DNA of 64,000 nucleotides from Inmirania thermothiophila (GTDB taxonomy: Bacteria > Pseudomonadota > Gammaproteobacteria > DSM-100275). Under the pieces are notes generated by a model. The model was not told where the DNA came from. It made no database searches and saw only the letters and a program-made list of their open reading frames with translations. A program made the position numbers and the translations under genes. Where the stretch lies: assembly GCF_003751635.1 (NCBI RefSeq), contig NZ_RJVI01000002.1:669986-733985 (forward strand). The letters are read 5' to 3'. This document shows, piece by piece, positions 1 to 64,000 of the stretch (its first letter is position 1; each line of letters begins with the position of its first letter).

Positions 1-505
1 AGTCAGCCTGGCGATTTACGATGATCGCCTGGAGATCTGGAGCGACGGCACGTTGCCCGCCGGGCTTACACCTGATGATCTCAAGCGGGACCACCCGTCA
101 AAGCCGCGCAATCCGCTGATCGCCAAGGTGTTCTACCTGCGCGGTGTCATCGAGCGCTGGGGCCGAGGCACACAGAAGATCGTCGAGCTCTGCGTCAAGG
201 CGGGGCACCCGGAGCCCGAGTTCGGCGAACAGGCCGGCAGCGTTTGGGTGCGCTTTTTGCCCAGCGGCTACATCGCCCCGCACCGCGTAGCGCATGACCT
301 CACCGAACGACAGCGGGAGATCCTGCACGTCTTGTCCAAAAAACCGTCTATGCCCCTGCGTGAGATTCGTTCCAGGTTGGAGAATCCGCCGTCTGACCGG
401 AGGCTTCGCGAGGAGCTTTTGCATCTGAAGAAGCTGGGCTTGGTGTCGTCGTCGGGGCATGGCCGGGGATCTGCCTGGTCATTGGTGAGACAAGACAATG
501 GATAA
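1..505 (+). CDS. RecG-C-terminal/AlbA-type ATP-binding protein, 3' end only
   Basis: The gene enters from outside the window; reading starts at base 2 and 167 residues are visible. The stretch with NPLIAKVFYLRG, IERWGRGTQKI and GHPEPEF is the signature of the RecG-C-terminal-related ATPase domain (HATPase_c_4) found in Schlafen/AlbA_2-type proteins. A C-terminal winged-helix-like part follows (about residues 100-165, LTERQREIL ... LRELLHLKKLGLV). Such proteins are common in defence islands and are often annotated as transcriptional regulators or helicase-related; the biochemical role is generally unknown. It lies directly upstream of the BREX-like methyltransferase on the same strand. Another frame beyond the stop can encode a short NKAE-type tail, so the end may be frameshifted. 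Confidence 0.75.
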   Translation, partial: VSLAIYDDRLEIWSDGTLPAGLTPDDLKRDHPSKPRNPLIAKVFYLRGVIERWGRGTQKIVELCVKAGHPEPEFGEQAGSVWVRFLPSGYIAPHRVAHDLTERQREILHVLSKKPSMPLREIRSRLENPPSDRRLREELLHLKKLGLVSSSGHGRGSAWSLVRQDNG

Positions 506-550
506 GGCGGGGAATAAGGCGGAAATAAGGCGGCCTCATTTTGCCTTATT
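502..550. repeat. Triple AATAAGGCGG repeat with inverted copy
   Basis: ATAAGGCGG occurs at 502-510, 513-522 (with a preceding A) and 525-534, and an inverted partner TTGCCTTATT follows at 541-550. The third copy and the inverted copy form an 8-bp perfect dyad (525-532 with 543-550). The block lies between the stop of the upstream gene and the ribosome binding site of the methyltransferase. It could be an operator or attenuator, or simply a relic of NKAE-coding repeats at the 3' end of the upstream gene. Confidence 0.5.
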
Positions 551-575
551 CAGCCAATAAAGGAGTGAAGTTCGC

Positions 576-3500
576 ATGAATTGCCCAGACCTTTTTGAAC
601 ACCAGGAATTCAAAACCAGGAACCAGGGACCGGTCGAATGCCTTGGCCAGACATTCGACTCCGACGAGGCGCGGCGGGAGCACTTCCTTGGCCTCTTGCG
701 CGATATGCTTACGGAACTCCACGCCAAGCTCGGCGGTGTGCCCTTTACCACGGTGGAAGACGCGATTCAGCGTCTCAAGTCTCTTCAGCATTGGCCGGTT
801 GGAGACGAAAGGCGAATCAGGGAATTGGCGGAACGCATGGGTCAAGCGTCACGCGTCCAGCGTCTAGCGTCATCGGATACCGACGCGCGACGCACGACGC
901 GCGACCTTCTGACGCTTTACAAGGACGAGGTCGGCTTCCCGCACGGGGAGATCGAGGACATCCTGAACCTCTCCGATCCTCCGTATTACACGGCGTGTCC
1001 GAACCCCTTCATCGCGAACTTCATCAAGCACTACGGCAAGCCCTATGATCCGAACGTGCCTTACAGCAAGGAGCCATTCGCAGCGGACGTAAGAGAGGGG
1101 AAGAACGATCCCATCTACAACGCGCACTCCTACCACACCAAGGTGCCGCATAAGGCGATCATGCGGTACATCCTGCACTATACCGAGCCGGGCGACGTGG
1201 TCTTCGATGGTTTTGCCGGAACCGGGATGACCGGCGTTGCGGCGCAACTTTGTGGTGACCGCAAGACGGTGGAGTCGCTTGGCTACAAGGTGGATGAGCA
1301 AGGCGTCATCTACCAGCAGGAGGAAGAAACGGATGAGTTTGGCAGAAGGCGCCCGGTCTGGAAGCCCTTCTCAAGGCTCGGCGCCCGGCGTGCCGTCCAC
1401 AACGACCTGTCGCCTGCGGCCACCTTCATCGCCTACAACTACAACACGCCGGTGGATGTGCCGGCCTTCGAGCGCGAAGCCAAACGCATCCTGAAAGAGG
1501 TGGAAGAGGAATGCGGCTGGATGTATCGGACGCTGCACACAGCGTCCTCCAGGATTGAGCAGCGAGGACTGAGCGATGAGTGGGCCGGCAAGCTCAAGGC
1601 CTGCAAGACAGTCGAGGAGATCCGCGCCTTACTCAGCCCTCAGTCCTCAGTCCTCGGCACTGTGAATTACACCGTCTGGTCGGATGTGTTTGTTTGTCCC
1701 GAGTGTACGCGGGAGGTGGTCTTCTGGGAAGCGGCGGTGGACAAGGAAGCGGGCAAGGTGCACAGCGAGTTTCCCTGTCCCCACTGCGGCGCCACACTCA
1801 CCAAGCGCAACATGGACCGCGCCTGGGTGACCCGCTACGACAAGGCCATCGGCCAGGCCATCCGCCAGGCCAAGCAGGTGCCGGTGCTGATCAACTACAG
1901 CGTGGGCAAGAAGCGCTTTGAGAAGACGCCCGACGCCTTCGACCTGGCGCTCATCGAGAAACTCGAGGCGCTGGACATTCCCTACTGGTTCCCGACCGAC
2001 CGGATGCCGGAGGGATACAACACCGAGCAGCCGAAGGTGTCACACGGCCTCACCCACGTGCATCATTTTTATACGAAGCGGAATTTGTGGGGGATTGCTT
2101 CTTTTGTCCACAGAATGCATCGTATCTCAGAGGCTAAACTGCGGTTACGGCTGTTCTTCACAAAGACAGCGGCAGAGCGAATAACGTCTCGACTTGCGAG
2201 TATCGCTTTTAGCTACTTTTTCCATGGAGGCGGGGGTTTTATCAACGCTGGAACTAAGGGGACCTTGTATGTCTCCTCCACGGTTCCAGAGATTCCCGCC
2301 TACACGAGCCTTGAGTCGCGGCTGTTATCTATGAAGTGGGAGCTTCCCGGCAATGCAGTCGTAGCCATCAGCACACAATCGACTACAAGCGCTATATGTA
2401 ATGCAGAATCGGTTGACTATGTGTTCGTAGACCCACCATTTGGGGGAAATCTCATGTATTCCGAGCTGAGCTTCCTATGGGAGGCTTGGCTGAGGAGTTT
2501 CACCAACAACAGGCATGAGGCGATCGAGAACAAAGTCCAGGGCAAAGGCTTGCCGGAGTACCAGCGGCTGATGACCGAGTGCTTCAAGGAATACTACCGG
2601 GTGCTCAAGCCAGGCCGCTGGATGACCGTGGAGTTTCACAACTCCAAGAACAGCGTCTGGAACAGCATTCAGGAAGCACTGCAAACGGCAGGCTTCGTCA
2701 TCGCCGACGTGCGAACGCTAGATAAAAAGCAGGGATCATTCAAACAATACACTTCGGCAAGCGCAGTCAAGCAAGACCTTATAATCTCCGCCTACAAACC
2801 CAACGGTGGCCTTGAGGAACGGTTCAAGCTGACGGCCGGCACCGAGGAAGGTGTCTGGGACTTCGTCCGCACGCACCTGAAGCAGCTTCCGGTGTTCGTC
2901 TCCAAGGACGGCAAGGCGGAGGTCATCGCCGAGCGGCAGAACTACCTGCTCTTCGACCGCATGGTGGCCTTCCACGTCCAGCGGGGCGTGACGGTGCCTC
3001 TCTCCGCGGCGGAGTTCTACGCCGGTCTCGCCCAGCGCTTCCCGGAGCGCGACGGGATGTACTTCCTGCCCGAGCAGGTGGCGGAGTACGACAAGAAGCG
3101 CATGAAGGTGAAGGAGGTCCTGCAACTCCAGCTCTTCGCCACTGATGAGGCCTCCGCCATCCAATGGCTCAAGCAGCAGCTCACCAGGAAGCCGCAGACC
3201 TTCCAGGAGCTCCATCCGCAGTTCCTCAAGGAGATCGGCGGATGGCAGAAGCACGAGAAACCACTCGAGCTCTCCGAGCTGCTGGAACAGAACTTCCTCC
3301 GCTACGACGGCAAGGGCGAGGTGCCGAGCCAGATCCACAGCTACCTCTCCAGCAACTTCAAGGAGCTGCGCAACCTGCCCAAGGACGACGAGCGCCTCCG
3401 GGCCAAGGCCAAGGACCGCTGGTACGTCCCGGACCCCAACAAGGCCAGCGACCTGGAGAAGCTCCGCGAGCGGGCCCTGCTGCGCGAGTTCGAGGAGTAC

Positions 3501-3695
3501 CGCGAGTCCAGCTCGAGGCGCCTGAAGGTGTTCCGCCTCGAGGCCGTCCGCGCCGGCTTCAAGAAGGCATGGCAGGAGCGCGACTACGCCACCATTATCG
3601 CCGTGGCGCGCAAGATCCCCGAGAACGTCCTTCAGGAGGACCCCAAGCTCCTCATGTGGTACGACCAGGCGCTCACGAGGATGGGAGAGGAGTAA
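576..3695 (+). CDS. pglXI: BREX type 3-like DNA methyltransferase PglXI (DUF1156/COG1743)
   Basis: This predicted adenine-specific DNA methyltransferase has 1039 residues. The SAM-binding motif FAGTGMTG is near residue 213 and the catalytic-type motif VDPPFGGN is near residue 618. A separate LSDPPYYTACPNPF segment is near residue 134. A zinc-ribbon follows, CPEC near 374 paired with CPHC near 401, which defines COG1743 (adenine-specific methylase with Zn-ribbon). In BREX type 3 this family (PglXI) modifies host DNA to distinguish it from phage DNA. The start ATG is preceded by AAGGAG at 560-565. The frame contains two heptanucleotide tandem arrays (846-905 and 1632-1659). The downstream order with a SNF2 helicase, PglZ and a BrxA-like protein supports the BREX assignment; that it methylates this host is inference. 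Confidence 0.85.
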   Translation: MNCPDLFEHQEFKTRNQGPVECLGQTFDSDEARREHFLGLLRDMLTELHAKLGGVPFTTVEDAIQRLKSLQHWPVGDERRIRELAERMGQASRVQRLASSDTDARRTTRDLLTLYKDEVGFPHGEIEDILNLSDPPYYTACPNPFIANFIKHYGKPYDPNVPYSKEPFAADVREGKNDPIYNAHSYHTKVPHKAIMRYILHYTEPGDVVFDGFAGTGMTGVAAQLCGDRKTVESLGYKVDEQGVIYQQEEETDEFGRRRPVWKPFSRLGARRAVHNDLSPAATFIAYNYNTPVDVPAFEREAKRILKEVEEECGWMYRTLHTASSRIEQRGLSDEWAGKLKACKTVEEIRALLSPQSSVLGTVNYTVWSDVFVCPECTREVVFWEAAVDKEAGKVHSEFPCPHCGATLTKRNMDRAWVTRYDKAIGQAIRQAKQVPVLINYSVGKKRFEKTPDAFDLALIEKLEALDIPYWFPTDRMPEGYNTEQPKVSHGLTHVHHFYTKRNLWGIASFVHRMHRISEAKLRLRLFFTKTAAERITSRLASIAFSYFFHGGGGFINAGTKGTLYVSSTVPEIPAYTSLESRLLSMKWELPGNAVVAISTQSTTSAICNAESVDYVFVDPPFGGNLMYSELSFLWEAWLRSFTNNRHEAIENKVQGKGLPEYQRLMTECFKEYYRVLKPGRWMTVEFHNSKNSVWNSIQEALQTAGFVIADVRTLDKKQGSFKQYTSASAVKQDLIISAYKPNGGLEERFKLTAGTEEGVWDFVRTHLKQLPVFVSKDGKAEVIAERQNYLLFDRMVAFHVQRGVTVPLSAAEFYAGLAQRFPERDGMYFLPEQVAEYDKKRMKVKEVLQLQLFATDEASAIQWLKQQLTRKPQTFQELHPQFLKEIGGWQKHEKPLELSELLEQNFLRYDGKGEVPSQIHSYLSSNFKELRNLPKDDERLRAKAKDRWYVPDPNKASDLEKLRERALLREFEEYRESSSRRLKVFRLEAVRAGFKKAWQERDYATIIAVARKIPENVLQEDPKLLMWYDQALTRMGEE
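846..905. repeat. Inverted heptamer arrays inside pglXI
   Basis: GCGTC recurs every 7 nt at 846, 853, 860 and 867. After an 8-nt spacer its reverse complement GACGC recurs every 7 nt at 882, 889 and 896, followed by a partial unit. The two arrays are inverted relative to each other and could pair. They are translated in the open frame as part of the linker before the DPPYY segment. Confidence 0.9.
1632..1659. repeat. CTCAGTC heptamer array inside pglXI
   Basis: Four consecutive 7-nt units start at 1632, 1639, 1646 and 1653 (CTCAGCC, CTCAGTC, CTCAGTC, CTCGGCA). The 17-mer CTCAGTCCTCAGTCCTC at 1639-1655 is repeated exactly in brxHII at 5495-5511. The array is translated in frame. Confidence 0.9.
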
Positions 3696-3698
3696 ACC

Positions 3699-5198
3699 AT
3701 GTGTGCCGCGAATCGCCAAACAGTGGATCTAAGTAAATATGCGCGAAACATTCTTGCCGACGAAGATCGTCCTTTATTCGATGAAGCTGTCAAAGCGGGG
3801 AAGGCTGGCGCACTCCGAGCCGCCTACGTGATGATATGGCTGGCATGTGCGGAATCCTTGAAGCGACGCTTCCGTGAGGCGCAAAAACGCGACAGTGCTG
3901 CGGGCAGAATCGTTAGTGATATCGAAAAAAAAGAGCGTGAGCACAAGTCCGTAGATAAATTCGTTTTGGACAAAGCTCACGAGTACGGCTTCTTATCTGA
4001 TTCTGGTCACACAATCCTGAACCACGTCTACGAGATGCGCTGTCTTTACGGCCATCCTTACGAGGAAGCCCCATCGCAGGAGCAAGTGTCACATGCTGCG
4101 GCAGTTGTGGTTGAACACGTGTTGTCCAAGGCAGTCAAGCTACGGCATGGGTTTGGCAAACAGTTGCTTAAGAGTCTGCTGGAGAATCGAAGTTATTTGG
4201 ACGACCAGCAAACGGCAGTTACGGCATTCACCAAGGATATTATCCCAAGGCTGGACGAGAGCATTCATGGCTGGTTACTAGACAATTACTGGGAAGAACT
4301 GGAGAAGTTGGCAGATGATTCATCGATGGCCATCTTCTTCCGACGTGGAATATGGTTTTGCCGTGCGATGCTTATGGAGGTCGGAGTTGGTGTATTCTCA
4401 CATGATGAATGGCATGACAAGGTTAACCGATTTCCGAAGACGCTGATGCGTGTATGTAGTATTGCTGACCTCTTCAGAGAGATCGGCAAACGTGCGCAAG
4501 ATTCGTTGGTTGGCTCGATCCTAGCCGAGTCTGGCACACGTTCCAGTGTCCTTACGTATCTTGAGCGTCTCGACAATGATGGCGCGTTGTCAAAACGCCA
4601 GAAGCAGCGTTTCACCGAGCGCGTATCGCGCTTGTCTTCAAGCGAGCTACGGTCCGCGTCATTGAGCACGAAAACTTGTTTCCAGAACTTGATCAATGCG
4701 TTGCAATCATATACTTGGCCGAAGCAAAACCCAGCGATTGAACTGATTGTTTCGAACGGGCCCGGCCAGGCTGCGGCCCTCAACGAAGAGCAGCAGGTGG
4801 AGCTCGGCCGGAACATTCTCCAAGCTGCTGATGGCAGAGCTTTTTCAGCTTGTGCATTTCTTGAGAAGCTGTCGCAAGATGGGGCATCTTGGCCGTTAGA
4901 CGTTGTTCGGGGTATTGCACTCGAGACGTTCACCAATGAGAAAAACGAAATTCGCTTTAAGGATCGTCATTTGAATAGAGTCCTCTCTGCCCTTGCCCAT
5001 CTCAACAAGAAGCAACGTGAGCAGATTGTCGCTGAGATTGTAGCATCGGTAGACGTTGGCAGTCCCAAGAGTTGGGTGGGCAGGAAAGATTTCGACAGTG
5101 TTATCGAGTCTTTGAGGGCTTATAAGTGGACCGCGCCGTTGATATCGAGGCTCGAAGCGAAGGCGGCGTCTCTCCCCGGTGAAGATGAAGAGTGGTGA
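3699..5198 (+). CDS. Uncharacterised HEPN-like protein embedded in the BREX locus
   Basis: The protein has 499 residues and I do not recognise it as a named family. Residues about 30-165 are helical with an internal motif MRCLYGHPYEE, in which R114 and H119 form the R-x4-H signature of HEPN ribonuclease domains; the following helix (QVSHAAAVVVEHVLS) fits the usual C-terminal HEPN helix. The remaining ~330 residues look alpha-helical and repetitive, with no membrane segment or signal peptide. It starts 3 nt after the methyltransferase stop, so it is probably co-transcribed. Its base composition is AT-richer than both flanking BREX genes, suggesting later insertion between pglXI and brxHII. The proposed function (RNase-type abortive effector or accessory factor) is inference. 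Confidence 0.6.
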   Translation: MCAANRQTVDLSKYARNILADEDRPLFDEAVKAGKAGALRAAYVMIWLACAESLKRRFREAQKRDSAAGRIVSDIEKKEREHKSVDKFVLDKAHEYGFLSDSGHTILNHVYEMRCLYGHPYEEAPSQEQVSHAAAVVVEHVLSKAVKLRHGFGKQLLKSLLENRSYLDDQQTAVTAFTKDIIPRLDESIHGWLLDNYWEELEKLADDSSMAIFFRRGIWFCRAMLMEVGVGVFSHDEWHDKVNRFPKTLMRVCSIADLFREIGKRAQDSLVGSILAESGTRSSVLTYLERLDNDGALSKRQKQRFTERVSRLSSSELRSASLSTKTCFQNLINALQSYTWPKQNPAIELIVSNGPGQAAALNEEQQVELGRNILQAADGRAFSACAFLEKLSQDGASWPLDVVRGIALETFTNEKNEIRFKDRHLNRVLSALAHLNKKQREQIVAEIVASVDVGSPKSWVGRKDFDSVIESLRAYKWTAPLISRLEAKAASLPGEDEEW

Positions 5199-5301
5199 CT
5201 ATTGAGCGATGAAAGCGGATCAAATGCGGCAGGATTCGATAGGGAAGTCAACTAAGAAAGTGTCAAGAAACCGTGTACAAACCAGGTGGAACTGAAGAAG
5301 G

Positions 5302-8133
5302 ATGAGCCAAGCGACGCGTTCATCATCTTTCAATAAGCAGCCATTTGCCGAGGGCGATTGGGTACTCGTCCATCCACACCAAGTATTGGGCAGGATCATT
5401 GAGAAGTCTGTCCTGTGGGGCAATGCATTTTTCCGCGTCTGGCTTCCATCAACCGATTCGATCATCCGCGTCGATGCTTCAGCTCTTTCACCTACTCAGT
5501 CCTCAGTCCTCAGCACTCATCACTTGACCTATCTCGCCGCGGCGGCGCGGGTCGCCGATGCGCTGACCCAGGACGTCCTGCTTGCGCCCATCGAATCTTC
5601 CGTCATCCCGTTGCCACACCAGATTCGGGCTCTCTCCAGGGCCATTTCCAACGACCGCGTGCGCTATCTCCTGGCGGACGAGGTGGGCCTCGGCAAGACC
5701 ATCGAGGCAGGTCTCATCATGCGGGAACTCAAGCTCCGGGGCCTGGTGAGGCGGACGCTGGTGATCGCCCCGAAGGGCCTGGTGACCCAATGGGTGGCGG
5801 AGATGCGCACCCACTTCGGGGAGGAGTTCCGCCTCCTCATCCCGAGCGACTTCTCCGCCTACCGCCGCATCGCCCGGGAGGACAACCTCTGGCAGAGCCA
5901 TCCACAGGTGGTCTGCCCCATGGACTCTGTGAAACCCCTGGACGGCCGGCGCGGCTGGTCGAGGCAGCAGGTGGCCGAGTACAACCGGGAGCGTTTCGAG
6001 GACCTGATCTCCGCCGGCTGGGACCTGGTGATCGTGGACGAGGCCCATCGCTTGGGTGGAAGCACGGACCAGGTGGCCCGCTACAAGCTCGGCCAGGGGC
6101 TGGCCGAGGCCGCGCCCTACCTGCTCCTGCTCTCCGCCACACCGCACCAGGGTAAGACCGATGCCTTCCACCGGCTGATCTCCCTGGTCGACGCCCAGGC
6201 CTTCCCCGACGTGAGCAGCGTGACCAAGGAGCGGGTACAGCCCTACGTCATCCGCACGGAGAAGCGCCGCGCCATCGACGCGGAGGGCAAGCCGCTTTTC
6301 AAACCCCGGCGCACGGAGCTGGCACCGGTCTCCTGGGAGGATCGCCACCGGGATCAACGGCTGCTCTACGAGGCGGTCACCGAATACGTGCGCGAGGGCT
6401 ACAACCAGGCCATGCGCGAAAAGCGCAGCTACATCGGATTCCTCATGATCCTGATGCAGCGCCTGGTGGTCTCCAGCACCCGCGCCATCCGCACCACCCT
6501 GGAGCGGCGCCTCGAAGCGCTCGAGGCCCCACAGGAACAGCTCACACTCTTCCCGCAGCTCAGCGAGGAGGACTGGGCCGACCTGGACGGCCAGGAGCAG
6601 ATGGACACGCTGCTCAAGACCCGGCTCAAGGCCCTGAAGAATGAACGGGCCGAGGTGAAGCTGCTTCTGGAAGCGGCAAGACGCTGCGAAGCCCAAGGCC
6701 CGGACGCCAAGGCCGAAGCGCTCCTGGACTGGATCTACCGTCTCCAGGCTGAGGAAGGCGACCCGGATCTCAAGGTGCTGGTGTTCACCGAGTTCGTGCC
6801 GACCCAGGAGATGCTGTACGAGTTCCTGACCGAGCGTGGCTTCGAGGTGGTGTGTCTCAACGGCTCCATGGACATGGAGGAGCGCAAGCGGGTCCAGGAC
6901 GCATTCGCCAAGGATGCCCGCATCCTCATCTCGACGGACGCCGGTGGTGAGGGTCTCAACCTCCAGTTCTGTCATGTGGTCATCAACTACGACATCCCCT
7001 GGAACCCGATGCGCCTGGAACAACGCATCGGCCGGGTGGACCGCATCGGCCAGACCCATACGGTGCGCGCCATCAACTTCGTGTTCGAGGACTCGGTCGA
7101 ACACCGTGTCCGCGAGGTCCTGGAGGAGAAACTGGCGGTCATCTTCGAAGAGTTCGGCATCGACAAGACCGGTGACGTGCTCGACTCGGCCCAGGCGGGC
7201 CAGATCTTCGATGATCTGTATGTGGAGGCCATCCTCAACCCTGATGTGGTGGAGACGAAGGTCGACGAGGTCCTGAAAAACATCCAGGAGCAGGCCTGGG
7301 AGTCCCGACAGAGCGCCTCCGTGCTCGGCTCTACCGAGGACCTGGACCCTCGTGAGGCCCAGCGGCTGCTGTCCCACCCGCTCCCGCATTGGGTGGAGCG
7401 CATGACGGTAAGCTACCTGCAGGCTCACGGCGGTAAGGCTGAGAGGAAGAACGGCGCCTGGGATCTCACTTGGCCCAACGGCGAGCGACTGACCAATGTC
7501 GTCTTCACCAGCAAGGAGGCTGAAGAGAAGCCTCTGAGCCGCCACTTGACGCTGGAAGATCCCAAGGTGCGTGGGCTGGCCATGCGCCTACCTCCCTTTG
7601 CCCCTGGACAACCGGTCCCGGTCATCACGCTTACCAACCTTGCCCCAGAGATCATGGGTTTCTGGTCACTCTGGCGAATCTCGATCTCGACCGCCGACTG
7701 GAACCGCCGCCGGATCATGCCTTTGTTCCTGGCCGACGACGGTCGGGTGTTCGCGCCGACTGCCCGGCACATCTGGGATCAACTGGTGGTAACGAAGCCC
7801 ACGATCCTGCGGCATTTGGACGTCGAGACCTCTCATCAAGCCTTCGAGCGACTGCAGGAGGCGGCGGAACGACAGGGGAAGACGATCTACGACGAGCTGG
7901 TGCAGGCTCACCGGGAGCGTCTTGCTCGGGAGCGTGAGAAGGGCGAGTACGCCTTCGCTGCGCGACGCAGAGCCATCGAGCGCATCGGACTGCCCCAGGT
8001 CCGTAACCATCGCCTGAGTCTCTTGGAACAGGAGGAAGAACGCTTCAGGGAACAACTCGAGCGCAGGGCCCAGATCTTGCCGGAAATGGCGCCCCTGCTT
8101 CTCGTCCGCGTGGAGGGAGGCGCCCATGGGTAG
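5302..8133 (+). CDS. brxHII: SNF2-family helicase, BREX type 3-like BrxHII
   Basis: This SNF2/HepA-type superfamily 2 ATPase (COG0553) has 943 residues. Motif I DEVGLGKT lies near residues 126-133, motif II DEAH near 246, motif III SATPHQG near 277, and the C-terminal helicase motifs STDAGGEGLNL near 544 and QRIGRVDRIGQ near 574. The ~300-residue C-terminal extension is charged and helical. In BREX type 3 loci a COG0553 helicase (BrxHII) sits between the methyltransferase and PglZ, as here. The start ATG directly follows a GAAGAAGG stretch, which is close spacing. A heptamer array interrupts the N-terminal region at 5495-5520. The pglZ gene overlaps its last 8 bases. Confidence 0.85.
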   Translation: MSQATRSSSFNKQPFAEGDWVLVHPHQVLGRIIEKSVLWGNAFFRVWLPSTDSIIRVDASALSPTQSSVLSTHHLTYLAAAARVADALTQDVLLAPIESSVIPLPHQIRALSRAISNDRVRYLLADEVGLGKTIEAGLIMRELKLRGLVRRTLVIAPKGLVTQWVAEMRTHFGEEFRLLIPSDFSAYRRIAREDNLWQSHPQVVCPMDSVKPLDGRRGWSRQQVAEYNRERFEDLISAGWDLVIVDEAHRLGGSTDQVARYKLGQGLAEAAPYLLLLSATPHQGKTDAFHRLISLVDAQAFPDVSSVTKERVQPYVIRTEKRRAIDAEGKPLFKPRRTELAPVSWEDRHRDQRLLYEAVTEYVREGYNQAMREKRSYIGFLMILMQRLVVSSTRAIRTTLERRLEALEAPQEQLTLFPQLSEEDWADLDGQEQMDTLLKTRLKALKNERAEVKLLLEAARRCEAQGPDAKAEALLDWIYRLQAEEGDPDLKVLVFTEFVPTQEMLYEFLTERGFEVVCLNGSMDMEERKRVQDAFAKDARILISTDAGGEGLNLQFCHVVINYDIPWNPMRLEQRIGRVDRIGQTHTVRAINFVFEDSVEHRVREVLEEKLAVIFEEFGIDKTGDVLDSAQAGQIFDDLYVEAILNPDVVETKVDEVLKNIQEQAWESRQSASVLGSTEDLDPREAQRLLSHPLPHWVERMTVSYLQAHGGKAERKNGAWDLTWPNGERLTNVVFTSKEAEEKPLSRHLTLEDPKVRGLAMRLPPFAPGQPVPVITLTNLAPEIMGFWSLWRISISTADWNRRRIMPLFLADDGRVFAPTARHIWDQLVVTKPTILRHLDVETSHQAFERLQEAAERQGKTIYDELVQAHRERLAREREKGEYAFAARRRAIERIGLPQVRNHRLSLLEQEEERFREQLERRAQILPEMAPLLLVRVEGGAHG
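5495..5520. repeat. CTCAGTC heptamer array inside brxHII
   Basis: Units start at 5495, 5502, 5509 and 5516 (CTCAGTC, CTCAGTC, CTCAGCA, CTCAT). It shares a 17-nt identity with the array in pglXI. It is translated as a short Ser/Thr/Gln-rich stretch about 65 residues into the helicase. Confidence 0.9.
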
Positions 8134-10132
8134 TTGGCGTGACCAAATCCTGAGTGAGTTCACACCCCAGGTCGCCCGGCTTACCCTGGTCGCGGATCCG
8201 GACGGCCTGCTCCTTGAAGAAGGTGTCCTCGAAGGGATCCGGGAACGGGGCTTTGAGCTGATCCCGTTCGAGGATCATGTCGCCTTTCGCTATGCCTACG
8301 AATCCAAGTTCCGCTCCCGCTGGGACCGCGGCGAGGAAACCGATCTGGTGGTGGTGCTGAGATCGCCTTCGAGCGATCTCGATGCCTTGCCCTACGACCT
8401 GCTGCAGGCTGGCCGCAAGCTCTCGTTCAACCTGGGCGATCTCTTCCCGAATCTCAGCTATCCCGTGGTCGCGGCGCTCGACCGGGCTGATCTCGACGCC
8501 TTGTTCGATGCGCAATTGAGGCACGCGCCGGGGCAGCTCGGCGACAACGCTACGAAGGAGTTCGTCCTTCGTCATGTGTTCGAGATCGCTCCGGAACTCA
8601 TCAAGCAGCCATCGGACCTACTCCGGGTCTTGCTGCGTCGTCATTACCGCGGACAACGAATCCCGGCCATCCTCGATGAGCGCTTTATCCAGGTGCTTCG
8701 TCAAAACGGCCTGTTCGAGGATTGGCCTCTGGAAGCCATCATTCCGGACGCGCAAGCATTCTTTGCGTTCCTGCAGGAGCGCTGGCCGGTGTTCCTGGAT
8801 TCGCTCGCAAAGCCGAAGGACGATGCCGTCCACGAGGACGCGGCGGACTACGGCTTCGAGTTCCCAGGACCGACGCTTTTGCCTTTCGACCACCACGATG
8901 TCCGCATTTACATCGACAACCTTTTCCTCGAGGGCTTGCTCCAGCCGGTTCCTCACGAGCAATCGCAAGCGCTCGCCAAGACCTGGGTGGCTTACGGCAT
9001 CAAAGTCTCCCCCGTGGAGAACCGTCGCCGCCGCATGGAGGGGCTGCTGGATTCCATCGAGAAGACGATCCCCACGGTGCAGGCGCGTTATGGGGAGTGG
9101 CTCCATTTCGCCTACCGTTGGGCGGAACTCGTCGCTTTGGAGCTGGAGCCGGACACCACCCTGCCGGAAGAATACCGGGAGCGCCTGGAGGCATTGAGAT
9201 CCCGGATCGATTCTGCGCTCACCGATTGGGTGGTGAAGCGCTACGCGAGCCTGATCAACCTTCCGCCCGCGCCGCCGGTGATGCTGCATCACATCCCGCG
9301 GTTCCTCGCCCGAAGCCTCGGAGACGACCGGCGCACGAAGATCGCTTTTCTGCTGGTGGACGGCCTCGCCCTGGACCAATGGATCGCCTTGCGCGAGGTG
9401 CTCGGAGAGCTGGATTCGAAGCTGCGGTTCCGTGAGAACGCCGTTTTCGCTTGGATTCCCACCATCACCTCGGTTTCCCGTCAGGCCGCCTTTGCCGGCA
9501 AGCCGCCGATCTACTTCCCGGCGAGTATCCATACCACAGACAAGGAGCCGGGCCTTTGGACGCAGTTCTGGGTCGATCAGGGGCTGACGCAGCATGAGGT
9601 AGCTTACGCCAAGGGGCTGGGCGACGGGGACATGGACGAGGTCTCCGAGCTACTGAGCCGGCCCAGGCTACGTGTCGTCGGACTGGTCATCGACAAGGTC
9701 GACCGGATCATGCACGGCATGGAGCTGGGTGCAGCGGGGATGCACAACCAGGTTCGGCAATGGGCCAGGCAGGGTTTCATGCGGGACCTTCTCGGCCTGC
9801 TCCATGACCGCGGTTTCCAGGTCTACCTTGCCTCGGACCACGGCAACATCGAGGCGAAAGGCGCAGGACGGCCTGCCGAAGGGGCGGTTGCGGACCTGCG
9901 CGGCGAGCGCGTGCGTGTCTACTCCGATCCCAGGCTCAGGGCTCAAATCAAGGAGCGATTCCCGGAGTCCTTGGAGTGGCCCTCGGTGGGCCTCCCAGAG
10001 GACTACCTCGCCCTCATCGCTCCGAACCGGGCTGCTTTCGTGCGGGCGGGTGAAACCCTCGTCGGTCATGGAGGCATTAGTGTCGAGGAACTGCTCGTCC
10101 CTCTTGTCCAGATCGATAGGAGGGACCGATGA
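8126..10132 (+). CDS. pglZ: BREX type 3-like phosphatase-domain protein PglZ
   Basis: The protein has 668 residues. The C-terminal half matches the PglZ alkaline-phosphatase fold: a metal-site segment FLLVDGLALDQW near residues 407-418, the ITSVSRQAAFAGKPP stretch, and ASDHGNIEAKG near 568-578, which supplies the second metal ligands. The N-terminal ~350 residues are the helical region seen in long PglZ proteins. PglZ is the hallmark gene of all BREX systems; its enzymatic role in defence is not settled. It overlaps brxHII by 8 nt and the next gene by an ATGA junction, and has a strong GGAGGGAGG ribosome binding site, so translation of the three genes is probably coupled. Confidence 0.88.
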   Translation: MGSWRDQILSEFTPQVARLTLVADPDGLLLEEGVLEGIRERGFELIPFEDHVAFRYAYESKFRSRWDRGEETDLVVVLRSPSSDLDALPYDLLQAGRKLSFNLGDLFPNLSYPVVAALDRADLDALFDAQLRHAPGQLGDNATKEFVLRHVFEIAPELIKQPSDLLRVLLRRHYRGQRIPAILDERFIQVLRQNGLFEDWPLEAIIPDAQAFFAFLQERWPVFLDSLAKPKDDAVHEDAADYGFEFPGPTLLPFDHHDVRIYIDNLFLEGLLQPVPHEQSQALAKTWVAYGIKVSPVENRRRRMEGLLDSIEKTIPTVQARYGEWLHFAYRWAELVALELEPDTTLPEEYRERLEALRSRIDSALTDWVVKRYASLINLPPAPPVMLHHIPRFLARSLGDDRRTKIAFLLVDGLALDQWIALREVLGELDSKLRFRENAVFAWIPTITSVSRQAAFAGKPPIYFPASIHTTDKEPGLWTQFWVDQGLTQHEVAYAKGLGDGDMDEVSELLSRPRLRVVGLVIDKVDRIMHGMELGAAGMHNQVRQWARQGFMRDLLGLLHDRGFQVYLASDHGNIEAKGAGRPAEGAVADLRGERVRVYSDPRLRAQIKERFPESLEWPSVGLPEDYLALIAPNRAAFVRAGETLVGHGGISVEELLVPLVQIDRRDR

Positions 10133-10911
10133 ACAGTCGCCTGACCCAGATCGGTTTCAGCCAGCGGGTCCGTCTTGAATGGCTGGAGAGAACGGCCAAC
10201 CTGGTGCTTGCCGGAAACGACGAGGCGTCCATCTACAACGCCCTCCAAGAGCTGCTCGAAGACAAGCTGTCTGTCGGCGGGAATGCCAAACGCGGCAATC
10301 GGGAGAAGGTGATCACCATTCTGATGAAGATCTGGGTCCGCCCCCCGCGCGACCTCCATCCCCTTCAGCGGGAAGGCCTCAAGCTTCTCTCACACCTGCC
10401 GCGTGAGGACCATATCGCGGTCCACTGGGGCCTGGCCATGGCGGTTTATCCGTTCTGGGGGGCCGTAGCGGCCCATGTGGGGCGACTGCTCAGGCTCCAG
10501 GGAACGGCCGCAGCCAGCCAGGTACAGCGCCGTGTGCGGGAGCAATATGGGGAACGCGACACGGTATCCAGAGCGGCACGACGGGTGCTGCGGAGCTTCG
10601 TCGATTGGGAGGTCCTGAAGGAAACATCGGAAAAAGGCATCTATACCGCTGGGCTTTCACTCGCCATAGCTCAGGTGGAGGTTATCGCCTGGTTGGCCGA
10701 GGCCTTCTTGCACGCTCATCCCAACGGTTCGGTGGCTCTGAGAACGGTCCTCGATTCCACGAGCCTGTTCCCGTTCCGTCTCAGCCCAATATCCGCAGAC
10801 CACCTGGTCGCGGTATCCGGACGGCTCGATGTGCTGCGACACGGCCTTGACCAGGACTTGATCATGCTCCGCACGGAAAGCCTGCCAGCGGCGAAGGGAG
10901 GCGGATCATGA
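10129..10911 (+). CDS. BrxA-like BREX protein (candidate)
   Basis: This 260-residue, largely helical protein has no transmembrane segments. The central part (EDHIAVHWGLAMAVYPFWGAVAAHVGRLLRLQG, then repeated VQRRV/RRVLRSFVDW helices) resembles the layout of BrxA/DUF1819 proteins, which are small helical nucleic-acid-binding BREX components. The position immediately after pglZ in an ATGA overlap is where brxA lies in BREX type 3. I cannot confirm family membership without a profile search; it might instead be a lineage-specific BREX component. Confidence 0.55.
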   Translation: MNSRLTQIGFSQRVRLEWLERTANLVLAGNDEASIYNALQELLEDKLSVGGNAKRGNREKVITILMKIWVRPPRDLHPLQREGLKLLSHLPREDHIAVHWGLAMAVYPFWGAVAAHVGRLLRLQGTAAASQVQRRVREQYGERDTVSRAARRVLRSFVDWEVLKETSEKGIYTAGLSLAIAQVEVIAWLAEAFLHAHPNGSVALRTVLDSTSLFPFRLSPISADHLVAVSGRLDVLRHGLDQDLIMLRTESLPAAKGGGS

Positions 10912-11057
10912 CGCTTTCGGATCATCGACTCCATGATCTGATTCGCTTCTATGAAATTCTCGATATGTTTGCCGAGAGAATTGGTGGGCCGAGAATGCTG
11001 ACAGAATGTGCTGGCCGGGTACGGCTGAATACGAACCAGGAAACCAGAGAGGTGTGA
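10908..11057 (+). pseudogene. Truncated remnant resembling a GIY-YIG nuclease N-terminus
   Basis: The frame opens with ATGA overlapping the stop of the brxA-like gene and runs 49 codons. The first ~37 residues (LHDLIRFYEILDMFAERIGGPRMLTECAGR, in part) resemble the N-terminus of a bacterial GIY-YIG nuclease family that normally continues with a WP-x-RGVYFFFE segment. Here the sequence diverges right after CAGR and stops 2 nt before the next gene. The family resemblance is from memory and needs a search. The reading is that a BREX-linked nuclease gene was cut away when the downstream restriction gene arrived. Confidence 0.45.
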
Positions 11058-11059
11058 AC

Positions 11060-12862
11060 ATGCCGTCAAGAGGCGAGATCAAGAGCGAGAAGATTCTGGT
11101 GAAGGATATCTTTTCCCGGATGTGGTTCCGGGTTCCCGAGTACCAGCGTCCCTACGTGTGGGGCCGGGAAGAGATTGCCGACCTTCTTGATGACGTGACC
11201 TTTGCCATGACGGAAAAGCCCGATTTCGAGTATTTCCTGGGCTCGTTCGTGTTCCAGTCCAAGCCCGCAGCGCCGGATAGCGGACAGGAGTTTGACGAAA
11301 ACGACCTTCTCGACGGGCAGCAGCGCATGGCGACGTTGCTCATGCTTTTTGCCGTGCTGCGAGATTTGGCGGAGGACCCCGACGCCAAGGACGACTGCCA
11401 GAAGTGCATCTATCAGAAAGCCAGCAAATACAAGGTCATTCCGGAACGAACCCGCCTAGTGTTCGCCATACGTGATGAGGTGCAAAAGTTCATCGATGAG
11501 TTCGTCAAGGCCGACGGCGGCACGAACCGAGAGGATGACCTGAAGCGTATGGTTTCCAAGGGAGGAGACGTATCCGTGCGGAACATGGCCGCCGCCATCC
11601 TCGAGATCCGCGGGTTCTTCCGCGAGAACCCGAACACGAAGCCCGAAGACCTGCTCCAGTTTCTCCTCAACAAGGTGCTTCTCATCTACGTCTCGACCGA
11701 AGACCTTGAAGATGCCTTCCGGTTGTTCATGATCCTTAACGATCGGGGCATCCCCCTTCGCAACAGCGACATCCTGAAGTCCATGAATCTCGGGGCCTTG
11801 GAGAGCGAGGAAGAGAAGGTCAAGTACGCCAAAATGTGGGAGGAGGCGGAAAGCGAGCTTGGGGATGACTTTGATCGATTCCTCAACCACGTGCGGACCA
11901 TCCTGGTGAAGGACAAGGCGCGGCTGAGTCTTCTTCAGGAGTTCGAGGACAAGATTTACAACCCCAAGGAGCGGGACAAGGCGACAGGTCAGAAAAAACC
12001 CGTGCTCCTCAAGAAAGGGCGCGAGACATTTGAGCTGATCGAGCGATACCTGGGGCAGTATCGGACCTTGCTGGGCGGCCAAAACTACGACGAAACCGGC
12101 GGCAGCTTCGAGTTCGACAACCTTATCAAGGTCATGCTCACGGGGCTGCCTGCAACGGACTGGGTCCCGCCTTTGCTCAGGTATTTCGACAAGTTTAAAT
12201 ACGACCGCATTCTGGAGTTCTTGAAACGCCTCGATAACAAGTTCTCGGCCGACTGGATTTGCCAGTACACTCCCACGGACCGTATCGCTGCGATGAACAA
12301 GATCATCCAGGCAATCGATGACGCCAACACTGTGGACGACCTTTTTTCCACCGACGTTTTCGACATTGATGAAGGATCGCTCGTCCGAATGTTGGACGGA
12401 GCGGTATATGGCCGGCGATTTGCCCGATATCTGCTTCTGAAACTTGACTACCTCTACCAGAACCACGACCAGCGGATGCATTTCGAGACCCTGTCTGTCG
12501 AGCATGTTCTGCCGCAAAACCCAACGGAAGACAGCCAGTGGGTCAAAGATTTTTCAGAAGAAGAGCGAAACGAGTGGACCGACAAGCTCGGTAACCTTGT
12601 ACTCATAACCCGGCGCAAGAACTCGTCGCAAGGGCGACTGGATTACTCAGAGAAGCGCAAAAGGTACTTTGAGAAAAACATAGACACCTGCACCAATTCC
12701 CTTCGTGTCCTGCGAAGTGAAAAATGGACTCCCACCGAACTGAAGGCAAATCACAAGACGGTCCTAAAAAAGCTCGGAAAGCACTACGGGATCAACGTGG
12801 ATGTGGTCTCCGCAGTCAAGGACGTGAATACGGATGGGTCGGAGGTGCCAAATGCCGAATAG
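11060..12862 (+). CDS. GmrSD-like DUF262/DUF1524 restriction protein
   Basis: The protein has 600 residues. The N-terminal DUF262 (ParB-like/GmrS) domain shows VPEYQRPYVWGREE and the nucleotide-interacting LLDGQQRMATL segment near residues 75-85. The C-terminal DUF1524 (GmrD-type HNH nuclease) domain shows VEHVLPQNP near 480 and KLGNLVLI with a following N. GmrSD proteins are type IV enzymes that cut glucosylated or otherwise modified phage DNA. ATG 11060 is preferred over an earlier in-frame ATG at 11006 because it has AGAGAGGTG just upstream and matches the DUF262 boundary. A type IV nuclease next to BREX would cover phages whose modified DNA escapes other defences. Confidence 0.88.
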   Translation: MPSRGEIKSEKILVKDIFSRMWFRVPEYQRPYVWGREEIADLLDDVTFAMTEKPDFEYFLGSFVFQSKPAAPDSGQEFDENDLLDGQQRMATLLMLFAVLRDLAEDPDAKDDCQKCIYQKASKYKVIPERTRLVFAIRDEVQKFIDEFVKADGGTNREDDLKRMVSKGGDVSVRNMAAAILEIRGFFRENPNTKPEDLLQFLLNKVLLIYVSTEDLEDAFRLFMILNDRGIPLRNSDILKSMNLGALESEEEKVKYAKMWEEAESELGDDFDRFLNHVRTILVKDKARLSLLQEFEDKIYNPKERDKATGQKKPVLLKKGRETFELIERYLGQYRTLLGGQNYDETGGSFEFDNLIKVMLTGLPATDWVPPLLRYFDKFKYDRILEFLKRLDNKFSADWICQYTPTDRIAAMNKIIQAIDDANTVDDLFSTDVFDIDEGSLVRMLDGAVYGRRFARYLLLKLDYLYQNHDQRMHFETLSVEHVLPQNPTEDSQWVKDFSEEERNEWTDKLGNLVLITRRKNSSQGRLDYSEKRKRYFEKNIDTCTNSLRVLRSEKWTPTELKANHKTVLKKLGKHYGINVDVVSAVKDVNTDGSEVPNAE

Positions 12863-12979
12863 CGTTCCCGATATCAATCCCACCAATAGCAGCCGAATGC
12901 ACTGGGTCGATCAAAACGGCACCGCCTGCGGGGGAAACAGGATGCGCCTTGAGGGAACGACATGCATGGAGGTGAAACA

Positions 12980-13213
12980 ATGCCAAGACGTAAGACTTAC
13001 CATGTGACTCCTCGGACCGACGGCGGCTGGAACGTCAAAGAAGAAAATGCGTCAAGGGCGTCCAGCAGCCACGATACGAAGGCCGAGGCCATAGCCCGTG
13101 CCAAGGAATTGGCGAAGAAGCAGGCGCTTGGACAGGTGATCATTCACAAGCAGGACGGTACGATCCAGACGGAACACACATACGGCAAGGATCCGTATCC
13201 GCCCGAAGGATAA
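12980..13213 (+). CDS. DUF2188-family small protein
   Basis: The 77-residue basic protein has the pattern TYHVTPRTDGGWNV...A..AS..H.TKAEAIARAKELAKKQ..GQVIIHKQDGTIQTEHTYG, which matches DUF2188. The function is unknown; members are commonly found near mobile and defence genes. ATG 12980 is chosen because GGAGGTGAAAC lies just upstream and the domain starts there. It is followed 13 nt later by the DUF4236-TPR gene, so the two are probably one transcript. Confidence 0.75.
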   Translation: MPRRKTYHVTPRTDGGWNVKEENASRASSSHDTKAEAIARAKELAKKQALGQVIIHKQDGTIQTEHTYGKDPYPPEG

Positions 13214-13226
13214 CAGGACGTTCCGG

Positions 13227-14342
13227 ATGAGCTTCCGCTTCTGGAGACGAATCAGGATCGCACCGGGCGTGACCCTGAACCTGAGCAAGTCGGGCGGCTC
13301 TCTTTCGTTCGGGCCGCGCGGGGCGAAGTTCACCATCGGTCCGAGGGGCAAGCGGGCCACGGTGGGCATCCCGGGAACAGGCCTTTTCTACACGACCACG
13401 CTTCCGAGCGGGAGGTCCAGCGGTAGGAGAAGCGCGTCCTACTCCGCTCCGGCCGTCCCAACGGTCCGCCCGGAAGACCGGCTGACGCTGGGTTTCTTCA
13501 AGCGGCTCATCACGCCGGACGACGAGGAGGCCCTGGTGGACGGGTGCCGGGAGTTGGTGCTGGGGAATGAGGACAAGGCGCTTCAGCACCTTGAACAGGC
13601 GACTCACCTGGCCGACGGCGCGTACCTCGCCGGTTTCCTGGCGCTCAAGCAGGAGCGGCTGATCGAGGCCGCGAACTATCTGGCGACGGCCGCCGAGAAG
13701 TACCGCCGATTGGGAACCTACTTCTCCAAGTACGGCATCTCCGCCACCATGAGTCTCCCCATCACAGACGAGGTGTCCGCGCATGTGGGGCCGGATCTCC
13801 GCGGCGTGCTGTTGGGCCTGGTGGAGGTCTATCAGCGTCAGGAGCGCTGGGAGGATGCGATTGCCTGCCTGGAGCGCTTGCTGCGCCTCGAACCCGACGA
13901 CGTGGTGGTGAAGCTGTCCCTCGCGGAGCTGCTGTTGGACGCCCGCCCGGGCGACAAGACAAATCGGCAGGAGAGCCGATTTGGACGTGCCGAAGGCACG
14001 CCCGAAGGGCGCGAGCCACGGACGGCGAGCGTCAACGTCTGCCGGAAGATCGTGCGGTTGGCCGAAGGCATCGAGAACGAGACGCCGGTCCACACCGCTC
14101 TGCTGCTCTACAAGGCCAGGGCCCTGCGTGGGCTCGGGCTCCTGATTGCTGCGCGGGAGACCCTGACGGGCGCCCTGCGCCGGAGGAAAGGCCGGTCCGA
14201 GGAACTGCTCCGGGCGCTCCGGTACGAACGGGCCCTGGTCTACGAGAACCTCGGCCAGCGCCGGCGGGCGCACAGCGAGCTCGAGAAGCTCTACGCCGAG
14301 GACCCGGACTACGAGGACGTGGCGGCCCGGTTGGGACTGTAG
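13227..14342 (+). CDS. DUF4236 plus TPR-repeat protein with an in-frame palindromic insertion
   Basis: The protein has 371 residues. Residues 1-60 (FRFWRRIRIAPGVTLNLSKSGG, SFGPRGAKFTIGPRGKRATVGIPGTGLFY) are a DUF4236 domain. The rest is a series of helical tetratricopeptide-like repeats (LEQATHLADGAYLAGFLALKQ, VYQRQERWEDAIACLERLLRLEPDDV, YERALVYENLGQRRRAHSELEKLY), suggesting a scaffold role. Residues about 245-270 are encoded by a palindromic DNA element and interrupt the TPR pattern with a Gly/Arg/Glu-rich stretch that looks unlike the rest. No signal peptide or membrane segment is evident. Function unknown. Confidence 0.75.
   Translation: MSFRFWRRIRIAPGVTLNLSKSGGSLSFGPRGAKFTIGPRGKRATVGIPGTGLFYTTTLPSGRSSGRRSASYSAPAVPTVRPEDRLTLGFFKRLITPDDEEALVDGCRELVLGNEDKALQHLEQATHLADGAYLAGFLALKQERLIEAANYLATAAEKYRRLGTYFSKYGISATMSLPITDEVSAHVGPDLRGVLLGLVEVYQRQERWEDAIACLERLLRLEPDDVVVKLSLAELLLDARPGDKTNRQESRFGRAEGTPEGREPRTASVNVCRKIVRLAEGIENETPVHTALLLYKARALRGLGLLIAARETLTGALRRRKGRSEELLRALRYERALVYENLGQRRRAHSELEKLYAEDPDYEDVAARLGL
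13960..14036 (+). repeat. Palindromic repeat element, copy 1 (inside the TPR gene)
   Basis: A 9-bp stem CAAATCGGC/GCCGATTTG with 6-nt loop lies at 13960-13983. Then come GGACG, a 6-bp stem CGTGCC/GGCACG with loop GAA at 13986-14000, the mini-hairpin CCCGAAGGG at 14001-14009, and a tail containing GCCACGGACGGC. The length keeps the reading frame open. Confidence 0.8.
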
Positions 14343-14370
14343 CGGAAATCCGCATCAACGCCGTTTCCGC
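14342..14370. terminator. Hairpin at the end of the TPR gene
   Basis: GCGGAAA (14342-14348) and TTTCCGC (14364-14370) form a 7-bp stem starting on the last base of the stop codon. There is no U-run after it, so termination is uncertain. Confidence 0.35.
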
Positions 14371-14403
14371 CCCCTCGGGGATGTGCCGCTCTTTGAAAAG
14401 ATA

Positions 14404-14432
14404 TTGTGTATCAACTGGTTAGGTGATATCCT
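14404..14432 (+). promoter_or_regulatory. Candidate promoter with extended -10
   Basis: TTGTGT (14404-14409), a 17-nt spacer and TATCCT (14427-14432) preceded by TGA give a plausible sigma-70 promoter with an extended -10. It lies in an unusually AT-rich patch of the island/core junction. Confidence 0.45.
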
Positions 14433-14438
14433 GGCGGT

Positions 14439-14525
14439 GGAGAGTGGTTATGAAGAGGGTTGCAAGCGGGGAGCCATTCCTGAAATAGAAGGCCTGGCAA
14501 CCCGCACCAGGCCTTTCTCGTTTGT
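14439..14525 (+). ncRNA. Candidate short leader-type RNA with a 12-codon reading frame
   Basis: Downstream of the promoter at 14404-14432 lies GGAG (14439-14442), then ATG 14450 opening a 12-codon frame (MKRVASGEPFLK) ending at TAG 14486-14488. A hairpin starts on the very next base: AAGGCCTGG (14489-14497), 9-nt loop, CCAGGCCTT (14507-14515), followed by a mixed T-containing tract. The arrangement resembles a leader peptide plus attenuator, but the gene it would control is not obvious (DUF488 is 280 nt further). Expression and translation are unproven. Confidence 0.3.
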
Positions 14526-14532
14526 CCAAGCC

Positions 14533-14640
14533 AGGCTCTCACCGCCTCTCGGCGGCTGACCGCGGCCCTCCCTGGCCGCGGCCCTTCGGGCGCACTGCGT
14601 GCGTCCGATTCCGCTCCCGGCGGAATCGTCGAGCGCGTCC
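14533..14640 (-). repeat. Palindromic repeat element, copy 2 (degenerate, opposite orientation)
   Basis: Consecutive perfect hairpins: CCGCC/GGCGG (14542-14555), CCGCGGCC/GGCCGCGG (14560-14581), GCCC-TTC-GGGC (14581-14591), CGCAC/GTGCG (14591-14603), CGATTCCGC/GCGGAATCG (14606-14628). Read on the minus strand the order is 9-bp hairpin, GGACG, short hairpin, CCCGAAGGG, then GCCAGGGAGGGC. This is the same architecture as the copy inside the TPR gene. Confidence 0.65.
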
Positions 14641-14659
14641 CGGGGAGCCGGCCCCCACC

Positions 14660-14713
14660 AAGGCCCGGCTTCCCCGCCAGGCCTTTCTCCTTCCGCCCCC
14701 TGCCCCCTGCCCC
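14660..14713. repeat. Second AAGGCC...GGCCTTTCTC palindrome and GCCCCCT heptamers
   Basis: AAGGCC (14660-14665) and GGCCTT (14680-14685) repeat the stem ends of the hairpin at 14489-14515, and CCAGGCCTTTCTC occurs in both. It is followed by GCCCCCT at 14695 and 14702 with a partial third unit, another heptamer array. Otherwise I see nothing coding between 14343 and 14801. Confidence 0.6.
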
Positions 14714-14801
14714 GGAGCCGAAACGCCGCGCTGGGTCTATGCTCGCCGTGGCGGGCGCGTCCCCGCGGGGCGCGCGCGGTAAAGGGGCGGCGTCGGCACG
14801 C

Positions 14802-15179
14802 ATGATCCGGACGAGGCGCGTGTACCTGCCGCCGGGGCCCGGGGACGGGGTCCGGGTCCTCGTGGATCGGCTCTGGCCGCGGGGGCTTGCGCGGAAGGCG
14901 GCGGCGGTGGATCTGTGGCTGCGGGAGGTGGCGCCGTCGGACGCCCTGCGCCGCTGGTACGGCCACGACCCTGCCCGCTGGGCGCGGTTTGTGCGCCGCT
15001 ATCACGCCGAGCTCGAGGCGAGGCCGGAGGCGGTGGATCGGCTCCTTGCCCTCGCCCGCGAGGGTCCGGTGACGCTGCTCTTCGCCGCGCGGGACACGGA
15101 GCGCAACAACGCGGTGGCCCTCAGGGCCTTCCTCGAGGCGCGGCTGCGCCGGCGGCCGGCGGCGGACCCTTCGGGCTGA
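14802..15179 (+). CDS. DUF488-family protein
   Basis: The 125-residue protein has the DUF488 hallmarks VYLPPGPGDGVRVLVDRLWPRGL near the N-terminus, a central LREVAPSDALRRWYGHDPARWARF, and VTLLFAARDTERNNAVALRAFLE near the C-terminus. The family is widespread and of unknown function, seemingly soluble, with conserved Arg/Asp residues. ATG 14802 gives the conserved ...RRVYLP start. It is the first gene with the high-GC composition typical of the rest of the window, so it marks the start of the core side of the junction. Confidence 0.85.
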   Translation: MIRTRRVYLPPGPGDGVRVLVDRLWPRGLARKAAAVDLWLREVAPSDALRRWYGHDPARWARFVRRYHAELEARPEAVDRLLALAREGPVTLLFAARDTERNNAVALRAFLEARLRRRPAADPSG

Positions 15180-15418
15180 GGGGGTCGGGCCCGCGCCGAT
15201 GGGCGGGTCCGGCGCCGTGACGCAGGCGGCACGGTCCGGGCCGGCCCGGGCGATGCGCCCCCCGCCTCGGCGCGGCCGCAGCACCCCCGCGGATACGCCG
15301 GCGCAACGCCCCGCGCGCCGGGCCGCCGCGTTCCCGCCTTGCGCGCCGCCGTGCTGCTGCGCTGCAGCATGCCGGATCCGGCCGTGGCATCTCCGCAGGG
15401 CGCAGGCCATGCCTTTCG

Positions 15419-15438
15419 CAACATGCGCTTACATGTTG
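15419..15438. promoter_or_regulatory. Palindromic candidate operator upstream of the small RNA
   Basis: CAACATG (15419-15425), 6-nt spacer, CATGTTG (15432-15438): a perfect 7-bp dyad about 60 nt upstream of the -10 box of the candidate small RNA. The 6-nt spacing is the same as in the dyad overlapping the -35 region. Confidence 0.45.
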
Positions 15439-15475
15439 GGCAAGAAATTCTTTTGCATGATCCGGGCTCTTGGTG

Positions 15476-15503
15476 TTGCATCGCAGCATGCAAGGCGTAT
15501 AAT
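15476..15503 (+). promoter_or_regulatory. Promoter of the candidate small RNA with overlapping dyad
   Basis: TTGCAT (15476-15481), a 16-nt spacer and a perfect TATAAT (15498-15503) followed by the GC-rich discriminator GCGCGCC. TTGCAT also pairs with ATGCAA at 15488-15493 to form a 6-bp dyad with a 6-nt spacer, so a repressor could sit on the -35/spacer. A further TTGCAT lies at 15453-15458. Confidence 0.7.
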
Positions 15504-15509
15504 GCGCGC

Positions 15510-15596
15510 CAACGCGACGGCTTGTGTGACTCCTCCATCCTCCTTTGGTGGTAGCTTGCCGGTACCCTCCCACCCTTCGGGTACCGGTTTTTTTTT
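15510..15596 (+). ncRNA. Candidate small RNA, about 87 nt, with C-rich anti-SD loop
   Basis: The interval runs from a strong promoter (TATAAT ending at 15503) to an intrinsic terminator ending in nine T residues, with no reading frame of note. CCATC (15535-15539) and GGTGG (15547-15551) form a stem that presents CTCCTTT in its loop, complementary to the Shine-Dalgarno sequence AAAGGAG; another CTCCTCC lies just before it. The terminal U-run would suit Hfq binding. This layout is typical of trans-acting regulatory RNAs with C-rich seed loops. I do not recognise a known family. The 5' end is estimated from the promoter. Confidence 0.55.
15559..15596 (+). terminator. Intrinsic terminator
   Basis: CCGGTACCC (15559-15567), 11-nt loop, GGGTACCGG (15579-15587), then nine T residues (15588-15596). 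It is the clearest Rho-independent terminator in the window. It lies between the candidate small RNA and archease. Confidence 0.9.
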
Positions 15597-15623
15597 GCCC
15601 CCGCCCGTGCCAGCATCGACGCC

Positions 15624-16046
15624 ATGGAACCGGCCTGGGAGCACTTCGACCACGGCGCCGACATCGGCGTGCGCGGCTGGGGGGCGACCCCGGAGGAGGC
15701 CTTCGCCCACGCCGCCCTCGCCCTCGTCGCGGTGATCACCGACCCCGCCCGGGTGCGGCCGCGGGAGGCGGTGGAGATCACCCTCGAGGAGTCCGACCTC
15801 GAGTACCTGCTCTACGCCTGGCTCGGGGCCCTGGTCTCGGAGATGGCCCTGCGGCGGATGCTCTTCGGCCGCTTCGAGGTCGCCATCGAGGATGGCACCC
15901 GCCTGCGGGGGCGCGCCTGGGGCGAGCCCGTGGACCCGGACCGGCACCGCCCGGCGGTGGAGGTCAAGGGCCCGACCTTCACCGCCCTCGCCGTGCGCCG
16001 CGAGCCCGACGGGCGCTGGCGCGCGCAGTGCGTGGTGGACGTCTGA
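15624..16046 (+). CDS. Archease
   Basis: The 140-residue protein starts EHFDHGADIGVRGWG, the archease signature, and includes LEESDLEYLLYAWLGALVSEM and a C-terminal KGPTFTALAVRR. Archease activates the RNA ligase RtcB by promoting its guanylylation and multiple turnover. The rtcB gene follows 58 nt downstream on the same strand, which supports the call. There is no strong Shine-Dalgarno before the ATG. No RtcR-type sigma-54 activator is present next to the pair, unlike the rtcBA locus of E. coli. Confidence 0.9.
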   Translation: MEPAWEHFDHGADIGVRGWGATPEEAFAHAALALVAVITDPARVRPREAVEITLEESDLEYLLYAWLGALVSEMALRRMLFGRFEVAIEDGTRLRGRAWGEPVDPDRHRPAVEVKGPTFTALAVRREPDGRWRAQCVVDV

Positions 16047-16104
16047 GGTCTCGAAAAGGGCACCCGCCGACCCCACAAAGGACCCGTCCGCGGGAGGTCT
16101 CGTG

Positions 16105-17535
16105 ATGGAGCTGCGATCGCTCGAACCGCTCGCCGAGTGCGTCTGGCGCCACCCGCCGCGGGGGCGGATGCGGGTGCCGGTGGTCTTCTTCGGCGACCGC
16201 GAACTGCTCGCGGCCATGGACGAGAAGGTGCTCGAGCAGGCCGCCAACGTCGCCACCCTGCCGGGCATCGTCGGCGCCAGCTACTGCATGCCCGACGCCC
16301 ACTGGGGCTACGGCTTCCCCATCGGGGGGGTGGCCGCCTTCGATCCCGACGAGGGCGGCGTGGTCTCGGCGGGCGGGGTCGGCTTCGACATCTCCTGCGG
16401 CGTGCGCACGCTGCACACGGGCCTCGACGAGGAGGCCCTGGCGCCGGTGCGCGAGCGCCTCGCAGACGCCCTCTTCCGCCACATCCCGGCCGGGGTCGGG
16501 GTGGGGGGGCGGATCCGCCTCGACGACGAGGCCATGGAGGCGATGCTGCGAGGCGGTGCGCGCTGGGCCGTGGCCGAGGGCTGGGGCGAGGCGGCCGACC
16601 TCGCCCGCGTCGAGGAGGGCGGATGCGTCGCGGGGGCGGACCCGGACGCGGTCTCGGCCCGCGCCAAGGCGCGCCAGCGCCCCGAGATGGGGACCCTGGG
16701 CTCGGGCAACCACTACCTCGAGGTCCAGCGGGTGGGCGCGATCCACGACCGCGAGGCCGCCCGCGCCTACGGTCTCGAGGAGGGCGCCGTGGTGGTGAGC
16801 CTGCACTGCGGCTCCCGCGGGCTCGGCCACCAGATCGGCACCGACTACCTGCCGCGCATGGCCCGCGCCGCGGCGGGCCACGGCATCGCCCTGCCCGACC
16901 GCGAGCTCGCCTGCGCCCCGATCCGCTCGGAGGTGGGCGCGCAGTACCTCGGCGCCATGCGCGCGGCCATCAACTGCGCCCTCGCCAACCGCCAGATCCT
17001 GACCCATCTGGTGCGCGAGGTCTTCGCCGACGTCCTCCCCGCGGCCCGGATCACGCTGCTCTACGACGTCTCGCACAACACCTGCAAGGAGGAGCGGCAC
17101 GTGGTGGACGGGGTCGAGCGCACCCTCTTCGTCCACCGCAAGGGGGCGACGCGGGCCTTCGGCCCCGGCAGCCCGGGGCTGCCGCCGGAGTTCGCGGCCG
17201 TGGGGCAGCCGGTGCTCATCGGCGGCACCATGGGCACCGCCTCGTGGGTCCTCGCCGGCCGCCCCGGCCCGGGCGAGGGCGCCTTCCAGTCGGCCTGCCA
17301 CGGCGCTGGCCGCCGCGTGAGCCGCCGCCAGGCCAGCCGCCGCTGGCAGGGGCGCAGCCTGATCGAGGAGATGGCCGCGCGCGGGATCCTCCTGCGGGGG
17401 CGCTCGCTGCGCGGCCTCGCCGAGGAGGCTCCGGGGGCGTACAAGGACGTGGACGCGGTGGTGGAGGCGGCGGAGCGGGCGGGCCTCGCCCGGCGCGTGG
17501 CGCGCCTCGAGCCCCTCATCTGCATCAAGGGCTGA
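16105..17535 (+). CDS. rtcB: RNA-splicing ligase RtcB
   Basis: The protein has 476 residues. It joins RNA 2',3'-cyclic phosphate or 3'-phosphate ends to 5'-OH ends using GTP and Mn2+. Key segments: MPDAHWGYGFPIGGVAAF, GGVGFDISCGV (metal-binding Cys), GSGNHYLE (metal His), LHCGSRGLGHQ (metal His), and CHGAGRRVSR, which carries the His that is guanylylated. The length is usual for the family. ATG 16105 has GGGAGGT just upstream. It acts in RNA repair or tRNA splicing with the preceding archease. Confidence 0.95.
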   Translation: MELRSLEPLAECVWRHPPRGRMRVPVVFFGDRELLAAMDEKVLEQAANVATLPGIVGASYCMPDAHWGYGFPIGGVAAFDPDEGGVVSAGGVGFDISCGVRTLHTGLDEEALAPVRERLADALFRHIPAGVGVGGRIRLDDEAMEAMLRGGARWAVAEGWGEAADLARVEEGGCVAGADPDAVSARAKARQRPEMGTLGSGNHYLEVQRVGAIHDREAARAYGLEEGAVVVSLHCGSRGLGHQIGTDYLPRMARAAAGHGIALPDRELACAPIRSEVGAQYLGAMRAAINCALANRQILTHLVREVFADVLPAARITLLYDVSHNTCKEERHVVDGVERTLFVHRKGATRAFGPGSPGLPPEFAAVGQPVLIGGTMGTASWVLAGRPGPGEGAFQSACHGAGRRVSRRQASRRWQGRSLIEEMAARGILLRGRSLRGLAEEAPGAYKDVDAVVEAAERAGLARRVARLEPLICIKG

Positions 17536-17610
17536 CCCTGGGGCGGCGGTGACCGCAGGGGTGCGGCTCTGCGACAATGCCCCCGGGGCGAGACCACGGA
17601 GGTTCGGACC

Positions 17611-18222
17611 ATGAGCGAGCGCGAGGAACCCCAGGCCGTCCGCCTGCAGGAGGGCGACGCCCTCATCGTCGTCGACGTGCAGAACGACTTCCTCCCCGGC
17701 GGCGCCCTCGCCGTGCCCGCCGGCGACCAGGTGGTGCCGGTGCTCAACCGGTACGCGGAGCAATTTGCCGCCGCGGGGCTGCCCGTCTTCGCCACCCGCG
17801 ACTGGCACCCCGCCGACCACTGCTCCTTCCGGGACCAGGGGGGGCCGTGGCCGCCCCACTGCGTGGCCGGGACCGAGGGCGCGGCCTTCGCCCCGGGGCT
17901 GCGCCTGCCGCAGGGCACGGAGGTGATCTCCAAGGCCGACACCCCCGAGCGCGACGCCTACTCCGGCTTCGAGGGGACGGATCTCGCCGAGCGGCTGCGC
18001 CGGCGCGGCGTGCGGCGGGTCTTCGTCGGCGGCCTCGCCACCGACTACTGCGTGTTCAACACCGTGCTCGACGCGCTCGGCGAGGGCTTCGAGACCTGGG
18101 TCCTGGGCGACGCCATCCGCGCCGTGAACGTGCGCCCGGGCGACGGCGCCGAGGCCGAGCGGCGCATGCGCGAGGCGGGCGCACGCTTCCTCACGCTGGA
18201 CGCGCTGGAGGGCGCCGCTTGA
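17611..18222 (+). CDS. pncA: Nicotinamidase
   Basis: The 203-residue protein of the isochorismatase/nicotinamidase family hydrolyses nicotinamide to nicotinate in NAD salvage. The catalytic triad can be seen: Asp in VDVQNDFLPGG, Lys in ISKADTPERDAYSGF, and Cys in GLATDYCVFNT; the metal-binding DWHPADHCSF is also present. GGAGG lies upstream of the ATG. The stop overlaps the TTG start of pncB, which performs the next step. Confidence 0.93.
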   Translation: MSEREEPQAVRLQEGDALIVVDVQNDFLPGGALAVPAGDQVVPVLNRYAEQFAAAGLPVFATRDWHPADHCSFRDQGGPWPPHCVAGTEGAAFAPGLRLPQGTEVISKADTPERDAYSGFEGTDLAERLRRRGVRRVFVGGLATDYCVFNTVLDALGEGFETWVLGDAIRAVNVRPGDGAEAERRMREAGARFLTLDALEGAA

Positions 18223-19541
18223 AGACGCCGCCGCTGCTCACCGACCTCTACCAGCTCACCATGCTCCAGGCCTACCTGGAGGGGGGGCTGACGGAGACGG
18301 CCTCGTTCGAGTTCTTCGTCCGCCGCCTGCCGCCGCGGCGCGGCTTCCTCCTCGCCGCCGGCCTCGAACAGGTCCTCGACTACCTCGAGGGGCTGCGCTT
18401 CGGCGAGGCCGAGCTGCAGTGGCTGCGCGACAGCGGCCGCTTCAGCGCCGACTTCGTGGACTGGCTCGCCGCCTTCCGCTTCACCGGCGACGTCGACGCC
18501 ATGCCCGAGGGGACGGTGTGCTTCGCCGACGAGCCGATCCTGCGCGTGACCGCCCCCCTGCCCCAGGCGCAGCTGGTGGAGAGCCGCATCATCAACCTCC
18601 TCCACTTCCAGACCCTGATCGCCTCCAAGGCCGCCCGCTGCGTCCTCGCCGCCCCGGGGCGGCTGCTGGTGGACTTCGGGCTGCGCCGCGCCCACGGCGC
18701 CGAGGCCGGGCTGCTGGCGGCGCGCGCCTGCTACATCGCCGGCTTCGACGGCACCGCCACGGTGGAGGCCGGGCGCCTCTGGGGCATCCCCGTCTACGGC
18801 ACCATGGCCCACTCCTTCATCCAGGCCCACGCCACCGAGGAGGAGGCCTTCGAGCGCTTCGCCCGCGCCCAGCCGGACAACGTCGTCCTCCTCATCGACA
18901 CCTACGACACCGAGGCCGCCGCGCGCAAGGTGGTGGCCCTGGCGCCGCGCCTCGCCGCCGAGGGGATCCGCATCCGCGCCGTGCGCATCGACAGCGGCGA
19001 CCTCGCCGAGCACGCCCGCCGCGTCCGCGCCATCCTCGACGCCGGCGGCCTCGCCGAGACGCGCATCTTCGCCAGCGGCAACCTCGACGAGTACGCGCTG
19101 GCGAAGCTCGCGGCGCAGGCGCCCATCGACGGCTTCGGCGTCGGCACGCGCATGGACACCTCCGCCGACGCCCCCTATCTCGACTGCGCCTACAAGCTGC
19201 AAGAGTACGCCGGGCGGCCGCGGCGCAAGCGCTCCGAGGGCAAGGCCACCTGGCCCGGGCGCAAGCAGGTCTACCGCCGCCACGCCGACGGGCGCATGGC
19301 GGGCGATCTCCTCACGCTTGCCGACGAGGCCGCCGAGGGCGAGCCGCTGCTGGCGCCGGCGATGCGCGGCGGGCGGCGGCTGGCGGCGACGGACCTGGCC
19401 GCCGCGAGGGCGCGGGCGCGGGCGCAGCTCGCGGCGCTGCCCGAGGGGGTGCGCGACCTCGAGGCGCCGGCGCCCTACCCGGTGGCGGTGGCGCCGGCGC
19501 TTCGGCGGCTCGCCGACGCCCTCGACCGCGAGGCCCACTGA
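18219..19541 (+). CDS. pncB: Nicotinate phosphoribosyltransferase
   Basis: The 440-residue enzyme converts nicotinate and PRPP to nicotinate mononucleotide. Family markers are LLTDLYQLTMLQAYL at the start, FFVRRLPPRRGFLLAAGLEQ, VDFGLRRAHGAEAGL, YGTMAHSFIQAH (conserved His), and IDSGDLAEHAR. The TTG start at 18219 overlaps the pncA stop in a TTGA junction and gives the conserved N-terminus; an ATG would lose the family start. Translational coupling with pncA is likely. Confidence 0.93.
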   Translation: MKTPPLLTDLYQLTMLQAYLEGGLTETASFEFFVRRLPPRRGFLLAAGLEQVLDYLEGLRFGEAELQWLRDSGRFSADFVDWLAAFRFTGDVDAMPEGTVCFADEPILRVTAPLPQAQLVESRIINLLHFQTLIASKAARCVLAAPGRLLVDFGLRRAHGAEAGLLAARACYIAGFDGTATVEAGRLWGIPVYGTMAHSFIQAHATEEEAFERFARAQPDNVVLLIDTYDTEAAARKVVALAPRLAAEGIRIRAVRIDSGDLAEHARRVRAILDAGGLAETRIFASGNLDEYALAKLAAQAPIDGFGVGTRMDTSADAPYLDCAYKLQEYAGRPRRKRSEGKATWPGRKQVYRRHADGRMAGDLLTLADEAAEGEPLLAPAMRGGRRLAATDLAAARARARAQLAALPEGVRDLEAPAPYPVAVAPALRRLADALDREAH

Positions 19542-19562
19542 GACGGGGGGCGTGCATCGGCC

Positions 19563-21968
19563 ATGAACGAGGAGACCCCGCGCGTCATCGACGCCGGCAC
19601 CGGCGAGCCGGTGGCCGCCGAGGGGGGCCTTGCGGTCGCCGCCGACGTCCTCCCGGGCGAGCTGCTGCTGCTGCCGCTGCCCGACCGCCCTTTCTTCCCC
19701 GCCCAGACCCTGCCCATCGTGGTGGAGGAGGCGCCCTGGCTGGAGACCATCCAGGGCGTGGGCGAGACGCCGCAGCGCGTGCTGGGGCTGGTGCGGGTGG
19801 CGACGGCGCGGCCGGATGCGGCCGGCCCCGGCGAGTTCGCCGCCGTGGGCACCGTGGCCCGCATCCACCGGCCCATGCGGGCCGAGGGCAAGATCCAGTT
19901 CATCGCCGAGGGCCTGCGCCGATTCCGCATCCGGCGGCTGCTCGCCGAGCGGCCGCCCTACCGCGCCCAGGTGGACTACCCGGAGGAGCCCGCGGGGGGC
20001 GAGGAGACGGAGCTTCGCGCCTACGCCGTGGCCATCATCGAGGCGATCAAGGAGCTCCTGCCCCTCAACCCCCTCTATTCCGAGGAGCTCAAGTACTTCC
20101 TCAACCGCTTCGGCCCCAACGAGCCCTCCGCCCTCGCCGACTTCGCCGCCGCCATCACCACCGCCCCGCCCGAGGAGCTGCAGCAGGTGCTCGAGACGCT
20201 GCCGCTGCTCGAGCGCATGCGCCGGGTCCTGGTGCTGGTGCGCAAGGAGCTGGAGGTGGCGCGCCTGCAGGCGCAGATCCGCAAGCAGGTGGAGGAGAAG
20301 CTCGGCGAGCAGCAGCGCCGCTTCTTCCTGCGCGAGCAGCTCAAGGTGATCCAGCAGGAGCTGGGCCTCGCCAAGGACGACCGCACCGCCGAGATCGAGC
20401 GCTTCCGCGCCCGCCTCGAGGGGCTGGAGCTCACGGACGAGGCCCGCAGCCGCGTCGAGGAGGAGCTCGACAAGCTGGCGGTGCTCGAGCTCGGCTCGCC
20501 CGAGTACGCGGTCACGCGCAACTATCTGGACTGGGTCACGGCCCTGCCCTGGGGGCGCCGCTCCGAGGACCGCCTCGACCTCGCCGCGGCGCGGCGCATC
20601 CTCGACCGCGACCACGAAGGGCTCGAGGACGTCAAGGAGCGCATCGTCGAGTTCCTCGCCGTGGGCGCGCTGCGGGGCGAGGTCACGGGCTCGATCCTGC
20701 TCCTGGTGGGCCCGCCCGGCGTGGGCAAGACCTCCATCGGCCGCTCCATCGCCGAGGCCCTCGGGCGCGGCTTCTTCCGCTTCAGCGTCGGCGGCATGCG
20801 CGACGAGGCCGAGATCAAGGGCCACCGCCGCACCTACATCGGCGCCATGCCCGGCAAGATCATCCAGGCCCTGCGCCGCACCGGCACCGCCAATCCGGTG
20901 CTGATGCTGGACGAGATCGACAAGATCGGCGCCTCCTATCAGGGCGACCCCGCCGCGGCCCTGCTGGAGGTGCTCGACCCGGAGCAGAACCAGGCCTTCC
21001 TCGACCACTACCTGGACCTGCGCTTCGACCTCTCCTCGGTGCTCTTCGTCTGCACCGCCAACCAGCTGGACACCCTGCCGGGGCCGCTCCTGGACCGCAT
21101 GGAGATCCTGCGCATCCCCGGCTACCTCACGGAGGAGAAGGTGCGCATCGCGCGGCGCCACCTCTGGCCGCGCCAGCTCGCCCGCGCCGGCGTGCCCGCG
21201 GGGCGGCTGCGCATCAGCAACGGCGCGATCCGGGCCATCGTCGAGGGCTATGCCCGCGAGGCCGGCGTGCGCGGCCTCGACAAGCGCCTCGGCCGCATCG
21301 TGCGCAAGGCCGTGGTCCGCCTCGTCGAGGACGAGGGGGCGGGGCCGATCCGCGTGCGCGCGGCCGACATCGAGGACTGGCTCGGCCCGCGCCCGTTCCG
21401 CGAGGCCCGCCACCGCCTCGCGCCGGGGGTCGCCGTGGGGCTGGCCTGGACGCCCCTCGGCGGCGCCACCCTCAGCATCGAGGCCACCCGCGTGCACGGG
21501 CGCGCCCGCGGCCTGCGCCTGACCGGGAAGCTCGGCGAGGTGATGCGGGAATCGGCCGAGATCGCCTACAGCTACGTCGTCGCCCACGCCGACGCGCTGG
21601 GGGTGCCCGCGGGCTGGTTCGACAGCGCCTTCATCCACCTGCACGTGCCCGCCGGCGCCACCCCCAAGGACGGCCCCAGCGCCGGCATCACCATGGCCAC
21701 GGCGCTGCTCTCCCTCGCCCGCGGCCGGCGCATGGCCCGCGGGCTCGCCATGACCGGCGAGCTCACCCTCACCGGCGAGGTCCTGCCCGTGGGCGGGATC
21801 CGCGAGAAGGTCCTGGCCGCGCGCCGCGCCGGGATGCGGGCGGTGATCCTGCCGCAGGCCAACCGCGGGGAGTGGGAGGAGCTGCCGGCGCATCTGCGCG
21901 AGGGCCTCGAGGTGCACTTCGTCCGGCGCTACCCCGAGGTGGCCGCCCTCGCCTTCGCCGCCCCCTGA
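19563..21968 (+). CDS. lon: ATP-dependent protease La (Lon)
   Basis: The 801-residue protein has the Lon order: an N-terminal substrate-binding domain ([16 protein letters not shown] onward), a coiled-coil helical linker around 240-330, an AAA+ domain with Walker [10 protein letters not shown] near 384, and a C-terminal protease domain with the catalytic Ser in KDGPSAGI near 706 and the catalytic Lys in [10 protein letters not shown] near 749. Lon degrades misfolded and regulatory proteins. It stands alone downstream of pncB rather than in the usual clpX-lon order, so it may be a second Lon. Confidence 0.95.
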
Positions 21969-21989
21969 TCCTCCCCGCGCAAAAGAAAA

Positions 21990-22088
21990 GGGGCGCCGCG
22001 CGCGGCGCCCCGCAGAGGCCGATACCCGCAACGTGGGGGAGGGGAAGGAGAAGCTCCGGGTATCGGTGACAGCGGATGGTTGACCATC
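21990..22088. repeat. Palindrome cluster between lon and the suf operon
   Basis: A perfect 22-bp palindrome (GGGGCGCCGCG and its complement, 21990-22011) is preceded by an A-rich run (21981-21989), so as a terminator it would work on the minus strand. Then CCGATACCCG (22019-22028) pairs with CGGGTATCGG (22057-22066) across a 28-nt purine-rich loop, and GATGG-TTGA-CCATC lies at 22075-22088. They may end lon transcription or insulate the suf promoter. Confidence 0.5.
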
Positions 22089-22160
22089 CCGGTGTCGCGG
22101 CATACCTTAGCATTCCGCTCAGGATCACGCAACCCCCCGCAGGCCGCGTTGCCGGGGGGA

Positions 22161-22200
22161 TTGCCCGAGCGGTTCATACGGGACTATATTGGTCCCATAT
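22161..22200 (+). promoter_or_regulatory. suf promoter with overlapping Rrf2/IscR-type operator
   Basis: TTGCCC (22161-22166), an 18-nt spacer and TATATT (22185-22190) form the promoter. The -10 lies inside a 25-bp dyad (22176-22200) with half-sites ATACGGGAC and GTCCCATAT, resembling the operators of IscR/SufR-type regulators. It sits just before the regulator gene, so autorepression by the regulator of the whole suf operon is likely. Confidence 0.75.
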
Positions 22201-22217
22201 TTCACCGGAGCAGCCCC

Positions 22218-22682
22218 ATGCTGCGCATGAGCAAGCTCACCGACTACGGGATCGTGGTGATGTGCCACCTGGCGCGCGACCCGGCCACGCCCCGCAACGC
22301 CGGCGACATCAGCGCCGCGATCCAGATCGCCCAGCCGACCGTGAGCAAGATCCTCAAGCTGCTCGCCCGCGAGGGGCTGCTGGAGTCGCGCCGCGGCGCC
22401 AAGGGCGGATACCGCCTGGCCCGCCCGCCGGAGGCGATCACCGTCACCGAGATCATCGACGCCATGGAGGGCCCCATCGCCCTGACCGAGTGCAGCGCCG
22501 ACGACCGCCACTGCGCCCAGGAGCCGCACTGCTCGGTGCGCAGCAACTGGCAGTGGATCAACCGCACGATCCGCCGCGCGCTCGACGGGATCACCCTGGC
22601 CGAGATGGTGCAGGCGCGCCGGCCGGGCCTCGAGGTCCGCATCGAGGGGGCCGCCCCGGGCGCCTCCTGCCCCGCCGGCTGA
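22218..22682 (+). CDS. Rrf2-family Fe-S assembly regulator of the suf operon
   Basis: The 154-residue IscR-like protein has a winged-helix DNA-binding domain (residues 5-70, with [24 protein letters not shown] as the recognition region) and three cysteines C92, C99 and C105 that would bind a [2Fe-2S] cluster. It corresponds to the SUF-system regulator that replaces IscR in many gammaproteobacteria. ATG 22218 is preferred because GGAG lies 12 nt upstream and the operator/promoter ends at 22200. It is the first gene of the operon, 14 nt before sufB. Confidence 0.9.
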
Positions 22683-22696
22683 ACCGGAGGAGAGCC

Positions 22697-24145
<1,449 letters not shown>

Positions 24146-24176
24146 CTTTCCCCTTGCCATACGGGAGCGCGACGAG

Positions 24177-24941
<765 letters not shown>

Positions 24942-24951
24942 GGGGGCGGTC

Positions 24952-26264
24952 ATGAGCGAGCCGAAGCTGATCGAGCGCGCCCGCACCGCCCACGAGGCGC
25001 TGGCCGGGCGCCTGCCGGGGGCGGCGCACCCGGAGCTGGCCGCGCTGCGCCGCCGCGCCCTCGACCGTGCCGTCGAGCGCGGGCTGCCGACCCCGCGCGA
25101 CGAGGACTGGCGCTACACCGACCTGCGCCCGCTGGCGCAGGCCGAGCTCGCCTTCGTCGCCGAGGGGGGCGGGGCGGAGATCGAGCTCGCCCCCTGGCGC
25201 ATCGAGGACCTCGACGGGGCGCGCCTGGTCTTCGCCGACGGCCGCCTGGTGCCGGCCCTGAGCGACCTCGGAGGCGCGGCGGGCGTGCGCGTCGCCCCGC
25301 TCGCAAGCCTCGCCGACAGCGCCCCGGAGAGCCTCGTCGCGGCCCTCGGGGCGGACGCCGAGGGTGACGCCCTGCCCGCCCTCAACCTCGCCCTCGCCAC
25401 GGACGGGCTGGTGCTGGAGCTCGACGACGGGGTGGCGCTCGAGGCCCCGGTCCACGTCCTCTACATCGCCACGGGCGAGGCCCGCGCCGCCCACCTGCGC
25501 AACCTCCTGCGCCTCGGCCGAGGCGCGCGCGCCACGGTGATCGAGCACCACGTGAGCCTCGCCGAGGGCGCCGCCTACACCAACGTCGTCACCGACGTCG
25601 TCCTCGCCGAGGCGGCCCGCCTCGCCCACTACCGCATCCAGGAGCCCGAGCGCGGCTACCGCTACACGCGCACCCGGGTGCGCCAGGCGGCGGGCAGCGG
25701 GCTTGCGGCCTTCACCGCCACCTTCGGTGGGCGCATCACCCGCAACGAGATCCTCGTGGATCTCGAGGGCGAGGGCGCGCGCTGCGAGCTCGACGGCCTC
25801 ACCGTCCTGCGCGGGCGCGACCACGCCGACCACCACACCCGCATCGAGCACCGCACCCCGGAGGCCACCAGCCGCGAGCTCTACAAGGGCATCCTCGACG
25901 ACCGCGCCCGCACCGCCTTCACCGGCCGCGTGGTGGTCCACCCGGGTGCGCAGCAGACCGACGCCGAGCAGGCCAACCACAACCTGCTGCTGTCGGGCGA
26001 GGCCGAGGCCGACGCCCGCCCGCAGCTCGAGATCTACGCCGACGACGTGCGCTGCAGCCACGGCGCCACGGTGGGCCAGATCGACCCCCGCGCCCTCTTC
26101 TACCTGCGCTCGCGGGGCATCGACGAGGCCTCGGCGCGGATCCTGCTCACCTACGGCTTCGCCGAGGAGCTGCTGGAACGGATCCCCCTGCCGGCGATCC
26201 GGCGCCGGCTCGACCGCACCCTGATCCGGCACATGCCCGCCGGCGAGCGCATCGAGGAGCTGCT

Positions 26265-26268
<4 letters not shown>
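24952..26268 (+). CDS. sufD: Fe-S assembly protein SufD
   Basis: The 438-residue SufB paralogue is the second beta-helix subunit of the scaffold. The N-terminal helical part includes PTPRDEDWRYTDLRPL; the core has VEHHVSL, NEILVDLEGEGARCELDGL, DHHTRIEHRTPEATSRELYKGILDD and QTDAEQANHNLLLS. The conserved C-terminal ARILLTYGFAEELLERI is present. It overlaps sufS by an ATGA junction. Confidence 0.95.
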
Positions 26269-27520
<1,252 letters not shown>

Positions 27521-27524
<4 letters not shown>

Positions 27525-27964
27525 ACGACCTGCGCGCCCTCTACCAGGAGGTCATCTTCGACCACAACCGCAGCCCGCGGAACTTCGGCCGCCTCGCGCA
27601 CGCCAACCGCCGCGCCGACGGCCACAACCCGCTCTGCGGCGACCGCATCACCCTCTACCTGGACGTGGACGAGGGGGGCGTGATCCGCGACATCGCCTTC
27701 GAGGGCCAGGGCTGCGCCATCTCCACCGCATCGGCCTCGCTCATGACCGAGGCGCTCAAGGGCCGCACCGTGGCCGAGGCCCACCGCCTCTTCGAGGGCT
27801 TCCACAAGGTGGTGACCGGCGAGGGGAGCGGCGAGGAGATCGGCAAGCTCGCGGTCCTCGCGGGGGTGCGCGACTACCCCATGCGGGTCAAGTGCGCCAC
27901 CCTCGCCTGGCACACCCTCGAGGCCGCCCTCAAGGGTACCGAGCAGCCCGTGAGCACGGAGTGA
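27521..27964 (+). CDS. sufU: Sulfur-transfer/zinc protein SufU
   Basis: The 147-residue IscU-like protein has three cysteines C39 (PLCGDR, with D41), C65 (GQGCAIS) and C125 (RVKCATLAW). In SufU these residues bind zinc and take sulfur from SufS for delivery to SufB. Its presence instead of SufE makes this a SufSU-type desulfurase pair, as in Firmicutes and some Proteobacteria. It is coupled to sufS by an ATGA overlap. Confidence 0.92.
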
Positions 27965-27968
27965 GACC

Positions 27969-28316
27969 ATGAGCGAGAACGGCAAGGCCCCGCAGCAGCC
28001 CAGGGTCGATCCCGCGCAGCTCGAGAGCGACATCGTCGCCGCGCTGCAGAACGTCTACGACCCCGAGATCCCCGTCAACATCTACGATCTCGGGCTCATC
28101 TACACCCTGGAGGTCTCCCCCGAGGGCGACGTCTACATCGAGATGACGCTCACCGCCCCCGGCTGCCCGGTGGCCCAGACCTTCCCCGACATGGTGGCCT
28201 CCCACGTGCGGGCCGTGCCCGGGGTGCGCGACGTGCGCGTAGAGCTGGTCTGGGACCCGCCGTGGACCAAGGACCGCATGTCGGAGTCGGCGAGGCTCCA
28301 GCTCGGCTTCTTCTGA
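27969..28316 (+). CDS. sufT: SufT/DUF59 Fe-S maturation protein
   Basis: The 115-residue protein belongs to the MIP18/DUF59 family (VYDPEIPVNIYDLGLIYTLEV, TLTAPGCPVAQTFPDMV with the conserved Cys, VELVWDPPWTKDRMSE). SufT is an auxiliary factor for loading clusters onto client proteins. It lies 5 nt after sufU, so it is in the same operon. Confidence 0.93.
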   Translation: MSENGKAPQQPRVDPAQLESDIVAALQNVYDPEIPVNIYDLGLIYTLEVSPEGDVYIEMTLTAPGCPVAQTFPDMVASHVRAVPGVRDVRVELVWDPPWTKDRMSESARLQLGFF

Positions 28317-28326
28317 GGGGGACGCC

Positions 28327-28647
28327 ATGGGACGCTGGGTGGATGTGGCCGCCGAGGGCGAGATCCCCCCGGGGCGCTGCCGCGTGGTGGACCTCGCCGA
28401 GGAGCGCGTCGCCGTCTACCACATCGACGGCCGCTACTACGCGATCCAGGATCTGTGCACCCACGACTACGCGCCGCTCGACGGCGGCCGGGTCGAGGGC
28501 GACGAGGTGATCTGCCCGCGCCACGGGGCGCGCTTCTGCCTGCGCACCGGCGCCGTGCTCGCCCCGCCGGCCTACGAGGACCTGCGCACCTTCGAGGTCC
28601 GCGTCCACGAAGGCCGCATCCAGGTCTACGACGAGGACGCCGCCTAG
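28327..28647 (+). CDS. Rieske-type [2Fe-2S] ferredoxin
   Basis: The 106-residue protein has the Rieske ligands C44-x-H46 (LCTHDYA) and C63-x2-H66 (CPRHGA), within the soluble NirD/BphF-like fold. There is no signal peptide. As the last gene of the suf operon it may donate electrons to cluster assembly, or simply be a client co-expressed with it. Such a gene is often seen at the end of proteobacterial suf operons. Confidence 0.9.
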   Translation: MGRWVDVAAEGEIPPGRCRVVDLAEERVAVYHIDGRYYAIQDLCTHDYAPLDGGRVEGDEVICPRHGARFCLRTGAVLAPPAYEDLRTFEVRVHEGRIQVYDEDAA

Positions 28648-28701
28648 GCCCCGCCCGCCCCCCGCCTCGCATCCGCCCGACCCCCTGCTATCCTTCCCTG
28701 A

Positions 28702-28720
28702 GCGCCCCGATCCGGGGCGC
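28702..28720. terminator. Hairpin between the suf and aor operons
   Basis: GCGCCCC (28702-28708), 5-nt loop, GGGGCGC (28714-28720). There is no T-run, so it is a possible Rho-type or weak end of the suf transcript. Confidence 0.35.
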
Positions 28721-28787
28721 AGGCCATCCCGAGAACGACCGACGCCGGCCCCGCCGGCCGGTGTGGTGGAGGAGGAGTACGACCATC

Positions 28788-29264
28788 ATGCTGCGATCCC
28801 TTCACATCGACCCCGGCAAGTGCACGGGGTGTCTGCAGTGCGAGCTCGCCTGCTCGCTGCGCAACGACGGCGTCATGAACCCGGCGCGCTCGCGCATCAA
28901 GGTCTTCGCCTTCCACGACGAGGGCCGCTTCGTGCCCTACACCTGCACCCAGTGTGCCGAGGCCTGGTGCATGCAGGCCTGCCCGGTGGAGGCGATCCGC
29001 GTCAACACCGCCACCGGCGCCAAGGAGGTGGTGGCGAGCCTGTGCGTGGGGTGCAAGGTGTGCACCATCGCCTGCCCCTTCGGCACCGTGAACTACCGCG
29101 CCGACACCGGCAAGGTCATCAAGTGCGACCTCTGCGGCGGCGACCCGGCCTGTGCCGCGGCCTGCCCCACCGCCGCCATCACCTACATCGACGCCGAATG
29201 GACCGGGCTCGAGCGCATGCGCCAGTGGGCGGCGCGCGCCTCGGCGGCCCAGCCCCAGGCCTGA
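28788..29264 (+). CDS. Four-cluster ferredoxin subunit of aldehyde oxidoreductase (AorA-like)
   Basis: The 158-residue ferredoxin of the HycB/dicluster type has sixteen cysteines in four groups (CTGCLQCELAC, CTQCAEAWCMQACPV, CVGCKVCTIACPF, CDLCGGDPACAAACPT), enough for four [4Fe-4S] clusters. It precedes the tungsten oxidoreductase by 16 nt and is the expected electron-transfer subunit, as in the AorABC enzyme of Aromatoleum. GGAGGAGGAG lies upstream of the ATG. Confidence 0.88.
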   Translation: MLRSLHIDPGKCTGCLQCELACSLRNDGVMNPARSRIKVFAFHDEGRFVPYTCTQCAEAWCMQACPVEAIRVNTATGAKEVVASLCVGCKVCTIACPFGTVNYRADTGKVIKCDLCGGDPACAAACPTAAITYIDAEWTGLERMRQWAARASAAQPQA

Positions 29265-29280
29265 GAGGGAGGATCGCACC

Positions 29281-31131
29281 ATGGGCTGGCAGCGAAAGAT
29301 CCTGCGCGTCAACCTCACCGAGGGCACCTGCACCGCCGAGCCCCTCAACATGGCCTGGGCGGCCCAGTACCTCGGCCAGCGCGGCCTCGCCTCCAAGTAC
29401 CTCTTCGAGGAGGTGGATCCCAAGGTGGACCCCCTCTCGCCGGAGAACAAGCTCATCTTCGCCACCGGGCCGCTCACCGGCACCATCGCCTCCACCGGCG
29501 GGCGCTACTCGGTGATCACCAAGGGCGCCCTCACCGGCGCCATCGCCTGCTCCAACTCGGGCGGCTATTTCGGGGCCGAGCTCAAGATGGCGGGCTGGGA
29601 CATGATCATCTTCGAGGGCCGCGCCCCGAAGCCGGTCTACCTCTACATCGAGAACGACCACGCCGAGCTCGTCGACGCCGGCGACCTCTGGGGCGGCTCC
29701 GTCTGGCACACCCAGGAGGCGATCCAGAAGCGCCACCAGGACCCCCAGATCCGCGTCGCCGCCATCGGACGCGCGGGCGAGAACCAGGTGCTGTTCGCCT
29801 GCGTCGTCAACGACCTGCACCGTGCCGCCGGCCGCTCCGGCGTCGGCGCCGTGATGGGCTCGAAGAACCTCAAGGCGGTGGCCGTGCGCGGCACCCTCGG
29901 GGTCGCGGGGATCAAGGATCCGCAGCGCTTCCTGGAGGCCACCGCGGCGGCGAAGAAGGTGCTCGCCGAGCACCCGGTCACGAGCCAGGGGCTGCCCAAG
30001 TACGGCACCCAGGTGCTCATGAACGTCATCAACGAGGTGGGGGCCCTGCCCACGCGCAACGCCCGCGAGGTCCAGTTCGAGGGGGCGCCGAAGATCTCGG
30101 GCGAGGCCATGCACGAGCCGCGCCCCACCGACGGCAAGCCCAACCTCGTGCGCAACGCCGCCTGCTTCGCCTGCACCATCGCCTGCGGGCGGATCTCGCG
30201 CATCGACCCCAACCACTTCACGGTCAAGAACAAGCCCGAGTACTGGGGCGCCTCGGGCGGGCTCGAGTACGAGAACGCCTGGTCGCTGGGGGCGGACACC
30301 GGGGTCGACGACCTCGAGGCCCTGACCTACGCCAACTTCATCTGCAACGAGCACGGCATGGATCCCATCTCCTTCGGCGCCACCGTGGCCGCGGCCATGG
30401 AGCTCTACGAGATGGGGGTCCTCACCACCGAGCACACGGGCGGGCTGGAGCTGCGCTTCGGCTCGGCCGAGGCGCTGGCGCGTCTCGCCGAGCTGACCGC
30501 CCACGGCGAGGGCTTCGGACGCGAGATCGGGCTCGGCTCGCGGCGCCTGTGCGAGAAGTACGGCCACCCGGAGCTCTCCATGACCGTCAAGGGGCAGGAG
30601 TTCCCGGCCTACGACCCGCGCGGCATCCAGGGCATGGGGCTGACCTACGCCACCAGCAACCGCGGCGCCTGCCACCTGCGCAGCTACACCGTCGCCTCCG
30701 AGGTGCTCGGCATCCCCCACAAGACCGACCCCCTCAGCCCCGACGGCAAGGCGGAGCTGGTCAAGGCCTTCCAGGACGCGACCGCGGCCTGGGACTCCAC
30801 CGGCCTGTGCCTCTTCACCTCCTTCGCCTGGACCCTGGCGGACATCGCCCCCCAGATCGACGCCGCCTGCGAGGGCGAGTGGACGGTGGAGCGGCTGGCC
30901 GAGACCGGCGAGCGCATCTGGAACCTGGAGCGCGAGTTCAACCTCCGCGCCGGGCTCACGGCCAAGGACGACACCCTCCCCCGGCGGCTGCTGGAGGAGC
31001 CGGCCCGGAGCGGCCCGGCCAAGGGCAAGGTCAACGAGCTCGGCAAGATGCTGCCGGAGTACTACCGGGTCCGCGGCTGGGGCGAGGACGGCGTCCCCAC
31101 GACCGAGACCCGCCAGCGTCTCGGGCTCTGA
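29281..31131 (+). CDS. Tungsten-type aldehyde:ferredoxin oxidoreductase, catalytic subunit (AorB-like)
   Basis: The 616-residue protein of the AOR family oxidises aldehydes to carboxylates using a tungsto-bispterin cofactor. The N-terminal beta part is GWQRKILRVNLTEG, with ATGPLTGTIASTGGRYSVITK and SNSGGYFGAELKMAG. Cluster ligands are CFACTIACG near residue 300 and a later Cys in DSTGLCLF near 505. The pterin-contact segment GVGAVMGSKNLKAVAVRG is intact. The next genes supply a flavin subunit and a MoaD-type carrier. The natural aldehyde substrate cannot be read from the sequence. Confidence 0.92.
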   Translation: MGWQRKILRVNLTEGTCTAEPLNMAWAAQYLGQRGLASKYLFEEVDPKVDPLSPENKLIFATGPLTGTIASTGGRYSVITKGALTGAIACSNSGGYFGAELKMAGWDMIIFEGRAPKPVYLYIENDHAELVDAGDLWGGSVWHTQEAIQKRHQDPQIRVAAIGRAGENQVLFACVVNDLHRAAGRSGVGAVMGSKNLKAVAVRGTLGVAGIKDPQRFLEATAAAKKVLAEHPVTSQGLPKYGTQVLMNVINEVGALPTRNAREVQFEGAPKISGEAMHEPRPTDGKPNLVRNAACFACTIACGRISRIDPNHFTVKNKPEYWGASGGLEYENAWSLGADTGVDDLEALTYANFICNEHGMDPISFGATVAAAMELYEMGVLTTEHTGGLELRFGSAEALARLAELTAHGEGFGREIGLGSRRLCEKYGHPELSMTVKGQEFPAYDPRGIQGMGLTYATSNRGACHLRSYTVASEVLGIPHKTDPLSPDGKAELVKAFQDATAAWDSTGLCLFTSFAWTLADIAPQIDAACEGEWTVERLAETGERIWNLEREFNLRAGLTAKDDTLPRRLLEEPARSGPAKGKVNELGKMLPEYYRVRGWGEDGVPTTETRQRLGL

Positions 31132-31182
31132 GCTGAGCGGGCCGCGGGGCCTCCGCCGCCCCGCGGCCCCGGAGGACCGTCC

Positions 31183-32445
31183 ATGCGACACGTCATCGTC
31201 GGCACCGGACCGGCCGGGGTGGTCGCGGCCGAGACCCTGCGCCGCCTCGACCCCGCGGCCGCGATCACGCTCATCGGGCGCGAGCCCGGACCGCCCTACG
31301 CCCGCATGGCGCTGCCCTACGTCCTCACCGGGCTCATCGACGAGCGCGGCACCTGGCTGCGCAAGGACCCCGCGCACTGGGACCGCCTCGGCATCGAGCG
31401 CCTCGAGGACGAGGCCGTCGCCCTCGACCCGGCGGCGCGCACCCTGCGCCTCGCCTCCGGCCGCACCCTGGACTGGGACCGGCTCCTGCTCGCCACCGGG
31501 AGCACGCCGGTGCGCCCTCCCATCCCCGGCCTCGAGGGAGAGCGCGTGGTCCACTGCTGGACCCTGGACGATGCCCGCCGCATCGCCGCCGCCGCCCGCC
31601 CCGGGGCGCGGGTCGTGCTCATGGGCGCGGGCTTCATCGGCTGCATCATCATGGAGGCGCTGGCCACCCGCGGCGTGCAGCTCACGGTGGTGGAGATGGC
31701 GCCGCGGATGCTGGCGCGGATGATGGACGATGCCGGCGCCGAGATGATCCGCGCCTGGTGCGAGCGCAAGGACATCACGGTGCTCACCGGCGCCCGCGTC
31801 ACCGCGGTGGCGGCCGACGGCGGCGGGCACCCGCTGCAGGTCCACATCGACGACCGCGGCACGCCCCGCGTGCTCGACGCCGATCTGCTCATCTGCGCCA
31901 CCGGCGTGCGCCCCAACACGGAGCTGGTGCGCGATCTCGCCGACACCGACCAGGGCATCCTCGTGGACGAGCACCTGGCGGCGTCGCTTCCGGGGGTCTT
32001 CGCCGCCGGCGACGTCGCCCAGGGACGCGACTTCTCCACCGGCGGCTTCTCCGTCCACGCCATCCAGCCCACCGCCGTGGAGCACGGGCGCGTCGCCGCA
32101 CGCAACATGGCCGGGATCGAGACCCGCTACGGCGGCAGCCTGGTGATGAACGTGCTCGATACCCTCGGTCTCATCACCGCCTCCTTCGGCCGCTGGGAGG
32201 GCGTCGAGGGGGGCGAGACCGCGGTCCTGGCCGAGCCCGGCCGCTTCCGCTACCTCAAGCTGCAGCTTGCGGGCGACCGCCTCGTGGGCGCCCTCGCCGT
32301 GGGCTGGACCGAGCACGTGGGCATCCTGCGCGGCCTGATCCAGACCCGCGTCGGTCTCGGACCGTGGCGCGACCGGCTGCTGCGGGACCCGACCCGTGTC
32401 GCCGAGGCCTACGTCGCCCGCACCCAGGCCATCGCCGCGCCATGA
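31183..32445 (+). CDS. FAD/NAD(P)-dependent oxidoreductase subunit (AorC-like)
   Basis: The 420-residue NADH-rubredoxin/nitrite reductase-type flavoprotein has an N-terminal FAD-binding VGTGPAGVVAAETLRR, an NAD-binding GAGFIGCIIMEAL near residue 148, and the second FAD motif PGVFAAGDVAQ near 270. In AorABC-type enzymes this subunit lets NAD+ act as electron acceptor. It overlaps the moaD-like gene by ATGA. Confidence 0.88.
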   Translation: MRHVIVGTGPAGVVAAETLRRLDPAAAITLIGREPGPPYARMALPYVLTGLIDERGTWLRKDPAHWDRLGIERLEDEAVALDPAARTLRLASGRTLDWDRLLLATGSTPVRPPIPGLEGERVVHCWTLDDARRIAAAARPGARVVLMGAGFIGCIIMEALATRGVQLTVVEMAPRMLARMMDDAGAEMIRAWCERKDITVLTGARVTAVAADGGGHPLQVHIDDRGTPRVLDADLLICATGVRPNTELVRDLADTDQGILVDEHLAASLPGVFAAGDVAQGRDFSTGGFSVHAIQPTAVEHGRVAARNMAGIETRYGGSLVMNVLDTLGLITASFGRWEGVEGGETAVLAEPGRFRYLKLQLAGDRLVGALAVGWTEHVGILRGLIQTRVGLGPWRDRLLRDPTRVAEAYVARTQAIAAP

Positions 32446-32693
32446 GAATCACCGCCAAGCTCTACGCCACCCTCTCGGACTACCTCCCCGCCGGCGCGCG
32501 CGACCACGCCGTCGAGCTCGAGGTGCCGGAGGGCGAGACGGTGCAGGCGGTGCTGGACCGCCTGCGGCTCCCCGCCGCACTGACCCACCTGGTGCTCGTG
32601 GACGGCGTCTTCGTGCCCCCCGAGGAGCGCGGCCGACGCCCCCTGCGGGCAGGGGAGACCCTGGCCGTCTGGCCCCCCATCGCCGGAGGCTGA
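32442..32693 (+). CDS. MoaD/ThiS-family sulfur carrier
   Basis: The 83-residue ubiquitin-fold protein ends in Gly-Gly (PPIAGG), the thiocarboxylate-forming tail of MoaD and ThiS proteins. It carries sulfur for the dithiolene of the molybdo/tungstopterin. Being coupled to the flavoprotein gene, it is probably a dedicated carrier for the AOR cofactor rather than the housekeeping MoaD. Confidence 0.88.
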   Translation: MRITAKLYATLSDYLPAGARDHAVELEVPEGETVQAVLDRLRLPAALTHLVLVDGVFVPPEERGRRPLRAGETLAVWPPIAGG

Positions 32694-32696
32694 CCC

Positions 32697-32987
32697 GTGC
32701 CCGGTCCGGTCTGGCGGCGCCAGATGAGCATCGACCGCGCCGCCTTCCGCCGCCTCCTCGAGGGCATGGCCGGCACCGGGGCCGTCCGCGCCGCCGCCGA
32801 CGGCTTCGTGGTCGCCGCCGAGGGCGGGACGGTGGCGGTCCGGCTTCGGGACCTGCCGCCGCTGCGGCTCGGCGCGATCGCGCTGCCGGCGCTCGAGGTG
32901 GAGCTCGGCCTGCACGCCCTCGACGAGGCGGCACGCGCCCGCTTCCTCGCCCGCTTCGAGCTGCACTTCCGCCGCGGCGGCGGCTGA
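32697..32987 (+). CDS. Hypothetical 96-residue protein at the end of the aor operon
   Basis: I do not recognise this protein. GTG 32697 follows GGAGG with good spacing and lies 3 nt after the MoaD-like stop; ATG 32724 is an alternative. The sequence is soluble, Ala/Arg-rich, with an alternating VRLRDLPPLRLGAIALPALEVELGLHAL stretch that looks like beta strands, ending in FELHFRRGGG. The position suggests a role in maturation or assembly of the aldehyde oxidoreductase, which is inference. Confidence 0.6.
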   Translation: MPGPVWRRQMSIDRAAFRRLLEGMAGTGAVRAAADGFVVAAEGGTVAVRLRDLPPLRLGAIALPALEVELGLHALDEAARARFLARFELHFRRGGG

Positions 32988-33045
32988 CGCGGAGTGCCGC
33001 CTTTTCACGTTCCGCTCAAGAAATCCGCGCAAAGCACATGAGCGG

Positions 33046-33077
33046 TTGTATATTTTGTATCGACCAAATTGTATAGT
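33046..33077 (+). promoter_or_regulatory. AT-rich promoter region with three TTGTAT repeats
   Basis: TTGTAT occurs at 33046-33051, 33055-33060 and 33069-33074, in the only AT-rich patch nearby. TATAGT (33072-33077) is the best -10 and overlaps the third copy; it lies only 8 nt from the annotated ATG. The repeats may be binding sites for a regulator of the cyclic-di-GMP gene. Confidence 0.4.
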
Positions 33078-33085
33078 ATGCTTCG

Positions 33086-36000
33086 ATGGAGGCTGTCGGT
33101 CGGGCACGCGCGGGCGTGCAAAGGACACGGGTGTCGTACCACGGCACAGAAGGATGCGGACACCACGGACGGGCGGGGACCACGGAGGCCGCGGGGACGG
33201 CGTCGGGGTCGCCCGCGGCGGCGCGTGAGCCCGCGGCGGCGGCGCGCCCGTCCGCCCGTCCGGCCCCGCCTACCCCCGGCGCGCTGCACGCCCTCGTCGG
33301 GCGCGCGGTGGCGTCCCTGCCCCGCGGCGTCCTCCTCACCGACACCCGCGGCCGCATCCTCTACGCCAACCCCGCCTTCGAGCGGATGACGGGCTACCGC
33401 ACCGCCGAGCTCCTCGGGCGCACGCCCCGCATCCTCAAGTCGGACGAGACCCCGCCCACGGTCCACGAGGCGCTCTGGCGCACCATCGCCACCGGCGGCA
33501 CCTGGGAGGGCGAGTTCCGCAACCGCCGCCGTGACGGCACCCTCTACTGGCAGGCCACCGTCATCACCCCGGTGCGGGACGAGAGCGGCCGCATCACCCA
33601 CTACCTGGCGCTGGCCGAGGACGTCTCCGAGCGACGGCGCCGCGACGAGGCCCTGGTGCAGGCGGCCGAGGGGGTGAGCGCCCAGGCCGGCCGCCGCTTC
33701 CTCCACACGGCGGTGTGGTACCTGGCCGACACCCTGGAGCTGGACCGGGTGCTCATCGCCGCCCTCGACAACGGCGGCGCCCCCCGCCTGCAGCTGCTGG
33801 CGGCGGCGAGCCGCGACGGGGATCCGGAGCCCGCCCTGCCCCAGCCGCCGCAGGAAGGCGGCGTGCTCGCCCGCATCCTCGCCTGCGGCGAGCTCGCGCT
33901 TTCCGACGGCGCCGCCGAGGCCTTCCCCGACGACCCCCTCGTCGGCGCCGCCCGCGCGGCCCTGGGCCAGGCCATCGAGGACGAGCACGGTCAGGTCATC
34001 GGCCTGCTCCTCGCCCTCGGGCGCCGCGCCGTGGCCGATCCGCAGCGGGCGATGGCGCTGGTGCGCCTGACCGCACGCCGGGCGGGCACCGAGCTTGCGC
34101 GCATGCGCAGCGAGGACGCCCTCAAGGCGCAGGTGCGGCTGCTGCGCGAGACCCTCGAGCGGCTCCCCGACCCGGTGGTGGTGCTGGACGCGGCGCGGCG
34201 GGTGGAATGGGCCAACCGGCGCGCCCACGCCCTCGGCCTCGACGCAATGGACCCGCAGGCCGGGACCGCCCGCGCCCCGGTGCCGGTGGACGAGGTCCGC
34301 CGCAGCGGGCGGCCCCTCGAGGTGGAACGCGAGCACGAGGTCCCGGGCCGCGGCGTGCGCCGGCTGCACGTCAGCGCCGCCCCGCTCTGGAACGAGGACG
34401 GCTCCTTCCGCGGCATCGTCGCCGTGGCCCGCGACGTCACCCGCGAAGCCGCCGCCGAGGAGGCGCTGCGGGGCGAGTGGCGGCGCCTGGTGCAGGTGCT
34501 GGAGGCGCTGCCGGCCTACGTCTGCCTGGTGGCCCCCGACGGCACCGTGCGCTACGGCAACCGCCACTTCCGGGAGCGCTTCGGCGAGGCGGCCGGGCGG
34601 CGCTACGCCGATCTCTTCCCCTGGCGTGCGGCGCAGGCCGACGGCAGGGTGCCGACCCTCGCCGTCTTCGAGACCGACCAGCCCGTCACCTGGGAGACCC
34701 AGGACCCCTACGGACGCTGGTTCGAGATCCACAGCCACCCCTTCCCGGACCCGGACGGCCAGCCGCTGGTCCTCGAGGTGGGCATCGACATCACCGCGCG
34801 CAAGAGCGTCGAGCGGGCGCTGCTCGCCCGCCGCGAGGACCTCGAGCGGGTCGCCCACCGCGATCCCCTGACGGGACTGCCCAACCGGATCCTCTGCCGC
34901 GACCGCCTGTTCCACGCGCTGCAGCGCGCCCGCCGCGGCGGCGAGATGGTGGCGGTGCTCTTCCTCGACCTCGACCAGTTCAAGGAGATCAACGACACCC
35001 TCGGCCACGACGTGGGCGACGAGGTCCTCAAGCTGGTGGCGCGGCGCCTGCGGGGCTGCCTGCGCGAGGGCGACACCATCGCCCGCATCGGCGGCGACGA
35101 GTTCGTGATGATCCTCGAGCGCATCAGCCGCCTCGACGACGTCGCCGCCCTGGCGCAGAAGATCATCCGCACCGTGTCCCGCCCGGCGCACGTGGGCGAG
35201 CACGAGATCCGCATCACCCCGAGCCTCGGGATCGCGGTCTACCCGGCGGACCACCAGGATCCGGACACCCTGATCAAGTACGCCGACCTCGCCATGTACC
35301 GCGCCAAGCGCGAGGGACCGGGGCACTACCAGTTCTACACCCCCGACCTCACCGCCGAGGTGGCCGACCGCATGCGACTGCGCGAGGAGCTGCGCCTCGG
35401 CCTCGAGCGGCAGGAGTTCGTCCTCGCCTACCAGCCTCAGGCCCGGCTGCGCGACGGGCGGTTGGTGGCGGTGGAGGCCCTCGTGCGCTGGCAGCACCCG
35501 ACGCGGGGCCTGATCCCGCCCGAGGTCTTCGTCCCCGTCGCCGAGCAGGGCCACCTCGCCGGCCCCCTCGACCGCTGGGTCCTGCAGCGCGCCTGCCGGC
35601 AGGCGGCGGAGTGGCAGCGCGACGGCCTCAGCGAGCTGCGCATGGCGGTCAACCTCTCGGACCGCCAGTTCCGGGACGCCGAATTCGTGCACTGGCTCGG
35701 CAAGACCCTCCAGCGCACCGGCGCCGACCCCGCGCGCCTGGAGCTGGAGCTGCAGGAATCGGCCCTGATGGAGGATCCGGCCTTCGCCGAGCGGCGCCTG
35801 CGGGAGCTGCGCGCCCTCGGGGTCCAGGCGGTGGTGGACGACTACGGCAGCGGCTCCAGCGCCCTCGAGGTGCTCGCCCGGATGCCGGTGACCAAGCTGA
35901 AGATCTCAGAGCGCCTCGTCGCCCGCCTCCACGACGAGCCCACGGCGGCGGCGGCCTGCGGCGCCGCGGTGGCCCTCGGCCGCCACCTCGGCCTGCAGGT

Positions 36001-36151
36001 GGCGGCCGAGGGCATCGAGCGCCCCGACCAGCTCACCTTCTTCCAGCGCTACGAGGACCTCCTCGGCCAGGGCTACCTCATCGGCCGCCCGGCGACGGCG
36101 GAGGTGGTGGCGGGGGTACTCCACCGCGGCCGCGTCGGCCTCGACACCTGA
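33086..36151 (+). CDS. PAS/GAF-like/GGDEF/EAL cyclic-di-GMP signalling protein
   Basis: The protein has 1021 residues with no membrane segments. After a low-complexity Ala/Arg/Pro N-terminus, PAS 1 lies at about 85-200 (LPRGVLLTDTRGRILYANPAFERMTGY), a GAF-like region at about 205-345, PAS 2 at about 360-470 and PAS 3 at about 480-590. The GGDEF domain has an intact IGGDEF near 668-673 and the EAL domain an intact EAL near 797. EAL catalytic residues are largely kept (DDYGSGSSAL, AEGIE, GQGYLIGRP), although the usual KID is KIS. Both synthesis and hydrolysis of c-di-GMP are plausible. The start is uncertain: the promoter is close to ATG 33086, and GTG 33131 is possible. Confidence 0.9.
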   Translation: MEAVGRARAGVQRTRVSYHGTEGCGHHGRAGTTEAAGTASGSPAAAREPAAAARPSARPAPPTPGALHALVGRAVASLPRGVLLTDTRGRILYANPAFERMTGYRTAELLGRTPRILKSDETPPTVHEALWRTIATGGTWEGEFRNRRRDGTLYWQATVITPVRDESGRITHYLALAEDVSERRRRDEALVQAAEGVSAQAGRRFLHTAVWYLADTLELDRVLIAALDNGGAPRLQLLAAASRDGDPEPALPQPPQEGGVLARILACGELALSDGAAEAFPDDPLVGAARAALGQAIEDEHGQVIGLLLALGRRAVADPQRAMALVRLTARRAGTELARMRSEDALKAQVRLLRETLERLPDPVVVLDAARRVEWANRRAHALGLDAMDPQAGTARAPVPVDEVRRSGRPLEVEREHEVPGRGVRRLHVSAAPLWNEDGSFRGIVAVARDVTREAAAEEALRGEWRRLVQVLEALPAYVCLVAPDGTVRYGNRHFRERFGEAAGRRYADLFPWRAAQADGRVPTLAVFETDQPVTWETQDPYGRWFEIHSHPFPDPDGQPLVLEVGIDITARKSVERALLARREDLERVAHRDPLTGLPNRILCRDRLFHALQRARRGGEMVAVLFLDLDQFKEINDTLGHDVGDEVLKLVARRLRGCLREGDTIARIGGDEFVMILERISRLDDVAALAQKIIRTVSRPAHVGEHEIRITPSLGIAVYPADHQDPDTLIKYADLAMYRAKREGPGHYQFYTPDLTAEVADRMRLREELRLGLERQEFVLAYQPQARLRDGRLVAVEALVRWQHPTRGLIPPEVFVPVAEQGHLAGPLDRWVLQRACRQAAEWQRDGLSELRMAVNLSDRQFRDAEFVHWLGKTLQRTGADPARLELELQESALMEDPAFAERRLRELRALGVQAVVDDYGSGSSALEVLARMPVTKLKISERLVARLHDEPTAAAACGAAVALGRHLGLQVAAEGIERPDQLTFFQRYEDLLGQGYLIGRPATAEVVAGVLHRGRVGLDT

Positions 36152-36502
36152 TCAGTCGCGCCAGCGCTCGGCGATCTCGATGCGCAGACGCACCCCGCCG
36201 CGGTCGTCGTAGGCACGGTAGCGCAGCACCAACCCGCCGTCGCGGTGCCATCGGCGCACCACCGACGGCGCCCGGTACACACGCCGCGGCCACGGCCGGT
36301 GCCAGCCCCCGAAGCGGCCGCGGTGACGGTGAAGACCACCGTGCCCCCAGCGGATCGCGGGGGGGTGGTAGACCACCACCGGCGCCGCCGGCACCACCAC
36401 CACCCGCGAGACCACGACGCCGGCCTGCGCGCCCGCCGGCGCGGCGACGGGGAGCGCCAGCGCGGCGAGGATCCCGATCCGCTTCGCCAAGCCCCTGCTC
36501 AT
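36152..36502 (-). CDS. Small exported basic protein
   Basis: The 116-residue protein has a clear signal peptide (residues 1-27, basic start then ILAALALPVAAPAGAQA). The mature part is rich in His, Arg and Trp (RWGHGGLHRHRGRFGGWHRPWPRR), ending with a beta-like VLRYRAYDDRGGVRLRIEIAERWRD. I do not recognise a family; the His-rich part could bind metal, which is a guess. It is convergent with the c-di-GMP gene, whose stop lies directly against its stop. Confidence 0.65.
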   Translation of the reverse strand: MSRGLAKRIGILAALALPVAAPAGAQAGVVVSRVVVVPAAPVVVYHPPAIRWGHGGLHRHRGRFGGWHRPWPRRVYRAPSVVRRWHRDGGLVLRYRAYDDRGGVRLRIEIAERWRD

Positions 36503-36585
36503 GCCCACCTCCCGAGCCTGCGGCCCTGCCCACGGGACTGCCCGGGAGGATGCGCCCCCGCCCATGAACCGGCGCTGAACCCGGA

Positions 36586-37407
36586 TCAGGGTGCGGGGCC
36601 GAGGCGGCGGCGCAGGGCGAGCACCCAGACCCCGCCCTCCACCCGCGGCTGGAACACCGGGCCGACCCCACTCGCGGCAGGGGCCGAGGCATCCCACCGC
36701 CGCCCCTCCCACGAGAGGCGCAGCGCCGTCCGGCCGCCCGCCGGCGCAAGCTCCAGGCCGACGAAGGGGACCGTCCGCGGCCTCGGCGCAAGGCGCACGT
36801 CGAAGGGGGACCCCACCGTCTCCGCCACCTCCAGATCCCGCCGCAGCCCAAGACGCAGCCACGGCCCGCCGGGGACACCCACCCCGGCGGCGAGGCGGAC
36901 CCAGGGCACGCGGTAGCGCTCCACGTAGCCCACCGCGCTGCGACCCCGCGCGTCGACGCCGTCGCCGAGCCGCCGCCGCCAGCCCGCGTAGCCCGCCGTC
37001 GCCATCAGATCCAGCCGCAGACGCGGACCCGGCGCCGCGCGCCGCCCGATCCCGTACGCCACCTCCCAGCCGCGGTAGCCGGTGCGGGTGACCAGGGGCG
37101 TGCCGTCCTGGGTCTCGCCGTCGTAGTCCACCTCGCCCCCCCAGAGCGCCGCCCGCGCGTGAAAGATGAGCCCCGGCGCCCCCCGCCCCAGGTTGTCGTG
37201 CACCAGGGCCAGGGAGAGGACCGGTCCGCGCTCCTCGAGGATGCGGCGGCCGTGCGCGTCCTCCTCGCGCCAGACGAAGGCGCCGGCGGCCGCCTCCAGC
37301 GACACCCGCCCCGCCGGCGGCTTCGCCGCCGGCGCGGGCGCCGCGAGCAGCGACGCCGCGAGCGCCGCGCCCAGGGCCCGACCCGCGCCCGCCCCGCGCC
37401 CCCTCAC
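36586..37407 (-). CDS. Predicted outer-membrane or periplasmic beta-rich protein
   Basis: The 273-residue protein starts at a GTG in a GTGA overlap with the tsaB stop. A signal peptide ends at about residue 28 (LGAALAASLLAAPAPA). The rest alternates polar and hydrophobic residues with aromatic ends (AALWGGEVDYDGETQDG, YRGWEVAYGIGRR, RLDLMATAGYAGWRRRL, and a C-terminal GGVWVLALRRRLG), typical of a small outer-membrane beta-barrel. No named family recognised. It is likely co-transcribed with tsaB. Confidence 0.65.
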   Translation of the reverse strand: MRGRGAGAGRALGAALAASLLAAPAPAAKPPAGRVSLEAAAGAFVWREEDAHGRRILEERGPVLSLALVHDNLGRGAPGLIFHARAALWGGEVDYDGETQDGTPLVTRTGYRGWEVAYGIGRRAAPGPRLRLDLMATAGYAGWRRRLGDGVDARGRSAVGYVERYRVPWVRLAAGVGVPGGPWLRLGLRRDLEVAETVGSPFDVRLAPRPRTVPFVGLELAPAGGRTALRLSWEGRRWDASAPAASGVGPVFQPRVEGGVWVLALRRRLGPAP

Positions 37408-38080
37408 GGCGGGCTCGCCACCCGGTCGCGAAGGTATACCGGCACCAGCGCCTCGGGGGCCACGCCGCCACCGGCGGCGAGGATGCGCGCCCCCAGCGCC
37501 GCCACGTCGCAGGCATCGGGCAGCGCCTGCGGATCCTGCGCGTGCACGGCGCCGCCGCACACCGCCGCCAGCACCTCGCCCCACACCGCCCAGCCGGGCC
37601 CGGCGCCGAGCCAGCCTGCCCCCGGGGGCGGCGGCACCGCCCGGGGCGGGCCCACCCGTTCGGGGCCGGCCGGCGTCACGCCGCCGTCCCCGCCGACCTC
37701 GAACGCCCCCCAGTAGACCTCGCCCATGCGGGCATCCAGCGCGGCGAGCACCCGCCCGGTGCGATGCCGCCGCGCCGCGCCCCGGGCCAGCGCCGCAAGG
37801 GTGGAGACCGCCGCCACCGGCCGGTCGAGGCCGAAGGCGATCCCCTGCGCCGCCGCCACCGCCACCCGCACGCCGGTGAAGGCGCCCGGCCCGCGGCCCA
37901 CGGCGAGGCCGTCGAGATCGGCCGGCCGCCACCCTGCCTCCGCGAGCAGCGCATCGCAGAGCACGAGCAGGCGGCGGGCGTGCTCGCGCGGCCCCGCCAC
38001 CCGCCGCACCGCCACCTCGCCGTCCTCCCACAGGGCCACCGAGAGGACCTCGGTGGCGCCCTCCAGCGCCAGCAGCCGCA

Positions 38081-38081
<1 letters not shown>
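37404..38081 (-). CDS. tsaB: tRNA t6A biosynthesis protein TsaB
   Basis: The 225-residue ASKHA-fold protein begins MRLLALEGATEVLSVALW and contains VGRGPGAFTGVRVAVAAAQGIAFGL, the TsaB signature, then STLAALARGAA. TsaB works with TsaD and TsaE in N6-threonylcarbamoyladenosine formation at tRNA position 37. It overlaps the helicase stop in an ATGA junction and the following membrane-type gene in a GTGA junction. Confidence 0.93.
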
Positions 38082-39985
<1,904 letters not shown>

Positions 39986-39996
39986 GCCGGCCGGTG

Positions 39997-40503
39997 TCAC
40001 GGCGCCGAGCGGTTGTCCCACACCTCCCCCATGCGCCCGGTCTCGCGCGTCCAGACGAGCTCGCCGATGTTGCGGAAGCGCGCCACCGAGAGCGCCCCCC
40101 GCCGCCGCCGGCCGCTCGCGGCCGCCTCCGCCACCGCCGCCTCGACGTCCGCCCGCGCCGCCTCCCAGATCTCGGTGGGGTGGTAGTCCTCGTCCATGAG
40201 CACCAGCAGCACCGCGTCCCAGTCGTCGCGGCCGAGGCGCAGCTCGCCGATGCGGTGGTCGCGCCGGGCCTCGTTGAGGATGGCGCGGCCCTTGACCTGG
40301 TAGCGCACCCCCGCGCGCTCGCCGGTGCCCTCCGCGTCCCAGCCCGCGCCGGCGGGCCCCGGCTCGAGGCCCAGGAGGCGGACCGCATCGTGCACCGCAA
40401 GCTCGGCGCTGACCCCCGGCAGGGCCCGCCCGGTGGCGCGCCGGTAGTCGGCGGCAAGCCGCCGCGCCTGCTCCATCAGCTCGTCGACCCGATAGACGCC
40501 CAT
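39997..40503 (-). CDS. Conserved hypothetical protein, possible nuclease-like fold
   Basis: The 168-residue soluble protein has no signal peptide. The centre reads GVRYQVKGRAILNEARRDHRIGELRLGRDDWDAVLLVLMDEDYHPTEIWEA; a strand ending in Q-x-K and a later conserved D-W-D region recall restriction-endonuclease-like folds, but the catalytic set is not convincing. It precedes the helicase gene with a near-overlap, so the two may be functionally linked. A -10 TACAAT on the minus strand lies at 40531-40536. Confidence 0.6.
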   Translation of the reverse strand: MGVYRVDELMEQARRLAADYRRATGRALPGVSAELAVHDAVRLLGLEPGPAGAGWDAEGTGERAGVRYQVKGRAILNEARRDHRIGELRLGRDDWDAVLLVLMDEDYHPTEIWEAARADVEAAVAEAAASGRRRRGALSVARFRNIGELVWTRETGRMGEVWDNRSAP

Positions 40504-40530
40504 CACGCCGCCCCGCTCCCGCCCGCCCCG

Positions 40531-40578
40531 ATTGTACCCGACCGCGGCGCGACCGCCGCCGCCGCGCCGTGGTATGTT
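40531..40578. promoter_or_regulatory. Divergent promoter region
   Basis: Minus strand: TACAAT (40531-40536 read in reverse), about 28 nt before the start of the 168-residue protein. Plus strand: TATGTT (40573-40578) preceded by TG-G, an extended -10, lying only 8 nt before the ATG of the kinase/ATPase fusion. The same string GTGGTATGTTT recurs before the NUDIX gene at 50489-50499. Confidence 0.55.
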
Positions 40579-40586
40579 TGCGCCCC

Positions 40587-42149
40587 ATGCAGGAGAGACC
40601 CCCACTCGTCGAGGCCCTGCTGCGGCCGCAGACCTACGGCGGCGGCGTCGACCGCGTGGAGCTGGTGGAGACCCACATCTCCTGGGTCTTCCTCGCCGGC
40701 GACCGCGCCTACAAGGTCAAGAAGCCGGTGGATCTCGGCTTCCTCGACTTCACGACCTTGGAGCGCCGCCGCCGCTTCTGCGAGGAGGAGCTGCGCCTCA
40801 ACCGCCGCCTCGCCCCGGAGCTCTACCTGGCGGTGATCCCCATCACCGGCACGCCGCAGGCCCCGCGCCTCGGCGGCGAGGGGACGCCCATCGAGTACGC
40901 CCTCGTGATGCGGCGCTTCGACCAGGAGGCGCTCCTCGACCGGCTGCTCGCCCGCGGCGCCCTCGCGCCCGCGGAGCTGGAGCAGGCGGCGGCCGACATC
41001 GCGCGCTTCCACGCGCGGGCGGCGGTGGCGGATCCCGCCTCCCGCTTCGGCCGCCCGGAGACGGTCCACGCCCCGGTCCGCGACAACTTCGCCCACATGC
41101 GACGGCTGAGCCAGGCGGCGGCGGTGCGCCAGCGCCTCGACCGCCTGGAGGCCTGGGCCGAGGACGCCTACGCGCGCCTTGCGCCGGTGATGGAGGCGCG
41201 GCGGCGGGACGGGCGTGTGCGCGAGTGCCACGGCGACATCCACCTCGGCAACATGGCGCGGGTGGACGGGCGGGTGCGGGTCTTCGACGCCATCGAGTTC
41301 AACGACGACTTCCGCTGGATCGACACCGCCTCCGACCTCGCCTTCCCGGTCATGGATCTGCACGACCGCGGGCGCCCCGACCTCGCCACCGTCTTCCTCG
41401 ACGCCTACCTGGAGGCGGGCGGGGACTGGGAGGCGCTGCGGCTGCTGCGCTACTACATGGCCTACCGGGCCAACGTCCGCGCCAAGGTGACCCTCATCCG
41501 CGCTGCCCAGGCCCCGGCGGAGGCCGCCGCCCTCGAGGAGCGGGCCGTGGCCTATCTCGACCTCGCCGACGCCCTCGCGCGGGGCCGCAGGCCCGCCCTC
41601 GTCCTCTGCTGCGGCCCCTCCGGCGCCGGCAAGAGCCACTGGGCGCGACGGCTGGCGCCCGCCCTGGGGGCGGTGCGGGTGCGCTCCGACGTCGAGCGCA
41701 AGCGCCTCTTCGGCCTCGCCCCCACGGAGCGCGCGGCGGCGGCCCCGGGCGAGGGGATCTACACCCCGGAGGCGAGCCGGCGCACCTACGCCCGCCTCGC
41801 CGAGATCGCCGCCATGGGCCTGGAGGCGCGCTTCCCCGTGGTGGTGGACGCCGCGGCGCTGTCGCGCGCGCAGCGGGCGGGGCTGCGGGAGGTGGCCGCG
41901 GCCGCCGGCTGCCCCTTCGTGATCCTCGCCTTCCACGCCCCGCCCGAGGTCCTGCGCAGCCGCGTCGCGCGGCGCGCCCGCTCGGGCCACGACGCCTCCG
42001 ACGCCGACCTGGAGGTGCTGGCGGCGCAGCTGCGCACCCTCGAGCCGCCCCACGCCGACGAGGCCGACCGCGTCATCGACCTCGACGGCCACCGCGCGGT
42101 GGACGTGGCCGCCCTCGCCGCCGCGGTGGAGGAGCTCACCCGCGGCTGA
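40587..42149 (+). CDS. Kinase/ATPase fusion: aminoglycoside-phosphotransferase-like plus P-loop domain
   Basis: The protein has 520 residues. The N-terminal ~330 residues resemble an aminoglycoside/choline kinase-like domain, with KVKKPVDLGFLDF (ATP-binding Lys) and the catalytic loop ECHGDIHLGNM near residue 214, then FDAIEFNDD. The C-terminal domain has Walker A CGPSGAGKS near 342-350, RSDVERKR and a zeta-toxin/AAA_33-like arrangement. This two-domain architecture is widespread in proteobacteria; the substrate is unknown. The mRNA would be almost leaderless. The last 14 bases overlap the convergent LOG-family gene. Confidence 0.85.
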   Translation: MQERPPLVEALLRPQTYGGGVDRVELVETHISWVFLAGDRAYKVKKPVDLGFLDFTTLERRRRFCEEELRLNRRLAPELYLAVIPITGTPQAPRLGGEGTPIEYALVMRRFDQEALLDRLLARGALAPAELEQAAADIARFHARAAVADPASRFGRPETVHAPVRDNFAHMRRLSQAAAVRQRLDRLEAWAEDAYARLAPVMEARRRDGRVRECHGDIHLGNMARVDGRVRVFDAIEFNDDFRWIDTASDLAFPVMDLHDRGRPDLATVFLDAYLEAGGDWEALRLLRYYMAYRANVRAKVTLIRAAQAPAEAAALEERAVAYLDLADALARGRRPALVLCCGPSGAGKSHWARRLAPALGAVRVRSDVERKRLFGLAPTERAAAAPGEGIYTPEASRRTYARLAEIAAMGLEARFPVVVDAAALSRAQRAGLREVAAAAGCPFVILAFHAPPEVLRSRVARRARSGHDASDADLEVLAAQLRTLEPPHADEADRVIDLDGHRAVDVAALAAAVEELTRG

Positions 42150-42837
42150 CCTTCCCGGCCAGGGGCGGCAGCGGACGGCGCCGGTCGCCCCGCCCGCGCC
42201 GGCTCGCCGCGCCGTGGTGCTCCACCAGGCGGGCCACCACCGCGTCCGGGTCGTCCATGACCTCCACCAGGTCCAGGTCGCGGGCGTCGATGCAGCCGAG
42301 CGCCAGCACCCGCCCGCGCAGCCACCCCAGCAGCCCGTCCCAATAGTCGGCGCCGTAGAGGACGATGGGGAAGCGGCGGATCTTACCCGTCTGCACCAGG
42401 GTGAGGGCCTCGAAGAGCTCGTCGAGGGTGCCGAAGCCGCCCGGAAAGATGACGAAGCCCAGGGCGTACTTCACGAACATGAGCTTGCGCACGAAGAAGT
42501 AGCGGAACTGCAGGCGCACGTCCTGGTAGGGATTGGGCCGCTGCTCGTGGGGCAGCTCGATGTTGAGCCCCACCGAGCGGGCGCCGTGGCCGTAGCAGCC
42601 GCGGTTGGCCGCCTCCATGATCCCGGGCCCGCCGCCGGTGATGACGGCGAAGCCGTGGCGGGCGAGCCCCTCGGCCACGCGCACGGCGGCCTCGTAGTAG
42701 GGCGAGCCCTCGGGGAGGCGGGCGCCGCCGAAGATGGTGACCGCCGGCCCCAGGCCGCTGAGGGTCTCGATCCCGTCCACCAGCTCCGCCTGGATGCGGA
42801 AGATGCGCCAGGTCTCCGAGGTGCGAAGGTCCTCCAC
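42136..42837 (-). CDS. LOG-family (TIGR00730-type) nucleotide phosphoribohydrolase
   Basis: The 233-residue Rossmann-fold protein has the LOG motifs [13 protein letters not shown] near 68-80 and PGGFGTLDE near 129-137. The family cleaves ribose 5-phosphate from nucleoside monophosphates (cytokinin-activating LOG or AMP nucleosidase-like). It starts at GTG with GGAGGG upstream. The C-terminus is Arg/Pro-rich and extends past the family core. Confidence 0.88.
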
Positions 42838-42904
42838 GGCGACGTTCCCTCCGGTGCGGCAAAGGGCGCCTTATACCGCCCGGGGGCCGCGGGGGACAAG
42901 CCGC

Positions 42905-44347
42905 TCAGGCGGCGAGGCTGCGCGCGAAGGCGTCCAGTTCGGGGGCGGCGGCGAGCAGGCGCGCCGCCTGCTCGAGGACCTGGGCCCGCTCGAGCCCGAG
43001 GGCCGTGAGCACCGCCGGGGGCGGCTCCTGGTCGGCGGCGTCGCCGATCCCCTCCCGGCGCAGGGCCGAGGCGGCGGCGAGGACGAGATTGGCCGCCACC
43101 GCGTGCTCGCCCCGATAGCCCTCGTTGTGATGCTCCCGCGCCGCCACCACCACCTCCTCCGGCAACCCCCACTGGGCGAGCAGGCGCGCCCCGAGACGGG
43201 CGTGGGCGAGCTCGTGCGAGGCCGCATCCTCGCCGATGCCGAGCACCTCCCGCTCGAGGACCGGCAGCGGCACCTCGGGACGCGCCTGCATCATGCGGTG
43301 GATGAGGAAGTACTCCGGGCGCAGGAGCTCGCTCCAGACCAGGATGCCGAAGTTGTGCAGCAGCCCCGCGAGGTAGGCGAGCCCCGGAAGCAACCGGATC
43401 TTGGCCGGCAGCAGCGGCGCGAGAAGCTGGCACAGCCCCGCGGTGTAGACCGCCCCGCGCCACAGGGCGGCGAGCCCGAGCGGCCCCTCCCGCGGCGCCC
43501 GCAGGGTCCGGCCGAGGGCGAGGCCGAGGGCCAGCGAGAGCACGAAGTCGAAGCCGAGCACCCGGGCCACCGCGTCGTGCACGGTCTCGATGCGGCCGCG
43601 GTAGCCGTAGAGGGGCGAGCGGGCGTAGCGCATCACCTGCGCGGCGAGGCTCGGATCGAGCTCCACCACCGCGGCGAGATCCCGGGCGTTGGCCTTGGGA
43701 TCGCGGCGCAGCGCCAGCAGCCGCGCCCCCATCTCGGGCATCGCCGGCAGCTCGCGCACCCGGGCGAGCAGGGCCGCGACCCGCCGCTCCGGCCGCAAGT
43801 CGGCGACCTCGGCGACCCGCTGGCCCGGCTGAGCCTGCGCGATCCGCCGGAAGATCCGCGGCGGCCAGGCGAAGCGCAGCACCTGCGCCTCGGCCGTCAG
43901 CCGCGCGAAGTCGGGTCCGCTCACCGCGATCACCACACCGCGCCGCCCGCCCTCGAGGAAGACCTCCTCCTCGCCCTGCAGCGAGCTCTCGACCAGCAGG
44001 GGCAGCCCGTAGGGCGCACCCAGGGTCGGCACCACGCCGGGATCGCAGTCGCCGAAGCGCGCCGAGGCCAGACCCGCCGGCACCGGCGAGAGCCAGCGGC
44101 CGAGCCGCGTCTGCAGGACGTGGAAATCGATCAGGTACTGCACCGGGAGGAGCGCCAGCAGCCAGCCCGCGCGGTCCGCCAGCACCACCGCCCGCACCGC
44201 CCGCTCCGCCGGCACGCGCCCCGCCTCGGCCAGCGCGGCCAGACCCGCCCCACCGCGGGCGACCACCCGGTAGGCGACGTCGCGGCGGTCGAGCTCCGCC
44301 TGCACCGCCGGGGCCAGGTACTGCGGCGGCGTGCCTGCGGCCACCAT
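42905..44347 (-). CDS. YbaK-like deacylase domain fused to HDOD signalling domain
   Basis: The protein has 480 residues. Residues 1-155 resemble the YbaK/ProX aminoacyl-tRNA deacylase fold ([37 protein letters not shown]). Residues about 200-400 are an HDOD domain ([85 protein letters not shown]). HDOD proteins act in signalling without catalysis. Together they suggest a sensor or regulator. GGAGGT immediately precedes ATG, so the GTG one codon downstream could be the true start. Confidence 0.85.
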
Positions 44348-44455
44348 ACCTCCCGGTTCCTCCCGCCACGCGCGCAGGCCCGCCCCCGGGGGACCCCGCC
44401 TGCGCTACCATGGCAAGCGTGGTCAAGGGGCGGGCGCTTTGCAAGGGATCCGGCG

Positions 44456-45148
44456 ATGATTCCCTGGCTCGGCACGGGCGGCGGTGTGCGGTTTCCGGAT
44501 GTGGAGCGGGCGCTCGCCGAGCCCAACGGCCTCCTCGCCGCCGGCGGCGACCTCGCGCCGGCCACCCTTCTCGCCGCCTACCGCCGCGGCATCTTCCCCT
44601 GGTACGGTCCCGGCGAACCGATCTTGTGGTGGTCGCCCGACCCGCGCCTGGTGCTCTTCCCGGAGCGGCTGCATCTCGGCCGCAGCCTGCGCAAGCGGCT
44701 GCGCTCGGGGCGCTACCGGGTGAGCCTGGACCGCGACTTCGCCGGCGTCGTCGCCGGCTGCGCCGCCCCCCGGCCGGGCCAGGACGGCACCTGGATCACG
44801 CCCGAGATGGCGCAGGCCTACCGGAGGCTCCACGCCCTCGGCCACGCCCACTCGGTGGAGGTGTGGGAGGACGGCGTCCTCGTGGGCGGTCTCTACGGCG
44901 TCGCCATCGGCCGCGTCTTCTTCGGCGAGTCCATGTTCAGCCGCCGGCCGGACGCGTCCAAGGTGGCGCTGGCCTGCCTCGCCGCGCGGCTGCACCGCTG
45001 CGGCTTCCCCGTCATCGACTGCCAGGTGGCCTCGGCGCACCTGCTGCGGCTCGGCGCCGAGCCGCTCCCGCGGCGCGCCTTCACGGCCCTGCTCGAGCGC
45101 TTCTGCGCGCTGCCGGCCCCCGCGGACACCTGGGAGGCCCTGCCGTGA
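44456..45148 (+). CDS. aat: Leucyl/phenylalanyl-tRNA-protein transferase
   Basis: The 230-residue enzyme adds Leu or Phe to N-terminal Arg or Lys of proteins, making N-degrons for ClpS/ClpA. Family landmarks are [45 protein letters not shown], and [25 protein letters not shown]. It overlaps bpt in a GTGA junction, and clpA and clpS lie 1.1 kb downstream. Confidence 0.95.
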
Positions 45149-45897
45149 CCGGCCCCGCCGAGCTCGCGGCCCTGCTGCCCGCGCCGCTCTTCCTCTCCGG
45201 CCCGCAGCCCTGCGGCTACCTGCCGGATCGCAAGGCCACGCACCTCTTCACCGACCCGGGCCCGGGGCTGGAGCCTGCGCGCTACGGGCGGCTGCTCGCC
45301 CTCGGCTTCCGCCGCAGCGGCGCCTTCCTCTACCGCCCGCACTGCTTCGGCTGCGACGCCTGCGTCCCGGTGCGGGTCCCGGCCGGGACCTTCCGCCCGC
45401 GCCGCTGGGCGCGGCGCACCCTCGAGCGCAACCGCGACCTGCAGCGCACCCTCGGCCCTGCGGCCGCGGACGCCGAGCACCTCGATCTCTACAACCGCTA
45501 CCTGGCCTGGCGCCATCCCGGCGGCACCATGGCCTGCGCCGATGCCGCCGAGTACCGCGAGCTCCTGCTCGCCCCCTGGGCCGAGACCGTGGAGCTGGCC
45601 TTCCGCCTCGCGGGGCGTCTCGTCGCCGTGGCGGTGACCGACCGCACCGCCGACGCCCTCTCCGCCGTCTACACCTACTACGACCCGGCGCTGGCGCCGC
45701 GCGGCCTCGGCACCCTCGCCATCCTGGAACAGCTTCGCCTCGCCCGCGAGCAGGGCCTGCCCTGGGTCTATCTCGGCTACTGGATCGAGGGCCACGCCAA
45801 GATGGGCTACAAGGCGCGCTTCCGGCCCCTCGAGCGGCTCGGGCCCGGCGGCTGGGTTCCGCTCGCGCCCGACCGAGGCGGCGACGGGCCGCGCTGA
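45145..45897 (+). CDS. bpt: Arginyl/leucyl-tRNA-protein transferase Bpt
   Basis: The 250-residue ATE-type transferase has [53 protein letters not shown] and [21 protein letters not shown]. Bacterial Bpt adds Leu to N-terminal Asp/Glu, again feeding ClpS. GTG start inside the aat stop. Together aat-bpt and clpS-clpA form the whole N-end-rule branch in 5 kb. Confidence 0.95.
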
Positions 45898-45908
45898 GCC
45901 CGCCGCCC

Positions 45909-45945
45909 TTGGCTGCCTCCGCCGGCGCAACCTATAATGCGCGCC
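45909..45945 (+). promoter_or_regulatory. infA promoter
   Basis: TTGGCT (45909-45914), 18-nt spacer, TATAAT (45933-45938) followed by GCGCGCC. The 13-mer TATAATGCGCGCC (45933-45945) is identical to that of the candidate small RNA at 15498-15510. Confidence 0.75.
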
Positions 45946-45971
45946 TTGCCGGCGCAGCCGACGGAGGAGGC

Positions 45972-46190
45972 ATGCCGAAGGAGGATCACATCGAGCTCGA
46001 GGGCGAGGTCATCGAGACCCTGCCCAACACCATGTTCCGCGTCCGCCTCGACAACGGCCACGTGGTCACGGCCCACATCTCGGGCAAGATGCGCAAGCAC
46101 TACATCCGCATCCTGACCGGCGACCGCGTGGTGGTGCAGCTCACCCCCTACGACCTCACCAAGGGCCGCATCGTCTACCGCCTGCGCTGA
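45972..46190 (+). CDS. infA: Translation initiation factor IF-1
   Basis: The 72-residue S1/OB-fold protein starts [23 protein letters not shown] and ends [12 protein letters not shown], as in all IF-1. It binds the 30S A site during initiation. GGAGGAGG precedes the ATG. It stands alone under its own promoter and is convergent with clpA. Confidence 0.97.
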
Positions 46191-46235
46191 GCGCGCGCCG
46201 GCACCGGCGTCCGCGCCGCGGCGGCGGCGGGCGTG

Positions 46236-48494
46236 TCAGTGCACGTCCGCCGCGGCACCCTCGATCTCGAAGCCGAGCCCCTCGCCCTCGACCCGCACCC
46301 GCACATGACCGCCGTCGCTCAGGCGGCCGAAGAGCAGCTCCTCGGCGAGCGGCCTCTTGATGTGCTCCTGGATGACGCGGGCCATGGGCCGGGCACCCAT
46401 CTTCTCGTCGAAGCCGTGCTCGGCGAGCCACGCCCGCGCCGCCTCGTCCACCTCGATGGTGACCCCCTTCTCCTGGAGCTGGGCCTCGAGCTCGAAGAGG
46501 AACTTGTCCACCACCCGCGCCACGTGCTCCCGGCCGAGGGGCCGGAACTGGACGATGGCGTCGAGGCGGTTGCGGAACTCGGGGGTGAAGAGGCGGCGGA
46601 TCGCCTCCATGCCGTCGGTACTGTGGTCCTGCTCGGCGAAGCCGATGGAGCGGCGGCTCATCTGCTCGGCGCCGGCGTTGGTGGTCATCACCAGGACGAC
46701 GTTGCGGAAGTCGGCCCGGCGCCCGTTGTTGTCGGTGAGGGTGCCGTGGTCCATGACCTGCAGCAGCAGGTTGAAGACGTCCGGGTGCGCCTTCTCGATC
46801 TCGTCGAGCAGCAGCACCGCGTGCGGATGCTTGGTCACCGCCTCCGTGAGCAGCCCGCCCTGGTCGAAGCCCACGTAGCCCGGCGGCGCGCCGATCAGGC
46901 GCGAGACCGTGTGCCGCTCCATGTACTCGGACATGTCGAAGCGGATCAGCTCCACCCCCATGATGCGCGCGAGCTGGCGCGTGACCTCGGTCTTGCCCAC
47001 CCCGGTGGGCCCGGCAAAGAGGAACGAGCCGATGGGGCGGTCCTGGCTGCCGAGGCCCGAGCGGGACATCTTGATGGCGTTGGCCAGGGTCTCGATGGCC
47101 TCGTCCTGGCCGAAGATCACCATCTTGAGATCGCGCTCGAGGTTGCGCAGCAGCTCCTTGTCCGAGGTGGTGACGGTCTTGGCCGGCACGCGCGCGATGC
47201 GCGAGACCACGGTCTCGATCTCGCGCACCCCCACCACCTTGCGCCGGCGCGACGGCGGCAGCAGGTGCTGGCGGGCGCCGGCCTCGTCGATGACGTCGAT
47301 GGCCTTGTCGGGCAGGTGGCGGTCGTTGATGTAGCGGTGGGCGAGCTCGGCCGCCGCGCGCAGGGCCTGGTGGGTGTAGCGCACGCCGTGGTGGGCCTCG
47401 AAGCGCGGCTTCAGGCCCTTGAGGATCTGCACCGTCTCCTCCACCGAGGGCTCGGCGATGTCGATCTTCTGGAAGCGCCGCGCCAGCGCGCGGTCCTTCT
47501 CGAAGATGCCGCGGTACTCCTGGTAGGTGGTGGAGCCGATGCAGCGGATCTCGCCCGAGGCGAGCAGCGGCTTGATGAGATTGGAGGCGTCCATGACCCC
47601 GCCCGAGGCGGCGCCGGCGCCGATCACGGTGTGGATCTCGTCGATGAACAGGATCGCCCCCGGGTCCTTGCGCAGCTGGGCCAGCACCCCCTTGAGGCGC
47701 TTCTCGAAGTCGCCGCGGTACTTGGTGCCGGCCACCAGGCCGCCGAGGTCGAGGGCGTAGATCGTGCTCCCGCGCAGCACCTCCGGGACCTCGCCGTCGA
47801 CGATCATCTTCGCCAGCCCCTCGGCGATGGCGGTCTTGCCGACGCCGGCCTCGCCCACCAGGAGGGGGTTGTTCTTGCGCCGCCGGCAGAGGATCTGGAT
47901 GGTGCGCTCGATCTCGGCGCGGCGCCCGATGAGGGGGTCGATCTTGCCCTGGCGCGCGAGCTCGTTGAGGTTCGTGGCGTACTGCTCCAGCGGCCGCGCC
48001 GCCCCCTCGGAGGCGCCCTCCTCGTCGCCGCCCGGGGTATCCTCCCGATCCTGCTCGCCGTGGACCTTGGAGATGCCGTGGGCGATGTAGTTGACGACGT
48101 CGAGGCGGGTGATGTTCTGGCGGCTGAGGAAGTAGACCGCCTGCGACTTCTGCTCGCTGAAGATGGCCACCAGCACGTTGGCGCCGGTGACCTCCTTCTT
48201 GCCCGAGGACTGGACCTGGAAGACCGCGCGCTGGAGCACCCGCTGGAAGCCCAGGGTCGGCTGGGTCTCGCGCTCGTCGCCGGGGCCGATGAGCGGCGTG
48301 GTCTCCTCCAGGAACTCGGTCAGCTCGCCGCGCAGCCGCTCGATGTCGGCGCCGCAGTGGCGCAGGACGTCGGCCGCCGTGGGGTTGTCGAGCAGCGCCA
48401 GGAGCAGGTGCTCGACCGTGAGGAACTCGTGGCGCTTCTCCCGGGCCTCGCGGAAGGCCCGGTTGAGGGTCAGCTCCAGCTCCTTGCTCAGCAT
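46236..48494 (-). CDS. clpA: ATP-dependent Clp protease ATPase subunit ClpA
   Basis: The 752-residue protein has an N-terminal Clp_N domain that docks ClpS, a first AAA+ module with GEAGVGKTAIAEGL near 215, and a second with GPTGVGKTEVTRQL near 495, then the D2-small C-terminal domain. ClpA unfolds substrates for ClpP. It lies 22 nt after clpS in the same orientation. Confidence 0.97.
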   Translation of the reverse strand: MLSKELELTLNRAFREAREKRHEFLTVEHLLLALLDNPTAADVLRHCGADIERLRGELTEFLEETTPLIGPGDERETQPTLGFQRVLQRAVFQVQSSGKKEVTGANVLVAIFSEQKSQAVYFLSRQNITRLDVVNYIAHGISKVHGEQDREDTPGGDEEGASEGAARPLEQYATNLNELARQGKIDPLIGRRAEIERTIQILCRRRKNNPLLVGEAGVGKTAIAEGLAKMIVDGEVPEVLRGSTIYALDLGGLVAGTKYRGDFEKRLKGVLAQLRKDPGAILFIDEIHTVIGAGAASGGVMDASNLIKPLLASGEIRCIGSTTYQEYRGIFEKDRALARRFQKIDIAEPSVEETVQILKGLKPRFEAHHGVRYTHQALRAAAELAHRYINDRHLPDKAIDVIDEAGARQHLLPPSRRRKVVGVREIETVVSRIARVPAKTVTTSDKELLRNLERDLKMVIFGQDEAIETLANAIKMSRSGLGSQDRPIGSFLFAGPTGVGKTEVTRQLARIMGVELIRFDMSEYMERHTVSRLIGAPPGYVGFDQGGLLTEAVTKHPHAVLLLDEIEKAHPDVFNLLLQVMDHGTLTDNNGRRADFRNVVLVMTTNAGAEQMSRRSIGFAEQDHSTDGMEAIRRLFTPEFRNRLDAIVQFRPLGREHVARVVDKFLFELEAQLQEKGVTIEVDEAARAWLAEHGFDEKMGARPMARVIQEHIKRPLAEELLFGRLSDGGHVRVRVEGEGLGFEIEGAAADVH

Positions 48495-48516
48495 GGTTCT
48501 CGACTCCGGAGGCGGC

Positions 48517-48834
48517 TCACGCCTCCTCCATGGTGCACAGCAACGGGTGCTGGTGGCGGCGCGAGTACTCGTTGACCTGCGCCACCTTGGTCTCGGCGAT
48601 CTCGTAGGTGAAGACGCCGCAGACGCCCTTGCCGCGCGTGTGCACGTGGAGCATCACCTGCGTCGCCTTCTCCCGGCTCATCCCGAAGAACACCTCCAGC
48701 ACGTGGACGACGAAATCCATGGGCGTGAAATCGTCGTTGAGCAGCACCACCTTGTAGAGGGGTGGCCGCTTGAGCTTCGGCTTGGCCTCCTGGACGGCGA
48801 GGCCCTCGTCGCCCTGGTGCTTGCGCCGCTCCAT
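48517..48834 (-). CDS. clpS: Clp protease adaptor ClpS
   Basis: The 105-residue adaptor has [21 protein letters not shown] and the C-terminal [21 protein letters not shown], which form the N-degron pocket and ClpA interface. The ATG at 48834 lies only 8 nt from a TAAAAT -10 box, so the mRNA would be nearly leaderless; an upstream GTG in frame would overlap the promoter. Confidence 0.95.
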
Positions 48835-48842
48835 GCCCACCG

Positions 48843-48870
48843 ATTTTAGCCCAACCGGGTTCCCGCCCAA
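48843..48870 (-). promoter_or_regulatory. clpS promoter
   Basis: On the minus strand TTGGGC (48865-48870), 16-nt spacer and TAAAAT (48843-48848). The predicted start point falls within 2-3 nt of the ClpS start codon. Confidence 0.6.
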
Positions 48871-49068
48871 CCCTCCGGGCGGGGCGGGTTCCCTCGCCAT
48901 TGGACCGCCGCAGGGGCGGAAAGTTGACGCGCCCGGCGCGGCCGGGGCCGGCGCCGGTTCCGGCCGGGGTGGGAGAAGGCGCGCGAAACGAGCCGAGGAT
49001 CGGCCGCGCGGTGGGGAACGAAGGGACGGACCGGCGGCGAAACGGGTGGAGGGGTGGATACGCATCCG

Positions 49069-49100
49069 CCCGAGGGGGCGCCGCCCGGCGCCCCCTCGGG
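49069..49100 (-). terminator. Strong hairpin downstream of icd
   Basis: CCCGAGGGGGCGCC (49069-49082), loop GCCC, GGCGCCCCCTCGGG (49087-49100): a perfect 14-bp stem 15 nt past the icd stop. There is no T-run on the minus strand. It probably ends icd transcription before clpS. Confidence 0.6.
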
Positions 49101-49114
49101 CCCGCCGCCGGGGC

Positions 49115-50371
<1,257 letters not shown>

Positions 50372-50409
50372 CGCTGCTCTCCGAAGTGGCCCAAAACCGG
50401 AAGGCCGCG

Positions 50410-50437
50410 ATTGTATCACCGGCCCGCCCATCAGCAA
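50410..50437 (-). promoter_or_regulatory. icd promoter
   Basis: Minus strand TTGCTG (50432-50437), 16-nt spacer, TACAAT (50410-50415) preceded by TGA, an extended -10. Confidence 0.65.
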
Positions 50438-50488
50438 ACGTTATATGGGCATAATCCCGCAGTGGCGCCACGCCTCCCCGCGGCCGCT

Positions 50489-50499
50489 GTGGTATGTTT
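50489..50499 (+). promoter_or_regulatory. Near-leaderless promoter of the NUDIX-mnmA-hflD operon
   Basis: GTGGTATGTTT contains TATGTT (50493-50498) with extended TG-G. The ATG of the NUDIX gene is 7 nt downstream. The same 11-mer precedes the kinase/ATPase fusion. Confidence 0.55.
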
Positions 50500-50505
50500 C
50501 GCGCC

Positions 50506-50955
50506 ATGCGCTGGTGCCCCCACGTCACCGTCGCCGCCGTCATCGAGCGCGAGGGCCGCTTCCTCCTGGTGGAGGAGGAGGCGGAGGGCCGGCGCGTGCT
50601 GAACCAGCCGGCCGGCCACCTGGACGAGGGGGAGCCGCTGGCGGCGGCCGCCGCGCGCGAGGCCCTGGAGGAGACCGGGTGGCCGTTCCGGCCGGAGGCG
50701 GTGGTGGGCATCTACCGCTGGCGCCACCCCGGCAACGGGCGCACCTTCCTGCGCGTGGCCTTCGCCGGCAGCCTCGACACCGACGCCCCGCGCCGCCCCC
50801 TCGACGCCGGGATCCTGCGCACGGTCTGGATGCGCCGCGACGAGATCGCGGCCGCCGCCGACCGGCTGCGCAGCCCGCTGGTGCTCGCCTGCATCGACGA
50901 CCACCTGCGCGGCGCACGCCACCCGCTCACGCTCCTTCGCGACATCGAGGGCTGA
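50506..50955 (+). CDS. NUDIX hydrolase (NudJ-like)
   Basis: The 149-residue protein contains the Nudix box GHLDEGEPLAAAAAREALEETGW at about residues 39-61 (GX5EX7REUXEEXGU pattern satisfied). In gammaproteobacteria the phosphatase NudJ lies next to mnmA as here. It probably hydrolyses nucleoside or thiamine pyrophosphates. ATG 50506 is the start closest to the -10 box; the upstream ATG at 50494 would lie inside it. Confidence 0.88.
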   Translation: MRWCPHVTVAAVIEREGRFLLVEEEAEGRRVLNQPAGHLDEGEPLAAAAAREALEETGWPFRPEAVVGIYRWRHPGNGRTFLRVAFAGSLDTDAPRRPLDAGILRTVWMRRDEIAAAADRLRSPLVLACIDDHLRGARHPLTLLRDIEG

Positions 50956-50957
50956 GC

Positions 50958-52052
50958 ATGCGGGTCGTGGTCGGCCTCTCGGGCGGCGTCGACTCGGCGG
51001 TGGCCGCCCTGCTCGCCCTGCGCGCCGGGCACGAGGTGCACGCCGTCTTCATGCGCAACTGGGTGGAGGAGGACGGCAGCTGCAGCGCCGGCGACGACCT
51101 CGTCGCCGCCGCCGCGGTGGCCGACCGCCTCGGCATCGACCTCGACGTGGTGGACCTCTCGCGCGAGTACAGAGCCCAGGTCTTCGCGCCCTTCCTCGCC
51201 GGCTACGCCGCCGGCCGCACCCCCAACCCGGACGTGCTCTGCAACCGCGAGATCAAGTTCGGCCGCTTCCTCGCGCACGCCCGGCGCCTCGGCGCCGAGC
51301 GGGTGGTCACCGGGCACTACGCCCGCATCGGCCCGGGACCGTCGCTGCTGCGCGGCCTCGACGGGGACAAGGACCAGAGCTACTTCCTGCATCTGCTCAC
51401 CCGCGAGCAGCTCGCCGCCGCCCTCTTCCCCCTCGGCGGCATGTACAAGGCGGCGGTGCGCCGCCTCGCCCGCGAGGCCGGCCTGCCCAACCACGACCGC
51501 CCCGACAGCACCGGCATCTGCTTCATCGGCGAGCGCGACTTCGCAGGCTTCCTCGGCCGCTACCTCGCCCCGCGCCCCGGCCCCATGGTCACCCCCGAAG
51601 GGACGGTGGTGGGCGAGCACCGCGGGCTCCACTTCTACACCATCGGCCAGCGCCAGAGGCTCGGCATCGGCGGGCGCCGGGGCGCGGGCGGCGCGCCCTG
51701 GTACGTCGCCGCCAAGCGCCCGCAGGACAACGCCCTCGTGGTGGTGCAGGGCGCCGACCATCCGCTGCTGCTGGCCTCGGCCCTCTCCACCGGCCCCGCC
51801 CACTGGATCGCCGGCGAACCGCCCCGGCTGCCGGCGCGGCTCGCGGTGCAGATCCGCCATCGCGCCCCGGCGGTGCCGGCGCGGGTGCGCGAGGCCGACG
51901 GCGGGCGTCTGGAGATCGCCTTCGAGCGGCCGGTGCGCGCGGCCGCGCCGGGGCAGGCCGCGGTCCTCTACGCGGGCGAGACCTGCCTCGGCGGTGCCGA
52001 GATCGAGGCCGTGCAGACCGTCGCCGCGGCGCGGCGCGCCGCCGGGGCCTGA
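50958..52052 (+). CDS. mnmA: tRNA-specific 2-thiouridylase
   Basis: The 364-residue enzyme thiolates U34 in tRNAs for Lys, Glu and Gln. The PP-loop GLSGGVDSAVAA is at residues 6-17, the catalytic Cys in PNPDVLCNREIKFG near 96, KDQSYFL near 140, and the second Cys in STGICFIGERDF near 192. It starts 2 nt after the NUDIX stop and is followed by hflD, the usual order. Confidence 0.95.
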   Translation: MRVVVGLSGGVDSAVAALLALRAGHEVHAVFMRNWVEEDGSCSAGDDLVAAAAVADRLGIDLDVVDLSREYRAQVFAPFLAGYAAGRTPNPDVLCNREIKFGRFLAHARRLGAERVVTGHYARIGPGPSLLRGLDGDKDQSYFLHLLTREQLAAALFPLGGMYKAAVRRLAREAGLPNHDRPDSTGICFIGERDFAGFLGRYLAPRPGPMVTPEGTVVGEHRGLHFYTIGQRQRLGIGGRRGAGGAPWYVAAKRPQDNALVVVQGADHPLLLASALSTGPAHWIAGEPPRLPARLAVQIRHRAPAVPARVREADGGRLEIAFERPVRAAAPGQAAVLYAGETCLGGAEIEAVQTVAAARRAAGA

Positions 52053-52059
52053 GTCCGCG

Positions 52060-52692
52060 ATGGAGCGCGACGAGGCCCGGGTGCTGGCGCTCGCGGGGGT
52101 CTTCCAGGCCGCCGCCCTCGTCCACGACATCGCCCGCCACGGGCGCGCCGAGCGCACCGCCCTGGAGGCCAGCCTGCGCAGCGTCCTGACCCTCGATGCG
52201 CCGGATGCCGAGACCGCCTTCGGCGGCCCCGCAGGGGTCGCCCTGGGGCTGGCGGAGCTTGCGCGGCAGCTGCGGGGACCGCGCGAGATGGAGGTGGCGC
52301 GCTACGTGGTGGCGCTGCTGCACCTGGAGCGGCGGCTGCGGCGGCAGCCGCCGCTGCTTGCTGCGATCCGCGCCGGGGTCGAGCGCGGGGCGCGCCAGGC
52401 CGAGCTCTTCGGCCTCACCCATACCAACGTGATCGCGGGCCTCGCCGGCACCTACGAGGAGACGGCGGGCCGCATCCGGCCCCGCATCCTCGTCAACGGC
52501 CAGGCCGTGCACCTGACCCATCCCGACAACGTCCACCGCATCCGCGCCCTGCTCCTCGCCGGGCTGCGCGCGGTCTTCCTCTGGCGCCGCCTCGGCGGCA
52601 GCCGCCTCCAGCTCCTGCTCGGCCAGCGCCGGCTCGCCGCCGCGGCCCGCCGGCTGCGCGAGCGCATCGACCGGGAGGCCCCCACGCCATGA
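52060..52692 (+). CDS. hflD: HflD-family protein
   Basis: The 210-residue, all-helical protein matches HflD (AGVFQAAALVHDIARHG at the start; [62 protein letters not shown]). HflD is a peripheral membrane protein of gammaproteobacteria encoded after mnmA; in E. coli it modulates lambda CII. It overlaps the cytochrome gene by ATGA. Confidence 0.92.
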   Translation: MERDEARVLALAGVFQAAALVHDIARHGRAERTALEASLRSVLTLDAPDAETAFGGPAGVALGLAELARQLRGPREMEVARYVVALLHLERRLRRQPPLLAAIRAGVERGARQAELFGLTHTNVIAGLAGTYEETAGRIRPRILVNGQAVHLTHPDNVHRIRALLLAGLRAVFLWRRLGGSRLQLLLGQRRLAAAARRLRERIDREAPTP

Positions 52693-54047
52693 GCATCCGC
52701 GTCCTGACCGTGCTCCTCACCCTCGCCTGGAGCCTCGCCGCGCCGGCCCACACCCTGATCTACTCCGGCAACCTGGACGGCGAGCTCGAGCCCTGCGGCT
52801 GCACCGCCGAGGGCGACCTCGGCGGTCTCCTGCGCCGCGCCACCGTGATCGGCCGCCTGCGCCGGGAGGCGCCCGGGCTGTTCCTCGTGAGCAGCGGCGG
52901 GCTGTTCAATCCCGCCGGCGCCACCGACCGCATCACCAGCGCCTACATCCTCGAGGGGCTCGCCCGGCTGGGCTACGACGCCGTGGGCCTGCAGTGGAAG
53001 GACCTCGCCTACGGCCCCGGCTTCGTCGCCGGGGCCCTGCCGTGGGTGGCCAGCAACTGGCGCGGCACCGAGTTCGCGCAGGGCCGCCGCATCCGCCGCG
53101 GGGGCCTGGAGCTCGCCTACTTCCAGTGGGTCGAGCCGGAGGGGGGCAGCCTCGCGGGCATGGGCCGGGTGCCCCTCGACACCGACCCCGCGGGGCTGTC
53201 CGCGGCCATGGCCGAGGCGCGCGCGCAGGGCGCCCTCGTCGTCCTGGGCACCACCCTCACCGCGGAGGAGGCCCTCCGCCGCCTGCCCGCGCGGCGGGCC
53301 GACATCCTCATCGTGCGCTCGGCCTACGAGCGCTACGGCGAGCCGCGCGAGGTGGAGGGCGTGCTCGTCCTGCAGCCGGGCTCGCGGGGGCAGCGCCTCG
53401 GACGCCTGGACTTCGAATGGGACCCGCAGCGCCGGATCACCGCCTGGCGCCACGAGGTCATCGCCATGCCGCCCTCGGTCCCGGACGATCCCGCCCTCGC
53501 CGACTGGTACGCCGCCTACACCGAGGCCCTGCGCGCCGACTTCCGGCGCCGCAAGGCGCTGCGCGCCCGCTACGCGGGCGAGGCCTCGCCCTACGCCGGG
53601 GCCGAGGCCTGCCGCGGCTGCCACGCCTCGGCCCACGCCCGCTGGGCGGACAGCGACCACGCCCGCGCCTACCTGGATCTCGAGGCGGTGCAGAAGGCCT
53701 TCGACGCCAACTGCGTCGGCTGCCACACGGTGGGCTTCGGCGAGGACGGCGGCTTCGTGGACATGGAGCTGACCCCGGACCTCGCCGGGGTGCAGTGCGA
53801 ATCCTGCCACGGGGCCGCCCGCGCCCACGTCGCCAGCGGCGGTCGCACGCCCCCGGCCGGGGTCGGCGCGGGCGGCGCCGCGCTCTGCCGGCGCTGCCAC
53901 AGCCGCGGGCACAGCCCCTCGTTCGACTTCACACGCTACTGGCCCCGCATCGCCCACGGGCGCGAGGCGGAGCGCGCTCAGGCGAGCGCCGCCTCCAGCC
54001 GCTCGGCGGCCGCGGCCTCCACCGCGGCGCCGGCCGCGAAGCGGTAG
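52689..54047 (+). CDS. Exported UshA-like/multihaem cytochrome c (four CxxCH)
   Basis: The protein has 452 residues. A signal peptide spans residues 1-21. Residues about 22-260 resemble a 5'-nucleotidase/metallophosphatase-type domain that begins with GNLDGELEPCGC and GGLLRRA; the metal ligands of true UshA are not all obvious. The C-terminal part has four c-haem sites, CRGCH near 308, CVGCH near 342, CESCH near 373 and CRRCH near 400, as in cytochrome c554-type proteins. The expected end is YWPRIAHG; about 30 further Ala/Arg-rich residues run antisense into the next gene, which suggests a lost stop codon. Confidence 0.85.
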   Translation: MSIRVLTVLLTLAWSLAAPAHTLIYSGNLDGELEPCGCTAEGDLGGLLRRATVIGRLRREAPGLFLVSSGGLFNPAGATDRITSAYILEGLARLGYDAVGLQWKDLAYGPGFVAGALPWVASNWRGTEFAQGRRIRRGGLELAYFQWVEPEGGSLAGMGRVPLDTDPAGLSAAMAEARAQGALVVLGTTLTAEEALRRLPARRADILIVRSAYERYGEPREVEGVLVLQPGSRGQRLGRLDFEWDPQRRITAWRHEVIAMPPSVPDDPALADWYAAYTEALRADFRRRKALRARYAGEASPYAGAEACRGCHASAHARWADSDHARAYLDLEAVQKAFDANCVGCHTVGFGEDGGFVDMELTPDLAGVQCESCHGAARAHVASGGRTPPAGVGAGGAALCRRCHSRGHSPSFDFTRYWPRIAHGREAERAQASAASSRSAAAASTAAPAAKR

Positions 54048-54469
54048 CCGCTGGCGATGCTGTAGGCGAGCCAGCGGTCGAGGAAGTGGTTGAGCCGCCA
54101 GCGCTGCTCCAGGGCCCAGCGCGGGTTGCGGGCGGTCCGCCCCGGCGGCTCCACCTCGGCCAGGCGCGCGTCGTGATAGACCCGCACCGGCAGCGCCGGA
54201 TCGGCGCGCCAGCCGTCGGCCTCCGGGAAGAGGTGGGTGAGCAGCAGCCGGGTGGTGTAGGGCGTGCGCTCGCGCACCCGCAGGTAGAGCGGCGGCAGGC
54301 CCGGCACCTCGGCCACCAGGACCCCGCTGAGCTCGGCGAGCCCCGGCGCCAGCACCAGGAGCTGGCGCCAGTTGTGGCCGTAGAGGCCCATGAGGCCGGC
54401 GAAGCTCCCGGGCGGCTGGAGGGCGTAGTCGCCGAGGGCGGGGCAGGCACGGGCCACCGCGGAGACCAT
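53978..54469 (-). CDS. DUF1249 (YqiB-type) protein
   Basis: The 163-residue protein contains FAGLMGLYGHNWRQLLVLAP, RVRERTPYTTRLLLTHLF, VRVYHDARLAEV and WRLNHFLDRWLAYSIASGYRF, the DUF1249 pattern. Function unknown; it is a small cytosolic protein common in gammaproteobacteria. It is the last gene of the minus-strand operon, 5 nt after tatD, and overlaps the cytochrome gene tail to tail by 70 bases. Confidence 0.85.
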   Translation of the reverse strand: MVSAVARACPALGDYALQPPGSFAGLMGLYGHNWRQLLVLAPGLAELSGVLVAEVPGLPPLYLRVRERTPYTTRLLLTHLFPEADGWRADPALPVRVYHDARLAEVEPPGRTARNPRWALEQRWRLNHFLDRWLAYSIASGYRFAAGAAVEAAAAERLEAALA

Positions 54470-54474
54470 CGGCC

Positions 54475-55251
54475 TCAGACCCGGAACAGACGGCGGAAGT
54501 TGGCGGTGGTGGCCGCCGCCACGGCCTCCAGCGGCAGCCCGCGCAGCGCCGCCAGCCGCTCCGCGACGAGGCGGACGTAGGCCGGGCGGTTGGGGCGGCC
54601 GCGGTGCGGCACCGGGGTCAGAAACGGCGCATCGGTCTCCACCAGGATGCGATCCAGGGGCACCGCCCGCGCCGCCTCCTGCACCGCCACCGCGTTGGGG
54701 AAGGTGATGATCCCCGAGAAGGAGACGTGGAAGCCCAGCTCCACCGCCCGGCAGGCCTCCTCGGCGTCGCCGGTGAAGCAGTGGATGACCCCGCCCACCT
54801 CGGCTGCGCCCTCCTCCTCGAGGATGCGCAGGGTGTCCTCCATGGCGTCGCGGGTGTGGACGATGAGGGGCCGGCCGGTGTCGCGGGCGACGCGGATGTG
54901 GGCCCGGAAGCGCGCCTGCTGCCACGCGAGGTCGCCCTCGCAGCGGTAGTAGTCGAGCCCGGTCTCGCCCACGGCGACGACCCCGTCGATGGAGGCGTAC
55001 TCGCGCAGCAGGCCCTCGTCCACGGGCTCGCCGCGGGCCTCGTTGGGGTGCATCCCCGCCGCCACCACGACGTTGCGCGGGAAGCGCTCGGCCACCGCCG
55101 CCTGGCGCTCGAAGCGGGCCAGGGACACGCCCGGCACCAGCATCCCCGCAACACCCGCGGCCTCGGCCTCGCGGATGAGGCCGGCCATGGCGTCGCCCTG
55201 CGGGTCGCGCTCGACGAGATCCAGATGGCAGTGCGAGTCCACCAGCTCCAT
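54475..55251 (-). CDS. TatD-family metal-dependent hydrolase
   Basis: The 258-residue TIM-barrel DNase has DSHCHLD (metal His pair), GMHPNE, GETGLDYY, VHTRDA, VIHCFTGD and LVETDAPFL. The YcfH-type TatD member is normally found after holB/pilZ. Its exact substrate is uncertain; related enzymes are 3'-5' exonucleases. Confidence 0.93.
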   Translation of the reverse strand: MELVDSHCHLDLVERDPQGDAMAGLIREAEAAGVAGMLVPGVSLARFERQAAVAERFPRNVVVAAGMHPNEARGEPVDEGLLREYASIDGVVAVGETGLDYYRCEGDLAWQQARFRAHIRVARDTGRPLIVHTRDAMEDTLRILEEEGAAEVGGVIHCFTGDAEEACRAVELGFHVSFSGIITFPNAVAVQEAARAVPLDRILVETDAPFLTPVPHRGRPNRPAYVRLVAERLAALRGLPLEAVAAATTANFRRLFRV

Positions 55252-55259
55252 GCCATGCC

Positions 55260-55614
55260 TCACATGGTGTGGGTGGGCCGGTCGGACTGGAGGGCCCCGG
55301 CGAGGTAGGTCTCGATCTTGTTGCGGGCCTGGCCGTTGTCCTGGTCGCTGAACTGCACGCCGATGCCGGCGGCGCGGTTGCCCTCGGCCCCGGGCGGCGT
55401 GATCCACACCACGCGCCCGGCCACCGGGATCTTCTCCGCCTCGTCCATGAGCGAGATGAGCATGAAGACCTCGTCGCCCAGCCGGTAGCTCCGCTGGGTG
55501 GGGATGAAGAGCCCGCCGTTCTTGACGAAGGGCATGTAGGCCGCGTACAGGGCATTCTTGTCCTTGATGGTGAGCGAGAGGATGCCCTGCCTCGGCGGCA
55601 TCCGCGTCGCCCCC

Positions 55615-55631
<17 letters not shown>
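55260..55631 (-). CDS. pilZ: PilZ-domain protein
   Basis: The 123-residue protein is of the type IV pilus PilZ class, with ILSLTIKDKNALYAAYMPFVKNGGLFIPTQ and GIGVQFSDQDNG. This class lacks the RxxxR c-di-GMP site, consistent with pilus assembly rather than c-di-GMP binding. It overlaps holB by 17 bases; the holB-pilZ-tatD order is typical of pseudomonads and relatives. Confidence 0.93.
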
Positions 55632-58246
<2,615 letters not shown>

Positions 58247-58262
58247 GCCCGCCCCGCCGCCC

Positions 58263-59498
58263 TCAGACGCGGCGGAACACCAGCGTGCCGTTGGTGCCGC
58301 CGAAGCCGAAGGAGTTGGACAGGGCCACCTCGATCCTCATCGGCCGGGCCTCGTTGGGCACGTAGTCGAGGTCGCACTCCGGGTCCGGGTCGGTGAGGTT
58401 GATGGTGGGGGGCGCCACCTGGTCGCGGATGGCGAGGATGGTGAAGATCGCCTCGATCCCGCCGGCGGCCCCCAGGAGGTGGCCGGTCATGGACTTGGTG
58501 GAGCTCACCGCGAGGCGGTAGGCGTGCTCGCCGAAGGCGGCCTTGACGGCGTCGCTCTCGGCCTTGTCCCCCGCCGGGGTCGAGGTGCCGTGGGCGTTGA
58601 TGTAGTCCACCGCCTCGGGGGCGAGGCCGGCATCGGCGAGGGCGTTGCGCATGCAGCGCACCGCGCCCTCGCCGCCCTCGGCCGGCGCCGTCATGTGGTA
58701 GGCGTCGGCGCTCATGCCGAAGCCTGCGATCTCGGCATAGATGGTGGCGCCGCGCCGCCGCGCGCGCTCGTACTCCTCCAGGACCACGACCCCGGCGCCG
58801 TCGCCGAGGACGAAGCCGTCGCGGCCGCGGTCCCAGGGCCGGCTCGCCCCCTGGGGGTCGTCGTTGCGGGTCGAGAGCGCCCGCGCGGCGCAGAAGCCGC
58901 CGAGCCCCATGGGTGTGCAGCCGGCCTCGGCGCCGCCGGCCACCATGACGTCGGCCTCGCCGCGGGCGATGATGCGCGCGGCCTCGCCGATGTTGTGGGT
59001 GGCGGTGGTGCAGGCGGTGCAGATGGCGATGTTGGGGCCCTTGAAGCCGTACAGGATCGAGAGGTTGCCCGAGATCATGTTGATGATGCTCATGGGCACG
59101 AAGAAGGGGGTGATCCGGCGCGGCCCGCCGTCGAGGTAGGCGCGGTGCCCGTTCTCGATGGACTCGATGCCGCCGATGCCGGAGCCGATGGCCACGCCCA
59201 CCCGCTCGGCCTCCGCCTCGTCCACCTCCAGGCCGGCATCCTCGATCGCCTGCCGGGCGGCGGCGATGCCGTAGTGGATGAAGCGGTCCATCTTGCGCGC
59301 TTCCTTGCGCGGGATGTAGGCGGTGACGTCGAAGTCGCGGATGACGCCGGCGAAGCGCGTCGGGAACGCGGAGGCGTCGAAGTGGGTGATGGGCCCGATG
59401 CCGCTGCGGCCGTTGACGATGTTGTCCCACGCCTCGGCGACGGTGTTGCCCACGGGGGAGATGATCCCAAGCCCGGTCACCACGACTCGTCTCTGCAC
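58263..59498 (-). CDS. fabF: 3-oxoacyl-ACP synthase II
   Basis: The 411-residue condensing enzyme has [14 protein letters not shown], the active-site Cys in [13 protein letters not shown], His in [11 protein letters not shown] and His in [15 protein letters not shown]. It extends acyl-ACP. It lies 91 nt after acpP, from which it is separated by a terminator. Confidence 0.96.
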
Positions 59499-59540
59499 GG
59501 CACTGCCCTCTCGCCGCTCGCCCTCTCGGGGCTGCCCATA

Positions 59541-59570
59541 AGAAAAAGGCCGCCGGACGCCGCGGCGGCC
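59541..59570 (-). terminator. Intrinsic terminator after acpP
   Basis: On the minus strand GGCCGCC, 9-nt loop, GGCGGCC (59548-59570) followed by TTTTTCTT (59541-59547). It lies 20 nt past the acpP stop, inside the fatty-acid gene cluster, and probably keeps acpP mRNA in excess of fabF. Confidence 0.85.
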
Positions 59571-59589
59571 ATCGACGTTCGCGCCTTCC

Positions 59590-59832
59590 TCAGTCGCCCA
59601 GGTGCTTCTTGATGTAGTCGATCGCCTCCTGGACGGTGGTGATCTTCTCGGCGTCCTCGTCCGGGATCTCGCACTCGAACTCCTCCTCGAGGGCCATCAC
59701 CAGCTCGACGGTGTCCAGGGAGTCGGCGCCCAGGTCGTCGACGAACGAGGCCTCGTTGGTGACTTCCTCCTCCTTGACCCCCAGCTGCTCGACGATGATC
59801 TTCTTGACACGTTCTTCGACGCTGCTGCTCAT
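59590..59832 (-). CDS. acpP: Acyl carrier protein
   Basis: The 80-residue acidic helical protein has the phosphopantetheine site [13 protein letters not shown] with Ser38. It carries acyl chains for fatty-acid and phospholipid synthesis. GGGAGGA lies upstream of the ATG. Confidence 0.97.
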
Positions 59833-59879
59833 GATCCCGTTGTCCTCCCGAAAGTGAAGGCGGCGAACGCCGCCGGCGT

Positions 59880-59885
59880 ATTGTA
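59880..59885 (-). promoter_or_regulatory. acpP -10 box
   Basis: TACAAT on the minus strand, 47 nt before the acpP start; a -35 with normal spacing is not obvious. It would allow acpP to be transcribed separately. Confidence 0.5.
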
Positions 59886-59936
59886 GGGAAAACGGCAGGG
59901 GGTCGCCACAAACCCGCCGCCCCCCGGTTTTCCCTT

Positions 59937-60683
59937 TCAGGCCATGTACATGCCGCCGTTGACGTGGATCGTCTCGCCGGTGATGTAGGCCCCGCCCGGG
60001 CCGGCGAGGAAGGCCACCGCGGCGGCCACGTCCTCGGGCGTGCCGAGCCGGCCGAGGGGCACGTGGTCGAGCAGGGCCTGCCGCTGCGCCTCGCCGAGGG
60101 CCCGCGTCATATCGGTGTCGATGTAGCCCGGGGCGACGGCATTGACGGTGATGCCGCGGCTGCCCACCTCGCGCGCCAGCGACTTGGTGAAGCCCACCAT
60201 GCCCGCCTTGGCGGCGGCGTAGTTGGTCTGCCCGGCGTTGCCCATCGCCCCCACCACCGAGGCGATGTTGACGATGCGGCCCCGGCGCGCCTTCATCATC
60301 GCCCGCAGCGCCCCGCGGCACATGCGGTAGACCGAGGTGAGGTCGGTCTCGATCACCGCCCGCCAGTCCTCCTCGCCCATCCGCATGAGCAGGGTGTCGC
60401 GCGTGATCCCGGCGTTGTTGACCAGGATCGTGGGCATCCCGGGCCCCTCCGCCCCGAGCCGCCCGTAGAAGGCCTCCACCGAGGCCGCATCGGCCACGTC
60501 GAGGACCATGCCCCGGCCCTCGACGCCGGCCTCGGCGAGCGCCGCGCCGATGGCCTCGGCGCCGGCCTCCGAGGTCGCCGTGCCCACCACCACGGCCCCG
60601 CGCCGCCCGAGCTCGAGCGCGACGGCGCGCCCGATGCCGCGGCTCGCCCCCGTCACCACCGCGATCTCGCCCTTGAGCTCCAT
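59937..60683 (-). CDS. fabG: 3-oxoacyl-ACP reductase
   Basis: The 248-residue SDR enzyme has [15 protein letters not shown], and the catalytic S-Y-K ([15 protein letters not shown]). It reduces 3-oxoacyl-ACP with NADPH. It lies 17 nt after fabD. Confidence 0.96.
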
Positions 60684-60700
60684 GACCCTGCCTCCCCGAC

Positions 60701-61636
60701 TCAGCCGCGCACGGCGGCGAGCGCCGCCTCGAGCCCCGCCGGCTCGCCGATGGGATGGACCGGCAGGCCCCGCTCGATGCGTCGCACCAGGCCCGCGAGC
60801 ACCTTGCCCGGACCGCACTCCACGGCCATATCGACCCCCTCGCGGACGAGCCGCTGCACCGTCTCGACCCAGCGCACGGGGCTGTAGAGCTGGCGCGCCA
60901 GGGCCTCGCGGATCGCCTGCGGCTCCCCGTGCACGCAGACGTCGGCGTTGTGCACCACGGGGATCGCCGGGGGGCGGATCTCCACCTCCGCCAGCCGCGC
61001 CGCCAGCGCCTCGGCCGCCGGCCGCATCAGCGCGCAGTGCGAGGGCACGCTCACGGGCAGGGTCACCGCGCGCCGGGCGCCGGCCTCGCGCGCCGCCGCC
61101 ACGGCCCGCTCCACCGCCTCGCGCTGTCCCGCCACCACCACCTGGTCGGGGGCGTTGAGGTTGGCCGGCGCCACCACCTGATCGCGCGCGGCGCGCCGGC
61201 AGATCTCGGCCACCGCCTCCGCCTCGAGGCCGAGGATCGCCGCCATCGCCCCCTCGCCCTCCGGCACCGCCTCCTGCATGAGGCGCCCGCGCTCGGCCAC
61301 CAGCCCCACGGCATCGGCGAGATCCAGGGCGCCGGCGCACACCAGCGCGGTGTACTCGCCGAGGCTGTGGCCGGCCATCCAGGCCGGGCGCGGCCCGCCC
61401 TGCGCGAGCCACACCCGCCAGACGGCCACGCCCGCGGCAAGCATCGCGGGCTGCGTGTTGACCGTGCGGTTGAGCTCCGCCTCCGGCCCCTCCGAGACCA
61501 GGCGCCACAGATCGAGCCCGAGCGCCTCGGAGGCCTCGTCGAAGGTCTCGCGCACCTCACGGTGCGCGGCGGCGAGCCCGCCCAGCATGCCCACGGCCTG
61601 CGAGCCCTGCCCAGGAAACAGGAATGCCAAGCCCAT
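60701..61636 (-). CDS. fabD: Malonyl-CoA:ACP transacylase
   Basis: The 311-residue enzyme has [13 protein letters not shown], the nucleophile Ser91 in GHSLGEYTA, and His in [14 protein letters not shown]. It loads malonate onto ACP. Confidence 0.96.
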
Positions 61637-61650
61637 CGCCCCCTCCCCTC

Positions 61651-62625
61651 TCAGTAGCGGACGAGCGCCGAGCCCCAGGTGAAGCCGCCGCCGAAGGCCT
61701 CCATCAGGAGCAGGTCGCCCCGGCGGATGCGCCCGTCGCGCACCGCCACGTCCAGGGCCAGCGGTACCGACGCGGCCGAGGTGTTGGCGTGCTCGTCCAC
61801 GGTCACCACCACGCGCTCCATGGGCAGGTCCAGCTTGCGCGCGGTGGCCTCGATGATGCGGTGGTTGGCCTGGTGCGGGATCAGCCAGTCGACGTCGGCC
61901 TTGGTCAGGCCGTTGGCCTCCAGGGTCTCGTCGACGATGCGCCCGAGGGTGCGCACCGCCACCTTGAAGACGTCCCGGCCGCGCATCTCCACGTAGGCCC
62001 GCCCCTCCCGCACCGCGGCGTAGTTGGTGGAGACCCCGGCGGGGACCCAGAGCAGCTCCTCGTAGCGCCCGTCGGCGTGGAGGTGGGTGGAGAGGATGCC
62101 CGGCGCGCTGTCGGCCACGAGCACCACCGCGCCGGCGCCGTCGCCGAAGAGGACGCAGGTGCTGCGGTCGTGCCAATCGAGGATGCGCGAGAAGGTCTCG
62201 GCGCCCACCACCAGCGCGTTGCGGGCGCTGCCCGTGCGCACGAACTTCTCCGCCACCGCGAGGGCGTAGACGAAGCCCGTGCACACCGCCTGCACGTCGA
62301 AGGCGGGACAGCCGGCGGCGCCGAGGCGGCGCTGCAGCTGGCAGGCGGTGCTCGGGAAGACGCGGTCCGGCGTCGTCGTCGCCAGCACGATGAGATCGAG
62401 CCCGCGCGGATCCAGCGCCGCCGCCTCCAGGGCGCGGCGCGCGGCCTGCTCGGCGAGATCCGCGGTGGTCTCCCCGTCGGCGGCGATGTGGCGCTTGCGG
62501 ATGCCTGTGCGGGTGCGGATCCACTCGTCCGAGGTGTCCACCATCCGCTCGAGGTCAGCGTTGGTGAGCACCTTCTCGGGCAGATAGCCGCCGGTGCCGG
62601 CGATGCGCGCGTAGGTCCCGCTCAA
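61651..62625 (-). CDS. fabH: 3-oxoacyl-ACP synthase III
   Basis: The 324-residue initiating condensing enzyme has active-site Cys115 in [13 protein letters not shown], His in PHQANHRII and Asn in [17 protein letters not shown] start at 62625 in a TTGA overlap with plsX gives the family N-terminus ([15 protein letters not shown]). Confidence 0.95.
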
Positions 62626-63647
62626 GACGCCGCCCTCGCCCCCAGCAGCTTCTCGAGCTCGCTGTCGATGCGCTCCGGCACCTGCTTGCGCGCCTCGGCG
62701 CGGGCGATGCCGATGGCGTTGGCGAAGGCGAGGGCGTCGGCGCCGCCGTGGCTCTTGATGACGATGCCCTGCAGCCCGAGGAGGCTCGCGCCGTTGTAGC
62801 GGCGCGGGTCGATGCGCCGCCCCAGCCGGCGCAGCACGGGCATCGCCACCAGCGCCGCGAGGCGGCCGTAGAGCGAGCCGCCGAAGGTCTCGCGCATGTA
62901 GTGGCGGATCATCTTCGCCACCCCCTCGCTGGCCTTGAGCATGACGTTGCCGACGAAGCCGTCGCACACCACCACGTCGGCCGCCCCCAGGTAGATCCCG
63001 TCGCCCTCGACGTAGCCCACGTAGTTGAGGTCGCTGGCGGCGAGCAGCCGCGCCGCCTCCTTGACCTCGTCGATGCCCTTGATCTCCTCCTCGCCGATGT
63101 TGAGCAGCCCCACCCGAGGGCTCGCCTTGCCGTCGATGGCGGCGCACAGCACCGATCCCATGACCGCGAACTGGAAGAGGTGCTCGGCGCTCAGCGCCAC
63201 GTTGGCGCCGAGGTCGAGGACGTAGGTGTGGCCGTCGATGGCGGGGATGGCGGTGCAGATGGCGGGGCGGTCGATGCCGGGCAGGGTCTTGAGCACGAAG
63301 CGGGCGATGGCCATGAGCGCGCCCGTGTTGCCGGCGCTGACGCAGGCCTGGACCGCCCCCTCGCGGACGAGGTTGACGGCCACCCGCATGGAGGAGTCGC
63401 GCTTGCTGCGAAGGGCCTGGGCCGGCGGCTCGTCCATGGCCACCACCTGCGAGGCGTGGCGCAGCTCCACGCGCCCGCGGTGCGCCGCCGGGATCGCCCC
63501 CAGCCCGTCGCGCAGCACCGCCTCGTCGCCGACGAGGACGAGATGGAGGTCCGGATGCTCGGCGAGGGCCCGCGCCGCGGCCGGCAGCACCACGGCCGGG
63601 CCGTGGTCGCCCCCCATGGCGTCGAGGGCGATGACGGTCTCGCTCAC
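62622..63647 (-). CDS. plsX: Phosphate acyltransferase PlsX
   Basis: The 341-residue protein has [12 protein letters not shown] at the start, AGNTGALMA and [13 protein letters not shown]. It makes acyl-phosphate from acyl-ACP for phosphatidic acid synthesis. Coupled to fabH. Confidence 0.96.
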
Positions 63648-63669
63648 GGGGCCGGGACCGGCGCGGCGG

Positions 63670-63855
63670 TCAGTCCTCGGACGCCTCGCTGCGCACGACG
63701 CGCCGGCCGCGGTAGTAGCCGCCCGGGGTCACGTGGTGGCGCAGGTGGGTCTCGCCGGTGGTGGGATCGGTGGACAGGGCGGGCGCGCGCAGCGCATCGT
63801 GCGCACGGCGCATGCCGCGCTTGGAGGGCGTCTTGCGGTTCTGCTGAACGGCCAT
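63670..63855 (-). CDS. rpmF: 50S ribosomal protein L32
   Basis: The 61-residue basic protein [20 protein letters not shown] is typical of L32; the zinc cysteines found in some lineages are absent. It lies between yceD and plsX as in E. coli. Confidence 0.95.
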
Positions 63856-63867
63856 CTCGGTTGCTCC

Positions 63868-64000
63868 TCAGCTCGATTCCCCATCTTCGCGCCGCAGGCG
63901 CGCCAGGACCGCGAACGGGTTCGCCCGCCGCGGCGACACCGCCTCCCCCGCGAGCGGGACCGGCGGCTCGCAGACCTCGTGCCGCGCCACCACCGGCAGC
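63868..64000 (-). CDS. yceD: YceD/DUF177 protein, 3' end only
   Basis: The last 43 codons are visible on the minus strand, ending at 63868. The sequence LPVVARHEVCEPPVPL and NPFAVLARLRRED matches the C-terminus of YceD/DUF177, a conserved protein linked to 23S rRNA accumulation. The start lies beyond the window. It is 12 nt before rpmF. Confidence 0.85.
   Translation of the reverse strand, partial: LPVVARHEVCEPPVPLAGEAVSPRRANPFAVLARLRREDGESS

Follow-up and report, generated by a model that had tools for sequence, protein, structure and literature searches.

A dispersed, probably mobile three-hairpin DNA repeat found within protein genes and at the T-loops of tRNA genes

Two structured repeats in a 64,000-nucleotide stretch of the Inmirania thermothiophila genome (the window) are copies of a dispersed family of short, non-autonomous, REP-like hairpin elements, which we regard as probably mobile DNA that is moved in trans as a folded single strand. 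The sequence-only reading of this DNA had placed two copies with a common module order here, and the pattern CCCGAAGGG-N(0-8)-GCCANGGANGGC was indeed found twice in the 64 kb and in 0 of 100 shuffles. As it had described, the copies lie in opposite orientation about 500 bp apart (13958-14035 on the plus strand and 14556-14630 on the minus strand, ~520 bp apart), and these are exactly the matches in the window (87.1 and 87.5 bits, respectively) of covariance model R1, which was built partly from the two copies themselves. That reading did not recognise how strongly the element is linked to tRNA T-loops, nor the target rule GA|A (the bar marks the insertion point), nor the origin of copy 2. The features of copy 1 and its host gene are as follows.

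13227..14342, plus strand: host gene, encoding a DUF4236 + TPR protein of 371 aa including a 25-aa insert (Pfam DUF4236, TPR_14)
13960..14034, plus strand: copy 1, the inserted element, C...TCA, 75 bp (exact gap in ~20 homologues; covariance-model match)
13960..13983, plus strand: hairpin H1, 9 bp, loop AGGAGA (fold; covariation)
13986..14000, plus strand: hairpin H2, 6 bp, GAA triloop, preceded by GGA (covariation; triloop survey)
14001..14009, plus strand: conserved linker CCCGAAGGG (CCC-GNA-GGG in most distinct copies)
14008..14033, plus strand: hairpin H3, ACGGAC loop, internal tandem G.A (covariation)

The consensus of the family reads GAC-H1-GGAC-H2-CCCGNAGGG-H3(ANGGAN loop)-TCAA, a unit of ~72-75 bp with three hairpins. 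It starts with GAC in 108 of 132 copies. H1 has 9 bp and a CGGGA or AGGANA loop, with GGA in most H1 loops; H2 has a variable stem closed by a GNA triloop, mostly of the form C-GNA-G; the linker is CCC-GNA-GGG in 47/55 distinct copies; and the H3 loop is ANGGAN in nearly all of them, the unpaired H3 positions forming a tandem G.A in 17 of 22 rows. Relative to shuffled sequence, RNA folding gave z-scores of −4.7 for copy 1 and −4.1 for copy 2. In a model of eight copies, 14/24 pairs changed on both sides, and compensatory change was seen in 22/24 pairs of a 60-copy alignment that was fitted to the model itself, with slid controls far below. Among 55 distinct copies, covariation was found at 9/9 pairs of H1 and 5/5 modelled pairs of H2, while 8/10 pairs of H3 changed on both sides. 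Chance similarity of the two window copies is ruled out by the shuffles and by covariation. C-GNA-G triloops are exceptionally stable in DNA, and the presence of GNA triloops in most H2 loops and in the 47/55 linkers thus points to a folded DNA strand.

As the sequence-only reading had claimed, the first copy is inside the TPR gene and leaves its frame open, although the insert amounts to 25 codons (exactly 75 bp, in frame) rather than the ~26 residues it had counted. The host protein carries DUF4236 as its N-terminal domain, besides TPRs. Of 75 homologous loci, ~20 could be aligned on both sides of the insert and show a gap of precisely 75 bp there; insert-free homologues are 1038 bp long. 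The empty site in one of them (L045) is GGGCGACAAGA|ACGTC, the window version being GGGCGACAAGACAAATC...GCGTCAACGTC, and the ends of copy 1 are ambiguous by one A, so that 13959-14033 is equivalent to 13960-14034. The insert is present in three homologues: L044 and L048, where the frame is kept and the base is the same, and L113, where it is shortened. In a tree of the insert-free alignment, the sisters of L048 and L044 are both empty, namely L053 (support 1.0) and L047 (support 0.99), respectively. The pairing of carriers with empty sisters indicates that gain, loss or recombinational exchange of the insert took place repeatedly at a single, exact base; carriers could differ from their sisters by homologous recombination and not by excision or insertion. 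Between the three full inserts, 8/9 substitutions fall in loops or linker, a post hoc comparison of small number. Translation of copy 1 would be passive tolerance of a stop-free, in-frame insert. The host gene itself (L044-L063) shows 73-93% identity across metagenome-assembled genomes labelled as many phyla, with mosaic trees, a spread that appears to reflect recent horizontal transfer or mis-binning.

Wherever an empty site could be read it was GA|A, with intact flanks and no target duplication beyond the ambiguous A. The site is AAGA|ACGT in the TPR gene and ACGA|ACGC in YqeY, where the insert splits the Pfam domain and the insert-free reading gives the expected VDERI. In an HsdR-like helicase, where the insert shifts the frame, it is AGGA|ATTC (GAGGA|ATTC), and in one case an element interrupts another element, at ACGA|ATTT. 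Further open-frame copies are those in ComEC, in a TOTE primase-helicase and in DUF6079; when 72 or 75 bp long, a copy in a protein gene can stay open in frame. In one genome (G135), the BREX helicase holds three element-like in-frame inserts and PglZ has two within the gene and a third at its end, aligning to gaps in, or beside, the uninterrupted homologues in our window; the BREX operon concerned, with several in-frame copies in each of the two genes, is at C1:1262000-1281900 of that genome (L199). Such 24-25 residue inserts in proteins, BREX defence proteins included, are copies of a DNA hairpin and not products of protein evolution.

The proposal of a dispersed, structured family that invades genes is borne out by these inserts in YqeY, ComEC, the BREX helicase and PglZ and by copies elsewhere in the genome and the class. 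A covariance-model search gave five strong copies in the I. thermothiophila genome, namely the two in the window and three at C1:359516, C1:359434 and C2:661385. The sequence-only reading had named a lack of further genomic copies, and homologues with the same residues, as what would speak against it; since further copies exist and most homologues are insert-free, neither objection holds. The element occurs in at least 81/229 genomes of the class and at least 69/249 of the phylum, both lower bounds with 19-21 candidates scored per genome, and fuller counts in five genomes gave 78, 34, 15, 13 and 12 copies. The class would be Gammaproteobacteria, judging from the E. coli and Aeromonas matches. 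Among plasmids, copies were limited to a single 4.9-Mb record, from Aeromonas caviae, and the phage collection had none; six of 15 pattern matches in viral contigs look real. As a side observation, C1:359434-359590 of the I. thermothiophila genome holds two tandem copies directly before the uvrA reading frame.

Copy 2 has the same architecture, as had been proposed; rather than having inserted separately near copy 1, it belongs to a 209-bp duplicate of a tRNA-Asn gene tail. Its features are as follows.

576..12862, plus strand: island cargo, comprising PglXI, an unknown 499-aa gene, BrxH helicase, PglZ, BrxA and a GmrSD-type enzyme (PADLOC; Pfam)
14467..14675, plus strand: 209-bp duplicate (91%) of the tRNA-Asn tail, with acceptor end, terminator, hairpin and element (blastn to L215 6297-6505)
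14542..14555, unstranded: inverted-T-arm hairpin CCGCC-TCTC-GGCGG adjoining copy 2, as at other tRNA-linked copies (sequence)
14556..14630, minus strand: copy 2 of the element (covariance-model match, 87.5 bits)
14629..14649, plus strand: second tRNA-Asn 3' remnant TCGAGCGCGTCCCGGGGAGCC flanking copy 2, i.e. the interrupted T-loop (compared with tRNA-Asn ...GGTTCGAGCCCGTCCCGGGGAGCCA)

The source tRNA-Asn gene lies at C2:661230-661305 of the same genome (ARAGORN), 23 kb from copy 2, and the shared 209 bp hold, in order, the 3' acceptor CGGGGAGCCA, the terminator, the inverted-T-arm hairpin, the element and a second tRNA 3' end. Direct repeats of the tRNA-Asn tail stand at the edges of a BREX + GmrSD region that spans C2:661300-684660 (window 1-14675). 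BrxF and BrxC, just left of the window, fall between the two repeats together with PglXI, BrxH, PglZ, BrxA and the GmrSD-type enzyme. Judging from this arrangement, the region is probably a defence island that has tRNA-Asn-tail repeats as its boundaries and carries the TPR gene as cargo. Copy 1 would then have entered the genome as cargo of the island, and copy 2 would have arrived with the island boundary. Inspection of the locus revealed no integrase beside the tRNA-Asn gene. The 499-aa protein encoded within the BREX operon (window 3699-5198) is of unknown family, with only a weak match to PD-T7-3.

The T-loop of tRNA genes is a hot spot of the element. When the best-match locus of each genome was considered, 14 of 29 lay no more than 300 bp from a tRNA gene, many isotypes being represented, against a chance expectation of ~1% (about 45 tRNAs in 3 Mb). 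Genomes rich in the element have most of their copies away from tRNAs (tRNA-linked: 0/70, 1/26 and 2/10). The T-loop site, TTCGA|ATCC, can be read on both strands. Copies at tRNAs sit inside copies of the tRNA 3' end, with an intact tRNA upstream, in units that run inverted T-arm hairpin, T-arm half, element, other T-arm half, acceptor, CCA and terminator and that recur every 165-180 bp. Both orientations of the element with respect to the tRNA are found, as expected of a palindromic TTCGAA DNA target rather than of a sense RNA. A self-splicing intron was also considered; the intact tRNA genes upstream and the frameshifting insert speak against it.

A similar arrangement surrounds the RtT RNA (RF00391, rttR) of E. 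coli tyrT/tyrV, which, like the tRNA-linked copies of the element, stands behind a tRNA within repeated tRNA 3' ends. The tyrT/tyrV repeats begin at the A of TTCGA|ATCC, the same T-loop base as the element, and follow the same order of inverted T-arm hairpin, H1, H2, CCCGAAGGG and H3 with tandem G.A. By contrast, the sequences and loops of H1 and H3 have diverged, the ANGGAN loop is absent, and RtT has been described as one locus-bound RNA, whereas the element family is dispersed over many tRNAs and genes. Covariance model R2 scored the tyrT/tyrV repeats at 13.7-18.9 bits with filters off, these being the best matches of that locus. The Rfam RtT model scored 40.5 bits (E 1.6e-4) at one locus of the element (L136) and 36.9 bits at another (L168), over the whole model; no score reached its gathering threshold of 45 bits, and the window stretch had no RtT match. 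Copy 2 shares the location of RtT, lying in a tRNA-tail copy, and copy 1 does not. From these sequence comparisons we take the tyrT/tyrV repeats as distant relatives of the element rather than as formal members. Sub-threshold matches to sX4 (Proteobacterial sRNA, RF02223) at L136 1312-1485 and L170 2113-2231 overlap tRNA-Ser genes and their tails.

How the element might move is suggested by its ends. REPs are thought to move as single-stranded DNA through an HUH/Y1-like enzyme acting in trans, and the element would likewise move as a folded single strand, cut and joined in trans by an HUH/Y1-like endonuclease. Its precise, duplication-free insertion (at the TPR, YqeY, HsdR-like and nested sites), its hairpin ends and its right end of GNA, hairpin and TCA(A) recall IS200/IS605. 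The right end of IS608 consists of the guide GAAT, a hairpin and the cleavage site TCAA (PMC5934647), to which GNA, H3 and TCAA of the element would correspond. In the element, however, linker and TCA variants do not covary as strict guide/cleavage pairing predicts, the target is different and there is no transposase gene. Y1_Tnp was absent from the element's own genome in a gene search. Linkage to a Y1_Tnp/RAYT gene was rejected, since the element was absent from all 30 Y1_Tnp loci examined (0/30); co-occurrence of Y1_Tnp and element was weak (64/81 versus 92/148 genomes, p = 0.011). The copies in G135 showed no replichore orientation bias. With no transposase of this type linked or in the genome, no strand bias and no guide/cleavage covariation, the single-strand DNA step is one that we infer.

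The conserved entity might instead be an RNA, either an RtT-like tRNA-tail RNA or a CsrA/RsmA-binding element, the copies being regulatory RNA hairpins that have spread. The loop of H3, a putative site, matches the ANGGAN consensus for CsrA-type proteins, GGA recurs in H1, a G-U pair is kept in 46/53 copies, and the RtT scores and the module order shared with E. coli tyrT fit such an RNA. We nevertheless consider it unlikely, because tRNA-linked copies lie in both orientations, many copies are antisense in open frames, the E. coli repeats lack the ANGGAN loop, the GNA triloops favour DNA and the RtT threshold is never reached. It is very improbable that an RNA with a tRNA 3' end was reverse-transcribed and then integrated at T-loops: the tRNA-linked units do hold T-arm, acceptor, CCA and terminator beside the element, but the copies in genes are free of tRNA sequence and the RT-3 RNA match is weak and at chance level (E 0.29).

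GTAG REPs with RAYT/TnpA-REP are dispersed hairpin DNA with intragenic in-frame copies reported (PMC3733652, PMC6006769); the element has no GTAG or GTGG tag (GGAC/CCCGNAGGG instead) and no linked RAYT gene. CGTC REPs and Rickettsia RPEs are short hairpin repeats that enter genes in frame and lack a dedicated transposase (PMC3733652). The CGTC-tagged superfamily takes in Rickettsia RPE-4/6 and Neisseria dRS3; that the element is a divergent branch of it, whose H2 and H3 form a structured tail, seems to us quite unlikely. Reverse-complemented H1 does start with CGTC(C); its stem is 8-9 bp long and A/T-rich on the outer side, and its loops have 5-6 nt. The element, like CGTC REPs (PMC3733652), has no linked transposase (judged on Y1_Tnp genes) and lies in frame in genes. 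On the opposite strand, the GGAC(G) that follows H1 becomes (C)GTCC, with the register off by one base. Yet the first stem pair is C-G in 49/54 copies, not A-T, and the second is A-U in 25/53, so that the A-T pairs of the CGTC type at pairs 1 and 2 are not found; the CCA tail is absent; and CGTC REPs and RPEs consist of one hairpin of 20-30 bp, whereas three hairpins and a linker are constant over the ~75 bp of the element. Constant H2, linker and H3, the GA|A target and the T-loop preference are undescribed for CGTC REPs and RPEs. The preferred reading remains a REP-like family of mobile hairpin DNA. We raise as a tentative extension that it forms a new class of mobile DNA, minimal in size and fixed in its body of three hairpins, which would target T-loops at GA|A, restore the tRNA by the 3' end it carries, be the source of the tyrT repeats and be moved by a so far unknown enzyme that acts on single-stranded DNA.

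Hairpin repeats that lie in frame within genes are already known, as are CGTC REPs that lack a transposase (PMC3733652), while the three-hairpin family, the GA|A rule, the T-loop hot spot and the tyrT link were not found in the open-licence papers searched. The family joins three things that have been treated separately, namely REP/RPE-type repeats in genes, repeated tRNA 3' tails (tyrT/RtT) and site-specific insertion at tRNA T-loops. Its clear target rule and the natural presence/absence pairs make mobility directly testable, and the model lets annotators identify inserts and tRNA-tail repeats of this kind.

Some copies adjoin or lie within larger elements. In one genome (G236; L286, L291-L294, L300), copies with identical or near-identical cores abut an IS110-family transposase gene; IS621 abuts E. 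coli REPs in like manner. The IS110-type transposase, which makes up the larger shared block next to the element, was considered as autonomous parent and looks like a separate associated element. The same holds for a 325-bp terminal-inverted-repeat MITE in another genome (G121; L204-L208), which contains the element and has carried it to at least five sites.
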